Virus record (IMG/VR): IMGVR_UViG_3300031774_002539
Location: 1-32,423 of that record
DNA: 32,423 bases
Reading direction: 5' to 3' (one strand)
Origin: a virus
The translations under genes and the position numbers were made by a program. Below, one piece after another: positions 1 to 32,423 of the stretch. Under the pieces are notes generated by a model. The model did no database searches, was not told the origin of the DNA, and saw only the letters and a list, made by a program, of their open reading frames with translations. Numbering within the stretch: the stretch's first letter is position 1; each line of letters starts with the position of its first letter.

Positions 1-713
1 TAGTATATTCAGAGTATAATCCATATACGAGTACAGGTAGACCAAGTAATAGGTTCGGTGGTATCAATTTTGCAGCCCTAAACAAATCAGATGAATCGAG
101 AAAACCATTTTGTAGTAGATTTGAAAAAGGTATGTTAGTTGAGTTTGACTATGATGCATATCACTTACGATTGATTGGAAATTTGTTAAATTATTCATTT
201 CCAAGTGGTTCAGTTCACGAACATATGGGAGAATTTTACGGATGTGATTATCAAGAGTCTAAAAATAGGTCTTTTAAGTACTTATATGGTCATATTCCTC
301 CTGAAGTGATAAAAACTAACCCATTCTTTGAAAAAGTACATACTTATATTAATAATACTTGGAAATTGTATAAAAATCAAAAATTTATACAATCTGATAT
401 TTATAGTAAGAAGATATATAGAAAAAATCAGGCCGATATGAATCGTAATAAGATATTTAATTATATGATTCAATTAATGGAAACTGAAAATAATATGAAG
501 ATACTAACTAATCTTATACCGTTTATGAAACAATATAAGAGTAAGCTAATATTATATAGTTATGATTCTTTTCTATTCGACTTTAACTTAGAAGATGGAG
601 TTGAGTTTTTGAAAAAAGTTAAAAAAATTATTGAGAGTAATGGGTTATTTCCTACTAAAACAGGTAAGGGGACTAACTACCATGAAATGGTTGATATAAC
701 GGAGAGATTATGA
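1..713 (+). CDS. Family A DNA polymerase-like protein, C-terminal part (5' end outside window)
   Basis: The reading frame is open from base 3, so the gene begins upstream; the first ATG (132) lies inside the polymerase domain and is not a likely start. Pol I landmarks appear in order. A TSTGRPSNR stretch at bases 54-80 resembles the thumb/palm signature before motif A. Motif A is FDYDAYHLR (DYD at 147-155). A motif B-like helix follows with K at 261-263, F at 273-275 and YG at 285-290, spaced as in K-x3-F-x3-YG. Motif C is YSYDSF (Asp at 564-566), where Pol I has HDE. The usual motif B arginine four residues before the lysine is a tyrosine, and the second motif C acid is a serine. Activity is therefore uncertain, though both metal-binding aspartates remain. 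It overlaps the next gene by ATGA. The phage also carries a family B polymerase at 21519, so this would be a second polymerase-like protein. Confidence 0.8.
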   Translation, partial: VYSEYNPYTSTGRPSNRFGGINFAALNKSDESRKPFCSRFEKGMLVEFDYDAYHLRLIGNLLNYSFPSGSVHEHMGEFYGCDYQESKNRSFKYLYGHIPPEVIKTNPFFEKVHTYINNTWKLYKNQKFIQSDIYSKKIYRKNQADMNRNKIFNYMIQLMETENNMKILTNLIPFMKQYKSKLILYSYDSFLFDFNLEDGVEFLKKVKKIIESNGLFPTKTGKGTNYHEMVDITERL

Positions 714-2677
714 AAAATTGGGATAAAATATTAAAAGATTTTTCACACAAATGTAAAGGTGGTGCACCAGATTTAAAGAATCCAACACACCTTCAGTTTT
801 TAAGAGAATCATTGATTAAATTTGGTTGGAAAGAAAATGCCACGAATGAATTTATTGGTAATTTAAGGGAAGATAAAAAAGAAGATTGGTGGTCAAAGTT
901 AACACCACCAGAACAGGCAGATTATATTAAAAAACATCCTGGTTCAAAAAAGGCGATTCAAGCTAAAAAAGAAAAAGAGAAACAAAAAAAATCACAAAAA
1001 TCAGGTAAAGGTCAAAGTGAAAGTGAAAGTGCTAATGTAACACAACCAACAAAAGAACAATCATCTAAAGAGTCATCAAAGGCCAAACGGATGGAAACGA
1101 TGGTTGATCTTATTTCAAGAGAAAAATCTATTACAGATGAGGCTGGTAGTAGTTCGTTGAATGAGGAAGATGCACGAAAGTATTCCGATTATTTAGAAAC
1201 AATTAATACACCTGAAGGATTTGATGCTTGGGTTAAGGAAGAAAAACAACGGAGACAAGATTTAGTAAATAAACACGGTGCAGTAAACAATAAAACAATA
1301 AATAAGTTGGATGACGACCTTAGAGAAGAATTGTGTGGAACGAGTGGTAAGGTTTCTACTCGTGGTGTCCATCAAGGAAAAAAGAATTGTCCAGAGTTTA
1401 CAAAATTATATAATTCAGTATCAACAAAAGGAGGCCCACCTGATAATGCAGTAACAGGTAATTATCCTGATGATATGGTATATCCAGAAGGACATTCGAA
1501 ATCAGGTCAACCACATCCATATGCTGGTAAATCAAAAAAGGGAGTTAGGTATCAAAATGTTTTAAAGGCCTATTTGGAAACTGGTGGGGTATGTCCTATA
1601 ACAAAAGAAGTTGTTCCATTACAAGATATGCAATTAGACCATATAGTATCATTGGATAATGGTGGAAAAGATGAACCTGGTAATTGGATGTTTACTAAGA
1701 CGAATATTAATCAGTTTAAATCTTCAAAGGAAAATCCAGCAATTCAAGCAGATTTAGAAGAAATATTGAATATGACAGACGAAGAATGGGAATCAAAAGA
1801 AGCTGAAAATAAATTTAAAAATTATAAAAAGAACGAACAAAGAGCATTTTGGAGATCACAATTTGAAAGTGGAGCAGCCCATCCAACTGAAGAACAATTA
1901 AATAAAATGAACAAAGATGAAGTGGATGCTTTTGTTTATGCGTATAATGAAACAGCTTCAGAGGACGAGCAGATATCAAGATATGGAACTCAGAAAAAAC
2001 AAGTAACATTAGATAATGGTGAAAAGGTAGACCTTACTTACGCAAGAGGTGAGGGTGGAAATGCTATAAGACCATTAGAAAATAAGCCTGAAACTTGGGG
2101 ACTTTATGTTGATGAAGATACGGGTGAAGTAAAACAAGATAAATCAGTCAAATCATATAAAGATGCAGCAAAAAGATATAAGGCAGCACGAGGTAGTGGT
2201 GGTAGAGGTAAAGGGAAACAAGGTTTGGTAGATGCAATTGTATCTAAGGGATTGGTTACAAGACTTAAAGATGACAAAGCTACTAATGAAATAGTAGATG
2301 AGGCTTTGGATAATCACAGAAAAGGAATTGTAGATTCACCTGAAAAACAAAGACTTGATAGAGCAAAAGAAAAGATTAAAAAATTATCAGCTGGTGGAAA
2401 GACTACTGGTATTCAGATGAAAAAGAAGGTTGACTCACAAATGAAACAATGGAATGTAGATAATCCACCACCAACTACGGAAAAAGTCAAAACTGGTGAG
2501 GATGAATCTGGTAATCCAATTTTTACAGATAAGAAATTACCAGTTGGAAAGAATGGTAAAATTACCAAGGCAGGTAAAAGGTCAAAGGCATATAAAGATT
2601 ACGAAAAGAAAAGAGATGAACAGGAGTATCGTTATTATAGACAAGAATTCTATAATACATTAGGTCAGGAAGTTTAG
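710..2677 (+). CDS. Large HNH endonuclease domain protein
   Basis: A 655-residue protein with an HNH-type nuclease core in its middle. The motif is CPIT near residue 295, LDHIVSLDNGG with D310-H311, then GNWMF with N325 and a final N334 in place of the more usual histidine (H-N-N form, as in several functional HNH families). Residues 23-50 form a short LIKFGW-type segment, and residues 78-125 are a Lys/Ser/Gln-rich linker. The C-terminal 200 residues are strongly basic, which suits DNA binding. At 655 residues it is much longer than a free-standing homing HNH enzyme (usually 150-250), so it may have a structural or packaging role with a nuclease module. It overlaps the preceding gene by ATGA and is followed at once by the next ATG. 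The nuclease fold is supported; the biological role is not known. Confidence 0.8.
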   Translation: MKNWDKILKDFSHKCKGGAPDLKNPTHLQFLRESLIKFGWKENATNEFIGNLREDKKEDWWSKLTPPEQADYIKKHPGSKKAIQAKKEKEKQKKSQKSGKGQSESESANVTQPTKEQSSKESSKAKRMETMVDLISREKSITDEAGSSSLNEEDARKYSDYLETINTPEGFDAWVKEEKQRRQDLVNKHGAVNNKTINKLDDDLREELCGTSGKVSTRGVHQGKKNCPEFTKLYNSVSTKGGPPDNAVTGNYPDDMVYPEGHSKSGQPHPYAGKSKKGVRYQNVLKAYLETGGVCPITKEVVPLQDMQLDHIVSLDNGGKDEPGNWMFTKTNINQFKSSKENPAIQADLEEILNMTDEEWESKEAENKFKNYKKNEQRAFWRSQFESGAAHPTEEQLNKMNKDEVDAFVYAYNETASEDEQISRYGTQKKQVTLDNGEKVDLTYARGEGGNAIRPLENKPETWGLYVDEDTGEVKQDKSVKSYKDAAKRYKAARGSGGRGKGKQGLVDAIVSKGLVTRLKDDKATNEIVDEALDNHRKGIVDSPEKQRLDRAKEKIKKLSAGGKTTGIQMKKKVDSQMKQWNVDNPPPTTEKVKTGEDESGNPIFTDKKLPVGKNGKITKAGKRSKAYKDYEKKRDEQEYRYYRQEFYNTLGQEV

Positions 2678-3109
2678 ATGAGAACACAACTACTATGTAC
2701 ATTCACAAAACGAAACAGACTCTACGAAACCGTAGGCTTAATCATTGAGTGCCACGATATTGTATTCAATAAAGTTTATGTGTTTCAAAATGAGGATGAC
2801 CACCATTCGTTAATCTGTACATATAATATACCACAGAATCAAGATAATTTTATCGAAGGTATAGATACGATAGCACTTCATAGAAAGAAACAAACCAATA
2901 CACTTTATACTATTAATTCATTAAATGAGATTATCAGAGAAAAGAATAATGGTGTATTGGATAAGACATTTCCTGTACCTTGGGAAGAATATCAGAACAC
3001 CCTATTATTAGTAAATGATGAGGGATTAAATAAAATTCATACACGAATTTACACCATTGTAAACGTGGATACTTGGGAGAATGACCAAAAATTAAAAGAT
3101 GAATTATAG
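2678..3109 (+). CDS. Conserved-looking protein of unknown function
   Basis: A 143-residue protein whose ATG follows the preceding TAG directly, so it is probably translated by coupling. It has no transmembrane segment or signal peptide. The sequence is an alternating hydrophobic/polar pattern with a distinctive HRKKQTNTLYTINSLNE stretch (about residues 68-84), followed by PVPWEEYQNTLLLVNDEGL. I have the impression that similar short proteins occur in marine T4-like phages as unnamed hypotheticals, but I cannot name a family. The last bases overlap the start of the glycoside hydrolase gene (ATG at 3099), placing it in the same transcription unit. Confidence 0.75.
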   Translation: MRTQLLCTFTKRNRLYETVGLIIECHDIVFNKVYVFQNEDDHHSLICTYNIPQNQDNFIEGIDTIALHRKKQTNTLYTINSLNEIIREKNNGVLDKTFPVPWEEYQNTLLLVNDEGLNKIHTRIYTIVNVDTWENDQKLKDEL

Positions 3110-3935
3110 GTTTTATTATCCAGATTGGAATAGTAGAGAAGATGTTTGTAAAAAACATCCACAAATAAAAGAAATTACAAAAGAACCCATAGCTTTTTGG
3201 TATGGAGTTGGGCCTAAGAGAACAATTAGGAAAACCAAACATTCCATACAAAGATTACTCAAACGGGCACATCCATATTTACCAGTATTGGTAATATATT
3301 CAATACCATACAGAGATTTAGGACATCATTCAAAAGGTGGTGCAGATTCAGATGATGAATACTTGGAATTCATACAAGAGTTTTGTAGTTCACTTGGAGA
3401 TAAATCACCAATCGTAATATACGAACCTGATTGTATTCCACACATGGAACAAATGGGTGTGGTTGATGGGTTGGATAGGATGAGGTTGATTAAGGCAAGT
3501 ATTGAGTTGTTAAGTAGGACAAATGCATCAGTTTACATAGACATAGGACACCCAAAATGGTTAAGTGTTCCTAAGGCAGTAAGTTATTTAGGATTATGTG
3601 ATATTCACAAGGTAAAAGGATTCGCACTAAACACGAGTAACTATTATGCCACTACAACTTGTTATGAATATGGAAAGAAGATTTCAAAACGACTTAATAA
3701 TACTCATTTTGTAATAGACACCTCAAGAAATGGTAATGGAGCTAATTCAGAACATTTCAATCCGTTTGGTCGTTCAATTGGTGAATATCCAACCACACAA
3801 ACTTGTGATGAAATAGTAGATGCTTACTTGTGGGTAAAGGTGCCTGGTGAAAGTGATGGAAGGGTTAATGGAGGTCCTAAGGCTGGGAGATTTAGTCATG
3901 GATTGGCATTAGACTTGATACATAATAAGAAATGA
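3099..3935 (+). CDS. Glycoside hydrolase family 6 (cellulase-type) catalytic domain
   Basis: A 278-residue protein matching the GH6 fold almost end to end. GH6 enzymes cut beta-1,4-glucan (cellulose) with inversion. The signature motifs are in order: VIYSIPYRDLG with D73, a following GGA, IVIYEPDCIPHM with D111 (general acid position), VYIDIGHPKWL with D148, GFALNTSNYY, HFVIDTSRNGNG, GEYPTT, DAYLWVKVPGESDG with D253, and GGPKAGRFSHGLAL at the end. All four acidic positions known from Cel6 enzymes are present. There is no signal peptide, carbohydrate-binding module or linker, so the domain is bare. It starts 11 bases inside the previous gene and overlaps the next by ATGA. In a phage it could clear or cut a glucan on the host surface, perhaps as a virion part. 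The family call is firm; substrate and location are inference. Confidence 0.92.
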   Translation: MNYRFYYPDWNSREDVCKKHPQIKEITKEPIAFWYGVGPKRTIRKTKHSIQRLLKRAHPYLPVLVIYSIPYRDLGHHSKGGADSDDEYLEFIQEFCSSLGDKSPIVIYEPDCIPHMEQMGVVDGLDRMRLIKASIELLSRTNASVYIDIGHPKWLSVPKAVSYLGLCDIHKVKGFALNTSNYYATTTCYEYGKKISKRLNNTHFVIDTSRNGNGANSEHFNPFGRSIGEYPTTQTCDEIVDAYLWVKVPGESDGRVNGGPKAGRFSHGLALDLIHNKK

Positions 3936-4618
3936 AACAAGGTTATGAAATAGTAAATGATTTTCTTACAGAAGAAGAACATAAACATTATTTAAGTGTA
4001 TCGGAACAACGATATATAGATTCCCAAAAAAATGATAGTGAATATTACTCTTGGAATGGAAAAAATAATTTAAATAAAATTGAGGGTGCATGTAACTTTG
4101 AACCAGAGTTTTTAAAATTAGCATCCCATCCCACATTAGTAAATAAGGCAAGAGAATTATTAAATACAGAGGATAGTATTGATGTTTATATTAGTAAATT
4201 CTTTCCGATGATTCCAAGAGTAGGAAAATCTACATTTATGCATCAAGATAATTATTACTTTAATGGTAATCCAAAAAAGATAGTAAGTTGCGCAGTTTAC
4301 CTACAAGATACCACGAAAGAAAATGGTTGTTTACGAGTAGTTGAAGATTCACACAATCAAGGTATATTTCCACATGATTTAGAAAGTGAAATACCATATG
4401 TGAAGTGGATTGATAAAAAATTGTTAAAGGATTACAATATAATTGATTTGGAGTTAAAATCACCATATGCAGTATTTTTTAATATCAATATGGTACATGG
4501 TTGTTATAAAAATAAATCAAATGATACACGATTTAGTTTGGCATGGGAGTATATTGAAACATCAAATCGAGATGTTCAAATGTCTGATGAATTGTGGTGT
4601 GATAGGAATACCATATGA
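3932..4618 (+). CDS. Phytanoyl-CoA dioxygenase (PhyH)-like Fe(II)/2-oxoglutarate oxygenase
   Basis: A 228-residue protein with the iron-binding facial triad of PhyH-type dioxygenases: HQD at H104/D106 and a distal histidine H189 in NINMVHGCYKNKS. R200 in TRFSLAWEY would bind the 2-oxoglutarate carboxylate. The strand between (CAVYLQDTTKENGCLRVVEDSH) matches the usual core with its NGCL turn and downstream SH. The family hydroxylates or oxidatively modifies small molecules, amino acids or sugars. Related enzymes are frequent in marine T4-like phages beside glycan and methyltransferase genes. The start overlaps the GH6 stop (ATGA) and the end overlaps the following methyltransferase the same way. 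The enzyme class is well supported; the substrate is unknown. Confidence 0.88.
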   Translation: MKQGYEIVNDFLTEEEHKHYLSVSEQRYIDSQKNDSEYYSWNGKNNLNKIEGACNFEPEFLKLASHPTLVNKARELLNTEDSIDVYISKFFPMIPRVGKSTFMHQDNYYFNGNPKKIVSCAVYLQDTTKENGCLRVVEDSHNQGIFPHDLESEIPYVKWIDKKLLKDYNIIDLELKSPYAVFFNINMVHGCYKNKSNDTRFSLAWEYIETSNRDVQMSDELWCDRNTI

Positions 4619-5223
4619 AAAATTTATACACACAGAGATTTAATCCAGATCCTAAATGGTGGATGGATGGATACCACGATTACAATAAATATTTTGTTGG
4701 ATTTATTCATATGCTAAACGACCTATGGGGAGATTGGAATACCTACGCAGATAAAAAGAAGTGGAATATGATTGAAATCGGTAGTTATATGGGAGAATCA
4801 ATTCTATTGTTTAATTCTATTGGTATCTTTAACGAGATACATTCGATAGAACCATTTGAAGGACACGAACAGCACATGGTAGATTATGGATATGATTGGG
4901 ATTTTGTTAAAGAAGAATTTAAAACCAATACAAGATTATGTAAGAATATTATCCAATATGAAGATTATAGTTATAATGTTGTTGATAATTTTGAAGATAA
5001 TTCAATTGATTTTATTTATATAGATGGTGACCATTCATATGCGGGTGTGAAACGAGATGTAGAATTATTTATACCAAAGGTTAAAAATGGTGGTTTTATT
5101 GGAGGTCATGATTATGACCATCAAGAATGGATGGGTGTGTGTGATGGTGTAGATGATGCATTACTTGGTAAACCAACTAAAACCTATCTCGACACGAGTT
5201 GGATTAAAAAAATAGTTAAATAA
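4615..5223 (+). CDS. Class I SAM-dependent methyltransferase (Methyltransf_24-like)
   Basis: A 202-residue Rossmann-fold methyltransferase. Motif I is NMIEIGSYMGESILL (residues 51-65), binding the SAM methionine end; an acidic residue at E79 in IHSIEP would hold the ribose. DNSIDFIYIDGDHSYAGVKRD (residues 128-148) carries the IDGDHSY signature of the Methyltransf_24 group, and GGFIGGHDYD is the following strand. Members commonly O-methylate sugars or similar small acceptors, which fits the dioxygenase and GH6 next door. The start overlaps the preceding stop by ATGA. A promoter for the next block begins 13 bases after its stop, so this gene closes the first operon. Confidence 0.85.
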   Translation: MKNLYTQRFNPDPKWWMDGYHDYNKYFVGFIHMLNDLWGDWNTYADKKKWNMIEIGSYMGESILLFNSIGIFNEIHSIEPFEGHEQHMVDYGYDWDFVKEEFKTNTRLCKNIIQYEDYSYNVVDNFEDNSIDFIYIDGDHSYAGVKRDVELFIPKVKNGGFIGGHDYDHQEWMGVCDGVDDALLGKPTKTYLDTSWIKKIVK

Positions 5224-5235
5224 TTAAAAAAACAC

Positions 5236-5265
5236 TTGACTTGTATAGGTTTTTCGTGTTAAGAT
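5236..5265 (+). promoter_or_regulatory. Sigma70-type promoter P1 (shared phage promoter module)
   Basis: TTGACT at 5236-5241, an 18-base spacer, and TAAGAT at 5260-5265, followed by CAAGTATGA. It has the same hexamers, the same A-rich run just upstream and the same downstream CAAGTATGA as the copy at 5768. It would start transcription near 5272, at or within the ATG of the next gene. Confidence 0.8.
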
Positions 5266-5270
5266 CAAGT

Positions 5271-5771
5271 ATGAAAAAGAAACCACAGCATATTGAATTG
5301 ATTCCATCTCGTGGTGTTAAAATAAATAAGAAAAAATATGGTCGAAGAATTCAACAACTCGAACATATACTTAATGATAAGACATATATTACAGAAGATA
5401 ATTACAACTCATATCACGAGTTTATTCGTAGTATGCATGGGGCATTAGTAAAGGGTAGAAAGATTACATATAAAATGGAATCAGCAATTACCAAGATTGT
5501 TAAAACTTACTCAAAACACATCAAACCAGAATATCAAATAAAACGATTAGAATATATTGAGAAAACTCTAAAGAAGGTACAATCAATTCGTGTTCTTTTA
5601 GATAAATGTAACTATTTACCTGATTATAGGTATGGAAAGGATATGTTCTTGGATTCCATAGAGAATCAAGTCAAAAGAAGAGCGTATTTAAGTAAAAAAC
5701 AAAGGGTATATCTAAATAAATTTCATCAACAATTTACAAAAAAAGTTAAAAAAAATGAAAAAAAGACTTGA
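5271..5771 (+). CDS. Small basic helical protein, unknown
   Basis: A 166-residue, lysine- and arginine-rich protein with no recognised motif. An in-frame TTG at 5241 sits inside the promoter -35 box, so I use the ATG at 5271. There is no Shine-Dalgarno sequence before this ATG, and the promoter predicts a transcript starting at about the same base, so the message may be leaderless. The composition (long amphipathic stretches from residue 25 onward, charge strongly positive, no cysteine pairs) suggests a nucleic-acid-binding or structural helical protein. Its last codons overlap the -35 box of the next promoter. Function not recognised. Confidence 0.65.
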   Translation: MKKKPQHIELIPSRGVKINKKKYGRRIQQLEHILNDKTYITEDNYNSYHEFIRSMHGALVKGRKITYKMESAITKIVKTYSKHIKPEYQIKRLEYIEKTLKKVQSIRVLLDKCNYLPDYRYGKDMFLDSIENQVKRRAYLSKKQRVYLNKFHQQFTKKVKKNEKKT

Positions 5772-5796
5772 CTTTAACGCAAATTCTTCGTAAGAT
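5768..5796 (+). promoter_or_regulatory. Sigma70-type promoter P2
   Basis: TTGACT at 5768-5773, 17-base spacer, TAAGAT at 5791-5796, then CAAGTATGA. It lies across the end of the preceding gene and drives the VWA gene. The predicted transcription start is near 5803, which excludes the ATG at 5802 as a normal start codon. Confidence 0.82.
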
Positions 5797-5819
5797 CAAG
5801 TATGAATGAGAGAGAAAAT

Positions 5820-8015
5820 ATGAACAAAATCAAACACTTTAATCCAATGGCACTTCGTGAGAAGTATTCTGTTGGTAATCTTAATAAGAAGAACAATTAT
5901 AGTTCTTTTTGGTTAGGTAATGATTGGGATACCACATCAACTTTTGATGATGAGGATAATAAACCCAAAGGTCCTGACCTAATTCAATTAGCGTCTTACA
6001 GACGAGCAATCGCTAACTTTGTTAATATCGTAACGAGTCAAGATGTTCCTGTTACTTTCAACGCGACAGGAGATAGTTATACTGATGGTAAAAAAGTAGT
6101 TATCTCATCTAAGTTAGATGACAAACTATTTGATTCAACCGTAGGTTTAGCACTTCACGAAGGAAGTCATATCAAACTTTCTGATTTTGATTTCTTAAAG
6201 AATTTAGAAAATAACATCCCACAAGAATACTTTATTCGTAGTAAGAAAAAAGGTTATTCTAAAAATGATGTTATGTCTTATGTTAAAAATTTACTTAACT
6301 ATGTAGAAGATAGGAGAATTGATTTTCATATCTTTTCTAACGCTCCAGGATATAAGGGGTATTATCATTCTATGTATGACAAGTATTTTTACTCAAAAGT
6401 AATTGATAAAGCACTTGGTACTGATGAGTACACCGAAGAAAATATGGATTCTTATATGTTCCGTATTATCAACCTTACTAATAAAAATACTGATTTATCT
6501 AAACTTAATGGTTTAAGAGATGTTTGGAAAGTTCTTGATATTAAGAATGTTTCTCGACTAACCAATACTGAATCAGCTTTCAATACCGCACTTGATATTT
6601 ACAATGTTATTCTTAACAACCTTCCTGATGGTGTTGAGAAAACTGATGACAATGGTAATACATCATATGATAGACAAGATGGAAGTGGTAATTCAGAAGA
6701 ATCTACTGAGGGTAGTGGTTCATCACCTAAGAGTGGTGGTCAAGAAGAATCTCGTGAGATTACTGATACAGAATTTGAATCACTTCTTGATTCTATCGAG
6801 AAAGGTGAATCAGAAGAAAGTCAAAGTGGTGGTTCCGCAGTTGATACAAGTGGTATGGATTTACCTGAGTCTAAGAAGAAAGAAAGTAATTCCAAACCAA
6901 CTTCTCTAAATACTCTATCAGACGCACAGAAGAAAACTCTTGAAAACGCAATCAAGAAACAAAAGAAATTTATGGATGGAGATATCCAAAAGAACAAACT
7001 TTCTAAGAAAGACAAACAAGCTATTGATTCTATTGACCAAAGTGGAATGTCTTATAAGGAAGTTGGTAAAGACCTCAAGAAAGATTCTGAGTATGGTAGA
7101 AGTGTAAAGTCTACCAAGTGTATCTTGGTTAAGAATTTCAATAAAGCATTGGTTGATTCTGATACTATTGGAATGATTAGTACTTCTCGTTGGTATAGAG
7201 AAGATACAGAAGAAGCAGTAAAAGAAGGTTTAAGACTTGGACAAGTTCTTGGTAGAAAACTTTCCGTTAGAACTGAATCAAGAGATACCAAGTATACAAG
7301 AAAGAACACAGGAAGAATCGACAAGAGATTAATTTCTGAGTTAGGTTTTGGAAATACTGATGTATTCCAACAGACTTTTGTTGATACTTTTCCAGACGCT
7401 TTCCTTCACATCTCAGTAGACGCGAGTGGTTCTATGGGTGGTTCAAAGTGGACTAACACAATGAAGTCTGTAACCGCTATGGTAAAAGCAATTGATATGA
7501 TTGAAGGTGTAGATGTGGTTGTGAGTTTCCGTTCCACACAAAATAGTGGTGGTCATACTCGTAGAAGTTCTACTTACAGACCAATTATGTTAATCGCCTA
7601 TGATTCTCGTAAGGATAGTTTGGTTAAAGTAAAAACTCTTTTCAAGTATCTACAACCAAGTGGAACTACTCCTGAAGGTCTATGTTACGAAGCAGTTATG
7701 GATGAAATGGTTGAAGGTATGAAAGATAGAGAATCATACTTCCTAAATTTTTCCGATGGGATGCCGATGTTTCAAAATGATGACTTAGATTATTATCACG
7801 GAACAGCTACCAACCATACCAAGAAAATGGTTAAGGAACTTCGTAATCGTGGAATCAAAGTTTTGAGTTATTTCGTTGGAGATTCAGATTATGACAGAGA
7901 TAGAAGTATGAGTGATTTCAAAAAAATGTATGGTAAGGATTCTCAATACATCGATATAACTTCTGTAACAGCAGTTTCAAGAACTATGAACAAGAAATTC
8001 TTGGAAAAGAATTAA
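5820..8015 (+). CDS. VWA-domain protein with HEGSH metallopeptidase-like motif (CobT-like)
   Basis: I choose the ATG at 5820, because the promoter starts transcription at about 5803 and a GAGAGAGAA stretch lies just before it. The product has 731 residues. The N-terminal half holds HEGSH (H113, E114, H117) followed 46 residues later by YVEDRRID (E163), a layout like zinc metallopeptidases. A Ser/Gly/Glu-rich acidic linker runs from about 280 to 345. The C-terminal VWA domain has a complete MIDAS: DASGS at D534, SGTTPEG at about 615-621, and SDG with D646. It lies near a MoxR/CobS-like ATPase; such ATPases and VWA proteins work in pairs to remodel targets. Cyanophage relatives are often labelled cobalamin genes because of resemblance to CobS/CobT, but a chaperone or maturation role is more likely. 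Metallopeptidase activity is inference. Confidence 0.85.
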   Translation: MNKIKHFNPMALREKYSVGNLNKKNNYSSFWLGNDWDTTSTFDDEDNKPKGPDLIQLASYRRAIANFVNIVTSQDVPVTFNATGDSYTDGKKVVISSKLDDKLFDSTVGLALHEGSHIKLSDFDFLKNLENNIPQEYFIRSKKKGYSKNDVMSYVKNLLNYVEDRRIDFHIFSNAPGYKGYYHSMYDKYFYSKVIDKALGTDEYTEENMDSYMFRIINLTNKNTDLSKLNGLRDVWKVLDIKNVSRLTNTESAFNTALDIYNVILNNLPDGVEKTDDNGNTSYDRQDGSGNSEESTEGSGSSPKSGGQEESREITDTEFESLLDSIEKGESEESQSGGSAVDTSGMDLPESKKKESNSKPTSLNTLSDAQKKTLENAIKKQKKFMDGDIQKNKLSKKDKQAIDSIDQSGMSYKEVGKDLKKDSEYGRSVKSTKCILVKNFNKALVDSDTIGMISTSRWYREDTEEAVKEGLRLGQVLGRKLSVRTESRDTKYTRKNTGRIDKRLISELGFGNTDVFQQTFVDTFPDAFLHISVDASGSMGGSKWTNTMKSVTAMVKAIDMIEGVDVVVSFRSTQNSGGHTRRSSTYRPIMLIAYDSRKDSLVKVKTLFKYLQPSGTTPEGLCYEAVMDEMVEGMKDRESYFLNFSDGMPMFQNDDLDYYHGTATNHTKKMVKELRNRGIKVLSYFVGDSDYDRDRSMSDFKKMYGKDSQYIDITSVTAVSRTMNKKFLEKN

Positions 8016-8191
8016 TGATTAAATGGTTTCTCTCAAAGTGGTATAAACATAGTCCGACCTGTAATTGTGGTTGGACTATGAAACCCACACAAGTAAGACG
8101 AGAGGAATATAGTTGGATATGTATATGGAAAAAATGTGGATGGGAAACCTACCAATCGAGTAATGGTAGATTACATTGGTATAGAAGATGA
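8015..8191 (+). CDS. Small zinc-ribbon-like protein
   Basis: A 58-residue frame whose ATG overlaps the VWA stop (TAATG), so it is coupled to that gene. The sequence has CNCGW at residues 16-20 and CIWKKCGW at residues 36-43, a pair of cysteine knuckles that could bind one zinc ion. It is rich in Trp, Tyr, Lys and Arg. Its position between the VWA and MoxR genes suggests a partner or small regulator, but this is only context. The coding call rests on the overlap and the paired cysteine motifs. Confidence 0.6.
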   Translation: MIKWFLSKWYKHSPTCNCGWTMKPTQVRREEYSWICIWKKCGWETYQSSNGRLHWYRR

Positions 8192-8221
8192 AAAAAAACT
8201 TAAAAAAAGTGAAAAAAACAC

Positions 8222-8250
8222 TTGACTTTTACAAAAATTATTCGTAAGAT
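8222..8250 (+). promoter_or_regulatory. Sigma70-type promoter P3
   Basis: TTGACT at 8222-8227, 17-base spacer, TAAGAT at 8245-8250, followed by CAAATATAA. Third copy of the shared promoter module, with the same A-rich run upstream. It precedes a 30-residue membrane peptide gene. Confidence 0.8.
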
Positions 8251-8273
8251 CAAATATAATCAAAGGGAATTAA

Positions 8274-8366
8274 ATGAAAAACTTACTTTATACAATAGCA
8301 GAATTTTTAACAATGGTTTGGATATTCTTTGTATTCGGATTATTAATGGTATTGGGAAATATTTAA
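8274..8366 (+). CDS. Single-span membrane mini-protein, unknown
   Basis: A 30-residue frame with a good ribosome site (AAAGGGA at 8262-8268, five bases before the ATG) and its own promoter P3. Residues 8-28 are almost wholly hydrophobic and can form one transmembrane helix. Phages often encode such mini-proteins, but I do not recognise this one. The coding call depends on the promoter, ribosome site and membrane-like composition together. Confidence 0.55.
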   Translation: MKNLLYTIAEFLTMVWIFFVFGLLMVLGNI

Positions 8367-8394
8367 ATTATTTTGAAAATAATGAAAAAAAGAC

Positions 8395-8424
8395 TTGACT
8401 TATATACACTTTTTGTTGTAAGAT
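8395..8424 (+). promoter_or_regulatory. Sigma70-type promoter P4
   Basis: TTGACT at 8395-8400, 18-base spacer, TAAGAT at 8419-8424, then CAGGTATGA. Fourth copy of the module; it drives the MoxR-like ATPase gene with a leader of about 45 bases. Confidence 0.82.
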
Positions 8425-8475
8425 CAGGTATGAGAAATGAGAGATTAACTAACTTAATAAAGGGAAAAAAAAGTT

Positions 8476-9633
8476 ATGAATAATACAATAGTAAAAATAG
8501 AGATGTCGGGTAACCGATATAACGCTTGGGATATTGATGGTAATAAACTTACCTCAGAAATCTCAACTTCCACAAGGAAATCAGCTTATGAAGCTGGTAT
8601 GTGTTTGGAAAAACGAAGTGGAAAAAATGATAGGACTTATTGGTGGAAAGTTCCAATGAGTAAATTTGACGAGATGTCAGCTCCTGTCATTGATGTTTCA
8701 TCAGTTGATGTTCCATCAGACCACGCTGAAATGTTGAATTTCATTCATAGTTCTTATCAACTTAAACCTAAAGGTTTGGTTATGAAAGAACTGAATTGGA
8801 AATATTTGGTTAGAGGAGCGGTTCGTGGAAAGAATCTTCTGATGACAGGACCCGCTGGTTGTGGTAAAACAATGGCAGCTAAGTCATTGGTAAACGCTTT
8901 GGATAGACCTGACTTCTACTTTAACTTAGGAGCGACTCAAGATCCTCGTTCAACTTTAATTGGTAATACTCACTTTGATAAGAAGAAAGGAACTTACTTT
9001 TCTGAATCATTGTTTGTTACCGCAATCAAGACACCAAACGCTGTGATTCTACTTGATGAGTTATCAAGAGCTCATCCAGACGCTTGGAATATTCTGATGA
9101 CCGTTTTAGATAGTGGTCAAAGATATTTGAGAATTGATGAATCAGATGGTTCTGAAACCGTACCTGTCGCTGAAGGTGTTACATTCGTCGCGACCGCTAA
9201 TATCGGTAACGAATACACTTCTACTCGTGTTATGGATAAAGCACTTATGGATAGATTCACTATCGTAGAAATGGATGTTCTTTCTGATGAAGAAGAATAT
9301 GGTCTTTTGACTTATATGTTTCCTCATGTCGATCCTGACTTACTAAAGTCTGTTTCAGAAATCGCCCATCAAACTCGTTCCGAGTCTAAGAACGATAGTG
9401 GTAGAATCTCCAATGGAATCTCCACGAGAACTTCTGTGGAAATCGCAGGATTACTCTATGATGGTTTTGGTTTAGATGAAGCCGCTGAAGTTACGGTTTA
9501 CCCTCAGTTTTCTGAGGATGGTGGAATGGAGTCCGAGAGAACTTATGTGAAACAGCTCGTTCAGAAGTATGTTTCCGATGGAAGTTCTGATGACTTATTC
9601 AATGAAGAAGAAATCGAAAACGCTAATCTCTAA
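8476..9633 (+). CDS. MoxR/CobS-like AAA+ ATPase
   Basis: A 385-residue AAA+ protein of the MoxR/CobS type. Walker A is GPAGCGKT (residues 125-132, K131). Walker B is VILLDE (D194-E195), followed by LSRAHPDAWNILMTVLD. Sensor 1 is in TFVATANIGNEY, and MDKALMDRF provides the arginine finger region. The first 90 residues form a separate N-terminal extension. An AGGG ribosome site lies about 11 bases before the ATG at 8476. MoxR proteins use ATP to remodel targets together with VWA partners, and the VWA gene lies just upstream under the same promoter type, so the two probably act together. Cyanophage homologues are called cobS, but no other cobalamin genes are present here. A hairpin follows its stop. 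Confidence 0.9.
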   Translation: MNNTIVKIEMSGNRYNAWDIDGNKLTSEISTSTRKSAYEAGMCLEKRSGKNDRTYWWKVPMSKFDEMSAPVIDVSSVDVPSDHAEMLNFIHSSYQLKPKGLVMKELNWKYLVRGAVRGKNLLMTGPAGCGKTMAAKSLVNALDRPDFYFNLGATQDPRSTLIGNTHFDKKKGTYFSESLFVTAIKTPNAVILLDELSRAHPDAWNILMTVLDSGQRYLRIDESDGSETVPVAEGVTFVATANIGNEYTSTRVMDKALMDRFTIVEMDVLSDEEEYGLLTYMFPHVDPDLLKSVSEIAHQTRSESKNDSGRISNGISTRTSVEIAGLLYDGFGLDEAAEVTVYPQFSEDGGMESERTYVKQLVQKYVSDGSSDDLFNEEEIENANL

Positions 9634-9645
9634 GATTAGTATCAA

Positions 9646-9677
9646 AGAAGAAACCGCTTTAAATAGTGGTTTCTTCT
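9646..9677 (+). terminator. Intergenic 13-bp hairpin, possible terminator
   Basis: Arms 9646-9658 and 9665-9677 pair over 13 bases (one G-T pair) around a 6-base loop, just after the ATPase stop. Only a weak T-rich tail (ATATCATTT) follows, so it may end transcription partly or protect the 3' end of the message. Confidence 0.55.
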
Positions 9678-9713
9678 ATATCATTTAACTACTTATTATA
9701 AGGATAATAAATA

Positions 9714-9923
9714 ATGGATAAAACCCTAAAAAAGAAATTGGACAAACTTACAGATCAAGATTTGTTTATGAACGAAGATGTAAGATTGACTTATATTGAA
9801 AATGTTGTAAGGAAACTAAAACAAGGTGTGTATCCTACATCCAATTTAAAGCGTCTTGACTATTTGATTAAACGACATAATCGAATTAAAGAGATGAAAA
9901 AAGATTTGAAAAAAAGAGGTTAG
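9714..9923 (+). CDS. Small charged helical protein, unknown
   Basis: A 69-residue protein, very rich in lysine, with heptad-like leucines (KKKLDKLTDQDLF, then LKRLDYLIKRHNRIKEMKKDLKK). It is probably all helix and perhaps a coiled coil or DNA/RNA binder. An AAGGATA ribosome site lies before the ATG at 9714. It stands alone between two hairpins; its stop codon falls inside the 5' arm of the next structured element. No family recognised. Confidence 0.65.
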   Translation: MDKTLKKKLDKLTDQDLFMNEDVRLTYIENVVRKLKQGVYPTSNLKRLDYLIKRHNRIKEMKKDLKKRG

Positions 9924-9995
9924 TTCCTCTCTCTCAGAGGTGGTATCATTCCCCTTTATTGGTATCACCTCGCATTTTTAGGAAAGGGAACTAAC
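9919..9995 (+). promoter_or_regulatory. Structured leader RNA with nested helices upstream of the 10015 gene
   Basis: An outer helix pairs 9919-9927 (GTTAGTTCC) with 9987-9995 (GGAACTAAC). Inside is a 12-bp hairpin, 9937-9948 with 9960-9971 (two G-T pairs). A competing small hairpin, CCTCT at 9926-9930 with AGAGG at 9936-9940, would break both. This suggests a regulated 5' leader or a processing/termination site. The structure is read directly from the sequence; the function is inference. Confidence 0.5.
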
Positions 9996-10014
9996 ACAAA
10001 CTATGGGAGTGCAT

Positions 10015-10479
10015 ATGAAAAGGATAATAGAAGGTGTGTTAGAAGATTTAGTTGGTAGTGAATTAAATTTTGAATCAAAAACTGCAAGAGATACAATTAC
10101 AAAATTAGTAACATCAGCATTAAGAAGTGAAGGTACTTATATTAAAAATAATGAAATAAAATCAACACCAAATGATTTAAAACTTGGTGGTAAAGTACGA
10201 GAACTTAGTAATCAAATTTACAGAGAAATGACAGCAGATGGATTACCAATTGGTGGAGATGTAGAGGCAGTATTGGAATCACAGAGGTTAGCAGAAGAAA
10301 TAGTAAATGGGAAAAATGACGATTGGATATATGAATCACCAGATGGTGGAGAAACTGTATTCAGAAGAAAATTCGAGGATTATAATCCTGAAAATAAGGA
10401 ACATATAGATTGGGAAACCAAAGAACCAACGGGCAAAACTTTTTTAGAGTATCCGTGGCACAAGAAAGATGAAAGATAA
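10015..10479 (+). CDS. Unknown soluble protein
   Basis: A 154-residue product. An ATG at 10003 is in frame, but a GGGAG ribosome site at 10005-10009 is ideally spaced for the ATG at 10015, which I take as the start. The protein begins MKRIIEGVLEDLV and is acidic and helical in its first 100 residues. A C-terminal segment is rich in Trp, Tyr and charged residues (DDWIYESPDGGETVFRRKF). There are no cysteines, signal peptide or membrane spans. It follows a structured leader and overlaps the next gene. No family recognised. Confidence 0.7.
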   Translation: MKRIIEGVLEDLVGSELNFESKTARDTITKLVTSALRSEGTYIKNNEIKSTPNDLKLGGKVRELSNQIYREMTADGLPIGGDVEAVLESQRLAEEIVNGKNDDWIYESPDGGETVFRRKFEDYNPENKEHIDWETKEPTGKTFLEYPWHKKDER

Positions 10480-10654
10480 ATGTGTAACTTGTGGAGTTGA
10501 TAGTATCTTTGATTTGAAAGAACACATAAAATTTAGAATAGGTTATATTCGAGGAGTAGGTCAATTGTGTTTGGGGTGTTATGATGAAATTTATTTTAAA
10601 TCAAAAACCGAAAAGGAAATGAAAAATGAAAATGGAACAATGGTCAGGCTTTGA
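10469..10654 (+). CDS. Small zinc-finger protein (two CxxC pairs)
   Basis: A 61-residue protein with CVTCG at residues 5-9 and CLGCYDEIYF from residue 34, two CxxC knuckles about 26 residues apart, typical of a small treble-clef or ribbon zinc site. It overlaps the previous gene by 11 bases and the next by 29. The last residues beyond the second knuckle are polar and probably disordered. Such small zinc proteins are common in T4-like phages as regulators or adapters; the role here is unknown. Confidence 0.65.
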   Translation: MKDKCVTCGVDSIFDLKEHIKFRIGYIRGVGQLCLGCYDEIYFKSKTEKEMKNENGTMVRL

Positions 10655-10934
10655 TAAGTACTGCGTAATGTTAAACGGAGAAGGTTCTACTGCAAAGGGA
10701 GCAAGAATGGGATATCAGGCATACTTAGACTTTAAAAGAGTAAAAGAAGCTTTACATCAGATATCAAAGTCAGATAGTGGTTATTCTTATGATGGTAATA
10801 TTTATAGTAAGAGTATTACATCCTCAAGGGCCACACAAATTTTAATGAAATTAGAAGAAGCCAAATGGGATGATGATATAATTATAGTAGCTAAACAAAT
10901 AGGTGCTGACAGCATGTTATCACCGAGACGATAG
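10626..10934 (+). CDS. Unknown small protein
   Basis: A 102-residue protein starting within the end of the zinc-finger gene, with GGAAA upstream serving as a weak ribosome site. The sequence contains GEGSTAKGARMGYQAYLDF and then two probable helices around a Ser/Tyr-rich turn (SGYSYDGNIYSKSITSS). The C-terminus ends in a basic SPRR. No motif recognised. Its stop codon lies in the 5' arm of the hairpin that precedes the nuclease gene, so its translation could affect that hairpin. Confidence 0.65.
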   Translation: MKMEQWSGFDKYCVMLNGEGSTAKGARMGYQAYLDFKRVKEALHQISKSDSGYSYDGNIYSKSITSSRATQILMKLEEAKWDDDIIIVAKQIGADSMLSPRR

Positions 10935-10971
10935 GGGAAACTTATTTCTCTTATCGGTATAGGAGAAATAA
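10929..10971 (+). promoter_or_regulatory. Two mutually exclusive hairpins over the nuclease ribosome site
   Basis: Hairpin 1 pairs 10929-10940 with 10945-10956 (12 bp, two G-T pairs) and includes the stop codon of the upstream gene. Hairpin 2 pairs 10942-10950 (TTATTTCTC) with 10963-10971 (GAGAAATAA, 9 bp perfect) and hides most of the AGGAG ribosome site (10961-10965) of the nuclease gene at 10973. The two share 10945-10950, so only one can form. Confidence 0.55.
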
Positions 10972-10972
10972 A

Positions 10973-11458
10973 ATGGCAAAGAAACCAGCGTCGTTTGAGT
11001 ATAACGGCACACTTGTTAAAGTTTTAGATGGAGATACAATCGATTGTTATATTGATTTGGGTTTCGATTTAAAAATTAAAAAAAGAATTAGATATATGGG
11101 TATTGATACTTGGGAAAGTAGAACTCGTGATTTAGATGAAAAGAAAAAAGGACTAGCAGCCAAAGCTCGTAACAAAGAGTTATTAGAGGCTGGTACTTTC
11201 AAGATAGTTTCACATGGAACTGGTAAGTTCGGTAGAGTATTGGGTGAGATATTTGTTTCACCAGATGCAGTAGGACACGAAGTATCAGAAAATGTTGATA
11301 AATCATCTGATGGATTGGTTAGTATTAATGATATACTGATCAATGAAGGACACGCTTACGAGTACGATGGTGGTAAGAAAAAGAAATTTGTCGCTGAAAT
11401 ACAAACAGAAAAGGCAGCTAAGAAAGAAGATTTAGTTGATAAACCAGCAGAGGAATAA
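10973..11458 (+). CDS. Staphylococcal nuclease (SNase)-fold endonuclease
   Basis: A 161-residue SNase/thermonuclease family protein. The OB-fold core runs from VKVLDGDTIDCYIDLG to about residue 125. Catalytic positions match micrococcal nuclease: D21 in DGDT, R40 and D45 in RYMGIDTWE, E48, and R88 in GKFGRVLGEI. ILINEGHAYEYDGGKKK closes the fold, followed by a charged tail. It has no signal peptide, so it should act inside the cell, perhaps in breaking down host DNA or in DNA repair. The ribosome site AGGAG at 10961-10965 lies in a switchable hairpin, suggesting translational control. Family call firm; role inferred. Confidence 0.9.
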   Translation: MAKKPASFEYNGTLVKVLDGDTIDCYIDLGFDLKIKKRIRYMGIDTWESRTRDLDEKKKGLAAKARNKELLEAGTFKIVSHGTGKFGRVLGEIFVSPDAVGHEVSENVDKSSDGLVSINDILINEGHAYEYDGGKKKKFVAEIQTEKAAKKEDLVDKPAEE

Positions 11459-11459
11459 A

Positions 11460-11537
11460 ATGACATACGAAATAGTAGTAAGTTACTCTACTGAAAACAC
11501 TACCCAGCTATACAAGTATTATTACTGGGAAGAATAA
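11460..11537 (+). CDS. Very small protein, unknown
   Basis: A 25-residue frame beginning two bases after the nuclease stop, with GAGGAA upstream as a ribosome site. It is Tyr/Thr-rich and ends KYYYWEE. Tight spacing with the flanking genes supports it, but its small size makes the call weak. Confidence 0.4.
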   Translation: MTYEIVVSYSTENTTQLYKYYYWEE

Positions 11538-11539
11538 AA

Positions 11540-11686
11540 ATGAATAAGTGGGATAGAGTAGAGAAGAAACCAAAAAGAATTAAGTATACCAAACAAGATG
11601 AACTTTTTGATTATCTAAAAATGGGATTAATTATTTTGGTGGGATATCTATTCTTCCACTTTATAATAATGGGATGGACATTATGA
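11540..11686 (+). CDS. Small single-span membrane protein, unknown
   Basis: A 48-residue protein with a basic N-terminal half (KKPKRIKYTK, residues 9-18) and one hydrophobic span at residues 27-46 rich in Ile, Leu, Phe and Gly. By charge, the N-terminus would stay in the cytoplasm. It starts three bases after the preceding stop and overlaps the next ATG by four bases (ATGA). No family recognised. Confidence 0.55.
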   Translation: MNKWDRVEKKPKRIKYTKQDELFDYLKMGLIILVGYLFFHFIIMGWTL

Positions 11687-11850
11687 AATATAAGGTTATA
11701 AAAGACTATCCAACAGCAAATGGTATTCTTTATAAAGATGAGTTAGTTAATGAAGCAGGTAACTCTACTTTAAAGGGGCATATCAGAGTTAAGGATAATA
11801 TGGGCCGAATTTGGTTCGTACCGAAACAAACAATAAAAAAAATAAAATAG
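11683..11850 (+). CDS. Small protein, unknown
   Basis: A 55-residue frame overlapping the previous stop by ATGA. It has an alternating beta-strand pattern with Gly turns (YKVIKDYPTANGILYKDE, then IRVKDNMGRIWFVPKQT) and a basic end, which looks like a small SH3-like or OB-like barrel. That is only a shape impression. It is the last protein gene before a 730-base stretch without one. Confidence 0.5.
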   Translation: MKYKVIKDYPTANGILYKDELVNEAGNSTLKGHIRVKDNMGRIWFVPKQTIKKIK

Positions 11851-11856
11851 CATAAA

Positions 11857-11879
11857 AAACCTATCGTTTGGGATTTTTT
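11857..11879 (+). terminator. Weak intrinsic terminator after the small-gene string
   Basis: AAAAAACC pairs with GG-A-TTTTTT (one bulged A) around a short loop, and the T run at 11874-11879 is part of the 3' arm. It comes just after the 11683 gene and would separate that operon from the structured RNA. Confidence 0.4.
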
Positions 11880-11896
11880 GTGTATATATATATTAT
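11868..11896 (+). promoter_or_regulatory. Possible promoter for the large structured RNA
   Basis: TTGGGA at 11868-11873, 17-base spacer, TATTAT at 11891-11896, giving a start near 11903, 27 bases before the closing helix of the RNA. A second candidate, TTGACA at 11918-11923 with TAGAGA at 11940, would start inside the helix and is less likely. Neither uses the TAAGAT module. Confidence 0.4.
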
Positions 11897-11929
11897 GTCT
11901 TTCGGGACAAAAGTTTTTTGACAAATTGA

Positions 11930-12472
11930 AAATGGAAAGTAGAGAGACTAATTATCTCTCTATGGGATTGACCGAACAATGAGTGACTTCGAAGCTCATA
12001 AGGTAATCCGCTCTTAGACTCGTGGTGAGTTGGTATTCGGGTAAATGTTCAAAATACCTTGCGACAGCATTAAGAGAATGTACTTTCAGATAAAATTAAG
12101 AACGCGATTCTTAGACCTTGTTATGGGTAAGGGTAAAACCGAAATCCCATCTTGTGACCGAATAAACTAAACTCAGAGAGTTAAGGTAATGGCACAGAGG
12201 TTGTACTCACTTTGACGATGACTAACCATCATTGAGGAGAACCAAAGTAACTTTTGGGTGTTAGGTACAAGGTAAAAAAAATCTGAGTCTGAAAGTTGTA
12301 GGTATTCGCAAATCCTACATCCCCAAATTTTCATTTTTGGAAGGTATCTTTACAGATTGAAAAGATGAGAAGGGTGTTATTGTATTCCCTAACTTTCCAT
12401 TTATTTAGGTGGTGAGGCTTTCTTACATATACCCGATAATTTTAATTATCTAAAACTCACCACCTTTTTTTT
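11930..12472 (+). ncRNA. Large multibranched structured RNA, class not recognised
   Basis: No protein gene fits here. The ends pair perfectly: 11930-11940 with 12392-12402, 11 bp. Inside, all helices nest: 11940-11947/11955-11962 (8 bp, sharing base 11940 with the end helix); 11965-11973/12002-12009 (one bulge) enclosing 11979-11983/11995-11999; 12011-12016/12071-12076 enclosing 12018-12021/12027-12030 and 12032-12037/12053-12058; 12082-12090/12288-12296 (9 bp) enclosing 12097-12102/12108-12113, 12123-12127/12146-12150 and 12172-12177/12282-12287, the last enclosing 12201-12206/12265-12270; then hairpins at 12297-12319, 12323-12340, 12346-12366 and 12371-12390. A strong terminator follows. 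Size and layout recall large ornate phage RNAs such as GOLLD and ROOL, but I cannot match it to either. It is not evidently tmRNA or RNase P RNA. Confidence 0.8.
12407..12472 (+). terminator. Strong intrinsic terminator of the large RNA
   Basis: A perfect 10-bp stem, AGGTGGTGAG (12407-12416) with CTCACCACCT (12456-12465), followed by eight T (12465-12472). The long loop carries its own hairpin (GATAAT 12435-12440 with ATTATC 12445-12450). It starts five bases after the closing helix of the RNA, so it marks the RNA's 3' end. Confidence 0.88.
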
Positions 12473-12487
12473 AGCAAAAAATTTGTG

Positions 12488-12517
12488 TTGTTTTTAAAAC
12501 AAACCAATACTTATAGT
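12488..12517 (+). promoter_or_regulatory. Possible promoter of the replication operon
   Basis: TTGTTT at 12488-12493, 18-base spacer, TATAGT at 12512-12517, after the RNA terminator and about 65 bases before the single-strand binding protein start. The ribosome site AAGGAG follows downstream. A promoter is expected here because of the terminator, but the hexamers are only moderately good. Confidence 0.4.
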
Positions 12518-12581
12518 TGTACAGAAAAATATGTACAATTACAAAATAACAAATAAACATAAACAAATAAGGAGATAACAA

Positions 12582-13352
12582 ATGGATATTGAAGCCGTAA
12601 GAAAGCGACTAAACCAGTTACAAACCTCAACTACAAGAACAACAAACTTGTGGAAACCTCAACCAGGAAAGACACAAATCCGTCTTTTACCTTACAAACT
12701 AAATCAAGAAGTTCCTTTTATCGAACTATTCTTTCATTATGATTTAGGTGGAAAGTCTTATCTTTCACCAATCTCATTTGGTAGACCAGATCCGATTGAA
12801 GAATTTGCTGAAAAACTAAAGTCAAGTGGAAATCGTGAAGATTGGAGACTTGGTAAGAAGTTAGAAGCAAAACTCAGAACTTTTGCACCAGTTTGTGTTC
12901 GTGGTGAAGAAAACCAAGGCTCTAAGTTTTGGGGATTTGGTAAAACCGTATATCAAGAACTACTATCAATTATAGCAGATCCTGATTATGGTGATATTAG
13001 TGATCCAGTTAATGGACGCGATGTAGTGGTTGAATTCCTAACAGCTGAAGAAACAGGAGCGTCGTTTCCTAAGACTAACATCCGTGTTAAACCAAACCAA
13101 ACACCAGTTACAGAAGATAAAGCAGTTTTATCTACATTACTTGATGACCAAAAAGATATCCGTGAGGTATATAATGAGTTAAGTTATGATGAACTTGCAG
13201 AAGCTTTACAAGATTGGTTAAACCCAAGTGAAGATGGTGAAGATAAAGGCTCAGACAATTCCGTACCAGCATCAACAACAAAGAAATTAGAAAGTGCAGT
13301 AACAAACACTTCTAATGTTAGTGATGCTTTTGATGACCTGTTTAATAAATAG
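12582..13352 (+). CDS. gp32: T4 gp32-like single-stranded DNA-binding protein
   Basis: A 256-residue gp32-type protein. The basic N-terminal segment (DIEAVRKRLNQLQ) matches the part that makes neighbouring molecules cooperate. The core has the OB-fold pattern of phage gp32, including WKPQPGKTQIRLLPY, FIELFFHYDLGGKSYLSP and FWGFGKTVYQELLSII. The C-terminal tail is acidic and ends SDAFDDLFNK; in T4 the acidic tail recruits other replication proteins. It lacks most of the zinc-binding cysteines of T4 gp32, as is common in marine relatives. A strong ribosome site (AAGGAGATA) precedes the ATG. It is followed 14 bases later by uvsX, the usual recombination partner. Confidence 0.92.
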   Translation: MDIEAVRKRLNQLQTSTTRTTNLWKPQPGKTQIRLLPYKLNQEVPFIELFFHYDLGGKSYLSPISFGRPDPIEEFAEKLKSSGNREDWRLGKKLEAKLRTFAPVCVRGEENQGSKFWGFGKTVYQELLSIIADPDYGDISDPVNGRDVVVEFLTAEETGASFPKTNIRVKPNQTPVTEDKAVLSTLLDDQKDIREVYNELSYDELAEALQDWLNPSEDGEDKGSDNSVPASTTKKLESAVTNTSNVSDAFDDLFNK

Positions 13353-13366
13353 AAAAGGAGACATAT

Positions 13367-14473
13367 ATGTCTATATCAGCAAAAGATGAACTTGCACAAG
13401 TTCTTGCCGATAACCTTAATAAGCAGTTCAAGGATACGAAAGTAGCCTATTTCTTAGATGGTTCAAATGCTACACCAACAGATGTAAAGGAATTTATATC
13501 AACTGGTTCATCAATTTTAGATCTAGCAATCTCCAATCGTCCTAATGGTGGAATAGCCGTAGGACGAATTACGGAGATAAATGGTTTAGAATCAAGTGGT
13601 AAATCTCTAATAGGAACTCACATTCTTTCAGAAACTCAGAAGAAAGGTGGTATAGCAGTTTATATCGATACCGAAACTTCTGTTAGTAGAGAATGGTTAG
13701 AAACTATTGGTGTTAATGTTCAAGACTTGTTATATCTTCATGTCGAAACCGTAGAAGATATATTTCAATGTATTGAAAACATTGTTACCAAGATTAGGGA
13801 ATCAGATAGAGATAGGTTAGTTACAATCCTCGTGGATAGTTTAGCAGGGGCATCGACCAAAGTAGAGATGGAAGCCGATTTCGAGAAAGATGGATGGGCA
13901 ACAAGTAAAGCAATTATCGTTTCTAAAGCGATGAGGAAGGTTACACAAATGATTGGTAGAGAAAGAATAGCTCTTGTCTTTACTAATCAACTCAGACAGA
14001 AACTCGGAGTAATGTTCGGTGATCCTTGGACAACAAGTGGTGGTAAGGCATTACCATTTCACTCATCAACTCGTATTCGTTTAAAGAATATGGGACAAAT
14101 CAAAGATACAGCAAAAAATGTATTGGGTATGAAAACTCGATGTCAGATTATCAAGAATCGTTTAGGCCCACCATTACGACATGCCGATTTCAATTTATAC
14201 TTCGATAGTGGTATAGATGATATGGGAAGTTGGTTAACGGTCCTGAAAGAACACAAACTCTTGAAAGTTGCTGGAGCTTGGTACACTTTAGAATATAAAG
14301 GTAAGGATATCAAATTTCAATCTAAAGACTTTGATAAGAAGTTGAAAGAAACTGATGGACTACAAGAACACCTTTATGATTTAATCTGTGAAGCATCCAT
14401 ACTGAAATACCAATCAAAAGATTTAGGTATTGATGATGTGGTTTACACAGATGAAGTGATTGGTGATGAATAA
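13367..14473 (+). CDS. uvsX: UvsX/RecA-like recombinase
   Basis: A 368-residue RecA-family strand-exchange ATPase. Walker A is GLESSGKS (residues 73-80, K79). The glutamate-bearing strand IAVYIDTETSV matches the family's catalytic region, Walker B is VTILVDSLAG, and FTNQLRQKLGVMFGDPWTTSGGKALPFHSS includes the loop 2 DNA-binding region. It coats single-stranded DNA and drives homologous pairing, working with gp32 (upstream) and the gp41 helicase (downstream). The length and the GG-KALPFHSS region resemble T4 UvsX and bacterial RecA equally. Ribosome site AAAAGGAG lies before the ATG. It overlaps the flap nuclease gene. Confidence 0.93.
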   Translation: MSISAKDELAQVLADNLNKQFKDTKVAYFLDGSNATPTDVKEFISTGSSILDLAISNRPNGGIAVGRITEINGLESSGKSLIGTHILSETQKKGGIAVYIDTETSVSREWLETIGVNVQDLLYLHVETVEDIFQCIENIVTKIRESDRDRLVTILVDSLAGASTKVEMEADFEKDGWATSKAIIVSKAMRKVTQMIGRERIALVFTNQLRQKLGVMFGDPWTTSGGKALPFHSSTRIRLKNMGQIKDTAKNVLGMKTRCQIIKNRLGPPLRHADFNLYFDSGIDDMGSWLTVLKEHKLLKVAGAWYTLEYKGKDIKFQSKDFDKKLKETDGLQEHLYDLICEASILKYQSKDLGIDDVVYTDEVIGDE

Positions 14474-15524
14474 TGGCAAATACCTTTCTATTCTTGACGA
14501 AATAAAGAAGCACGGCGGTGAAACTAACACATCAAATCCCAATGAAAAAGTACTGATAATAGATGGCTTAAATACCTTTATTAGAGTATTCTCAGTTATA
14601 CCAACTACTAATGATGATGGAATTCACATTGGTGGAATAGTTGGTTTTCTTAAATCAGTTGGTTACGCAATTAAGATGTTAGCTCCTACCCGCACTATCA
14701 TTACTTTTGATGGTAAAGGTGGGAGTAACCGCCGCCGTAAACTTTATCCTGAATATAAAGCGAAACGAAGAACAGGCAAAATTAGACTCAATCGTGTAAA
14801 CGATTTTGAAAATATCGAAGATGAACGACACTCAATGATGATGCAATTATCTCGTTGTGTGGAATACTTAGAGAAGTTACCTGTAAGTATAATGTCTATT
14901 GATGGTATTGAGGCAGATGACGCTATAGGATATGTATCAAAGCAAATATTACCAAATAGTAATGTTGTTATCATGTCCACCGATAAAGATTTCTTACAAT
15001 TAGTAAATGACAGAATTTCAGTTTGGTCACCTACTAAGAAGAAGTTGTATAATCCTGAAATGGTATTAGAGGAATATAATGTAACATCAGAAAATCTATT
15101 ATTGAGTAGAGTTTTTGAAGGTGATACTTCCGATAATATAAAAGGGGTAAAAGGTATTGGTGCTAAAACCTTACTAAAACACTTTCCTGATTTAGGCACA
15201 GAAGGAAAGGTTATGTCGTATGATGATGTAATCAAAGAGGCACAGAAACATCAAGGAGAGAGATTTTACAATCTAATACTTGATAACCAAGACACCATAG
15301 ATATTAATCACAGATTGATGCAATTATCAGATGTGGATATTAGTGGTGGTGCTAAATTAAAGATTAACCGAATAGTAAATGGTAAGATACCTGAACTGAA
15401 TAAAGTAATCTTTCAGAAGATGTTTATTGAGGATAGAATGTTTGGTGCCTTACCAAATATGGATAGTTGGATAATGCAAACTTGGACTCAACTCAATAGG
15501 TTTGCTAAAATAAACAATGGGTAG
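14466..15524 (+). CDS. rnh: T4 RNase H-like 5'-3' exonuclease / flap endonuclease
   Basis: A 352-residue FEN-family nuclease. Motifs with metal-binding acids are in order: VLIIDGLNTFIRVFS, then TFDGKGGSNRRRKLYPEYKAKR with the arch basic residues, GIEADDAIGYV, VIMSTDKDFLQLV, and the H3TH segment EGDTSDNIKGVKGIGAKTLL. In T4 this enzyme removes RNA primers and flaps during lagging-strand synthesis. TTG (14460) and GTG codons lie just upstream in frame, but the ATG at 14466 overlaps the uvsX stop and is the natural coupled start. It ends overlapping the next small gene by eight bases. Confidence 0.9.
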   Translation: MNNGKYLSILDEIKKHGGETNTSNPNEKVLIIDGLNTFIRVFSVIPTTNDDGIHIGGIVGFLKSVGYAIKMLAPTRTIITFDGKGGSNRRRKLYPEYKAKRRTGKIRLNRVNDFENIEDERHSMMMQLSRCVEYLEKLPVSIMSIDGIEADDAIGYVSKQILPNSNVVIMSTDKDFLQLVNDRISVWSPTKKKLYNPEMVLEEYNVTSENLLLSRVFEGDTSDNIKGVKGIGAKTLLKHFPDLGTEGKVMSYDDVIKEAQKHQGERFYNLILDNQDTIDINHRLMQLSDVDISGGAKLKINRIVNGKIPELNKVIFQKMFIEDRMFGALPNMDSWIMQTWTQLNRFAKINNG

Positions 15525-15699
15525 AAAAAAGAAATATTATACCGAAAAGGAAAAACTCGAAGCCCAACGAAAGTGGCAGATGGATCACTATGAGCGCAAT
15601 AAAGAGAGGATTCTAAAAAAGGCTAAAGAAAGGTATAGATTGAAAAAACTCGAAGAACGAAGAAGGGAAAAAAGGAGAAAAATGTATGGCGACCAGTAA
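15517..15699 (+). CDS. Small very basic helical protein, unknown
   Basis: A 60-residue protein made almost entirely of Lys, Arg, Glu and aromatic residues (YERNKERILKKAKERYRLKK), probably one long helix able to bind nucleic acid. The ATG lies eight bases inside the nuclease gene and its end overlaps the methyltransferase start by 14 bases. Similar short YxxNKExILKKAxER proteins are common in phages, often near HNH enzymes, but here no cysteine or HNH residues are present. Function not recognised. Confidence 0.65.
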   Translation: MGRKKKYYTEKEKLEAQRKWQMDHYERNKERILKKAKERYRLKKLEERRREKRRKMYGDQ

Positions 15700-17002
15700 A
15701 ACAATCAATGGGGATTGTTTAGAGGAACTAAAGAAACTCGATGATAATTCAATAGATTTACTTTGTACAGATCCACCATACGGATATGGATTTATGGGGA
15801 AACATTGGGATACATTTCAAGAAAAACAATCTACCAAATCCCAAACCGTAGGTTGGATGAGTCCTGGTATGAAGAAATCCACATATGGGATGAAAGAGTT
15901 TTTTGTTCCTATTTGGGAAGAAGCATTACGAGTACTAAAACCTGGTTCATTTTCATTCGTGATGAGTGCACCAAGAAGTGATGTTCAGATGGTTATGTTA
16001 CAGACATTACAAGAGGCAGGATTTGATGTTAGTTTCACACCAATCTATTGGACATATGCTACAGGTTTTCCAAAGGCTATGAATGTTGGTAAGAAAACCG
16101 AAAAGGAAAATCTTGAAGGAAGTTACGCTGGATACCAACCAAAACCCGCTGTAGAAATCGTCATAGTCGCAATGAAACCATTAGACCAAAAAACTTATGT
16201 AGGTCAGGCACTTAATAATCAAAAAGGTGTAACTTGGTTAGATGATTGTAGAATACCATTCGGTGATATGAACGATAAAGAACAATTTGATAAAGACAAT
16301 GTGGCTGGACAAGTGAACTTCGATGGTAGATACGAAAAGGATAGTGGTAAAATGTATGAAGGTGGTTGGGATAAACCTATGAGAAAAACCACCAAGAGAA
16401 AACCAAGAGAAGAAAATACGGTATTCAAGACAAGTGGATTTAAGAGTGAAGATAATGATACAGCGGAAGCATCACCATTTGGTAGATTTGCAGCAAACCT
16501 ATTAATAAGTGATGATATATTAGAAAAAGATTTTAGTAGATTTTATAGTTTAGATTCGTGGTGGGAAGATAGATTGACTAAATTACCAGATGAAATTAAA
16601 AGAACATTTCCATTTTTAGCAGTTCCAAAACCAAGTAAATCAGAAAAGAATAATGGGTTGGGTAGATTTGAAAAACAAGAAAAAATATTTAATGGTCAAA
16701 GTGATAAACCGAGTAAAGATATGAAAGGTGTGGAACAGAAATTCACAACACAACCATCAGCAAATAATCATCCAACCGTAAAACCAACAACCTTAATGAG
16801 CTACTTAATTACACTTGGTAGTCGTAAAGGTGATGTCGTATTAGATCCATTCGCAGGTAGTGGAACAACAGCAATTAGTTGTGTGTTTTCAGAGCGAAAT
16901 TACCTACTTATTGAAAGAGAAAAAGAGTATTATAAAATACTAAAAGCTCGAATTAAGAAGGCAGAAAATCCTGCAGGAATCGTACAACATGAGTGGTTTT
17001 AA
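15686..17002 (+). CDS. Beta-class DNA methyltransferase (N6-adenine or N4-cytosine)
   Basis: A 438-residue amino-group DNA methyltransferase in the beta order: catalytic motif IV DPPY at residues 29-32 (TDPPYGYG), a long middle target-recognition region, then HPTVKPTTLMSYLI and the SAM-binding motif DPFAGSGTT beginning at D387. A DPPY motif allows either N6-adenine or N4-cytosine as target. It lies inside the replication operon with no restriction nuclease beside it, so it probably protects or marks phage DNA. The C-terminus ends VQHEWF, resembling the aromatic tails of several other proteins in this window (possible clamp binding). It overlaps the helicase gene only through a rejected GTG start. 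Confidence 0.9.
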   Translation: MATSKTINGDCLEELKKLDDNSIDLLCTDPPYGYGFMGKHWDTFQEKQSTKSQTVGWMSPGMKKSTYGMKEFFVPIWEEALRVLKPGSFSFVMSAPRSDVQMVMLQTLQEAGFDVSFTPIYWTYATGFPKAMNVGKKTEKENLEGSYAGYQPKPAVEIVIVAMKPLDQKTYVGQALNNQKGVTWLDDCRIPFGDMNDKEQFDKDNVAGQVNFDGRYEKDSGKMYEGGWDKPMRKTTKRKPREENTVFKTSGFKSEDNDTAEASPFGRFAANLLISDDILEKDFSRFYSLDSWWEDRLTKLPDEIKRTFPFLAVPKPSKSEKNNGLGRFEKQEKIFNGQSDKPSKDMKGVEQKFTTQPSANNHPTVKPTTLMSYLITLGSRKGDVVLDPFAGSGTTAISCVFSERNYLLIEREKEYYKILKARIKKAENPAGIVQHEWF

Positions 17003-17004
17003 AA

Positions 17005-18372
17005 ATGAGTGATAAATCAACTTTATCCCAATTCGGTCATGTCTTTCAATCAAAGACAATATCATCTTTATTATCAGATAAGAAATTTATACAAACTATA
17101 TCAGACATACTTGAACCAGAGTATTTTGATAGTGATGCCAACAAATGGATATGTAAGGAAATAAGAGATTATTTCTTTGAGTATAAAACTCCACCAACAC
17201 TTGAAGTGATGAAAGTTAAGATTGATGATATGGAGAATGAGGTTTTACAAGTTTCAGTAGTGGAGAATCTCAAGGAAGCTTGGAGAAATGTAAAATCAAC
17301 TGATTTAAAATTTGTTCAAGAACAAACATTAGAGTTTTGTAAAAATCAAGTTATGAAACAGGCTATTATGAATAGTGTGGATTTGATTGAGGTTGGTCAA
17401 TATGACCAAATCAAAAAACTCGTGGATAATGCTATGAAGGCTGGTTCTGATAGAGATTTAGGACATGATTATATTATTGGAATAGAAGAAAGATTAACTC
17501 AATCATCAAGGGTTACGGTAAAAACAGGTTGGGATCCGATAGATGAGGTTATGGATGGTGGATTGGGTGCAGGAGAACTTGGAGTTGTAGTGGCACCAGC
17601 TGGTATTGGTAAGTCTTGGTGTTTACAAACAATTGGTTCTGCAGCAGTTAAAGAAGGATTGAATGTAGTTCATTATACTTTGGAGTTGAATGAGAATTAT
17701 GTTGGACTTCGTTATGATACGGTTTTTAGTGGAGTTACCACATCAGATATACAATTTTATCAAGAGGATGTCAAGAAAAAAATAGACTCACTCAAGGGAA
17801 CATTACTGATTAAGTATTTCCCCACAAAAAGTGCTTCAGTTCAAACCTTAACTTCACATCTAAGTCAGATAGAAATTCAGAATCAAAAACCTGATTTAAT
17901 ATTAGTTGATTATGCAGATATTCTTAAAGGTGTGGGTAGTGAGAAACGGCATGTATTAGAAAATATCTACGAGGATTTAAGAGGATTAGCAGGTGAATTA
18001 GATTGTCCAATATGGACAGCCTCACAGGCAAATCGTAGTTCATTGGAAGAAGAAGTGATTGACGCTACAAAGGTCGCAGAAGCTTATAGTAAAGTAATGA
18101 TAGCAGATTTTGTAGTATCGGTTAGTAGAAAAGTAGAGGATAAAATAGCAAACACAGGTAGGTTTCATGTAATAAAAAATAGATTCGGTCCTGATGGAAT
18201 TACGTTTCCATCAAGTATTAATACTAATATTGGTAAGATAGATGTTTATGAAGCCAATACACAAGATGGTCAAAGTACTCAAGGAAAAATGGATAACAGC
18301 CAAGAGTATTTGAGAAAAACTTTAGCAAACAAATATAACAATTCTCAGAAAGATACCGATGGCTTCGAATAA
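17005..18372 (+). CDS. gp41: T4 gp41-like replicative DnaB-family helicase
   Basis: A 455-residue helicase. I use the ATG at 17005; an in-frame GTG at 16993 overlaps the methyltransferase end. The N-terminal 150 residues are helical, as in DnaB/gp41 (KKFIQTISDILEPEYF, then FFEYKTPPTLEVMK). The RecA-like domain starts near residue 170 with TGWDPIDEVMDGGLGAGELGVV. Walker A is APAGIGKS (residues 197-204, K203), Walker B is DLILVDYADIL, and IWTASQANRSS is motif 3. The protein forms a hexameric ring on the lagging strand at the fork. No primase gene is seen in the window. The C-terminal 40 residues are polar. Confidence 0.9.
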   Translation: MSDKSTLSQFGHVFQSKTISSLLSDKKFIQTISDILEPEYFDSDANKWICKEIRDYFFEYKTPPTLEVMKVKIDDMENEVLQVSVVENLKEAWRNVKSTDLKFVQEQTLEFCKNQVMKQAIMNSVDLIEVGQYDQIKKLVDNAMKAGSDRDLGHDYIIGIEERLTQSSRVTVKTGWDPIDEVMDGGLGAGELGVVVAPAGIGKSWCLQTIGSAAVKEGLNVVHYTLELNENYVGLRYDTVFSGVTTSDIQFYQEDVKKKIDSLKGTLLIKYFPTKSASVQTLTSHLSQIEIQNQKPDLILVDYADILKGVGSEKRHVLENIYEDLRGLAGELDCPIWTASQANRSSLEEEVIDATKVAEAYSKVMIADFVVSVSRKVEDKIANTGRFHVIKNRFGPDGITFPSSINTNIGKIDVYEANTQDGQSTQGKMDNSQEYLRKTLANKYNNSQKDTDGFE

Positions 18373-18408
18373 AAATCTATATATATCATACTTATATGAG
18401 GTAAAGTT

Positions 18409-18459
18409 ATGGAAAGCAAATTAAAAAATGGGAGAAATCGTGAAGATGGAAAAGTTTAA
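18409..18459 (+). CDS. Possible 16-residue leader peptide overlapping the reductase start
   Basis: A short frame (ATG at 18409) with the best ribosome site in this gap (GAGGTAAAG), reading 16 codons and ending with TAA at 18457-18459, beyond the reductase ATG at 18446. The reductase itself has only a distant GGGAG site, so leader translation may feed ribosomes to it. It is too short to be sure that it is real. Confidence 0.3.
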   Translation: MESKLKNGRNREDGKV

Positions 18460-20461
18460 GTTATCAGAAAATTTTATTAATAAGTACAAAAGAAGAAAAG
18501 CTCCCTTTGGTTTTAACGGATTAGGTGAGTTAGTTTATATGAGAACCTATTCTCGAATCAAAGAGGATGGTAAAAATGAGAGATGGTGGGAAACCGTTCA
18601 ACGAGTTGTTGAAGGTACTTACACTATGCAAAAAAATTGGATTGATTCACATCAATTAGGGTGGAATCCGTGGCAAGCTCAAGCGTCCGCACAGGATATG
18701 TATGAGCGAATATTCACTATGAAATTCTTGCCACCCGGCCGAGGTCTTTGGGCAATGGGAACAGCCGTTACCGAAGAAAAAGGTTTGTACGCCGCCCTAA
18801 ACAATTGTGCATTTGTATCAACTAAAACACTAAAAGAAGATTACTCGAAACCATTTTGTTTCCTTATGGATGCAAGTATGTTAGGAGTGGGTGTTGGATT
18901 TGATACAAAGGGTGCTGGAGAAATAGTAGTTAAAGGAGTGGACAAGGATAGAGATGTACAGACATTTGAAATACCTGATACTCGTGAGGGTTGGGTAGAA
19001 TCTTTAAAACTACTATTAGAAGCTTACTTTCATGGTCAAGCGCCAATCGAGTTTGACTATTCAAAAGTCAGACCAGCTGGAGTACCAATCAAAGGTTTTG
19101 GTGGAGTTAGTTCAGGTCCTGAACCATTAGAAGAAGTTCATGTGGATATCAAAGGGGTATTAGAAAAGAATAGTGGAGAACCAATTACCGTAACAACGAT
19201 TGTAGACATAATGAACCTTATTGGTAAATGTGTCGTGGCAGGTAATGTAAGACGAACAGCAGAGATTGTATTTGGTGATCCTTATGATGAGGAATACTTA
19301 GATTTAAAGAATTATAAAGTAAATCCACATCGTGACCAATATGGTTGGACTTCTAATAATTCAATATTCGCAGAACTTGGTATGGATTATACGGAAGCAT
19401 CTGAAAGAATTAATGACAACGGAGAACCAGGATTTGCATGGTTAGAAAACATGAGAAAATATTCTCGTATGAAAAATGGTGGAGATGATAAAGACCATAG
19501 AGTTATGGGTGGTAATCCTTGTTTGGAACAATCATTAGAAAGTTATGAATTATGTTGTTTAGTAGAGACATTTCCAAATAACCACGATTCATTAGAGGAC
19601 TATCAAAGAACACTTAAATATGCTTATCTGTATGCCAAATCAGTAACATTAGGTAAGACACATTGGAGTGATACCAATCGAGTTATGTTGAGAAACAGAA
19701 GAATTGGATGTAGTGTGAGTGGAGTTGCTCAGTTTATTACTCAACGAGGATTACACGAATTAAAAAATTGGTTAGAGGAAGGATACGACACAATACAAGA
19801 ATGGGATAAGATGTATTCTGATTGGTTCGCAATTCCAAAGTCAATTAAAACCACAAGTGTAAAACCAAGTGGAACGGTTTCGTTATTAGCAGGAGCAACA
19901 CCAGGATTACACTATCCTGAATCAAGATTCTATATCAGAAGAATTAGGGTTTCAAAACATTCAGAATTATTAGAACCTATGAAAAAGGCTGGATATAAAG
20001 TTGAACCAGCTTTCGGTTCAGAGGACACAACAATGGTTGTTGAAGTTCCTGTTGATGTGGGAGAAGGAATTAGAACCGTGGGTGAGTTATCCATATGGGA
20101 ACAATTCAGTTTAGCTGCATTTATGCAAAGACATTGGGCTGATAATCAAGTTAGTTGTACCGTAACATTCAATCCTGAAACAGAGGGTGAAATGATACCA
20201 CAAGTATTAAACTATTTCCAATATCATCTAAAAGGTATAAGTTTATTACCACGACATGAATTGGGTGCATATAAACAAATGCCATATGAGTCGATTGACG
20301 AAAAGGAATATAAGAAGCAAGTTAAAAAACTTGGTAAGTTATCTTTTGGGGTTATACATAAAGAAGAAGCCAATATAGAAAAGTTTTGTGATGGTGATTT
20401 TTGTGATGTAGAAATAATACCCACAACAGGAGATAATGACGACCAAGAATATGCAAATTAA
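18446..20461 (+). CDS. nrdJ: Monomeric adenosylcobalamin-dependent (class II) ribonucleotide reductase
   Basis: A 671-residue RTPR-type enzyme that turns ribonucleotides into deoxyribonucleotides using a B12 radical. Counting from the ATG at 18446, active-site features are C121 in NNCAF, NPCLEQS with C359 (thiyl radical position) and E361, and C370/C371 in LCCLVE. KPSGTVSLLAGATPGLHYPE forms the later barrel, and a C-terminal redox pair C648/C653 (CDGDFC) would take electrons from a thioredoxin. An in-frame ATG at 18428 lacks a ribosome site. Monomeric class II enzymes are frequent in marine phages and need host cobalamin. It lies between the helicase and glutamine synthetase genes, in keeping with nucleotide supply during replication. 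Confidence 0.93.
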   Translation: MEKFKLSENFINKYKRRKAPFGFNGLGELVYMRTYSRIKEDGKNERWWETVQRVVEGTYTMQKNWIDSHQLGWNPWQAQASAQDMYERIFTMKFLPPGRGLWAMGTAVTEEKGLYAALNNCAFVSTKTLKEDYSKPFCFLMDASMLGVGVGFDTKGAGEIVVKGVDKDRDVQTFEIPDTREGWVESLKLLLEAYFHGQAPIEFDYSKVRPAGVPIKGFGGVSSGPEPLEEVHVDIKGVLEKNSGEPITVTTIVDIMNLIGKCVVAGNVRRTAEIVFGDPYDEEYLDLKNYKVNPHRDQYGWTSNNSIFAELGMDYTEASERINDNGEPGFAWLENMRKYSRMKNGGDDKDHRVMGGNPCLEQSLESYELCCLVETFPNNHDSLEDYQRTLKYAYLYAKSVTLGKTHWSDTNRVMLRNRRIGCSVSGVAQFITQRGLHELKNWLEEGYDTIQEWDKMYSDWFAIPKSIKTTSVKPSGTVSLLAGATPGLHYPESRFYIRRIRVSKHSELLEPMKKAGYKVEPAFGSEDTTMVVEVPVDVGEGIRTVGELSIWEQFSLAAFMQRHWADNQVSCTVTFNPETEGEMIPQVLNYFQYHLKGISLLPRHELGAYKQMPYESIDEKEYKKQVKKLGKLSFGVIHKEEANIEKFCDGDFCDVEIIPTTGDNDDQEYAN

Positions 20462-20472
20462 GGAGTAAGGTT

Positions 20473-21459
20473 ATGTATAAATTGGAATATCTATGGTTGG
20501 ATGGATGTACACCAACTCAAATTAGGTATAAAACAAAAGTTGTAAAAGAACCATTAAAAGTACCTGAATGGGGATTCGATCCTATTTGGGGATTTGATGG
20601 TAGTTCTACTGAACAGGCAGATGGTGGTAGTTCTGATTGTCAATTAAAACCAGTAAGGGTTTATCCAAATCCATTAGAAGAAGATAGTTCTATCGTATTG
20701 TGTGAAGTCTATAATGTAGACGATACACCACACAAATCTAATACGAGAAGATTATTAGAAGAAACTATACCTGATGGTATTGATGAATGGGTTGGCTTTG
20801 AACAAGAATACACATTATTTAAAAATGATAGACCATTAGGTTGGCCAGGACATGGTGAACCAGCTCCACAAGGAGATTATTATTGTGGTAGAAATATCGG
20901 TGAAAATATTTCAAGAGAACATTTAAATGCTTGTATCAAAGCTGGTATTAGTATTTGTGGAACAAACGCAGAGGTAATGTTAGGACAATGGGAATATCAG
21001 ATTGGTGCAGGTGGTTCAATCAATATGAGTGATGACTTATGGGTTGCTCGTTGGTTATTAGAAAGAATCTGTGAGAAGAATGGAGTTTCAGTATCACTAC
21101 ATCCAAAACCAATTGAAGGTGATTGGAATGGTGCAGGATGTCATACCAATTTTTCTACGAAATATATGAGAGATGAAGGTGGATATATAGAAATTATAAA
21201 TGCCTGTGAAAAGTTATCAAAAAATCCACAAGAACATATTGATGTGTATGGTCAAGATAATGACAAAAGACTTACAGGAGAACATGAAACTTGTTCTATT
21301 GAAGAATTTCGTTATGGTGTTTCAGATAGAGGAGCATCTATCCGTATTCCGTGGCAGGTGGAAAGGGACGGTAAAGGTTATTTAGAAGATAGACGACCAT
21401 CTTCAAATTGTGATCCATATGTGGTTTCACAAAAACTAATTCAAACAATTTGTAGCTAA
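20473..21459 (+). CDS. Glutamine synthetase, GSII (eukaryotic-type) family
   Basis: A 328-residue glutamine synthetase of the short GSII type, which joins ammonia to glutamate with ATP. Motifs in order: WGFDGSSTEQA (residues 39-49), the metal-binding WVGFEQEYTLF (E110, E112), the GEPAPQGDYYCG segment, GTNAEVMLGQWEYQIG (E167, E174), GDWNGAGCHTNFST (H224), YGQDNDKRLTGEHET, SDRGASIRIP, and GYLEDRRPSSNCDPY (E305, R307). All catalytic landmarks of plant/animal GS are present, and the length is near the family's 350-370. Bacterial GlnA (GSI, about 470 residues) is clearly different. A strong AAGGAGTAAGG site precedes the ATG, 11 bases after the reductase. It would supply glutamine for nucleotide synthesis; no PII-like regulator is nearby. 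Confidence 0.93.
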   Translation: MYKLEYLWLDGCTPTQIRYKTKVVKEPLKVPEWGFDPIWGFDGSSTEQADGGSSDCQLKPVRVYPNPLEEDSSIVLCEVYNVDDTPHKSNTRRLLEETIPDGIDEWVGFEQEYTLFKNDRPLGWPGHGEPAPQGDYYCGRNIGENISREHLNACIKAGISICGTNAEVMLGQWEYQIGAGGSINMSDDLWVARWLLERICEKNGVSVSLHPKPIEGDWNGAGCHTNFSTKYMRDEGGYIEIINACEKLSKNPQEHIDVYGQDNDKRLTGEHETCSIEEFRYGVSDRGASIRIPWQVERDGKGYLEDRRPSSNCDPYVVSQKLIQTICS

Positions 21460-21465
21460 AAAGTA

Positions 21466-21495
21466 TTAGGAATTATCAAATATTATTAGTAAGAT
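21466..21495 (+). promoter_or_regulatory. Probable promoter P5 upstream of the DNA polymerase
   Basis: TAAGATCAAGTATAA (from 21490) repeats the -10 and start region of promoters P1-P4 exactly. The -35 is only TTAGGA at 21466-21471 (18-base spacer), far from TTGACT. It may be weaker or rely on an activator. It precedes the polymerase gene by about 24 bases. Confidence 0.6.
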
Positions 21496-21518
21496 CAAGT
21501 ATAAATTAAGAGGTTATA

Positions 21519-24026
21519 TTGTACCAAAACATATATTACGAAAGTCGTAAGAATAAAGTACATATATGGGATGACAAGAGTGGTCATGTAATCGTGCCTT
21601 ACAAAAGGTATGCTTATATAAAAGACGGATACGGAACTCATGTTTCCCTATATGGTGATAGGTTAAAAAAGACATATAAGTGGGATAAATCCGTAGAAGG
21701 ATTACACGAAAGTGATATTAATCCTGAAACGAGAACTCTCATTGATATGTATACTAATAGTGATGAACCATCAGTAGGTCATCGTATTATGATAATCGAT
21801 ATAGAGGTAGAAGTAACCGAAGGTTTCCCAAGTCCACAAAAGGCAGAAAACAAGATTACTTCCATCGCGATTCACGATAGTGAAACCGACCATTATTGGT
21901 GTTTTGTTCTTGATGAACAAGAAAAACTGATACCAGATGAATGGGGTAAAAATGTAACCGTAGAAACTTTCAAAAAAGAGTACGAGTTACTACAAAGGTT
22001 TTACGCTAAATATTTAGAAATGCGACCAACCATTATAACAGGTTGGAACATAGATGGTTTTGATATTCCCTACCTTTACAATCGTTCAGCTCAGATAGTC
22101 GGTAAGAATGTTGCAGATTGTCTTTCTCCAATATCCAATGTCTATTGGAATAAATACAGAGAACGATTTATGATAGCAGGTGTGAGTTGCTTAGATTACT
22201 TAGCCCTATATAAAAACTTTACATTTAGTTCAAAACCATCATATCGATTGGACGATATCGGTGCCTCAGAGGTTGGAACAAATAAAATTTCATACGAAGG
22301 AACACTAAATGACCTATACGAGAATCACTTAAATGACTTTGTGAAATATAACATTCACGATGTTAGGATTGTTAAGAAGTTAGATGATAAGTTAGACTTT
22401 ATTGATGTCGCTCGAGGGATTTGTCATGTAGGTCATGTTCCATATGAAGATATACAATATGACTCTCGATTTTTGGAAGGGGCTATATTGGTGTACCTGA
22501 AAAAACTCGGAGTTGTAGCTCCAAACAAGACACCACGAGATGATGTGAAGAAAGATGGTAAATTCACAGGAGCTTATGTACAGGACCCACAAAAAGGAAA
22601 ACACGATTGGGTTTATGATTTGGATATTACGAGTATGTATCCGTCAATCATTATGAGTTTAAATATATCACCTGAAACTAAGATTGGTAAAATCGAAGGG
22701 TGGAGTCCAAAGGAGTTTATTGCTGGTAGAAATAAAACCTACTCTATTATTATGAATGGTAAGAAAAAAGGACAATTTACCGAAACAGAATTAAAAGATT
22801 TCTTTGATAAGAATCAAGTATCTGTATCTAACAATGGTATCATATACAGAACAGATAAACAAGGATTAATTCCAACTCTATTATCAGAGTGGTTTGATAA
22901 ACGAAAAGAGTTTAGAAAACTAGCAAAGAAGTTCGGTGATGCTGGAGATGACGACCAATATGGATACTTCAATAGACGACAACACATTCAGAAGATTGTG
23001 TTGAACTCCATGTATGGTGTTTTGGGTTTACCTGTATTTAGGTTTTACGATTTGGATAACGCTGAAGCCACCACAAAGACAGGCCAAGAGTTAATTAAAT
23101 TCACAAAGAAAATTGGTAATCATTTCTACAATAAAGAGTTGGGAACAGAAAAGGACTATTGTATCTATATTGATACAGATTCAGTTTTCTATTCAGCAGT
23201 TCCTTTAATTGAACATAGATTTCCAAATCAAGAGTTAAGTGATGTTATGAAAACTCAACGGATTAATGAGATAGCTACAGAAGTACAGAAATATCTAAAC
23301 GATAGTTATCATTACTTCGCCAAGAAGTTCTGTAATCTTGATGTTCATAGATTTGAGATTAAACAAGAAATTGTAGCTAAGGCTGGTTTGTTCATTGTGA
23401 AGAAAAGATATGGTATGAAGATTATATCGGATAATGGTGTTCAAGTTAATAAAACTATGGTAAAGGGTTTGGATACGGTTCGTAGTAACTTCGCCCCATT
23501 GTTCAGAAAACTATTGTCTGATGTGTTGGATGATATTCTGGCAAGTGTTCCAAAGGATAAAATAGATCATAGGATAACAAGATTTAAGAAGAATATGAAA
23601 TACAACGAACTCGATGATATCTCATCACCAACAGGTGTCAAGGGAATATGGAAGTATATGGAAAAGAAGGACAAGGAAAATAGTTCAGTATTTACCACAT
23701 TCAAAAAAGGGTGTCCTGTTCATGTAAAAGCAGCAATAGCATATAATGATTTGGTTAGGTATTTTAAACAAGATAAGAAATATCAATTCATCAATAATGG
23801 TGATAAGATTCGTTGGGTGTATTTGAAGAACAATACATTAGGATTAAATGCAGTTGCTTACAAAGGACACGAGGACCCACCTGAAATAATGGAATTTATA
23901 AATAAAAATATTAACCATGATAAGATATATGGACAGGCACTAACCAAAAAGTTACAAATGTTCTATGATTGTTTGGATTGGGGAAAGCCAGTAGATGAAG
24001 AACAGAGTATCGAAAGGTTTTTTTAG
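21519..24026 (+). CDS. gp43: T4 gp43-like family B DNA polymerase with 3'-5' exonuclease
   Basis: An 835-residue replicative polymerase. The start is TTG at 21519, five bases after AAGAGG. The exonuclease domain has Exo I IDIEVE (D94, E96), Exo II TGWNIDGFDIPYL and Exo III YNIHDVRIV. Polymerase motif A is DITSMYPSI with catalytic D369, motif B is QKIVLNSMYGVLG, and motif C is YIDTDS with D552 and D554. The C-terminus is EEQSIERFF, a PIP-box-like tail; T4-like polymerases hold the sliding clamp through their C-terminus. The clamp gene follows at 25614. Promoter P5 lies just upstream. The last base is shared with the GTG start of the following gene. Confidence 0.95.
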   Translation: MYQNIYYESRKNKVHIWDDKSGHVIVPYKRYAYIKDGYGTHVSLYGDRLKKTYKWDKSVEGLHESDINPETRTLIDMYTNSDEPSVGHRIMIIDIEVEVTEGFPSPQKAENKITSIAIHDSETDHYWCFVLDEQEKLIPDEWGKNVTVETFKKEYELLQRFYAKYLEMRPTIITGWNIDGFDIPYLYNRSAQIVGKNVADCLSPISNVYWNKYRERFMIAGVSCLDYLALYKNFTFSSKPSYRLDDIGASEVGTNKISYEGTLNDLYENHLNDFVKYNIHDVRIVKKLDDKLDFIDVARGICHVGHVPYEDIQYDSRFLEGAILVYLKKLGVVAPNKTPRDDVKKDGKFTGAYVQDPQKGKHDWVYDLDITSMYPSIIMSLNISPETKIGKIEGWSPKEFIAGRNKTYSIIMNGKKKGQFTETELKDFFDKNQVSVSNNGIIYRTDKQGLIPTLLSEWFDKRKEFRKLAKKFGDAGDDDQYGYFNRRQHIQKIVLNSMYGVLGLPVFRFYDLDNAEATTKTGQELIKFTKKIGNHFYNKELGTEKDYCIYIDTDSVFYSAVPLIEHRFPNQELSDVMKTQRINEIATEVQKYLNDSYHYFAKKFCNLDVHRFEIKQEIVAKAGLFIVKKRYGMKIISDNGVQVNKTMVKGLDTVRSNFAPLFRKLLSDVLDDILASVPKDKIDHRITRFKKNMKYNELDDISSPTGVKGIWKYMEKKDKENSSVFTTFKKGCPVHVKAAIAYNDLVRYFKQDKKYQFINNGDKIRWVYLKNNTLGLNAVAYKGHEDPPEIMEFINKNINHDKIYGQALTKKLQMFYDCLDWGKPVDEEQSIERFF

Positions 24027-24736
24027 TGAACACGGAAGAAATAAAAAAATTAGTAAAAACTCATGTGGATATTACTGATAAAGAATTAGATGATTTAGAT
24101 AGGGAAACTAATTTCGAGGGGGTTTTAACTAAAAGAAAACCTAAGACAATTATTACCAAATACAATACCACAGATAATATTAATGAATACGGATATAGGT
24201 CAGATTCATTTGATGATGATACAGATGGTTTTATGTTTTTGGGATGTTCGCTAACAGCAGGAGTTGGATTAGAGGAACACGAAACATGGCCTTGGATGGT
24301 GGGAAAACATTTTGATGTGAGGGTTTGGAATCTATCCCAAAATGGTAGGGGAGATGATTTATGTTTTATGAATGCTGTTAGGTGGATTCCAAAATTAAAA
24401 CCTAAAGTTGTTAGTGTTCTACTTCCAACAGCAGGTAGATTTCAATTCTTCGACTATGATAACGATAAATTATCTAACGAATTTTATATATACAATTTAC
24501 CCAAGAAACCTAAGTTCCCTTGGCTGTATAATTCTAAGCATTTATATCTATCAGTATTAAAAAATGTCATGGGAATTAAATTGATTTGTGATGAATATAA
24601 TATACCTTTTATAGTAGAATCTTCTACTGAAATTTTGGATTGGCCAGATAAAGCAAGAGATGACTCACATCCAGGCCCTAAGTGGCAAAAAATAGTATCT
24701 AATTTATATATAGAAAGTATAGAAAGGTTCTTCTAA
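24026..24736 (+). CDS. SGNH/GDSL-like hydrolase-fold protein (1)
   Basis: A 236-residue protein with SGNH-hydrolase landmarks: FLGCSLTAGVG (serine S75 in place of GDS), SQNGRGDD with N106, and DDSHPG with D212 and H215 near the C-terminus. SGNH enzymes are esterases or acyl transferases, and in phages are found beside glycan genes. The start is GTG at 24026, overlapping the polymerase stop by one base. Its last six codons (SIERFF) repeat those of the polymerase, with changes only at third codon positions. That tail could bind the sliding clamp, in which case the fold may serve at the fork rather than on sugars. Fold fairly certain; function unknown. Confidence 0.75.
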   Translation: MNTEEIKKLVKTHVDITDKELDDLDRETNFEGVLTKRKPKTIITKYNTTDNINEYGYRSDSFDDDTDGFMFLGCSLTAGVGLEEHETWPWMVGKHFDVRVWNLSQNGRGDDLCFMNAVRWIPKLKPKVVSVLLPTAGRFQFFDYDNDKLSNEFYIYNLPKKPKFPWLYNSKHLYLSVLKNVMGIKLICDEYNIPFIVESSTEILDWPDKARDDSHPGPKWQKIVSNLYIESIERFF

Positions 24737-24737
24737 A

Positions 24738-25532
24738 ATGTTTAAACTTGCCTATTTAAATGGTTGTAGTTTTGTGGATGGATTTAAAGGACTTGATGAT
24801 TCAATTGTTAAAACAGAACTTGATATTAAAAAAATTATTAATAATGCTTCACATGGATGTGGTAATGATAAAATCAGAAGGACAACGATAGATTTTCTTT
24901 TAAAGAATAAAAATTTGTGGGAAGATTTATTGGTTGTGATTGGTTGGACTCAATTTACACGATTTGAATTGTGGGATGAGTTTAAAAACAAGAATGGGAA
25001 AGAATCATCAAGTTTTATACAGTTGAATTCTAAATTAGTACACAATAAAAAAAAGAGTACTGATTTTTTAGAACGAATGGATTCATCTCAAGCTTTTCCT
25101 TCTCCAGAAAAGTCACTAATTAGATTTGGTCTGAAAAAAGATATTCATGGTAATGATATGTCAGATAAGTTTTGGAAGTGGTTTATGGTAAGACATTACA
25201 ATGTTAGAGACAGATATGATAAATATTTAGATAACATTTTGTATTTACAGATGTTTTTAAAGACTAATAATATTAAGTATGTGATGTTTGATAGTTTATG
25301 GAGTATAAACGAAACTAAGTTATCAGATAAGTACAAATTTAAATATAATGAAATAGATTTTGATAGATGGGTGTGGGGTGATGATAAAACGAGTTGGTCA
25401 GAATACCTAACTGATATAGATCCATCTCATACCGAAACAAGAATCAGTAATACTGATGACCATCCAAACGAAAATGGTCAAAAAATATGGCTTAAAATTA
25501 TATCTAATAAGGTAAAAGAATTATATGAATAA
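24738..25532 (+). CDS. SGNH/GDSL-like hydrolase-fold protein (2)
   Basis: A 264-residue protein resembling the first SGNH protein in layout: YLNGCSFVDG at residues 6-15 (serine S11), ASHGCGNDKIRRT giving the Gly/Asn block, LLVVIGWTQFTRFE, and DDHPNENGQKIW near the end with the catalytic-type His. The Asp-x-x-His spacing is not perfect (TDDH), so catalysis is less certain than for its neighbour. NGCSF is shared with the partial gene at 32238, which suggests a family of three in this window. It starts one base after the previous stop and has no signal peptide. Substrate unknown. Confidence 0.7.
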   Translation: MFKLAYLNGCSFVDGFKGLDDSIVKTELDIKKIINNASHGCGNDKIRRTTIDFLLKNKNLWEDLLVVIGWTQFTRFELWDEFKNKNGKESSSFIQLNSKLVHNKKKSTDFLERMDSSQAFPSPEKSLIRFGLKKDIHGNDMSDKFWKWFMVRHYNVRDRYDKYLDNILYLQMFLKTNNIKYVMFDSLWSINETKLSDKYKFKYNEIDFDRWVWGDDKTSWSEYLTDIDPSHTETRISNTDDHPNENGQKIWLKIISNKVKELYE

Positions 25533-25549
25533 TAATGTCAAAGATTTTT

Positions 25550-25589
25550 TTGATTTTGAGAAATAAGTTTGATATATATGTATATATCA
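25550..25589 (+). promoter_or_regulatory. Possible promoter and AT palindrome before the sliding clamp
   Basis: TTGATT at 25550-25555, 17-base spacer, TATATA at 25573-25578. The -10 lies in a 20-base AT palindrome (25570-25589, nine-base arms). It could be a promoter with an operator-like site, or just AT-rich DNA. Confidence 0.35.
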
Positions 25590-25613
25590 TATTAACATAA
25601 GGAGAAATGATAA

Positions 25614-26333
25614 ATGAATAAATACAAATTAACTCGATTCATTGACAAGTACCATTTAGGTGGTAATGTTAATGCAGTAGTTATCAACAGCAAGAGTGAT
25701 AAATTATCTACTCGATTCATTACTGGTGATAAAGCACTACTCGGAGAATTGAAGATGAATAATTGGACATTCGAGGATTCCGAATTGGGAGTTTATGATA
25801 CAGAACAACTTAGTAGATTACTTGGTGTTTTGGATGATGATGTAACCCTTAATTTGACTCAGGCGGGTGATAAGGCAATCGCCGTTGAGATTTCTGATGC
25901 ACTATCCAAAGTCAACTTTATGTTGTCGGATAAATCAGTTATCAATCAACCACCGCCACTAAAACAACTTCCTGAATTTCAGGTAGAGATTAAAGTGGAT
26001 TCCAATTTCATTAATAGATTCATTAGTGGTAAATCTGCATTACCAGATACAGATACCTTTACGGTAATAGCTGATGATGATGGAGTGAAACTTGTAATAG
26101 GTTATTCTTCAATCAACACAAACAGAGTTACAATTCCTGTTGAGACTACAGCAACATCTAAAATAGAAAATGTATCTTTTAACGCAAATCTATTTAAGGA
26201 TGTTCTTACAGCAAATAAAGAATGTGAAAGTGCAACACTATATGTTAGTGAACAAGGGTTATCAAAAATCAACTTCAAGGTTGATGATTATGATGCTACT
26301 TACTTTCTTGTAGCCGTTCAAGACGTTGATTGA
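25614..26333 (+). CDS. gp45: T4 gp45-like sliding clamp
   Basis: A 239-residue clamp of the gp45 type, length close to T4 gp45 (228). The sequence has two repeats of alternating strands typical of a clamp half. They include FTGDKALLGELKMNNWTFE-like and DTEQLSRLLGVLDDDVTLNL segments in the first, and FINRFISGKSALPDTDTFTVIADDDGVKLVIGYSS in the second. It forms a trimeric ring on DNA and ties the polymerase and other proteins to DNA. A strong AAGGAG site precedes the ATG. Several nearby proteins end in aromatic tails suited to bind it. The clamp-loader genes (gp44/gp62) are not in the window. The next gene starts eight bases inside it. Confidence 0.88.
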   Translation: MNKYKLTRFIDKYHLGGNVNAVVINSKSDKLSTRFITGDKALLGELKMNNWTFEDSELGVYDTEQLSRLLGVLDDDVTLNLTQAGDKAIAVEISDALSKVNFMLSDKSVINQPPPLKQLPEFQVEIKVDSNFINRFISGKSALPDTDTFTVIADDDGVKLVIGYSSINTNRVTIPVETTATSKIENVSFNANLFKDVLTANKECESATLYVSEQGLSKINFKVDDYDATYFLVAVQDVD

Positions 26334-27300
26334 TTTTGACAACTTCCCAACTTTTAGTGAAGAACATTTTAATACTTGGATAAACGAATTAACACCAATA
26401 GAGGAACATAATGGTTACTTGGTTAAACGAGACGACCTTTTCAATCTTGGTGGTGTTAGTGGTGGAAAAGTTAGACAATGTTCTAAACTTGTCTATGATA
26501 ATTTAGACCATATACTCAACGAGTGTAATGGTGGAATACTTACAGCTGCTGGAATACCATCTCCACAGAGTTGTATAACTTCGGCAGTTGCAAAGTATTT
26601 TGGGTTGAAATGTTTGGTTACAATACCACATTATCCCGACCATATCAAAGATAGTTATAGAGTAAATGCTTCACTATCTCAAAAGTTTGGTGCCAAAATG
26701 TATGGGGTGGGAAACCCTAATATATCGGGTCCCGAACTTGATGCCAAAAAACTCGTTGGTGAAACAGGTTATTTCCAAATAAAATTTGGAATGAATGGAA
26801 AACAAGTGATGGAAACCATTGCCCAACAAGTGAAAAATATTCCTGACTGTGTAGAGACTGTCGTGGGAATAGCTGGGAGTGGATTATCTATGCTAGGTGT
26901 AGCATTAGGGTGTAAGTTGTATAACAAAAATGTTAAAGTTATACATCCTGTAGCATTAAGTGGATATGTGTATAAAAATAAGAAAACTTGGTATGATCGT
27001 CTCCTTCCCAAAGACCAATTTGACGGAGAATTTCATGTGGTACAATCTGATTATCCATATCAACACAAACTTAAATTAGATGAATCATTACCGCTTGACC
27101 AAACATACGAAGCTAAGGCTTGGGATTGGATGACCAAAAATCTAAAACCATCTGAAAAGGTGTTGTTTTGGGATGTTGGTATTAAAGAATATGACTTGGA
27201 TTACATTGAACCTATCAAGTGGCACAAATCAGAATATGAAATGATTATCGATAGAGAACTGAGAAGGAAACATGAGCAAGTCAAACACGACTTTTTCTAA
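26326..27300 (+). CDS. Fold-type II PLP enzyme (ACC deaminase / D-cysteine desulfhydrase-like)
   Basis: A 324-residue PLP enzyme. The lysine that holds PLP is probably K48 in NLGGVSGGKVRQ, matching the GGNKxRK pattern of ACC deaminase and D-cysteine desulfhydrase. TAAGIPSPQS takes the place of the usual GGIQSNH loop. VVGIAGSGLSMLGVALG is the glycine-rich phosphate-binding loop. The altered loop means the substrate should differ from ACC or D-cysteine. The start is a TTG eight bases inside the clamp gene; no ATG lies near. The C-terminus is VKHDFF, like the next gene's IKHGFF. It overlaps the next gene by 29 bases, forming a cassette with YkgJ-like, methyltransferase and amidinotransferase genes. 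Confidence 0.82.
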   Translation: MIDFDNFPTFSEEHFNTWINELTPIEEHNGYLVKRDDLFNLGGVSGGKVRQCSKLVYDNLDHILNECNGGILTAAGIPSPQSCITSAVAKYFGLKCLVTIPHYPDHIKDSYRVNASLSQKFGAKMYGVGNPNISGPELDAKKLVGETGYFQIKFGMNGKQVMETIAQQVKNIPDCVETVVGIAGSGLSMLGVALGCKLYNKNVKVIHPVALSGYVYKNKKTWYDRLLPKDQFDGEFHVVQSDYPYQHKLKLDESLPLDQTYEAKAWDWMTKNLKPSEKVLFWDVGIKEYDLDYIEPIKWHKSEYEMIIDRELRRKHEQVKHDFF

Positions 27301-27820
27301 GGCCTGGTTAGAAAAGAAAATAATGTGTGGGTTATGTAACTTTGGTTGCTGTAACCACAATTCTTTTCATGTAGAGATTACTGAGGAAGAACAAGAAAAA
27401 TACAAAAAACAATTTGGACTTGATTTAGAATTGGAATGGCCACAAGATGGTTGTTGTGATTTACTAAGTAAGGATGGAACGGGTTGTAGTTTGGGTGATG
27501 AACGACCTGTATTCTGTAAAACATATCCATTAGTGGAGAACAAAACAGGTCGTGTGGTGATTAATAATTGGGCATATTTACATTGTCCAAAGCCTGAGAA
27601 TTACGAGTTAGATAGAGAAGTGGATGGTAAGTATCATTACAAGTTGAAAAAGAAACATAAGAACAAACGAGATGAATTGATATTAGATGATAAGATAGAA
27701 AATGTAGTTAAACAAATATGGTTACAATCCAAAGAGGCACTTGTCGAAACATACGGACAAGAGTTTTACGAAAAGATAAAAATAGAAATGAAACAAACAA
27801 TTAAACACGGATTCTTTTAA
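27272..27820 (+). CDS. YkgJ-like cysteine-cluster protein
   Basis: A 182-residue protein with the YkgJ/CxxCxxCC-type metal-binding layout: CGLCNFGCC (C19, C22, C26, C27), then CC at 62-63, C72 in TGCSLGDERP, RPVFCKTYPL with C82, and C104 near YLHCPKPENYE. Family members bind zinc or an iron-sulfur cluster; some are thought to modify proteins or other molecules, but the chemistry is poorly known. The basic helical C-terminal half ends IKHGFF, an aromatic tail shared with the PLP enzyme. It starts 29 bases inside the PLP gene and its stop overlaps the next ATG by one base. Confidence 0.8.
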   Translation: MSKSNTTFSKAWLEKKIMCGLCNFGCCNHNSFHVEITEEEQEKYKKQFGLDLELEWPQDGCCDLLSKDGTGCSLGDERPVFCKTYPLVENKTGRVVINNWAYLHCPKPENYELDREVDGKYHYKLKKKHKNKRDELILDDKIENVVKQIWLQSKEALVETYGQEFYEKIKIEMKQTIKHGFF

Positions 27821-29040
27821 TGTATATAGATTACTTTGATAAATTTTACAATATGAAACCCTATCTCGAAATTGATGAAAAGGATTGGGAGTACATTAAA
27901 GAAACATTTGATAAAGATGATGTTAAGGAAAGTCTTGCAAAAGTAGCAATGACATACCCACTTCCATATCCTGATTTAACCGAAAAGAGAGCATACAAGG
28001 ATTTCCAAAAACTCAAGGGTATGAAATGGAATGAAATTATGGTAGAGGGTGAGTGGTATGCTAGAGAAGGAACAGAATATACCTATAATTTAAATTATGA
28101 TAAAAAACAATTATATTTTAGAAGATTAAATGCTGGTAATGAGGCAAGTAACTACTTTCAGATAGAAAATCGTTGGTCAGTTGATGGTTCGGTTTCACCA
28201 GGTCCTAAACGAACTTGGGGAAGTCATAAGTTTATGACCACACTTATGGGAAGTGCTTACTCGTTGAAGATGCCCAAGATAAACAAGAACATATTGAGAA
28301 CTATGATTGGGTTGAGAAAATATATTTGTTCTCAGTTCAAACCAAATGTGGCAAAGATAATTTACGATATGTTTAAGTCAGAAAACATATTAGACTTTTC
28401 GATGGGGTGGGGTGATAGGTTGGCTGGATTTTACGCAAGTGAATATGGTAAACACTATGTTGGTTTAGATCCAAGAGGAGAGAATCACCCTATCTACAAG
28501 GAACAATCTGAATTCTATGAAAAACATTTGGGATTCTTTGAACACGATAGAAAGTCTGAGTTTCATTGTAGTCCAGCAGAAGATTTTGACTTCGCCCCGT
28601 ACAACGAACATTTTGACATGGTATTTACAAGTCCACCATACTTTAGCGTGGAGCGTTATAGTTACGATGATACACAAAGTTGGGTTAGATACAAAGATAT
28701 AAACGATTGGAATAAGGATTTTCTACAATCGACCTTGGGTAACTTATGGGGAAGTATAAAAAAAGGTGGATATTTATTAGTGAATATATCAGATGTCTAT
28801 ACAAATTCAAAATGGTCAACCGAAAGAGGTTGGTTGGAGATTTGTAATCCTATGAATGACTACTTATCCAAGATGGGAGAGTATCAAGGTTGTATTGGAA
28901 TGGAGATGGCCAAACGACCTAATAGTGGTGGAGCTGGAACGGCTAAAAGTTACGAGGGTTCTGTGTGGACGGAGAAATCATTAGAGAACAAACAGGATAA
29001 GAAGTTTGGAGAACCAATATGGGTATGGAAAAAGTTGTAA
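27820..29040 (+). CDS. SPPY-type methyltransferase, likely DNA-modifying
   Basis: A 406-residue methyltransferase with SAM motif I NILDFSMGWGDRLAGF (D192), GLDPRGENH as the ribose-binding strand, and MVFTSPPYFSVERYS with SPPY at residues 271-274. SPPY is typical of N4-cytosine and related amino-group methyltransferases. Motif I precedes motif IV, the opposite order to the methyltransferase at 15686, so the two are not recent duplicates. The first 150 residues are a separate domain, probably target recognition (GTEYTYNLNYDKKQLYFRR). It lies in the overlapping PLP/YkgJ/amidinotransferase cassette. A DNA target is likely but not proven. Confidence 0.78.
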   Translation: MYIDYFDKFYNMKPYLEIDEKDWEYIKETFDKDDVKESLAKVAMTYPLPYPDLTEKRAYKDFQKLKGMKWNEIMVEGEWYAREGTEYTYNLNYDKKQLYFRRLNAGNEASNYFQIENRWSVDGSVSPGPKRTWGSHKFMTTLMGSAYSLKMPKINKNILRTMIGLRKYICSQFKPNVAKIIYDMFKSENILDFSMGWGDRLAGFYASEYGKHYVGLDPRGENHPIYKEQSEFYEKHLGFFEHDRKSEFHCSPAEDFDFAPYNEHFDMVFTSPPYFSVERYSYDDTQSWVRYKDINDWNKDFLQSTLGNLWGSIKKGGYLLVNISDVYTNSKWSTERGWLEICNPMNDYLSKMGEYQGCIGMEMAKRPNSGGAGTAKSYEGSVWTEKSLENKQDKKFGEPIWVWKKL

Positions 29041-30047
29041 GTAGTAATAATGAATGGGATACCTTAAAAGAAGTTTATGTTGGTATTATAGATAATCCAA
29101 ATAATCCTGACCACGATGTAGACTTACATTGTATAAATTATGCCGATAGGGATGAGATGTTAGGTGTGGAGGAAGGATTATATCCCAAACAAGTAATTGA
29201 AGAAACTCAAGAAGATTTAGAAGGATTGGTTTCTATTCTTAAATCACTTGGTGTAAAGGTAAAACGACCTCAACCACAGGATAACCAATCACATTTTGCA
29301 ACACTTGATTGGTGTACAAATGGATATTACAATTATTGTCCACGAGATAGTGTGGTGGTTGTAGGAGATACAATTATAGAATCACCTATGACTTTAAGGT
29401 CAAGGTACTTTGAAACATTTTCATTTCGTGATGATTTCATTGATTATATGAAAAAGGGTGCAAGGTGGGTTTCAGCACCAAAACCAAGATTAAGAGATGA
29501 TTGTTATCAAAGAGACGATTTAGATAAATTAACATTAACAGAAGTAGAACCCATATTTGATGCAGCAAATATTCTTAGATGTAACGATGATATATTATAT
29601 TTGGTTTCAAACACGGGCAACAAGTTAGGTGCACAATGGTTACAGAATTTTCTTGGAAGTAAATATAAGGTACATACTTTAGAAAATATGTATAGTTATG
29701 TTCATTTAGATTCGACTATATCCCTATTAAGAGAAGGATTGTGTTTGTTAAATCCTGAAAGGGTGAATGAAGATAATATACCCGAACCATTAAAATCTTG
29801 GGATAAGATTTGGTGTCCTGATATGGTGGATATAGGACATTATCCTAATTACAATCACGCTTCAGTTTGGATTGGTATTAATTTATTGTCTCTGAATGAA
29901 AATTTGGTTATATGTGATGAAAATCAAACAGAGTTACATAAGGAACTATATAAAAATAATATAGAAGTCATTCCTATGAAATTAAGACATGCAAGAACAC
30001 TTGGTGGTAGTTTTCATTGCACTACTTTGGATATTTGTCGTGGATAA
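29019..30047 (+). CDS. Glycine amidinotransferase-like enzyme
   Basis: A 342-residue amidinotransferase of the AGAT/StrB family, which moves the guanidine carbon and nitrogens from arginine onto an amine. Catalytic residues are D181 in EPIFDAANILR, H229 in YVHLDSTISLLREG and C334 in GGSFHCTTLD; all surrounding family signatures are present. Length is near human AGAT's catalytic core. The amine acceptor could be glycine, an amino sugar (as in streptomycin synthesis) or a modified base; the sequence does not show which. The ATG at 29019 lies 22 bases inside the methyltransferase gene with GGAG upstream. The gene sits between the PLP/methyltransferase cassette and glycosyltransferases. Confidence 0.9.
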   Translation: MGMEKVVSSNNEWDTLKEVYVGIIDNPNNPDHDVDLHCINYADRDEMLGVEEGLYPKQVIEETQEDLEGLVSILKSLGVKVKRPQPQDNQSHFATLDWCTNGYYNYCPRDSVVVVGDTIIESPMTLRSRYFETFSFRDDFIDYMKKGARWVSAPKPRLRDDCYQRDDLDKLTLTEVEPIFDAANILRCNDDILYLVSNTGNKLGAQWLQNFLGSKYKVHTLENMYSYVHLDSTISLLREGLCLLNPERVNEDNIPEPLKSWDKIWCPDMVDIGHYPNYNHASVWIGINLLSLNENLVICDENQTELHKELYKNNIEVIPMKLRHARTLGGSFHCTTLDICRG

Positions 30048-30831
30048 ATCATATGTAAAGTTTGTAAATTTTAAAAAAAATGCAGGACTTTGGCATCACA
30101 CATATAATCTAAAAGTAATTTTAAAATATGCATATCACAATAATAAAATACCAATAATCCCTATGTTTGAATTTGGAGAACCAGAGGGATTAGGATCAGA
30201 AAGAATATTTGATACAAATTTAAGTCAGTACTATGATTATTCTAAATTAAAAATCGATGGAAAACCATATGAAGTTGTATTAGATAATGAGTTCGAAAAT
30301 AGTAGGACAGAAGTTTTTGATTTCTATAAAACACATTTAGGAAAACAAGGTAAATATGTTGGTTATTTTCCTGATATTGAAGAATTAATGGTTGATGGAA
30401 ATGTTGATATTGAATTACCATTTCATCAACATTTAGTAGACATTTCTTCTAATGTAATAAATCATTTGGGTAAATATGTATGTGTTCATGTGAGACGAGG
30501 AGATGTTTTAAGTCAATATTCAGATACAGATGAGGCCACTCAATCAGAAAATATTTTGAAGGTTTTGGACGAGTTAGTTGATGATTCTTATAAGGTTTAT
30601 ATTATGACGAATGAGGAAGATTTAACCTTATTTGATAAGATAACTCAAAAATATGATACTTATTTTTGGATAGACTTTGATGTATTGACGGAGTGGTATA
30701 ATAAAGACAATTATTTATTATTTTGTATAGAGTTATTAATAATGAAAAGTGCAAATAAAAAAGTTTCAACTTTTGAAAGAAATTATATACACAATATTAA
30801 CCAATGTGATAGGTGGTTATATGAAAGTTAA
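30040..30831 (+). CDS. Fucosyltransferase-like GT-B glycosyltransferase (GT11-type)
   Basis: A 263-residue protein. HVRRGDVLSQY (about residue 148) is the HxRRGD motif of alpha-1,2 and alpha-1,6 fucosyltransferases, which binds GDP-fucose. AGLWHHTYNLKVILKYA near the N-terminus is the usual first helix, and YKVYIMTNEEDLTLFD matches the following strand. An ATG at 29989 is in frame, but it would run deep into the amidinotransferase; the GTG at 30040 gives a natural eight-base overlap and starts at the conserved region. It would add fucose or a related sugar to a surface or virion glycan. Donor sugar inferred. Confidence 0.75.
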   Translation: MDKSYVKFVNFKKNAGLWHHTYNLKVILKYAYHNNKIPIIPMFEFGEPEGLGSERIFDTNLSQYYDYSKLKIDGKPYEVVLDNEFENSRTEVFDFYKTHLGKQGKYVGYFPDIEELMVDGNVDIELPFHQHLVDISSNVINHLGKYVCVHVRRGDVLSQYSDTDEATQSENILKVLDELVDDSYKVYIMTNEEDLTLFDKITQKYDTYFWIDFDVLTEWYNKDNYLLFCIELLIMKSANKKVSTFERNYIHNINQCDRWLYES

Positions 30832-31441
30832 TGGATTTTGGATTGGTGAGTTGGGTGAGATACAATATGAATGTATCAATTCTTGGGAAAAGAATGGTTA
30901 TGAATTTAAGTTATGGAATGAAAAAGATTATCACGAGATAGTTGACTCTGATGAATATTTTACATATCAACACGGACATTCAAAAGGTACACCGATTGCA
31001 TTTTCAAATCTGTTTAGATCAGAATTGTTATATCAACGAGGTGGGTTGTATGTTGATTTGGATATGTTATGTTTGAAACCATATGAGTTCAATAGACGAT
31101 TTGTATTTTCAGAGCAGATAGATAGTGGTTGGGATTATCATGTTGCAACTTGTATTATATATAGTGAGAGTAGTGGGGAACAAATTTTTAAAGATTGGGC
31201 AAATCGTATACGAAAGATTGGTGAGAATTCTACACACGGAGATTTAGGACCTAATTTAATCACACCATTGGTTGAGCAATATGGTTATGAAGATTATGTA
31301 TTACCTAAAAAGTATTTTTGTTCAGTAGATTGGCAATCATATGAAGATGTTTTTACATATGATGGTGATTCGTATGGAATACATTTGTTTACGAGTCTAT
31401 GGAATGAAGAAGATTATAAAAATATAAATAAATTAAAATGA
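30821..31441 (+). CDS. GT32-like glycosyltransferase with DxD motif
   Basis: A 206-residue glycosyltransferase of the GT32/mannosyltransferase-like group. SNLFRSELLYQRGGLYVDLD carries the RxxLLYxxGGxYxDxD signature with D79 and D81 holding the metal and sugar nucleotide. FWIGELGEIQYECINSW is the usual N-terminal strand and helix. An in-frame ATG exists at 30749, but the AGGTGG ribosome site at 30811-30816 points to the ATG at 30821. The gene starts 11 bases inside the fucosyltransferase gene. Acceptor and sugar unknown. Confidence 0.82.
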   Translation: MKVNGFWIGELGEIQYECINSWEKNGYEFKLWNEKDYHEIVDSDEYFTYQHGHSKGTPIAFSNLFRSELLYQRGGLYVDLDMLCLKPYEFNRRFVFSEQIDSGWDYHVATCIIYSESSGEQIFKDWANRIRKIGENSTHGDLGPNLITPLVEQYGYEDYVLPKKYFCSVDWQSYEDVFTYDGDSYGIHLFTSLWNEEDYKNINKLK

Positions 31442-32241
31442 GAATAGAACAGGCATATATTTCACCATCGTTATCACATTTCAAAAATGAATTTTTGGAA
31501 TGTTGGAATTTAAAAGATTATGATAATTCAGAAGAACCTGCACTATTTTGGGGATTATATCCTGATTGGGATGGAGAGTTAGAATGTGAGAAAAATTCTT
31601 CATCAGATGTAGATGTCTATAACAATCACATCGGTTTTAAAGTTTTAATTCCTGGTGGGGTTGAATGGACACGAGGTATGTTTGATCTAATAGATACTGA
31701 AAATATTAATTTGGTAGCTGTTGATGAGATTGAAATCGATTTAAATAAAAAGTATAATCTTCCACATAAATTTTTAAAAATCCCATACTTTGATTTTGAG
31801 AAATACGAACCTACGATTTTGGGTGATAAGATATATTCTCATATACCACTAAGAGAAAATAGTGGAGATTGGGGAAAAAATTTTGAAAAAATGTTTCATT
31901 ATGATAAATTGATGAATTTATTTGGAGAGGATAGGTTTTGTTTTCCCAAAGAATGGGTAACGCCACAAGAATGTATTAAATATTTTAATCAGAGTTTTGT
32001 TAACATAAAACCACATCTAATTAGAGGATTTAATACATCTTGGAAGTTGGGAAGTATGGGTAGAAATACAATTACTACCAATATAACGAGTGCACCAAAT
32101 TATTTACATTATGATTCTGATGATGAATTAAAAAGATTAGTAGATGAAGAATCAAAAAAGATTGGAACTATACAAGAGAATAAATTGTGGGATTACTTTC
32201 ATCAATCCGATGATTGGTTAAACGAGGAGTATTGGAAATGA
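31438..32241 (+). CDS. Glycosyltransferase-like protein
   Basis: A 267-residue protein that looks like a single GT-B-type domain: GFKVLIPGGVEWTRGMFDL, IYSHIPLRENSGDWGKNFEKM, and a C-terminal part with GSMGRNTITTN then DDELKRLVDEES, like the sugar-nucleotide side of glycosyltransferases. No DxD or HxRRGD motif is seen, so the family is not firm. It overlaps the previous gene by ATGA and the next by four bases, and is flanked by glycan genes, which supports the role. It could also be a sugar-pathway or minor structural protein. Confidence 0.55.
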   Translation: MRIEQAYISPSLSHFKNEFLECWNLKDYDNSEEPALFWGLYPDWDGELECEKNSSSDVDVYNNHIGFKVLIPGGVEWTRGMFDLIDTENINLVAVDEIEIDLNKKYNLPHKFLKIPYFDFEKYEPTILGDKIYSHIPLRENSGDWGKNFEKMFHYDKLMNLFGEDRFCFPKEWVTPQECIKYFNQSFVNIKPHLIRGFNTSWKLGSMGRNTITTNITSAPNYLHYDSDDELKRLVDEESKKIGTIQENKLWDYFHQSDDWLNEEYWK

Positions 32242-32423
32242 AATTATACACTAATGGATGTAGTTTTGTTTGGGGAGACGAATTAAAGGATAGAACAAAC
32301 GAAGCTTTTCCATTTTTATTACAAAAGAGGTTAGGATGTGAATTGTTACAAGAATCATCTTGTGGTTCAAACAACCAACGAATACTTAGGAGTACAATAG
32401 GATTACCAGATCATAGGGCACGT
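32238..32423 (+). CDS. SGNH-like protein (3), cut by the window end
   Basis: The first 62 residues of a protein whose ATG overlaps the preceding stop by four bases. It starts MKLYTNGCSFVWGDEL, with the same NGCSF block as the 24738 gene (serine S9), and SSCGSNNQRILRST is the usual second block. The catalytic Asp/His end lies outside the window. It is probably a third SGNH-fold protein of the glycan module. Confidence 0.65.
   Translation, partial: MKLYTNGCSFVWGDELKDRTNEAFPFLLQKRLGCELLQESSCGSNNQRILRSTIGLPDHRAR

Follow-up and report, generated by a model that had tools for sequence, protein, structure and literature searches.

A large structured RNA lies at positions 11911 to 12336 (+ strand) of the DNA analysed here (hereafter the window; 32,423 nucleotides, positions 1 to 32,423 of IMG/VR virus record IMGVR_UViG_3300031774_002539), and it harbors the core of the manA RNA twice, in a nested arrangement, since the second core sits inside the arm of the outer manA. 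We regard the existence of this RNA, its structure and the duplication as close to certain, and we assign it to the known family manA (RF01745) as an enlarged structural variant, not as a new class. As judged from sequence, the window, which comes from a marine T4-like phage, probably (roughly 65%) encodes a stand-alone phage noncoding RNA of manA lineage that would act free, and not as a cis-switch of the neighboring gp32 gene.

A pattern scan recovered relatives of the RNA from at least 120 contigs, and a profile search of the collected loci yielded 88 distinct sequences of full or nearly full length (49-100% identity); homologues located upstream of gp32 align over window positions ~11911-12336. 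For 87 of these 88 sequences a sequence-only alignment was made with MAFFT (alignment A1), and the structure was derived from covariation. Across the 87 homologues, the 114 proposed pairs are paired in 94.1% of 9625 cells, with two-sided changes in 84 of the 114 pairs. The original prediction had called for a search for compensating changes among homologues, and these proved abundant, including in its 9-bp and 6-bp helices, which hold: 1749 compensatory cells were counted, against a mean of 525 in shuffled controls (77.3% paired, 67.5 pairs with two-sided changes), none of 500 of which reached the observed values. Sliding the partners by 1-3 columns reduced pairing to 36-42%, a control that somewhat favours the structure because the latter was read from the same sequences; both controls fall short of a full phylogenetic null, and the effect is large enough to leave little doubt. 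The features of the RNA and of its surroundings are as follows.

11867-11893 (+): promoter-like element, consisting of TTTGGGA (11867-11873), a spacer and TATATATATAT (11883-11893); putative promoter.
11896-11909 (+): 5' leader hairpin, TGTC/GACA, of variable sequence among homologues.
11911-12336 (+): whole nested double manA, conserved core; 88 distinct homologues, covariation of 114 pairs.
11927-11933/12327-12333 (+): H0, probable closing helix UGAAAAU/AUUUUCA; moderate support (71-74% of cells paired).
11940-11946/11956-11962 (+): P1a hairpin, counterpart of manA P1; 95.8% of cells paired, two-sided changes in 6 of 7 pairs.
11964-11968/12319-12323 (+): long-range GGGAU/AUCCC helix, counterpart of manA GGGAG/CUCCC; 100% of cells paired, in 87/87 sequences.
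11964-12076 (+): domain 1 core; covariation, in-register manA match, 72.6 bits with model R2 (see below).
11971-11973/12002-12004 (+): P2a of domain 1; covariation.
11979-11984/11994-11999 (+): P3a of domain 1; covariation.
12011-12016/12071-12076 (+): J4a of domain 1, enclosing P5a (GUGGU loop), P6a and P7a; covariation.
12082-12090/12288-12296 (+): P8 arm helix, the 9-bp helix of the original prediction; 92.8% of cells paired, two-sided changes in 6 of 8 pairs.
12098-12112 (+): P9 hairpin, with a loop (12104-12107) in kissing contact with that of P10 (12306-12309); kissing pairs 97.7% paired.
12115-12273 (+): domain 2, the inserted second manA core; covariation, 39.2 bits with model R1 (see below) at 12150-12263.
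12115-12121/12267-12273 (+): Q0, closing domain 2; covariation.
12123-12127/12146-12150 (+): P1b of domain 2; covariation.
12157-12159/12185-12187 (+): P2b of domain 2; covariation.
12165-12168/12179-12182 (+): P3b of domain 2; covariation.
12172-12177/12282-12287 (+): PKb pseudoknot between the P3b loop and the 3' strand, the 6-bp helix of the original prediction; 87/87 paired at each position.
12190-12195/12258-12263 (+): J4b of domain 2, enclosing P5b, P6b and P7b; covariation.
12298-12302/12314-12318 (+): P10 hairpin; 100% of cells paired, two-sided changes in 4 of 5 pairs.
12337-12406 (+): lineage-specific linker with the 3' strand (12392-12402) of the predicted 11-bp helix; missing in most homologues.
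12407-12472 (+): intrinsic terminator AGGTGGTGAG/CTCACCACCT with inner hairpin GATAAT/ATTATC and T-run; identified from sequence.
12507-12538 (+): AT-box ATACTTAT with hairpin TTGTACA/TGTACAA, both in the gp32 leader and apart from the RNA; putative promoter.
12582-13352 (+): gp32-like single-strand DNA-binding protein (PF08804, E 1.8e-11), downstream neighbor of the RNA.

The conserved core is thus about 430 nt long, the 5' hairpin and the 3' terminator falling outside it. Among the long-range elements, GGGAU/AUCCC changes from G-C to A-U in 14 sequences and from A-U to G-C in 4, the first kissing pair varies among A-U, G-C, C-G and U-A, and PKb pairs vary between C-G and U-A and among A-U, G-C and U-A. 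Both long-range helices of the original prediction exist and covary strongly, the 6-bp helix being a pseudoknot. The perfect nesting that it had also claimed does not hold, as the covariation-supported structure contains two crossing interactions, namely this 6-bp helix and the kissing loop (12104-12107/12306-12309). P6a is moderately supported (64-75% paired), and for H0 the best helix averages 8.2 bp with its own partner, versus 7.1 bp with swapped partners and 5.3 bp after shuffling. A hairpin of the minimum free energy (MFE) fold (12170-12174/12178-12182) was rejected, one of its pairs failing in 60 of 87 sequences while P3b and PKb pair in all. GGAUU (11965-11969) can pair locally with AAUCC (12005-12009) or, as GGGAU, with the distant AUCCC (12319-12323), so that a switch within 11964-12009 is possible; the local helix can form in most homologues, and it is not needed, because it is broken in the 14 sequences that keep GGGAU/AUCCC through the A-U change.

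The RNA had originally been modelled as a single multibranched molecule closed by an 11-bp helix (11930-11940/12392-12402), which we now consider highly improbable. The perfect 11-nt complement (AAATGGAAAGT/ACTTTCCATTT) is present in the window and belongs to its MFE fold, the stretch folds more stably than 100 of 100 shuffles (z = -3.68), and 8 bp of the helix are kept in five close relatives (L178, L181, L141, L015 and L128). However, 11 bp are reached in the window sequence only; most other homologues lack the 3' segment of the helix, show background-level matches only, and pass from the core directly to the terminator without positions 12337-12400, while at another locus (L007) the linker with this segment occurs at 89% identity where the RNA core was undetected. 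As a conserved closing helix it is refuted, and it could still form in the window's own lineage. The linker together with the terminator (12336-12470) recurs at L007:843-979, L004:1339-1403 and L005:2018-2079, in each case with the RNA core undetected, and because of this presence in loci without a detected core the segment seems to act as a separate piece.

Screening against Rfam returned manA (RF01745) at 12122-12323 with 67.7 bits, above the gathering cutoff of 55.2. Down to E = 5 the other matches were at chance level, and the classes listed for checking in the original prediction (GOLLD, ROOL, OLE, tmRNA, RNase P and group I introns) gave no match; ARAGORN found no tRNA or tmRNA gene. A match to ncr1241 on the terminator (24.7 bits versus a cutoff of 60) was dismissed as chance. 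The original prediction had held that a strong match to a known class would make the RNA known rather than new; manA is such a class, but less than half of the RNA lies within the match. On our mapping, it would combine pieces of the two nested domains, linking domain 2 with a portion of the outer arm, because the second core is inserted after P9.

Scanned alone, the 5' part (11914-12121) aligned with manA in register over 11940-12121 (13.5 bits, E 0.19 across 4227 families). We then compared both domains with ordinary manA, represented by loci L202-L321 and L324-L333. R1, a core model built from the ordinary manA of phage contigs, gave 58 matches (E <= 1) in 519 kb around the double RNAs, all 58 inside the RNA, with 55 located on domain 2 and the other 3, in register, on domain 1. 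Conversely, the three best matches of R2, a model of domain 1 alone with the window sequence outside its training set, in 374 kb of ordinary manA loci were in-register manA cores (17.6-18.4 bits, E 0.11-0.17). The window contains exactly two occurrences of the paired motif GACCGAAYAA..TAAGGTAAT, with 0 expected. Taken one by one, the matches of domain 1 to manA are weak (E 0.1-0.8 in large searches), and the proposed correspondence of the domains is based on weak but in-register matches together with the same element order rather than on any single strong score.

Element by element, the outer frame is that of manA: P1a, GGGAU/AUCCC, the first core, arm P8, the kissing hairpin P9 and the last hairpin P10. 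The second core (12115-12273) is closed by a helix of its own and lies in the arm between P9 and the 3' strand of P8, where ordinary manA has a short linker, so that the conserved manA core sequence and its four-way junction are present twice. Shared with manA (RF01745; PMC2864571) are the P1 hairpin, the GACYGAAUAA/UAAGGU internal loop, a junction with a 6-bp closing helix and three hairpins, of which the first has a GUGGU-type loop, the GGGA/UCCC long-range helix and the kissing of the arm hairpin with the last hairpin. In contrast to the single core of ~192 nt of manA, the double RNA spans ~430 nt, carries the second core in its arm with PKb and Q0 added, has a separate terminator, and has been seen in uncultured phage contigs only. 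The counterpart of GGGAG/CUCCC was identified in domain 1 and none in domain 2.

With regard to distribution, each contig (30-120 kb) holds one copy of the double form, additional matches of ~13.5 bits being at chance level. Searching 50,697 phage records by DNA similarity with three versions of the RNA revealed no relative in isolate phages (a single 37-base match was judged to be chance), and an exact search for the diagnostic pattern found none in 84,980 bacterial and archaeal genomes. In the two nearest isolates the region preceding gp32 lacks a manA core, and 40 other gp32 loci gave no core-model match, the contig starting too near gp32 in some of them. Over the phage, bacterial and archaeal records searched, double-form relatives are known only from uncultured phage contigs.

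The ORF listing of the window bears out the claim that the stretch holds no protein gene: ORFs of at least 60 aa are absent from the + strand between 11458 and 12582, a region flanked by an SNase-like nuclease gene region (PF00565) and the gp32-like gene. The latter starts a replication operon that continues with RecA-like, 5'-3' exonuclease and DnaB-like helicase genes, and the compensatory changes strongly support the view that a large ornate phage RNA stands just before it. Elsewhere in the window, 18428-20461 codes for a B12-dependent ribonucleotide reductase and 20473-21459 for a glutamine synthetase-like protein, and a further 460 bases (8016-8475) contain no ORF of at least 60 aa and no Rfam match at gathering score. 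Among the double-form loci, gp32 lies downstream in 80 of 88, at a median distance of 192 nt, with other ORFs in between in several of them. The RNA and gp32 share the same strand in the window, the terminator and the AT-box of the gp32 leader standing between them.

Signals resembling those of a transcription unit accompany the RNA. Upstream, 72 of 86 homologues have a TATATATA box ~31 nt 5' of the core, with a hairpin after it in most; the box is part of a promoter-like consensus (TTTG.G..TTTT....TATATATATATA) whose boxes are AT-rich within an AT-rich genome, and 63 of 86 upstream segments fold within the lowest decile of shuffles. Downstream, the strong terminator noticed in the original prediction is indeed a terminator-like hairpin with a T-run (12407-12472); a stem and T-run occur in 75 of 87 homologues, usually 65-75 nt past the core, and the stem takes 24 different sequences. 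Within the terminator loop a conserved inner hairpin (CGATTTTTAGTTTCCAC...AAACTTAAAAA) is found together with a freely variable outer stem (L080, L153, L057, L138 and others). The AT-box occurs in 78 of 80 gp32 leaders, compared with 18 of 80 shuffled ones. The presence of start-like and stop signals of its own suggests a free RNA rather than a switch of the neighboring gene.

An alternative is that the two manA cores are ligand aptamers in the leader of the gp32 operon, forming a tandem riboswitch or attenuator with the terminator as expression platform. manA was itself proposed to be a riboswitch (PMC2864571), paired similar cores resemble tandem aptamers, the terminator stands between the RNA and gp32, which is downstream in the large majority of loci, and the competing GGAUU/AAUCC helix is available to most homologues. 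Against this, pairing between the terminator stems and the RNA's invariant 3' strand is not conserved across homologues, and it is because 24 stem versions exist with no such pairing that attenuation is disfavoured; a comparison of the stems with that strand likewise found no expression platform overlapping the cores. Furthermore, gp32 has its own AT-box past the terminator in nearly all leaders, genes intervene in several loci, and ordinary manA occurs as a single copy beside unrelated neighbors, the next gene in P-TIM68 being on the opposite strand. We therefore consider a tandem riboswitch unlikely. Glycine riboswitches are tandem riboswitches, with two similar cores in one RNA. In the double RNA, one core lies inside the other and not side by side, and no core-overlapping expression platform was found.

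Ordinary manA in phages offers a further view of the family. Weinberg et al. (2010) considered manA a probable riboswitch because diverse genes have it in their potential 5' UTRs (PMC2864571). In all 42 isolate and single-cell phage records matched it is single copy, and its neighbors are unrelated (the psbA/ferredoxin region, purL, after gp23, pstS and gp32). Of 87 contig copies, 41 have a T-run of at least 4 that starts within 10 nt of CUCCC, versus a background of 4%, and in some contigs a tRNA-like sequence, read by eye, directly follows. Because it is single copy, stands next to almost any gene and frequently ends in a T-run, ordinary manA resembles a small RNA gene more closely than it does the switch of a regulon, which is the interpretation that we infer; the main counter-argument is that in 79 of 80 loci the gene that follows manA shares its strand. 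Literature searches on noncoding transcripts of cyanophages turned up no data on manA expression. Small "hypothetical proteins" annotated over manA in P-HM2 (L328:1555-1729), P-SSM4 (L327:1545-1718) and S-SSM5 (L330:1507-1713) are probably spurious genes. Directly after manA, a recurring element (GACCTAAGATGCAACT...GGGCAGATGGTC) is found in L227, L214, L242, L289 and L210, possibly wcaG RNA or a structured RNA of another kind. The wcaG RNA (RF01761), likewise from marine cyanophages, has been reported beside manA in S-CREM1 (PMC9964418); the window contains no wcaG match.

The RNA might also be a separate element specific to gp32, binding the protein or setting its amounts in the manner of the T4 gene 32 leader. 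The frequency of gp32 downstream of the double forms agrees with this, as does ordinary manA, which precedes gp32 in P-HM2 and, in contigs, a family of 11 ORFs that includes a gp32-like protein (named by sequence only). Most ordinary manA copies are nevertheless found elsewhere (after gp23, before purL, near pstS), and the terminator and AT-box separate the RNA from gp32, making such a specific role distinctly unlikely.

For the stand-alone reading speak the TATATATA box and hairpin upstream, the terminator downstream, the separate gp32 AT-box and the ORFs that intervene in several loci; against it count the downstream position of gp32 and the same-strand arrangement of ordinary manA, both as expected of a cis-element. 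As a stand-alone RNA, the ~430-nt conserved core would be part of a predicted transcript of roughly 560-580 nt, transcribed from its own putative promoter and ending at its own terminator. It would persist during infection as a free, stable, structured RNA acting in trans, and the two similar cores may serve as binding or docking sites for a protein, an RNA or a small molecule. A bolder proposal, which we find doubtful, is that all manA-family RNAs are stand-alone and misfiled as cis-regulatory, the double form fusing the two cores of an ordinary homodimer into a pseudo-symmetric, GOLLD/ROOL-like machine. Like GOLLD and ROOL (PMC12286853), the double RNA is large, ornate, phage-encoded, pseudoknotted and of no assigned function, while it differs from them in matching neither in Rfam, in being smaller and in having a manA-type core.

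manA has counted among the orphan riboswitch candidates since 2010, and the literature searched (open-licence full texts) was found to contain no account of manA in enlarged or double form. The double form, which is large and widespread, provides a covariation-grade structure of a kind absent from Rfam and from that literature. Its doubling and the start and stop signals predicted for it argue against a cis-switch, and the double RNA would exemplify the growth of an RNA by copying its own core into its own arm.
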